Below the pieces are notes generated by a model that did not search any database, was not told the DNA's origin, and worked only from the letters and a program-made list of their open reading frames with translations. Both the position numbers and the translations under genes were made by a program. Below, in pieces: positions 1 through 14,380 of a DNA stretch of 14,380 bases. Positions within the stretch are counted from its first letter, which is position 1, and each line of letters begins with the position of its first letter. This DNA comes from Bacteroidales bacterium. GTDB lineage: Bacteria > Bacteroidota > Bacteroidia > Bacteroidales > P3. The stretch covers positions 1 to 14,380 of the forward strand of contig JAFWOP010000141.1 of NCBI GenBank assembly GCA_017545365.1, read 5' to 3'.

Positions 1-3
1 AAA

Positions 4-426
4 ATGTTACAACCTAAGAAAACAAGATATAGAAAGCAGCAGAAGGGTAAAATTAAAGGCAATGCTTTCCGTGGTCACGAGTTGGCTTTCGGTACCTTTG
101 GTATCAAATCCCTGGAAACCTGTTTCATCACAGGCCGTCAAATAGAGGCTGCACGTCAAGCTGTAACGCGTCACATGAAACGTGAAGGTCAGATATGGAT
201 CCGCATCTTCCCCGACAAGCCCATCACCAAGAAACCTAACGAGGTGCGAATGGGTAAGGGTAAGGGTGCCCCCGAATACTTTGTTGCCCGCGTTATGCCT
301 GGCACCATCCTGTTCGAATGCGAAGGCGTTCCTATGGACATCGCCAAGGAGGCTCTTCGTCTGGCAGCTCAGAAGCTCCCCATCTCGACCAAGTTTGTTG
401 TTAAAAGAGATTATATCGAAGAATAA
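4..426 (+). CDS. rplP: Large-subunit ribosomal protein uL16 (L16)
   Basis: L16 sits near the 23S rRNA peptidyl-transferase centre and the A/P-site tRNA elbow. The 140-residue product matches the usual family length of 136-144. It has the basic N-terminus, the [11 protein letters not shown] segment (about residues 50-60) and the conserved RMGKGKG loop (82-88); the Arg of this loop is hydroxylated in E. coli. The ATG at base 4 gives a standard N-terminus ([11 protein letters not shown]). It is the first gene seen and is followed 16 bp later by rpmC, so the upstream part of the operon (rpsC and beyond, from known synteny) lies outside the window. The first codons are A-rich and use AGA for Arg, while the body uses CGT/CGC. 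Confidence 0.97.
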
Positions 427-442
427 ATAAGAAGATACAGTC

Positions 443-652
443 ATGAAAAACGAATTAGTTTTAAAAGAGCTTTCGACTGCTGAATTAAAAGAAAAGTTGG
501 AAAACGAGCGCTCCATGTATCAGAAGATGCTTATGACGCATGCTGTCTCCCCGCTAGAGAACCCCAACAAAATAAAAGAAAGTAGAAAAACCATCGCCCG
601 CTGCCTCACCGAACTCCGCGCCCGCGAAATCGCTGAGCAGAAGCAGAACTAA
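443..652 (+). CDS. rpmC: Large-subunit ribosomal protein uL29 (L29)
   Basis: A small two-helix protein at the rim of the peptide exit tunnel, where trigger factor and SRP dock. The 69 residues fit the family (60-70). The pattern is typical: a charged first helix ([20 protein letters not shown]), a loop with [11 protein letters not shown], and a second helix ending in ELRARE. It lies between rplP and rpsQ, as in nearly all bacteria, and only 8 bp separate its stop from the rpsQ start. No Shine-Dalgarno is visible before the ATG; the leader is AT-rich. Identification rests on both sequence pattern and position. Confidence 0.95.
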
Positions 653-660
653 CAGTAGAT

Positions 661-915
661 ATGGAAAGAAACTTAAGAAAAGAAAGAGTCGGTGTTGTGG
701 TGAGCAACAAGATGGACAAGTCCGTTGTCGTCATGGTAGAGCGCAAAGTGAAGCACCCCAAGTATGGCAAGTTCGTGAAGAAGTCCTCGAAATTTATGGC
801 TCACGATGAAAAGAACGAATGCAACATTGGCGACACTGTCCGGATTATGGAAACTCGTCCTCTGAGCAAGAACAAATGCTGGCGCGTCGTTGAAATCGTT
901 GAAAAAGCTAAGTAA
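661..915 (+). CDS. rpsQ: Small-subunit ribosomal protein uS17 (S17)
   Basis: A primary 16S rRNA-binding protein with an OB fold, acting in the 30S body. The 84 residues are family-typical. Visible hallmarks are the start [19 protein letters not shown], the KHPKYGK stretch (31-37) and the C-terminal signature [14 protein letters not shown] (57-70) followed by KCWRV. It is tightly spaced after rpmC. The start was chosen because [11 protein letters not shown] aligns with the family N-terminus and no earlier in-frame start fits the 8-bp gap. No Shine-Dalgarno is present. Confidence 0.96.
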
Positions 916-952
916 TTAGTCACAACTATCCAGACAAAAAGAACTAAAAGAA

Positions 953-1321
953 ATGATACAACAAGAAACTAGAATGACCGTTGCCGATAACAGTGGGGCC
1001 AAGAGCGCTCTCTGTATCCGCGTCCTCGGCGGCACCAAGAAACGCTACGCCTCTATTGGCGATACCATCGTGGTGGCCATCAAAGACGCCATTCCTTCGG
1101 GCAACATTAAGAAGGGAGCTGTTTCTAAAGCAGTCGTGGTTCGCACCAAGAAGGAAATTCGTCGCAATGATGGTAGCTACATCCGCTTCGACGACAACGC
1201 ATGTGTCCTGCTCACCGCTGCCGATGAGCTCCGTGGCACCCGTATCTTCGGCCCCGTGGCACGCGAACTCCGTGACAAACAATTCATGAAGATTGTCTCA
1301 CTGGCTCCTGAAGTATTGTAA
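953..1321 (+). CDS. rplN: Large-subunit ribosomal protein uL14 (L14)
   Basis: L14 binds 23S rRNA at the subunit interface, contributing to intersubunit bridges and to the docking site of silencing factor RsfS. The length of 122 residues is the canonical value. The N-terminal [17 protein letters not shown], the central [17 protein letters not shown] and the C-terminal [14 protein letters not shown] are all typical. A 37-bp A-rich spacer precedes the ATG, ending in AAAGAA with no GGAGG-like element. The order rpsQ-rplN-rplX is conserved. Confidence 0.97.
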
Positions 1322-1342
1322 ACATTAAAAAGAAGAAAAGAA

Positions 1343-1663
1343 ATGAAATTGCACGTAAAAAAAGGGGATATCGTCATGGTGATTGCCGGCGATTTCAAAG
1401 ATAAAGGCAAGACCGGCAAGGTGCTTAAGGTGTATCCCGAAAAGAATCGCGCCATCGTGGAAGGTCGCAATCTCGTTAAGAAACATACCAAGCCCAACGC
1501 TAAAAACACCCAGGGCGGTATCATCGAACAGGAGGCCCCTATCCACATCTCGAATCTGATGGTCATGGATGGTAAGACACCCACCCGTATCGGCCGTAGA
1601 ATCAATGAGAAGACTGGTAAACTCGTACGTTATTCCAAAAAAACAGGGGAGGAGATTAAATAA
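1343..1663 (+). CDS. rplX: Large-subunit ribosomal protein uL24 (L24)
   Basis: An assembly-initiating 23S rRNA-binding protein. The 106 residues fit the family (about 100-110). A KOW motif covers roughly residues 5-32 ([20 protein letters not shown]), followed by [10 protein letters not shown] and the IHISNLMV segment. Its TAA stop shares one base with the rplE ATG (TAATG), which implies translational coupling. The end of this gene also contains the purine-rich stretch that can act as ribosome-binding site for rplE. Confidence 0.96.
1646..1654 (+). promoter_or_regulatory. Shine-Dalgarno-like site for rplE
   Basis: GGGGAGGAG lies inside the last codons of rplX, 8 nt before the rplE ATG, and resembles an anti-SD-pairing site. 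It is one of few such sites in the window, since most genes here start without one. Some of its purine content is constrained by the rplX codons, so its role is inferred. Confidence 0.5.
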
Positions 1664-2223
1664 TGGCATACATTCCTACTTTGAAGACCAAATATAAAGA
1701 GGAGATTCTGCCCGCACTGATGAAAGAGTACGGCTACAAGACTGTCATGCAGGCTCCTCGTCTGAAGAAAATCACCCTCAACCAGGGACTCGGCAAGGCC
1801 GCCATCACCGACAAGAAGGTCATCGACAAAGGCATCGAGGAAATGACCCTTATCGCCGGCCAGAAGGCTGTTGCTACCAAGTCCCGTAAGGACATCTCCA
1901 ACTTCAAACTGCGTCGTGGCATGCCCATCGGTGTCCGCGTAACCCTCCGTGGCGAGCGCATGTACGAGTTTCTGGAGCGTCTGATCACCGCCTCTATCCC
2001 CCGTATCCGCGACTTCCGCGGCATCAACGACAAGGGTTTCGACGGCAAGGGTAACTACACCTTCGGCATCTCTGAGCAAATTATCTTCCCTGAAATCGAC
2101 ATCGACAAAATCGACCGTATCCAGGGTATGGACATCACCTTCGTCACCTCTGCCAACACCGACAAAGAGGCCATGTCCTTGCTCAAGCAGTTCGGTATTC
2201 CTTTTAAGAATCAACAAAAATAA
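1663..2223 (+). CDS. rplE: Large-subunit ribosomal protein uL5 (L5)
   Basis: L5 forms the 5S RNP with L18, L25 and 5S rRNA in the central protuberance and contacts P-site tRNA. The 186 residues are close to the usual 179-185. Recognised segments are [10 protein letters not shown] (37-46), the core [17 protein letters not shown] (81-97), RMYEFLERL and the C-terminal [16 protein letters not shown]. The start overlaps the rplX stop by one base, a TAATG coupling junction, with a Shine-Dalgarno-like purine run 8 nt upstream. The downstream gene rpsN begins 6 bp after the stop. Confidence 0.97.
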
Positions 2224-2229
2224 ACGATA

Positions 2230-2529
2230 ATGGCAAAAGAATCAATCAAGGCAAGAGAGCGCAAAAGAGCTAAGATGGTGGCCCGTTATGCTGCCAAGCG
2301 TGCTGCTTTAAAGGAAATTGTCCGCACTGGTGAACCCGAAGAGGTGGAGAAGGCCGTCATCGCCCTTCAGAAACTTCCCAAGAACGCCTCCCCCGTCCGT
2401 CTGCACAACCGTTGCCAGCTCACGGGCCGTCCCAAGGGTTACATGCGTCAGTTCGGTATCTCCCGTATCAATTTCCGCGAGATGGCTGTCAGCGGCCTCA
2501 TCCCCGGCGTCAAGAAGTCCAGTTGGTAA
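2230..2529 (+). CDS. rpsN: Small-subunit ribosomal protein uS14 (S14), zinc-free long form
   Basis: A 30S head protein near the decoding-site entry. At 99 residues this is the long, zinc-independent form. The short zinc form carries two CxxC pairs, but here only one cysteine (C62, in [17 protein letters not shown]) is present. The C-terminal [18 protein letters not shown] and the terminal KKSSW are diagnostic. The first codons use AGA for Arg and later ones CGT. A 74-bp gap with an inverted repeat separates it from rpsH. Confidence 0.97.
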
Positions 2530-2542
2530 TAGTAATTAATTA

Positions 2543-2573
2543 ATTGGTAGCTTTGCAAGTTGGCTAAACCAAT
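2543..2573 (+). promoter_or_regulatory. Bulged stem-loop upstream of rpsH
   Basis: ATTGGTAGC (2543-2551) can pair with GCT (2563-2565) and ACCAAT (2568-2573). This gives nine base pairs interrupted by a two-A bulge and closed by an 11-nt loop. It lies in the 74-bp gap between rpsN and rpsH. S8 represses its own operon in E. coli by binding an mRNA helix with bulged bases, so an S8-binding role is conceivable, but the site differs in position and I see no definite consensus. No terminator T-run follows. Confidence 0.3.
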
Positions 2574-2603
2574 ACTACAAAACTTAAAATCAAGAAAAAT
2601 AAT

Positions 2604-3005
2604 ATGGTAACAGATCCTATTGCAGATTATTTGACCCGTATGCGCAACGCTATCGCTGCCAAGCATAGAGTCGTTGAAATCCCTGCATCCAATTTGAAGA
2701 AAGAGATCACCAAGATCCTGTTTGAGAAGGGCTATATCCTCAACTATAAGTTTGAGAACGAAGGCTCCCATAATCAGAGCATCAAGATAGCGTTGAAATA
2801 TCACCCTGTGACTAAGATTTCCGCCATCTCCGAACTCAAGCGCGTCAGCAGCCCCGGTCTCCGTCGTTACGTTTCCGTCGATGAGATGCCCCGTGTGCTC
2901 AATGGTCTTGGCATCGCCATCATCTCTACTTCCAAAGGTCTTATGACCGATAAAGAAGCCCGCACCCTCAATGTCGGTGGCGAGGTTATTTGTTACATCA
3001 GCTAA
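2604..3005 (+). CDS. rpsH: Small-subunit ribosomal protein uS8 (S8)
   Basis: A primary 16S rRNA-binding protein of the central domain and the translational repressor of the spc operon in E. coli. The 133 residues match the family. The start [16 protein letters not shown] and the end [14 protein letters not shown] followed by GGEVICYIS are signature sequences. An A-rich leader precedes the ATG. The gap upstream contains a bulged stem-loop (2543-2573), making this one of the few internal genes with room for its own control element. rplF follows 24 bp later. Confidence 0.97.
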
Positions 3006-3012
3006 TTAAAGA

Positions 3013-3018
3013 GAGGAG
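3013..3018 (+). promoter_or_regulatory. Shine-Dalgarno-like site for rplF
   Basis: GAGGAG lies 11 nt before the rplF ATG in a non-coding gap, so its sequence is not forced by an upstream codon frame. The spacing is slightly long for a classical site. Function in a Bacteroidetes ribosome context is uncertain. Confidence 0.4.
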
Positions 3019-3029
3019 ATTATTAGAAA

Positions 3030-3584
3030 ATGTCAAGAATAGGTAAAATGCCCATCCACCTGCCCGCAGGTGTCGAAGTAAAGGTATCTCCCGAAAATGT
3101 TATTACCGTCAAGGGCCCCAAGGGTGAGCTCACCCAGCAGGTGAACCCCGCTATTACGGCCAAATTGGAAGACGGCGTCCTCACATTCGAGCGTCCGTCC
3201 GACAGCAAGGAGCACAAAGCCATGCACGGCTTATATCGTGCCCTTGTTGCCAACATGGTGAAAGGCGTTTCTGAAGGCTTCAAATGCGTCCAGGAAGTCA
3301 TCGGTGTTGGTTACAAAGTGCAGGCCAACGGCAACGTGATGGAAATGGACCTCGGCTACAGTCACAAGATTTTCTTCGAACTTGCCCCCGAGATTCATGT
3401 CGAGACCGTTACTGAAAAAGGTAAAAACCCCATTATCACCATGACCTGCTGCGACAAGCAGATTCTAGGTCAGGCCGCAGCCAAGATCCGCTCGCTGCGC
3501 AAGCCCGAACCCTACAAGGGCAAAGGTATCCGCTTCCAGGGTGAAGAAATCCGCAAGAAGGCTGGTAAGGCTGCTGCTAAATAA
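3030..3584 (+). CDS. rplF: Large-subunit ribosomal protein uL6 (L6)
   Basis: L6 binds domain VI of 23S rRNA near the sarcin-ricin loop and the factor-binding site. The 184 residues are a little longer than the typical 175-180 because of a lysine/alanine-rich tail (KKAGKAAAK). MSRIGKMPIHLPAGVEV at the N-terminus and the signature PEPYKGKGIRFQGEEIRKKA near the C-terminus are unambiguous. The chosen ATG gives the canonical SRIGK start. It is followed after 31 bp by rplR. Confidence 0.97.
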   Translation: MSRIGKMPIHLPAGVEVKVSPENVITVKGPKGELTQQVNPAITAKLEDGVLTFERPSDSKEHKAMHGLYRALVANMVKGVSEGFKCVQEVIGVGYKVQANGNVMEMDLGYSHKIFFELAPEIHVETVTEKGKNPIITMTCCDKQILGQAAAKIRSLRKPEPYKGKGIRFQGEEIRKKAGKAAAK

Positions 3585-3615
3585 TAATAATTAGAACGCC
3601 AAAGCATTTAATAAT

Positions 3616-3969
3616 ATGGCTACAAAGAAAGACATAAGAAGAACTAAAATTAAATTCCGCATCCGTCATAAGGTCAGCGGCACTGCTGAAATGCCGCGTC
3701 TCTCTGTGTTCAGAAGCAATAAGGAAATTTATGCACAGGTGATTGACGATGTAAAAGGTGTGACACTGACCGCAGCTTCCTCCTTGGAGAAAGGTGTTGA
3801 AAAGAGTGGCACAAAGAGTGAGATGGCTGCCAAGGTCGGAAAACTCCTGGCCGAACGTGCTCTCGCAGCCGGTATCAATACTGTGGTGTTTGACCGCAAC
3901 GGTTATCTCTACCACGGTCGTGTTAAATCGTTGGCCGATGGTGCCAGAGAAGGTGGTTTAAAATTCTAA
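3616..3969 (+). CDS. rplR: Large-subunit ribosomal protein uL18 (L18)
   Basis: A 5S rRNA-binding protein of the central protuberance, partner of L5. The 117 residues equal the E. coli length. The sequence [31 protein letters not shown] (split here as [18 protein letters not shown] and [12 protein letters not shown]) and the C-terminal [15 protein letters not shown] followed by [12 protein letters not shown] are diagnostic. Only 6 bp separate it from rpsE, so the pair is almost certainly co-translated. The first codons are A-rich (ATAAGAAGAACT). Confidence 0.97.
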
Positions 3970-3975
3970 TAAGTC

Positions 3976-4494
3976 ATGGCAGAAGTAAACGTAAAAAGAG
4001 TCAAATCAAGCGAAATCGAATTCAAAGATCGTCTTGTCGCAATTAATCGCGTAACTAAGGTTACCAAAGGTGGTCGTACTTTCACCTTTGCTGCCATCGT
4101 AGTTGTTGGAAATGAGAACGGTGTCGTGGGTTACGGACTTGGCAAGGCCAAGGAAGTCCAGGCCGCCATCCAGAAGGGTGTCGACGATGCCAAGAAGAAC
4201 CTCATCAAAGTCCCTGTGCTTAAGGGTACCATCCCCCACGAACAGTGTGGCAAGTACAGTGGTGCTCGCGTCTTCCTGAAACCCGCTGCCCCTGGCACCG
4301 GTGTTATCGCTGGTGGTGCCATGCGTGCTGTTCTGGAAAGCGTCGGTGTGAAGGACGTTCTGGCCAAGTGCAAAGGCTCCTCTAACCCCCACAGCGTGGT
4401 CAAGGCCACCATCAATGCCCTGCTGCAGATGAAAGACCCCTACATGGTCGCCGAACTCCGCGGTATCACCCTTGACAAAGTGTTTAACGGTTAA
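3976..4494 (+). CDS. rpsE: Small-subunit ribosomal protein uS5 (S5)
   Basis: S5 shapes the mRNA entry channel and translational accuracy together with S4. The 172 residues fit the family (about 165-175). The N-terminal double-stranded-RNA-binding-like domain covers about 15-80, with [20 protein letters not shown]. The C-terminal domain shows [19 protein letters not shown] (103-121) and [12 protein letters not shown] (134-145). The gene starts 6 bp after rplR without a Shine-Dalgarno. rpmD follows after 18 bp. Confidence 0.97.
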
Positions 4495-4496
4495 TC

Positions 4497-4503
4497 AAAG
4501 GAG
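4497..4503 (+). promoter_or_regulatory. Shine-Dalgarno-like site for rpmD
   Basis: AAAGGAG begins directly after the rpsE stop and ends 9 nt before the rpmD ATG, a classical position. It matches the complement of the conserved 16S rRNA 3' end. Confidence 0.55.
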
Positions 4504-4512
4504 AATTGAATC

Positions 4513-4698
4513 ATGGCAGAAAAGACTTTAAAAATCAAACAGGTTAGAAGTATCATCGGTCGCCCCGCCCGTCAGAAACAGACGATTGCGGCCCTCGGTC
4601 TGAAGAGAATCAATCATGAGCGCACTGTCGTCGCCACTCCCCAGATTCTTGGTATGATTGAGAAAGTGAAACACTTAATCACTGTTGAGGAAATTTAA
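4513..4698 (+). CDS. rpmD: Large-subunit ribosomal protein uL30 (L30)
   Basis: A small 50S protein with a ferredoxin-like fold. The 61 residues match the usual 58-62. The stretch KIKQVRSIIGRPARQKQTI followed by LGLKRINHERTVV is the L30 signature; the C-terminal helix is IEKVKHLITVEEI. It has a well-placed AAAGGAG upstream, unlike most genes of this operon. A perfect 9-bp hairpin lies between it and rplO. Confidence 0.95.
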   Translation: MAEKTLKIKQVRSIIGRPARQKQTIAALGLKRINHERTVVATPQILGMIEKVKHLITVEEI

Positions 4699-4710
4699 TT
4701 AGTTAGACAC

Positions 4711-4734
4711 TTTCTGGAACTACCCTTCCAGAAA
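4711..4734 (+). promoter_or_regulatory. 9-bp hairpin between rpmD and rplO
   Basis: TTTCTGGAA (4711-4719) pairs perfectly with TTCCAGAAA (4726-4734) around the 6-nt loop CTACCC. It is followed by an A-rich stretch and then AAAAGGAG for rplO, not by a T-run, so it is not an intrinsic terminator on this strand. It lies 19 nt upstream of the rplO ATG and could influence ribosome access or mRNA stability; this is inferred. Confidence 0.55.
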
Positions 4735-4736
4735 AT

Positions 4737-4744
4737 AAAAGGAG
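4737..4744 (+). promoter_or_regulatory. Shine-Dalgarno-like site for rplO
   Basis: AAAAGGAG ends 9 nt before the rplO ATG and directly follows the hairpin at 4711-4734. The spacing is canonical. Confidence 0.55.
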
Positions 4745-4753
4745 AATAAAGAT

Positions 4754-5203
4754 ATGAGTTTAAATAATCTCAAACCCGCAGAAGGTTCCATCAAGCATTC
4801 CAAACGCGTCGGCCGTGGTGCCGGTTCAGGCAAGGGCGGTACCTCCACCCGTGGTAACAAGGGCGCCAAGGCTCGTTCGGGTTATCACCAGAAGATTGGT
4901 TTCGAAGGTGGTCAGATGCCCATCTATCGTCGCTTACCCAAATTCGGTTTCAAGAACATCAACCGCATCGAGTATGTGGGCATCAATCTCGATACCCTCA
5001 ACACTCTTGCCGAGGCCAAAAACATCACCGATTTCAACATCGAGGTCTTCAAGCAGAATGGTCTTATCTCTGGAAAAGACCGCATCAAGATTCTCGGACG
5101 CGGCGAACTCAACAAAACCATCAACGTCACTGCTCACGCCTTCTCGGCTACGGCCAAGCAGGCTATCGAGTCCAAAGGTGGTCAAGCCTCAGTTATCGAA
5201 TAA
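4754..5203 (+). CDS. rplO: Large-subunit ribosomal protein uL15 (L15)
   Basis: A late-assembly 50S protein whose long basic N-terminal extension threads into 23S rRNA. The 149 residues are typical (about 144-150). The N-terminus has LKPAEGSIKHSKRVGRG and the glycine/lysine-rich GSGKGGTSTRGNKGAKARSG, then GFEGGQMPIYRRLPKFGF (about 53-70). The globular C-terminal part includes IKILGRGELNK. It is preceded by a hairpin plus Shine-Dalgarno-like site and followed by an 88-bp gap carrying a 15-bp inverted repeat before secY. Confidence 0.97.
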   Translation: MSLNNLKPAEGSIKHSKRVGRGAGSGKGGTSTRGNKGAKARSGYHQKIGFEGGQMPIYRRLPKFGFKNINRIEYVGINLDTLNTLAEAKNITDFNIEVFKQNGLISGKDRIKILGRGELNKTINVTAHAFSATAKQAIESKGGQASVIE

Positions 5204-5210
5204 AGTCAAT

Positions 5211-5273
5211 GTTTTGGAGTTGGTGGGAGCTTAACCGTTTTCATCAACTTCAAAACTTCACCAACTCCAAAAC
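5211..5273 (+). repeat. 15-bp perfect inverted repeat with 8-nt periodicity (rplO-secY gap)
   Basis: GTTTTGGAGTTGGTG (5211-5225) is perfectly inverted at 5259-5273, giving a 15-bp stem with a 33-nt loop. The right half also reads as consecutive octamers AACTTCAA, AACTTCAC, CAACTCCA (5246-5269). No T-run follows, so read-through into secY is expected. It could be a transcript-processing or attenuation structure at the ribosomal-protein/secY boundary, or a repeat remnant; the sequence does not decide. Confidence 0.7.
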
Positions 5274-5291
5274 GACAAAAAACTAACTATA

Positions 5292-6644
5292 ATGAAGAGA
5301 TTTATACAGACAATCAAAAACATCTGGTCGATTGAAGACCTGCGGAAAAGAATCCTCTATACCCTTGGGTTAGTCCTTATCTACCGCATTGGTTGCTATA
5401 TCGTCCTCCCCGGTGTGGACCCCACTCAGTTGCAGAACTTGCAGAATCAGGGTTCCGAGGGTCTGATGGGTCTGTTGAACATGTTCTCAGGTGGTGCCTT
5501 CTCTAATGCTTCCATCTTCGCTCTGGGTATCATGCCCTACATCACTGCATCCATCGTGATTCAGCTGTTCGTCATGGTGATCCCCTACTTCCAGAAGATG
5601 CAGCGTGATGGCGAAAATGGCCGCAGAAAGATGAACCAGATTACCCGTCTGCTCACCGTGGCCATCACCGGCTTCCAGGCTCCTGCCTACATCACCAACA
5701 TGATGTACCAGCTCGGCGCCTCCTCCACCGCCATTTATCCCTTCGATGGTTCTGCCCCTACATGGACTTTCTGGGCTTCAAGCATCATCATCCTGATTGC
5801 GGGAACCCTCTTCGTCATGTGGCTGGGTGAGCGCATCACCGAGAAAGGTGTCGGCAATGGTATCTCTTTGCTGATTATGATTGGTATCATAGCCCGTCTC
5901 CCCTTCGCTCTCTTTGGTGAGTTCGTCTCCCGTCTCTCCGAAGCTGGTGGTGGACTGGTGATGTTCCTCATTGAAATCATTGTCCTGTTGGCCGTCATCC
6001 TGCTTGTCATCCTGCTCGTCCAGGGTACCCGCCGTATCCCCGTGCAATATGCCAAGCGCATTGTGGGCAACAAACAATATGGTGGTGTCCGCCAGTACAT
6101 CCCCCTCAAGGTGAATGCTGCCGGCGTTATGCCTATCATCTTTGCCCAGGCTATCATGTTCATCCCTATTACCCTCATGGGCTTCTCTGGCAATTCCGAC
6201 TCCAAATTCTGGATGGCTTTTACCGACTTTAACGGTTTCTGGTATAACCTGGTCTTCTTCATCCTGGTGGTCCTCTTCACCTACTTCTACACTGCCATCG
6301 CCATCAACCCCAACCAGATGGCTGACGACATGAAGAAGAACGGAGGCTTCATCCCCGGTGTCAAACCCGGCAAGAAGACTGCAGAATACCTCGAGAACAT
6401 CCTCTCGAAGATCACCCTTCCGGGCTCCATCTTCCTGGCTATCGTGGCTATCCTGCCCGCCATCATCCGTCTCTTTGGTGTCAACACCCAGTTTGCTCAG
6501 TTCTACGGTGGTACTTCCTTGCTGATTCTTGTCGGCGTTATCCTCGACACTCTTCAGCAGATCGAGAGCCACCTCCTCATGCGCCACTACGACGGTCTCA
6601 CCAAGACTGGTCGTATCAAAGGCCGCACCTCTATGGCTATTTAG
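5292..6644 (+). CDS. secY: Protein translocase subunit SecY
   Basis: The pore-forming subunit of the SecYEG channel in the inner membrane, for export with SecA and for membrane-protein insertion with ribosomes. The 450 residues and ten hydrophobic segments fit the family. TM1 is near 23-41; the plug/TM2 region contains MFSGGAFSNASIFALGIMPY; the TM4/5 region contains WLGERITEKGVGNGISLLI. The cytosolic loop RRIPVQYAKRIVG is a ribosome/SecA contact, a second loop has NPNQMADDMKKNGGFIPG, and TM10 is followed by QQIESHLLMRHYDG. The ATG gives a short basic cytosolic N-terminus. In this lineage secY is followed by map, without the adk gene seen in many Firmicutes. Confidence 0.98.
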   Translation: MKRFIQTIKNIWSIEDLRKRILYTLGLVLIYRIGCYIVLPGVDPTQLQNLQNQGSEGLMGLLNMFSGGAFSNASIFALGIMPYITASIVIQLFVMVIPYFQKMQRDGENGRRKMNQITRLLTVAITGFQAPAYITNMMYQLGASSTAIYPFDGSAPTWTFWASSIIILIAGTLFVMWLGERITEKGVGNGISLLIMIGIIARLPFALFGEFVSRLSEAGGGLVMFLIEIIVLLAVILLVILLVQGTRRIPVQYAKRIVGNKQYGGVRQYIPLKVNAAGVMPIIFAQAIMFIPITLMGFSGNSDSKFWMAFTDFNGFWYNLVFFILVVLFTYFYTAIAINPNQMADDMKKNGGFIPGVKPGKKTAEYLENILSKITLPGSIFLAIVAILPAIIRLFGVNTQFAQFYGGTSLLILVGVILDTLQQIESHLLMRHYDGLTKTGRIKGRTSMAI

Positions 6645-6662
6645 ACTAATAACACTATAAAG

Positions 6663-7433
6663 ATGATTCTCTTAAAGACACAGGAAGAAATCGAACTGAT
6701 ACGTGACAGTGCTCGCCTCCTCGGGAAAACCCTGGCGGAGGTGAGCCGTCATATTCATCCCGGTGTCACCACCGCCTTTCTCGACAAGATAGGCGACCAG
6801 CTCATCCGCGACAACGGGGGCATCCCCCTGTGCAAAGGCTATGAAGGCTTTCCTGCCGCCTTCTGCATCTCGGTCAACGACGTGGTGGTACATGGGATTC
6901 CCAGCGACGATGTCTTCATCAAAGAAGGCGACAATGTCTCGCTCGACTGTGTGATTGAGTACAACGGATACGTCAGCGATTCGGCGTACACTTTCATCTG
7001 TGGTGAAGGCACGCCCGAGATGCAGCGGCTTCTTAAGGTCACCAAGGAGGCACTTTATATTGGGCTTGAGAAATGCAAAGAAGGCAACCGTGTGGGCGAC
7101 ATCGGACACGCCGTCCAGCAGCACTGTGAGAAAAACGGCTACTCCATCGTCCGTGAGCTCTGCGGCCATGGTGTAGGCTTCAAAATGCACGAAAGCCCCA
7201 ACGTCCCCAACTATGGAGTCCCCGGCACCGGCCCCCTGCTCAAAGAAGGCATGGTCATAGCCGTAGAACCCATGGTCTGTATGGGATCCAAGAATGTCAA
7301 GTTCTCCAAGGAAGACGGTTGGACATGCCGCACCAAAGACGGCAAGCCCGCTGCCCACTTCGAGCACACCGTCGCCATCGGCAAAAACGGCCCCGACATT
7401 CTCACCACATTCGATTTCATTGAAAATAAATAA
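6663..7433 (+). CDS. map: Methionine aminopeptidase, type I
   Basis: Removes the initiator methionine from nascent proteins in a metal-dependent reaction, after deformylation. At 256 residues it is the type I form with no N-terminal zinc-finger extension. Expected active-site residues can be placed: H77 in VVVHGIP, D95 and D106 (SLDCV, VSDSAY), H169 in GHGVGF, E202 in VEPM and E234 in FEHT; H176 (MHESPNV) corresponds to the second substrate-binding histidine. It starts 18 bp after secY and ends 11 bp before infA, so all three are probably co-transcribed. Placing map next to ribosome and translocon genes fits its co-translational role. Confidence 0.97.
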
Positions 7434-7444
7434 AGCACGTATAT

Positions 7445-7663
7445 ATGGCAAAACAAGCATCCATACAGTTGGACGGAACAGTAATAGAATCGTTGGGAAA
7501 CGCAATGTTTCGCGTCGAGTTGGAGAACGGGCATCAAATCATTGCCCACATCTCGGGCAAGATGCGTATGCACTACATCAAGATCCTCCCTGGCGACAAG
7601 GTATCTATCGAGATGTCACCCTACGATCTGACCAAAGGGCGTATCACCTACCGTCATAAATAA
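7445..7663 (+). CDS. infA: Translation initiation factor IF-1
   Basis: A single S1-like OB-fold protein that occupies the 30S A site during initiation and works with IF-2 and IF-3. The 72 residues are the canonical length. [18 protein letters not shown], then [19 protein letters not shown] and the end [13 protein letters not shown] are family signatures. It is followed by a 55-bp AT-rich gap before rpmJ; the map-infA-rpmJ-rpsM order is widespread in Bacteroidetes and Firmicutes. Confidence 0.98.
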
Positions 7664-7718
7664 TCACGTGCTGTTTATAGAATGTTGAAAAAGAATTAAC
7701 AGATTAATATAATAAGTA

Positions 7719-7835
7719 ATGAAAGTAAGAGTTTCTGTAAAGAAAAGATCCCCCGAATGCAAGGTGGTCCGCCGCCACGGGGTCGTCTATGTAATCAACA
7801 AGAAGAATCCTAAGTTCAAACAAAGACAAGGATGA
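7719..7835 (+). CDS. rpmJ: Large-subunit ribosomal protein bL36 (L36), zinc-free form
   Basis: A 38-codon gene with the exact canonical L36 length, located between infA and rpsM as expected. The product begins [15 protein letters not shown] and ends [12 protein letters not shown]. The zinc-ribbon form has three Cys and one His. Here the first Cys position is Ser11, C14 is kept, the third Cys is Asn27 and the His position is Phe33, so it cannot bind zinc in the usual way. L36 stabilises 23S rRNA near the L6/L16 region. Small size and synteny make the call secure. Confidence 0.95.
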
Positions 7836-7864
7836 TTAACTAACAAAAAGAATAAAAAGAATCT

Positions 7865-8242
7865 ATGGCAAGAATTGCAGGTATTGACTTACCCAAAAAC
7901 AAGAGAGGAGTTATAGGTCTGACCTATATCTACGGCATTGGAAGAAGCCTTGCATCTGAGATTCTGGCAAAGGCCGGTATCGATGAAAACAAGAAGGTGC
8001 AGGACTGGACCGACGATGAACAGAACGCTCTGCGTACCATCATCAACGATGAGTACAAAGTCGAAGGCGCCCTCCGTTCAGAGGTTCAGATGAACATCAA
8101 ACGACTGATGGACATTGGCTGCTATCGCGGCATCCGTCACCGTCTGGGTCTCCCCCTCCGTGGTCAGAGCACCAAGAACAATGCCCGTACTCGTAAGGGT
8201 AAGAAGAAAACTATCGCTAACAAGAAGAAAGCTACCAAGTAA
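7865..8242 (+). CDS. rpsM: Small-subunit ribosomal protein uS13 (S13)
   Basis: A 30S head protein contacting the P-site tRNA and forming intersubunit bridges with L5. The 125 residues match the family (about 118-126). [14 protein letters not shown] at the start, the helix-hairpin-helix [14 protein letters not shown] (21-34) and the basic C-terminal [20 protein letters not shown] plus [11 protein letters not shown] are diagnostic. AGA is used in the first codons and CGT/CGC later. A 91-bp gap with an inverted repeat follows before rpsK, unusually wide for rpsM-rpsK. Confidence 0.97.
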
Positions 8243-8260
8243 ATAGTAAATGAGTAGCGG

Positions 8261-8297
8261 CCAATTGCGGACCATATTCGACCAACGGAGCAATTGG
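8261..8297 (+). promoter_or_regulatory. 8-bp inverted repeat in the rpsM-rpsK gap
   Basis: CCAATTGC (8261-8268) and GCAATTGG (8290-8297) are exact inverted copies around a 21-nt spacer, within the 91-bp gap. The RNA could form an 8-bp stem; as DNA each arm contains the palindrome CAATTG. No T-run follows. Role unknown. In E. coli, S4 represses the alpha operon from a site at the rpsM leader, so a regulatory element near these genes would not be surprising, but there is no direct resemblance. Confidence 0.4.
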
Positions 8298-8333
8298 TGA
8301 ACAAATGTAAAATCAAGCACAAGTAAAAAAATT

Positions 8334-8723
8334 ATGGCAAAAACTTCTAAACCGACCAAAAAAAGAGTCGTTAAAGTTGAACCTCTTGGAAGAGCATGCA
8401 TCTTTGCTTCTTTCAACAACGTTATTATTTCGTTGACTAATAATGCCGGTCAAGTGATTTCTTGGTCGTCTGCTGGAAAAATGGGCTTCCGCGGATCGAA
8501 GAAAAACACTCCGTATGCCGCACAGATGGCTGCGGAAGATTGCGGCAAAGTTGCTTATGATTTGGGCCTAAGAAAAGTCAAGGTCTTTGTGAAGGGACCT
8601 GGTTCAGGACGTGAATCTGCAATCCGCGCAATCAACGGCTGTGGCATCGAGGTCACCGAAATCGTCGACATCACCCCTCTGCCCCACAATGGTTGCCGCC
8701 CCCCCAAGCGTCGCCGCGTGTAA
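8334..8723 (+). CDS. rpsK: Small-subunit ribosomal protein uS11 (S11)
   Basis: A 30S platform protein that helps form the mRNA exit path. The 129 residues equal the family norm. Recognised parts are [19 protein letters not shown] (19-37), [18 protein letters not shown] and the C-terminal [15 protein letters not shown]. The Asn-Gly pair (N119-G120) corresponds to the site converted to isoaspartate in E. coli S11. Codon use is odd for this operon: up to about base 8630 it prefers A/T- or G-ending codons such as TTG, TCG, CCG, GGA and AGA, then switches to the C-ending style of its neighbours. Confidence 0.97.
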
Positions 8724-8754
8724 TTATTAACCCCTAATTATTGATTTTTGAACA

Positions 8755-9360
8755 ATGGCAAGATATACAGGTCCTAAAACCAAGATCGCTAGAAAGTTCC
8801 ACGAACCCATTTTCGGTCCCGACAAGAACTACGAAAAGAAACCTTACGCTCCCGGTATGCACGGCCAGAGCAAGCGCCGTGGCAAAACCTCGGAATACGG
8901 CATTCAGCTTCAGGAAAAGCAGAAAGCCAAATACACCTACGGAATCCTCGAACGTCAGTTCCGTAAACTCTATGCCGAAGCCTCCCGTCGTGGCGGTATC
9001 ACCGGTGAAGAGCTTATGAAACTCATCGAAGCCCGTCTTGACAATGTCGTCTACCGCCTCGGCATCGCCTGCAGCCGTGCCCAGGCCCGTCAGCTCGTAT
9101 CTCACCGCCACATCGCCGTCAACGGCAATGTCGTCAGCATTCCTTCCTACGAACTGAAAGTGGGTGATATCATCTCTGTTCGCGAGCGTTCCAAATCTTT
9201 GGAAATCATCTCCGACAACCTCGCCTCACGTGCCAGCAACTATTCCTGGCTCGAATGGGATGGCTCCAACCTCTCCGGCAAGTTCCTCAACTACCCTGAG
9301 CGTGCCGACATCCCCGAGAACATTAACGAGCAGCTCATCGTCGAACTCTACTCCAAGTAA
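8755..9360 (+). CDS. rpsD: Small-subunit ribosomal protein uS4 (S4)
   Basis: A primary 16S rRNA-binding protein that nucleates 30S assembly and, with S3 and S5, lines the mRNA entry pore. The 201 residues are typical. The N-terminal region ([32 protein letters not shown]) has no cysteines, so this is the zinc-free form. An S4 RNA-binding domain covers about 94-145, with [20 protein letters not shown] and [14 protein letters not shown]. It starts 31 bp after rpsK and is followed by a 110-bp gap before rpoA. Confidence 0.97.
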
Positions 9361-9365
9361 TTAGC

Positions 9366-9443
9366 TTGGGAGTTTAGGAGGTTGGAAGTTTGGAGGCATG
9401 TCGTCAACGTTTTCTTCTTAACTTCATACCTTCATATCTTTCA
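9366..9443 (+). repeat. Degenerate 8-nt periodic sequence in the rpsD-rpoA gap
   Basis: A G/T-rich tract reads as octamers GGGAGTTT, AGGAGGTT, GGAAGTTT, GGAGGCAT (9368-9399). After a short spacer, a C/T-rich tract reads AACTTCAT, ACCTTCAT, ATCTTTCA (9420-9443). The second tract resembles the octamers in the rplO-secY gap (AACTTCAA, AACTTCAC), and the two tracts are loosely complementary, so a long imperfect hairpin is possible. Function unknown. Confidence 0.5.
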
Positions 9444-9456
9444 CTTACTTAAATCA

Positions 9457-9464
9457 AGAAAGGA
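9457..9464 (+). promoter_or_regulatory. Shine-Dalgarno-like site for rpoA
   Basis: AGAAAGGA ends 6 nt before the rpoA ATG and matches eight consecutive bases of the complement of the conserved bacterial 16S 3' end (AGAAAGGAGGT). It is the longest such match I see in the window. Confidence 0.5.
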
Positions 9465-9470
9465 ATCAAA

Positions 9471-10463
9471 ATGGCAATATTATCTTTTCAGAAACCCGAC
9501 AAGGTAGTCATGCTCGAAGCCGACGACTTCCGTGGCACTTTCGAATTCCGCCCTCTGGAACCTGGCTACGGCATCACCATCGGCAACGCTTTGCGCCGTG
9601 TCCTCCTCTCCTCTTTGGAAGGCTTCGCCATCACATCTGTCCGTATCGACGGTGTCGACCATGAATTCTCCTCCCTCCCCGGCGTGGTAGAAGACATGAC
9701 CGACATCATTCTTAAGCTCAAGCAGATTCGATTCCGTCGCCAAATTGAGGACTTCGACAACGAGAAAGTAGCCTTTGATTTGGTTGGGCAGACAGTCTTC
9801 AAGGCTGGCGACCTCAACAATTACCTCAATGGTTTCCAAGTCCTCAACCCCGAACTTGAAATCTGTCACATGGAGTCCACCACCGAACTCAAAATCGAGC
9901 TCACCATCGAAAAAGGTCGTGGCTACATCCCTGCCGACGAAAACAAGAAACCGGGCGACGCTATTGGCGTTATAGCCATCGACTCTATCCACACTCCCAT
10001 CAAGAATGTCAAATATGAAGTCAGCGACTACCGTGTCGAGCAACGCACCGACTACGAAAAGCTGACCTTCGACATCCAGACCGACGGCTCCATCCATCCC
10101 AAAGAGGCCTTGAAAGAGGCTGCCACCATCCTCATCCAGCATTTCATGCTCTTCAGCGATGAGCGCATCACCCTCGAAGCCGAACCCAAGCCCGTCCAGG
10201 AAGAGTTCGACGAAAGCACGATGCACATCCGTCAGTTGCTGAAAACCAAACTTGTCGACATGGACCTCTCCGTCCGTGCCCTCAACTGCCTCAAGGCTGC
10301 CGAAGTCGAAACACTGGGCGACCTGGTCTCCTTCAACAAAGCCGACCTGCTCAAGTTCCGCAACTTCGGCAAAAAATCACTCACCGAACTCGAAAACCTG
10401 GTTGCCTCCAAGAACCTCGAGTTCGGCATGAATATTTCAAAGTTTAAACTAGATAAAGAATAA
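9471..10463 (+). CDS. rpoA: DNA-directed RNA polymerase subunit alpha
   Basis: The alpha subunit dimerises to scaffold beta and beta', and its C-terminal domain touches upstream DNA and activators. The 330 residues are canonical. The N-terminal domain (about 1-232) has [20 protein letters not shown] (32-51) and [19 protein letters not shown]. The C-terminal domain (about 253-325) has [16 protein letters not shown] with R269 at the position of the E. coli DNA-contacting R265, and [14 protein letters not shown] with G300 at the second minor-groove contact. Gene order rpsD-rpoA-rplQ is the conserved alpha operon. A 110-bp octamer-periodic gap upstream leaves room for a processing site or internal promoter. 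Confidence 0.98.
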
Positions 10464-10469
10464 TAAGAA

Positions 10470-10958
10470 ATGAGACACGGTTGTAAAGTAAATCATCTGT
10501 CAAGAACCCACGCACATCGCGTAGCTATGCTTTCCAACATGGCCACCTCTCTTATCCTTAGCAAGAGAATCGAAACCACGTTGGCCAAGGCTAAAGCGCT
10601 TAGAGTATATGTCGAGCCTCTTATCACCCGCTCGAAAGAAGACACCACCAACAATCGTCGTGTTGTCTTCAGCTACCTTCACAGCAAGGAAGCCGTCAAC
10701 GAACTGTTCCGCGAAATTTCCCAGAAGGTCGCCAACCGCCCCGGTGGCTACACCCGCATTCTGAAGACCGGCATCCGCCACGGCGACAACTCTCAGATGG
10801 CTATCATCGAACTCGTCGACTACAACGAGAACATGCTGAAACAAGTCACCGAGAAGAAAGCCAAGAGCACCCGTCGTAGCCGCTCCAAGAAGACCGAAGC
10901 AGTTGAGGCTCCCGCCGTTGAAGCCCCCGCTACTGAAGAGGCTCCCAAGGCCGAATAA
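10470..10958 (+). CDS. rplQ: Large-subunit ribosomal protein bL17 (L17) with acidic C-terminal tail
   Basis: L17 sits at the peptide-tunnel exit rim. The core (about 1-120) shows [20 protein letters not shown] and [19 protein letters not shown], then [20 protein letters not shown] and [11 protein letters not shown]. The protein is 162 residues, about 40 longer than E. coli L17: residues 125-162 form a lysine/arginine-rich segment followed by an Ala/Pro/Glu repeat-like tail ([18 protein letters not shown]). It starts 6 bp after rpoA, and a strong intrinsic terminator follows 20 bp after the stop, ending the operon. Confidence 0.97.
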
Positions 10959-10978
10959 CCTCGGCTCATTACGATTTC

Positions 10979-11020
10979 AAGGTATGCGGGGATGCGCAAC
11001 ATCTCTGCATACCTTTTTCT
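10979..11020 (+). terminator. Intrinsic terminator of the ribosomal-protein operon
   Basis: AAGGTATGC (10979-10987) pairs with GCATACCTT starting at 11007. GATG and CATC extend the stem after an internal GGG/TCT mismatch. A run of five Ts follows directly (11014-11018). It sits 20 bp after the rplQ stop and before the independent gene eno. Confidence 0.85.
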
Positions 11021-11022
11021 AG

Positions 11023-12381
<1,359 letters not shown>

Positions 12382-12387
12382 CTTCAA

Positions 12388-12513
12388 CAGCCTTGAAGGC
12401 TGAATCGCAATCCCCACACTGCGGAAGCTGTTAGCGTCCGCAGTGTGGGTTCTTGAAATGCCCTCCTATCCAGCGTCCCGGAAGGACGCGACAATGCGAA
12501 AGATTGGCAAAAA
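12388..12513 (+). repeat. Three-hairpin structured repeat, copy 1 (downstream of eno)
   Basis: Three consecutive stem-loops: CAGCCT/AGGCTG (12388-12402); CCCACACTGCGGA/TCCGCAGTGTGGG (12413-12449), a perfect 13-bp stem; and GCGTCC/GGACGC (12473-12489). The conserved tail GACAATGCGAAAGATTGG then an A-run follows. The same arrangement recurs at 14121-14239 in the same orientation, with compensating changes in the stems. It starts 6 bp after the eno stop and would be transcribed as part of the eno 3' region. None of the hairpins has a T-run. It may be a REP-like element or RNA element; I do not recognise a named family. Confidence 0.75.
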
Positions 12514-12584
12514 TCAGTCATGCGTTGTACGAGAGCGAACATAAACAGCTTCTAAAGTCGGCCGAATGACCGATTAAGGTTAAC

Positions 12585-12621
12585 AAAGGGGGCAGGCCGT
12601 CAGCGTCTGCCCCCTTTTTTT
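12585..12621 (+). terminator. Intrinsic terminator downstream of eno
   Basis: AAAGGGGGCAG (12585-12595) pairs perfectly with CTGCCCCCTTT (from 12607) around an 11-nt loop, and a run of seven Ts (12615-12621) follows. It is very GC-rich and should stop transcription from eno after the structured repeat, insulating the sigma-factor unit downstream. The 382-bp stretch 12382-12763 holds only the repeat, this terminator and the sigma-gene upstream signals; I see no gene in it. Confidence 0.9.
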
Positions 12622-12638
12622 ATCCCCTGTCTGATGCC

Positions 12639-12733
12639 TTGCACCCAGTACCTTACGCCTTGCCGGCAAAAAAAATTCATACCCCATGTCCTTTTTTGCA
12701 CAAAACTTGCACCTTATATTATAAGTAATTTCG
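12639..12733 (+). promoter_or_regulatory. Candidate promoter/operator region of the sigma-factor unit
   Basis: TTGCAC occurs at 12639-12644, 12696-12701 and 12707-12712, the last two exactly 11 bp apart (one helical turn). The first and third extend to the shared octamer CTTGCACC. GCAAAAAA (12666-12673) is inverted at 12692-12699. TTTG (12695-12698) resembles the Bacteroidetes -33 element, and TATATTAT (12715-12722) or TAATTTCG (12726-12733) partly match the -7 consensus TAnnTTTG, but neither spacing is ideal. The repeats could instead be the recognition site of the downstream ECF sigma factor or an operator. The assignment is tentative. Confidence 0.35.
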
Positions 12734-12758
12734 GCCTTACGACAGTACAAACACTGAT

Positions 12759-12770
12759 GAGTCATGACTC
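12759..12770. repeat. 12-bp perfect palindrome over the sigma-factor start codon
   Basis: GAGTCATGACTC is its own reverse complement and contains the ATG at 12764-12766. A loop-free palindrome is a poor RNA hairpin but a good form for a dimeric DNA-binding protein. Codons 1-2 only partly constrain it. Possibly chance. Confidence 0.35.
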
Positions 12771-13261
12771 CAACAGAACGAGAACAAGAATTCCGACAGA
12801 TGGTGGAAAAGCATAAAGACATGCTGTGGCATATCTGTACCGACTACACCCTCAATGCGGCTTGGGAGCGGGACGACTGCTTCCAAGAAATCCTTATCTC
12901 CCTCTGGCAAAGCTTCGACTCCTTGCGCAACAGCGACTGCGAACGGCGGTACGTCTACCAAGTGGCCACCAACACCATGCTCATGCTCCGCCGCAAGAAG
13001 TCCAACCTCCCCAACCTCCCGATGATACAAGAAAACGAAGCCGACGCCGTTAGCGACTTCAACCTGCACGAGGACTACCGTTACTTTATGGAGCTGGTCG
13101 AGCAGCTGGGCGACACCAACAGCCTCATTGTCCGCCGTACCCTCGACGGCTACACCTTCCAGGAAACCGCCGTGGTCATGGACATGACCACCACTGCCGT
13201 ATCCCACAGATATTCACGTGCCATCAAAAAAATAAAACAACAATATGAAAACTCCGTTTGA
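12764..13261 (+). CDS. ECF-type (sigma-70 family) RNA polymerase sigma factor
   Basis: A 165-residue sigma factor with only regions 2 and 4, the extracytoplasmic-function layout, which redirects RNA polymerase to a small regulon on an envelope or external cue. Region 2 covers about 8-80, with the core-binding helix DDCFQEILISLWQSF (37-51) and the -10-binding RRYVYQVATNTMLMLRRKK (61-79). Region 4 covers about 104-158, with a helix-turn-helix in GYTFQETAVVMDMTTTAVSH (129-148) and a basic end (IKKIKQQ). The ATG lies inside a 12-bp palindrome. It overlaps the next gene by 17 bp, typical of sigma/anti-sigma pairs. I cannot name the ECF group or its target. Confidence 0.9.
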   Translation: MTPTEREQEFRQMVEKHKDMLWHICTDYTLNAAWERDDCFQEILISLWQSFDSLRNSDCERRYVYQVATNTMLMLRRKKSNLPNLPMIQENEADAVSDFNLHEDYRYFMELVEQLGDTNSLIVRRTLDGYTFQETAVVMDMTTTAVSHRYSRAIKKIKQQYENSV

Positions 13262-13583
13262 AACCCTGTTGGCCCGCCGTGCCGAAGCCATGCAGAACGC
13301 CCGTTGTCCTTACAGTCCCGAGGAGTTGGACAGCCTTATTAGCCGTGCCGTCCGACAGGCCACCTCTGCGCGTTCCTTGCCCTTCACACCCACCTACCGC
13401 TCTTGGCCTCGCCGTTTCCTGCCCGCCGCCAGTGTCGCCACGCTGCTGTTTGTAGCCACCTATACCCTTGCGCCACCCTCTTCCGATCCCCCTCTTCGTC
13501 CCATGGCCTCCTATGACTATAACCAAACACTCGACAGCGTTGCCATGGTCCTCAATACTCTAAGCAAAACTTATCTGGCATGA
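13245..13583 (+). CDS. Small single-pass membrane protein, candidate anti-sigma factor
   Basis: A 112-residue protein with a charged N-terminal cytosolic part (about 1-57, including PYSPEELDSLISRAV), one hydrophobic segment (about 58-75, LPAASVATLLFVATYTL) and a short external tail of about 37 residues. I do not recognise a named family. It lacks the HxxxCxxC motif of zinc-type anti-sigma factors. Its place directly after an ECF sigma gene with a 17-bp overlap, and its topology, suggest it binds or restrains the sigma factor at the membrane; this is inference from context. Its stop overlaps the next start by four bases (ATGA), so all three genes are probably translationally coupled. Confidence 0.75.
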   Translation: MKTPFETLLARRAEAMQNARCPYSPEELDSLISRAVRQATSARSLPFTPTYRSWPRRFLPAASVATLLFVATYTLAPPSSDPPLRPMASYDYNQTLDSVAMVLNTLSKTYLA

Positions 13584-14089
13584 AAAAAACAGACCTATTA
13601 GTGTGGCTCTTACTGTGTGGCTTGGCTGTAGCTGCGGCCTTTGCGCTCAAGCAATGTCATCGCACGCTGCCCGAAAGCCAGTGCAGCGAGGTCTACCGCC
13701 GCTATGCCCATGTCGAAGGGGTGGAGGCCGCCTTTGTGAAAGGCTTCCCCATCAACGACACCCTAGGGGTCGACGTCACCCTCCTCCGCGCCACCGACAG
13801 CGCGGGCTGGGCTTTTATGATTGATGCGTTTGGTCTGCCAACCGAAGTTCTCGAAACCGTTAAAGAATCGTCAGAGTTTAACATCTGGGTGTGGCGGTCA
13901 CCCAAGAATGAACCCGAAAAAAGAATTATTCTTTCATCTCAAAATAAAGATAGCATACTCGAAATAGTCGTTATCTCTTTCGCAGAACATCAGATAGGCA
14001 TCTTCCACTCAGGCAGTAAAGAGGAAGAAGATGCAATTATGAATTACAATTTAGACAGAACAACAAACAAAATAACCTCAAATCTTTAA
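13580..14089 (+). CDS. Membrane-anchored hypothetical protein, possibly DUF4252-like
   Basis: A 169-residue protein with an N-terminal hydrophobic segment (about 6-23, LLVWLLLCGLAVAAAFAL) and C26 just after it, so it is anchored or exported; the context CHRT does not form a clear lipobox. The rest is soluble and probably periplasmic. The run SEVYRRYAHVEGVEAAFV and the late IILSSQNKDSILEIVVISF recall DUF4252 proteins, which often accompany ECF sigma genes in Bacteroidetes, but this is a memory-based resemblance only. Start and coupling: ATGA overlap with the preceding gene. Composition changes from GC-rich to AT-rich at about base 13805. Function unknown; perhaps a sensor or output of the sigma system. 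Confidence 0.7.
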   Translation: MKKTDLLVWLLLCGLAVAAAFALKQCHRTLPESQCSEVYRRYAHVEGVEAAFVKGFPINDTLGVDVTLLRATDSAGWAFMIDAFGLPTEVLETVKESSEFNIWVWRSPKNEPEKRIILSSQNKDSILEIVVISFAEHQIGIFHSGSKEEEDAIMNYNLDRTTNKITSNL

Positions 14090-14120
14090 GGCTCTAGTTT
14101 GATAAAAGACTGATTTTTAA

Positions 14121-14239
14121 CAGCATCGAAGATGCTGAATTTCAATAACCCCACACAAGGAACGCAGTGTGGGGTCAACGAAAACCCTACTACTCAGCGT
14201 CCCGCAGGGACGCGACAATGGGAAAGATTGGAAAAAAAT
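14121..14239 (+). repeat. Three-hairpin structured repeat, copy 2 (next to IS end)
   Basis: Same order and orientation as the copy after eno. Hairpin 1 is CAGCATC/GATGCTG with loop GAA (14121-14137); hairpin 2 is CCCCACAC/GTGTGGGG (14149-14174); hairpin 3 is GCGTCCC/GGGACGC with loop GCA (14197-14213). The tail GACAATGGGAAAGATTGG and an A-run follow. Hairpin 2 is shortened here because the left arm has lost the TGCG tip. It begins 31 bp after the preceding gene's stop. No other terminator is visible for that gene, so the hairpins may define the transcript's 3' end. The tail meets the IS end at about 14240. Confidence 0.75.
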
Positions 14240-14380
14240 GGTTCATCCGATTTTTGCTTAGGTGGACCAAGCCATCAAGCGACCTTGAAGTCATGTAAGG
14301 CGAGTAGCCGAAGTTTGAAATAGTGTTCGTCACGAAAACCGTAAGCCATGCGCTTGAGGGTTTTGATTTTGTTGTTGATG
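14240..14380 (-). mobile_element. Partial insertion sequence, probably ISL3 family
   Basis: The 3' portion of an IS enters from the right edge, recognised by the transposase C-terminus on the minus strand. A possible terminal inverted repeat begins GGTTCATCCGATTTTTGC at 14240, just after an A-rich stretch (14232-14239) that could be an 8-bp target duplication. ISL3 elements typically have ends starting with GG and 8-bp AT-rich duplications. The other end lies outside the window, so the boundary is provisional. Confidence 0.55.
14275..14380 (-). CDS. Transposase C-terminus (partial, ISL3-like DDE)
   Basis: The minus strand reads in frame from the right edge to a TGA at 14277-14275, giving the last 34 residues of a protein. 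They include NNKIKTLKRMAYGFRD followed by EHYFKLRLLALHDF, which I recognise as the typical C-terminal end of ISL3-family DDE transposases (NN.IK..KR.AYG.R...F..R). The 5' part is beyond the window, so completeness of the element and catalytic residues cannot be judged. Convergent with the sigma-factor unit. Confidence 0.75.
   Translation of the reverse strand, partial: INNKIKTLKRMAYGFRDEHYFKLRLLALHDFKVA

Follow-up and report, generated by a model that had tools for sequence, protein, structure and literature searches.

The closest described systems to the repeat analyzed here are the REP, BIME and REPIN elements that accompany class-2 TnpA-REP transposases (RAYTs). As portrayed in the 2018 survey by Quentin et al. 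(PMC6006769), these elements resemble it in being dispersed intergenic palindromes, many per genome, in flanking a Y1 (HUH) transposase gene and in forming head-to-head pairs. They differ in that class-2 enzymes carry, according to the same survey, a Y---NP motif, whereas the transposases here carry Y..Q..HH; moreover, in place of the class-2 REP there is a three-hairpin unit with C-GNA-G loops. REPs tagged with CGTC are characterized in Di Nocera et al. 2013 (PMC3733652) by A-T first and second pairs, loops of 4–5 and a TGTC tag variant, and are said there to be without a transposase. IS200/IS605 elements (subclass 1.1) are alike in their Y1 enzyme, terminal hairpins and inverted or paired ends but, unlike them, copies of the present repeat far outnumber Y1 genes. 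TnpA-Y1 subclass 1.2 is entered as 'no' for REPs in the relevant part of the 2018 survey (PMC6006769), and as generally without terminal secondary structures; a search of the open-access PMC literature found no report of hairpins for this subclass.

Two repeat copies in a 14,380-nt stretch of Bacteroidales DNA (the window) are very probably worn, non-autonomous mobile elements in which a REP-like module is nested in an IS1595 MITE: this reading follows from type-A (IS1595) ends with target duplications, together with the same hairpin plan at Y1 transposase genes. The inner part consists of three hairpins (H1, H2 and H3) in fixed order, with C-GNA-G loops on H1 and H3; it is probably this strand, folded and with its GNA loops exposed to view as single-stranded DNA, that a Y1 transposase binds. 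The outer part would be formed by the inverted repeats at the termini of a DDE transposon of the IS1595 family, associated with target duplications of 8 bp; the IS1595 transposase probably acted in trans to spread copies as MITEs, the REP-like module traveling along as cargo. The nested unit hints at what DNA is targeted by a group of enzymes that the literature describes as having no such target.

Two copies of a three-hairpin repeat

A preliminary description of the window placed the copies at 12388–12513 (here copy 1) and 14121–14239 (copy 2) and gave each three hairpins and a common tail. Both copies are confirmed: the window contains exactly two occurrences of the tail GACAATGNGAAAGATTGG (0.06 are expected even at three mismatches), the copies align at 81% over 75 nt, and DNA folding forms all three hairpins in each (z −7.5 in copy 1 and −6.4 in copy 2), with a stability reached by none of 200 shuffles. 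Stem sequences and lengths were as first given. The extents were too short: copy 1 continues to 12537 and copy 2 begins at 14090, immediately 3′ of the TAA of the upstream ORF, the enclosing IS1595 MITE ends having been overlooked. The features, all on the + strand, are as follows.

12383..12537, +: copy 1, putative type-A (IS1595) MITE with REP-like module; right end present, left end missing
12388..12402, +: copy 1 H1, CAGCCT/AGGCTG, loop TGA (sequence and DNA folding)
12413..12449, +: copy 1 H2, 13 bp (sequence, alignment and DNA folding)
12473..12489, +: copy 1 H3, 6 bp, closing C-G pair gone through one substitution (family comparison and folding)
12490..12507, +: copy 1 tail, GACAATGCGAAAGATTGG
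12509..12537, +: copy 1 right terminal repeat, AAAAATCAGTC ... GAGCG
12588..12621, +: G+C-rich hairpin with a trailing T run, 3′ of copy 1, probable eno terminator (by eye)
14090..14239, +: copy 2, putative type-A MITE with REP-like module; no recognizable right end, left end retained
14090..14118, +: copy 2 left terminal repeat, GGCTCT ... GACTGATTTTT
14121..14137, +: copy 2 H1, 7 bp, loop GAA, closing pair C-G (comparison and folding)
14148..14175, +: copy 2 H2, 9 bp counting the outer A-T (comparison and folding)
14197..14213, +: copy 2 H3, 7 bp, loop GCA, closing pair C-G (comparison and folding)
14214..14231, +: copy 2 tail, GACAATGGGAAAGATTGG

The 6-bp stem of H3 in copy 1 is confirmed, but its interpretation as an alternative form of the hairpin is not: it equals the family form CCCGGAGGG except at one position, where a substitution has abolished the closing C-G pair, and so looks like decay.

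Conserved pairing and gene context

Two copies are insufficient to establish the compensatory stem change proposed at the outset, but an alignment of 64 copies (72 unique copies minus 10, plus the two window copies) does so. Standard pairs fill 97.7% of cells as against 90.2% in shuffles, the former percentage being raised by the exclusion of the 10 copies (H1 or H3 truncated or replaced) and slightly lowered by MAFFT, which misplaces parts of window copy 1. Eleven of 22 pairs are changed on both sides, double-changed cells number 95 versus 21 in shuffles, and none of 500 shuffles equals the real alignment on any measure; controls in which the pairing was slid are 32–51% paired. The loop is GNA in 59/64 copies at H1 and in 59/64 at H3. 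Since the folding energy of H3 (DNA) is the same on both strands (−7.3 kcal/mol), the argument from GNA rests on this conservation. If, as is probable, the Y1 enzyme reads the folded strand, stems would be expected to change only in compensating pairs.

The same alignment bears on kinship with tagged REPs. A GT[AG]G foot is absent at H3 on either strand (0/64) and at H1 on the − strand (0/64), and we therefore reject a canonical GTAG-tagged REP. CGTC-tagged REPs, as depicted in PMC3733652, share the combination of palindrome and unpaired tag, and TGTC stands at the − strand foot of H3 in 37/64 copies; this candidate too is rejected, given that the first and second stem pairs are here G-C and C-G in 64/64 copies and loops are of 3. 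REP-like elements without a tag would escape searches keyed to GTAG.

Covariation of this strength could also arise from a functional RNA at transcript 3′ ends (a stability, processing or terminator element), with selection acting on RNA. Departures from pairing on the + strand are more often of the G.U type (44, of which a single pair gives 25) than of the A.C type (14), which fits single-stranded RNA or DNA, and a stop codon precedes both window copies, as originally remarked. That last observation does not generalize. Among 74 copies surveyed with crude ORF calling (17 with short flanks, 4 with no gene, 53 with genes on both sides), the 5′-side gene is co-oriented with the element in 34/53 and opposed in 19/53; the arrangement is divergent in 12/53, and in 7/53 the element runs against both neighbors. 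No Rfam family matches the window at gathering score. Covariance model R1 finds the element in none of 30 eno loci from relatives, and genomes such as the relative G046 have an eno gene with its terminator-like hairpin but no copy of the element; in two loci (L098 and L114) a hairpin similar to that at 12588..12621 lies directly 3′ of eno. On the strength of the gene arrangements, the element-free sites and the lack of an Rfam match, a 3′-UTR RNA or terminator is rejected as the general case, and neither the 3′-UTR stability element nor the uncharacterized RNA family initially entertained is supported as the primary identity. Selection on RNA also leaves unexplained the oriented pairing with Y1 genes and the target duplications described below, and we consider it a very improbable account. 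A nested mobile element accounts for structured repeats that abound between the genes of uncultured Bacteroidales and could pass for RNA genes or 3′-UTR elements.

Y1 transposase genes and their flanking hairpins

In relatives the same three-hairpin plan is found on both sides of Y1 (HUH) transposase genes. The two flanking copies are inverted relative to each other, and of the three hairpins H3 lies next to the gene; head-to-head pairs without a gene and tandem arrays of the module also occur. The preliminary guess of a REP/BIME-like element served by a tyrosine transposase was thus closest in kind, the module flanking Y1 genes in the family, although it fails as regards the GT[AG]G foot and a canonical RAYT: four Y1 proteins score 18.6–28.7 against REP_Tyr_transpos (NF047646), whose cut-off is 80.

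Flanks were counted at 79 of 84 Y1 genes, with 250 nt on both sides (the other 5 lie too near a contig end). C-GNA-G hairpins oriented toward the gene are present at 60/79 (upstream at 47, downstream at 49, both at 36), and 19/79 have none directed at the gene within 300 nt. Hairpins on the opposite strand occur upstream of 8 and downstream of 18 of the 79 genes. Altogether 179 hairpins point toward a Y1 gene and 47 away, where shuffles predict 0.94. As a control, such hairpins were found in none of 30 stretches of 300 nt 3′ of eno; over 112.5 kb of both strands the eno control holds 7 of stem 5 and none of stem 6. C-GNA-G hairpins are lacking at both of the subclass-1.1 genes retrieved.

Model R1, whose training loci contain no such Y1 gene, was applied to 64 of the 85 Y1 loci retrieved and matches 43/64, which is no random rate because the loci were picked in part for the window-type clade (19, from L161–L200, mostly so). 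It matches none of 36 control loci (0/30 eno, 0/4 IS1595, 0/2 subclass-1.1). At one locus (L198) it is a window-type hairpin that lies closest to the Y1 gene. Other Y1 clades show the same plan with unrelated stems.

This last result bears on the possibility that the repeats are mobile but that their pairing maintains itself through hairpin-templated repair rather than selection. Templated correction of near-perfect palindromes is known, and H1 and H3 are near-perfect palindromes. Such repair does not, however, predict constant C-GNA-G loops, orientation toward a gene, or a common plan with unrelated stems in different clades, and we regard it as unlikely to be the full account, though it may contribute.

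As judged from their motifs, the transposases appear to be of, or near, subclass 1.2. Y..Q..HH is found in 83/86 Y1 proteins, and 55/84 combine it with WQ. The window-type (MSY) clade comprises 29/84 proteins, with DH[IV]H and Y..Q..HH in 28 each; as WQ is found in 0/29 of them, versus 55/55 of the other Y1 proteins, the clade is called subclass-1.2-like only. A solved IS200/IS605 relative (2fyx) resembles the Y1 proteins at low similarity (E 2.4e-6). Subclass 1.2, in the relevant passages of PMC6006769, has Y---Q--HH in common with 28/29 MSY-type and 55/55 other proteins here. Those passages describe it as being without REPs; in contrast, oriented hairpins stand at 38/50 WQ-type genes, and likewise at 22/29 of the MSY type.

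We lean, by a modest degree, toward a broader view: Y1 transposases of or near subclass 1.2 would form a separate REP-associated lineage across Bacteroidia, whose substrate is one-strand C-GNA-G minihairpins, not GTAG palindromes, with the three-hairpin unit in the window-type clade and units spreading also inside IS1595 MITEs. Units inside MITEs would have gained a second route, making one repeat family served by two unrelated transposases. A DNA substrate is thereby proposed for a set of HUH transposases listed in the main survey as having no associated hairpins, and their role, presumably including cleavage and mobilization of the module, becomes testable with short oligonucleotides.

IS1595-type ends and spread among genomes

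Copies in relatives have inverted ends of ∼29 bp with 8-bp target duplications: the 8-bp flanks are identical in 13/23 elements and at least 7 of 8 positions agree in 18/23. In one genome, G123 (L096 and L097), an IS1595-family element of 1118 bp is delimited by these ends; both of its copies there have left and right ends the same as type A (IS1595 assignment via NF033547). A target duplication was not seen at these two good copies. An IS1595 element with matching ends was found in only 1 of 12 genomes searched, and type-A ends are lacking at the IS1595 genes in G017 and in G038. Each window copy keeps one recognizable type-A end, and sequence comparison marks both as apparently worn MITEs. 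Their ends and the duplications in relatives are as expected of an IS1595-family MITE, but the interior is a Y1-type REP-like module, not IS1595 sequence: one mobile repeat is borne inside another kind of transposon, the module presumably having entered the MITE.

The repeat might instead be a plain IS1595 MITE, its inner hairpins unrelated to Y1 and their likeness to Y1 flanks incidental. The type-A ends with 8-bp duplications fit this, as do element-rich genomes in which no Y1 gene was found: six MAGs have at least 10 scored modules each and no Y1 gene found. Yet type-A ends are missing from 27/74 module copies, and a plain MITE predicts neither the same three-hairpin plan flanking Y1 genes on either side, nor R1 matches at Y1 loci and no control locus, nor the window-type hairpin at L198. 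We give this explanation very little weight.

Two of these six MAGs, G001 and G026, are close relatives of the window.

A link to phage was rejected, the tail pattern having 0 matches in viral contigs. Rather than being confined to the two window copies, the module is matched by the covariance model in 100/190 genomes of the family and 51/295 sampled from the order. Across the 190 genomes, module and Y1 gene tend to be present or absent together: 71 have both module and Y1 gene, 14 the Y1 gene only, 29 the module only and 76 neither (raw counts that ignore shared ancestry). G001 has 22 matches, which take the form of dispersed, multi-copy intergenic palindromes.

Two copies of a three-hairpin module

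A run of genes in the window, which we take from their translations to encode ribosomal proteins, is followed (domain search) by eno (Enolase domains), a sigma-70-like gene and two ORFs. The ORFs, at 13245-14089, returned no match in a Pfam search; homologues of both are present in relatives' genomes G046 and G123, and by its position the first may encode an anti-sigma factor. Both copies of the repeat contain hairpins H1, H2 and H3 plus a shared tail:

12383..12537 (+), copy 1; H1 begins 6 nt past the eno stop codon
14090..14239 (+), copy 2; measured from the transposon end, it begins immediately after the stop codon of the ORF at 13580-14089

The preliminary description had placed each copy shortly after a stop codon and had given both three hairpins and a common tail: the positions agree, and folding bears out the hairpins. 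By appearance both copies look worn out.

Its further claim, that the stems had changed in a compensatory manner, was upheld in an alignment of 64 copies (62 of the 72 found by BLAST, with 10 truncated ones omitted, plus the two window copies). Across 22 pairs, standard pairs occupy 97.7% of cells versus 90.2% in shuffled alignments, 11 pairs show both-sided changes, and double-changed cells number 95 versus 21; slid partners pair in 32-51%. None of 500 shuffles reached any of the measures. Kin sequences may beat shuffles without structure but, according to the covariation tool's guidance, rarely do so on the two measures counting pairs or types. The loops are also conserved: H1 and H3 each carry a G-N-A loop in 59/64 copies, closed by C-G in 61/64 (H1) and 57/64 (H3). 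According to Yoshizawa et al. 1997 (as cited in PMC6479982), DNA minihairpins with GNA triloops are extraordinarily stable.

Distribution, insertion sites and outer ends

The case in which only these two copies exist anywhere is contradicted by 22 BLASTN matches to copy 2 in genome G001 alone, an uncultured Bacteroidales MAG. This genome holds the one contig (locus L001) in the genome collection that matched the tail pattern; the viral contigs searched gave no match. Copy 2 matched at least 65 of the 190 genomes of G001's family, a lower bound with about four candidates scored per genome. R1, a covariance model built from the alignment, matched at least 100 of the 190 (at most 20 places scored in each) and 51/295 genomes of the order, G001 among them.

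By eno DNA the window's nearest relatives are G001, at 92% over a stretch of just 449 bases, and G046, at 91%. Of the relatives' eno loci that were fetched, 30 in all, none contains the module according to R1. Two genomes that share the downstream sigma-factor gene, G046 and G123, carry a terminator-like hairpin after eno and lack the element there. In G001 a different, divergent module was seen by eye ~730 nt downstream of eno (locus L130, about 1100-1210, contig G001:C152), placed differently from copy 1. Homologues of the ORF preceding copy 2 occur in G046, G001, G123 and G026, and BLASTN detected no copy 2 after them. Called genes border 53 copies on each side: in 19 cases both run co-directionally with the element, 15 copies lie between convergent and 12 between divergent genes, and 7 have both against; 14 copies overlap some called ORF (all by crude ORF calling).

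The element's extent as first described was too short: the G001 copies end in GGCTCTTATGCTATATTTGACTGATTTTT and, inverted at the opposite side, CGCTCTAATATAACATATGACTGATTTTT. When both ends were required, 24 elements were recovered from the fetched loci, of which 23 have flanking sequence on each side. The 8-bp flanks are identical in 13 of these, agree at 7 or more positions in 18 and at 6 or more in 19; with every element listed on both strands (46 rows), flanks shuffled between elements reach 6/8 in 3.9 rows. IS1595 transposase genes (PF12762) were present in 3 of 12 genomes searched. Both such genes of G123 lie inside 1118-bp units whose ends match the element's left and right ends, the TTTGAT versus TACAA difference included, and their protein belongs to the IS1595 family (NF033547, E 2.3e-54). 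These two copies show no target duplication, and the IS1595 genes of G017 and G038 have no such matching ends. Window copy 1 retains the right end only and copy 2 the left; among 74 module copies, 32 carry the pair of ends, 15 a single end and 27 none.

In each of a further 14 stretches, selected for wide or irregular end spacing, all or part of the module was recognised by eye, some of them with extra H2 stems, H3 insertions or deletions. Nested stems such as GGGTCGCGACCGAAAGGGCGCAACCC occupy the apical part of H2 in L246, L248, L249, L250 and L251 (G026) and L255 (G046), so H2 seems to accept insertions; in L252, L253 and L256 (G046) a hairpin-bearing insert within the loop interrupts H3. 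Different end sequences border module copies in two or more additional contexts (TTGATTATCCGCATACAACCG-like in L054, L062 and L070; containing GAACCCACC in L056, L067 and L073), perhaps other MITE types.

Modules at Y1 transposase genes

Y1 (HUH) transposase genes (Y1_Tnp, PF01797) were found in 9/12 element-bearing genomes and 85/190 family genomes. By eye, several are flanked on either side by the three-hairpin plan, inverted, with H3 nearest the gene. Searching for a pair of C-GNA-G hairpins with a third stem between them recovers the plan even where every stem differs (e.g., L084: GCCCCGTAGGGGC, CCGTGGGT/ACCCACGG, GCCCCGTAGGGGC). Among 86 distinct proteins from fetched loci, 83 carry Y..Q..HH, L190 has a variant and two belong to subclass 1.1 of Quentin et al. 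2018 (PMC6006769). The WQ motif of subclass 1.2 occurs in 55 of 84 Y1 proteins; a motif search of the 84 found it in none of the 29 of the MSY clade, so that subclass assignment is less confident for this clade, whose modules are those resembling the window's.

Flanking sequence of 250 nt was available on each side of 79 Y1 genes. C-GNA-G hairpins aimed at the gene lie upstream of 47 and downstream of 49 (both 36, neither 19), and opposite-strand hairpins upstream of 8 and downstream of 18. At least one gene-pointing hairpin accompanies 38/50 WQ-type and 22/29 MSY-type genes. Single hairpins total 179 toward the gene and 47 away, with 0.94 expected from shuffles; because arrays make hairpins non-independent, the gene counts are the fairer figure. 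No C-GNA-G hairpin occurred on either strand in 30 control stretches of 300 nt after eno, or at the two subclass-1.1 genes. A class-wide search found relatives of the Y1 protein of L074 in 180/345 genomes, counted without regard to kinship. The best 30 loci included 29 that could be read; a gene-pointing hairpin is present at 19 of these and an other-strand hairpin at 9.

By motif search, the loci that trained R1 hold no such Y1 gene. Applied to 100 loci, R1 gave 124 matches at E≤0.01, at 43 of 64 Y1 loci (64 of 85 fetched, partly chosen for the MSY clade) and at 0/30 eno, 0/4 IS1595 and 0/2 subclass-1.1 control loci. Matches of at least 40 bits fall at 21/29 MSY-type loci versus 1/34 others: the sequence of a module thus tracks the clade of its transposase. 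At L198 a window-type hairpin (GCGTCCCGAAGGGACGC, then GACAAT) lies closest to the gene. Across the 190 family genomes, uncorrected for shared ancestry, 71 have both R1 match and Y1 gene, 14 the gene only, 29 the module only and 76 neither. Several order-level R1 matches come as head-to-head pairs, H3 on the inner side, as though the gene were absent.

A candidate mechanism and related arrangements

The preliminary description had suggested a REP/BIME-like element moved by a tyrosine transposase. The combination of repeat and Y1 transposase is indeed of a known kind, while the variant found here appears new: Quentin et al. (PMC6006769) record subclass 1.2 as lacking REPs, their automatic REP search was keyed to GT[AG]G, and we found no later report on subclass 1.2 hairpins in the open PMC library. 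Known relatives of the Y1 enzyme are described as binding hairpins strand-specifically via loop and stem irregularities (PMC8266576), and we propose that the enzyme likewise recognises the folded strand carrying the GNA loops. Most likely it would cut near the hairpins, moving or amplifying modules, and a module arriving within IS1595 ends would then have been copied as a MITE; we infer binding, cutting, nesting order and present activity alike.

Tandem module arrays occur in L055 (G071:C15), L054, L062, L063 (G057), L056 (G083:C54), L080, L081 and L079, spaced ~143 bp in G057 and ~254 bp in G071, and also around some Y1 genes; either Y1-driven amplification or slippage of repeats might account for them. 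At L218, L221, L238, L244 and other loci from the class-wide search, Y1 genes are flanked by a plan simpler than H1-H2-H3: tandem single hairpins (e.g., GTCCCGTAGGGAC-GACAT) ~50-57 nt apart.
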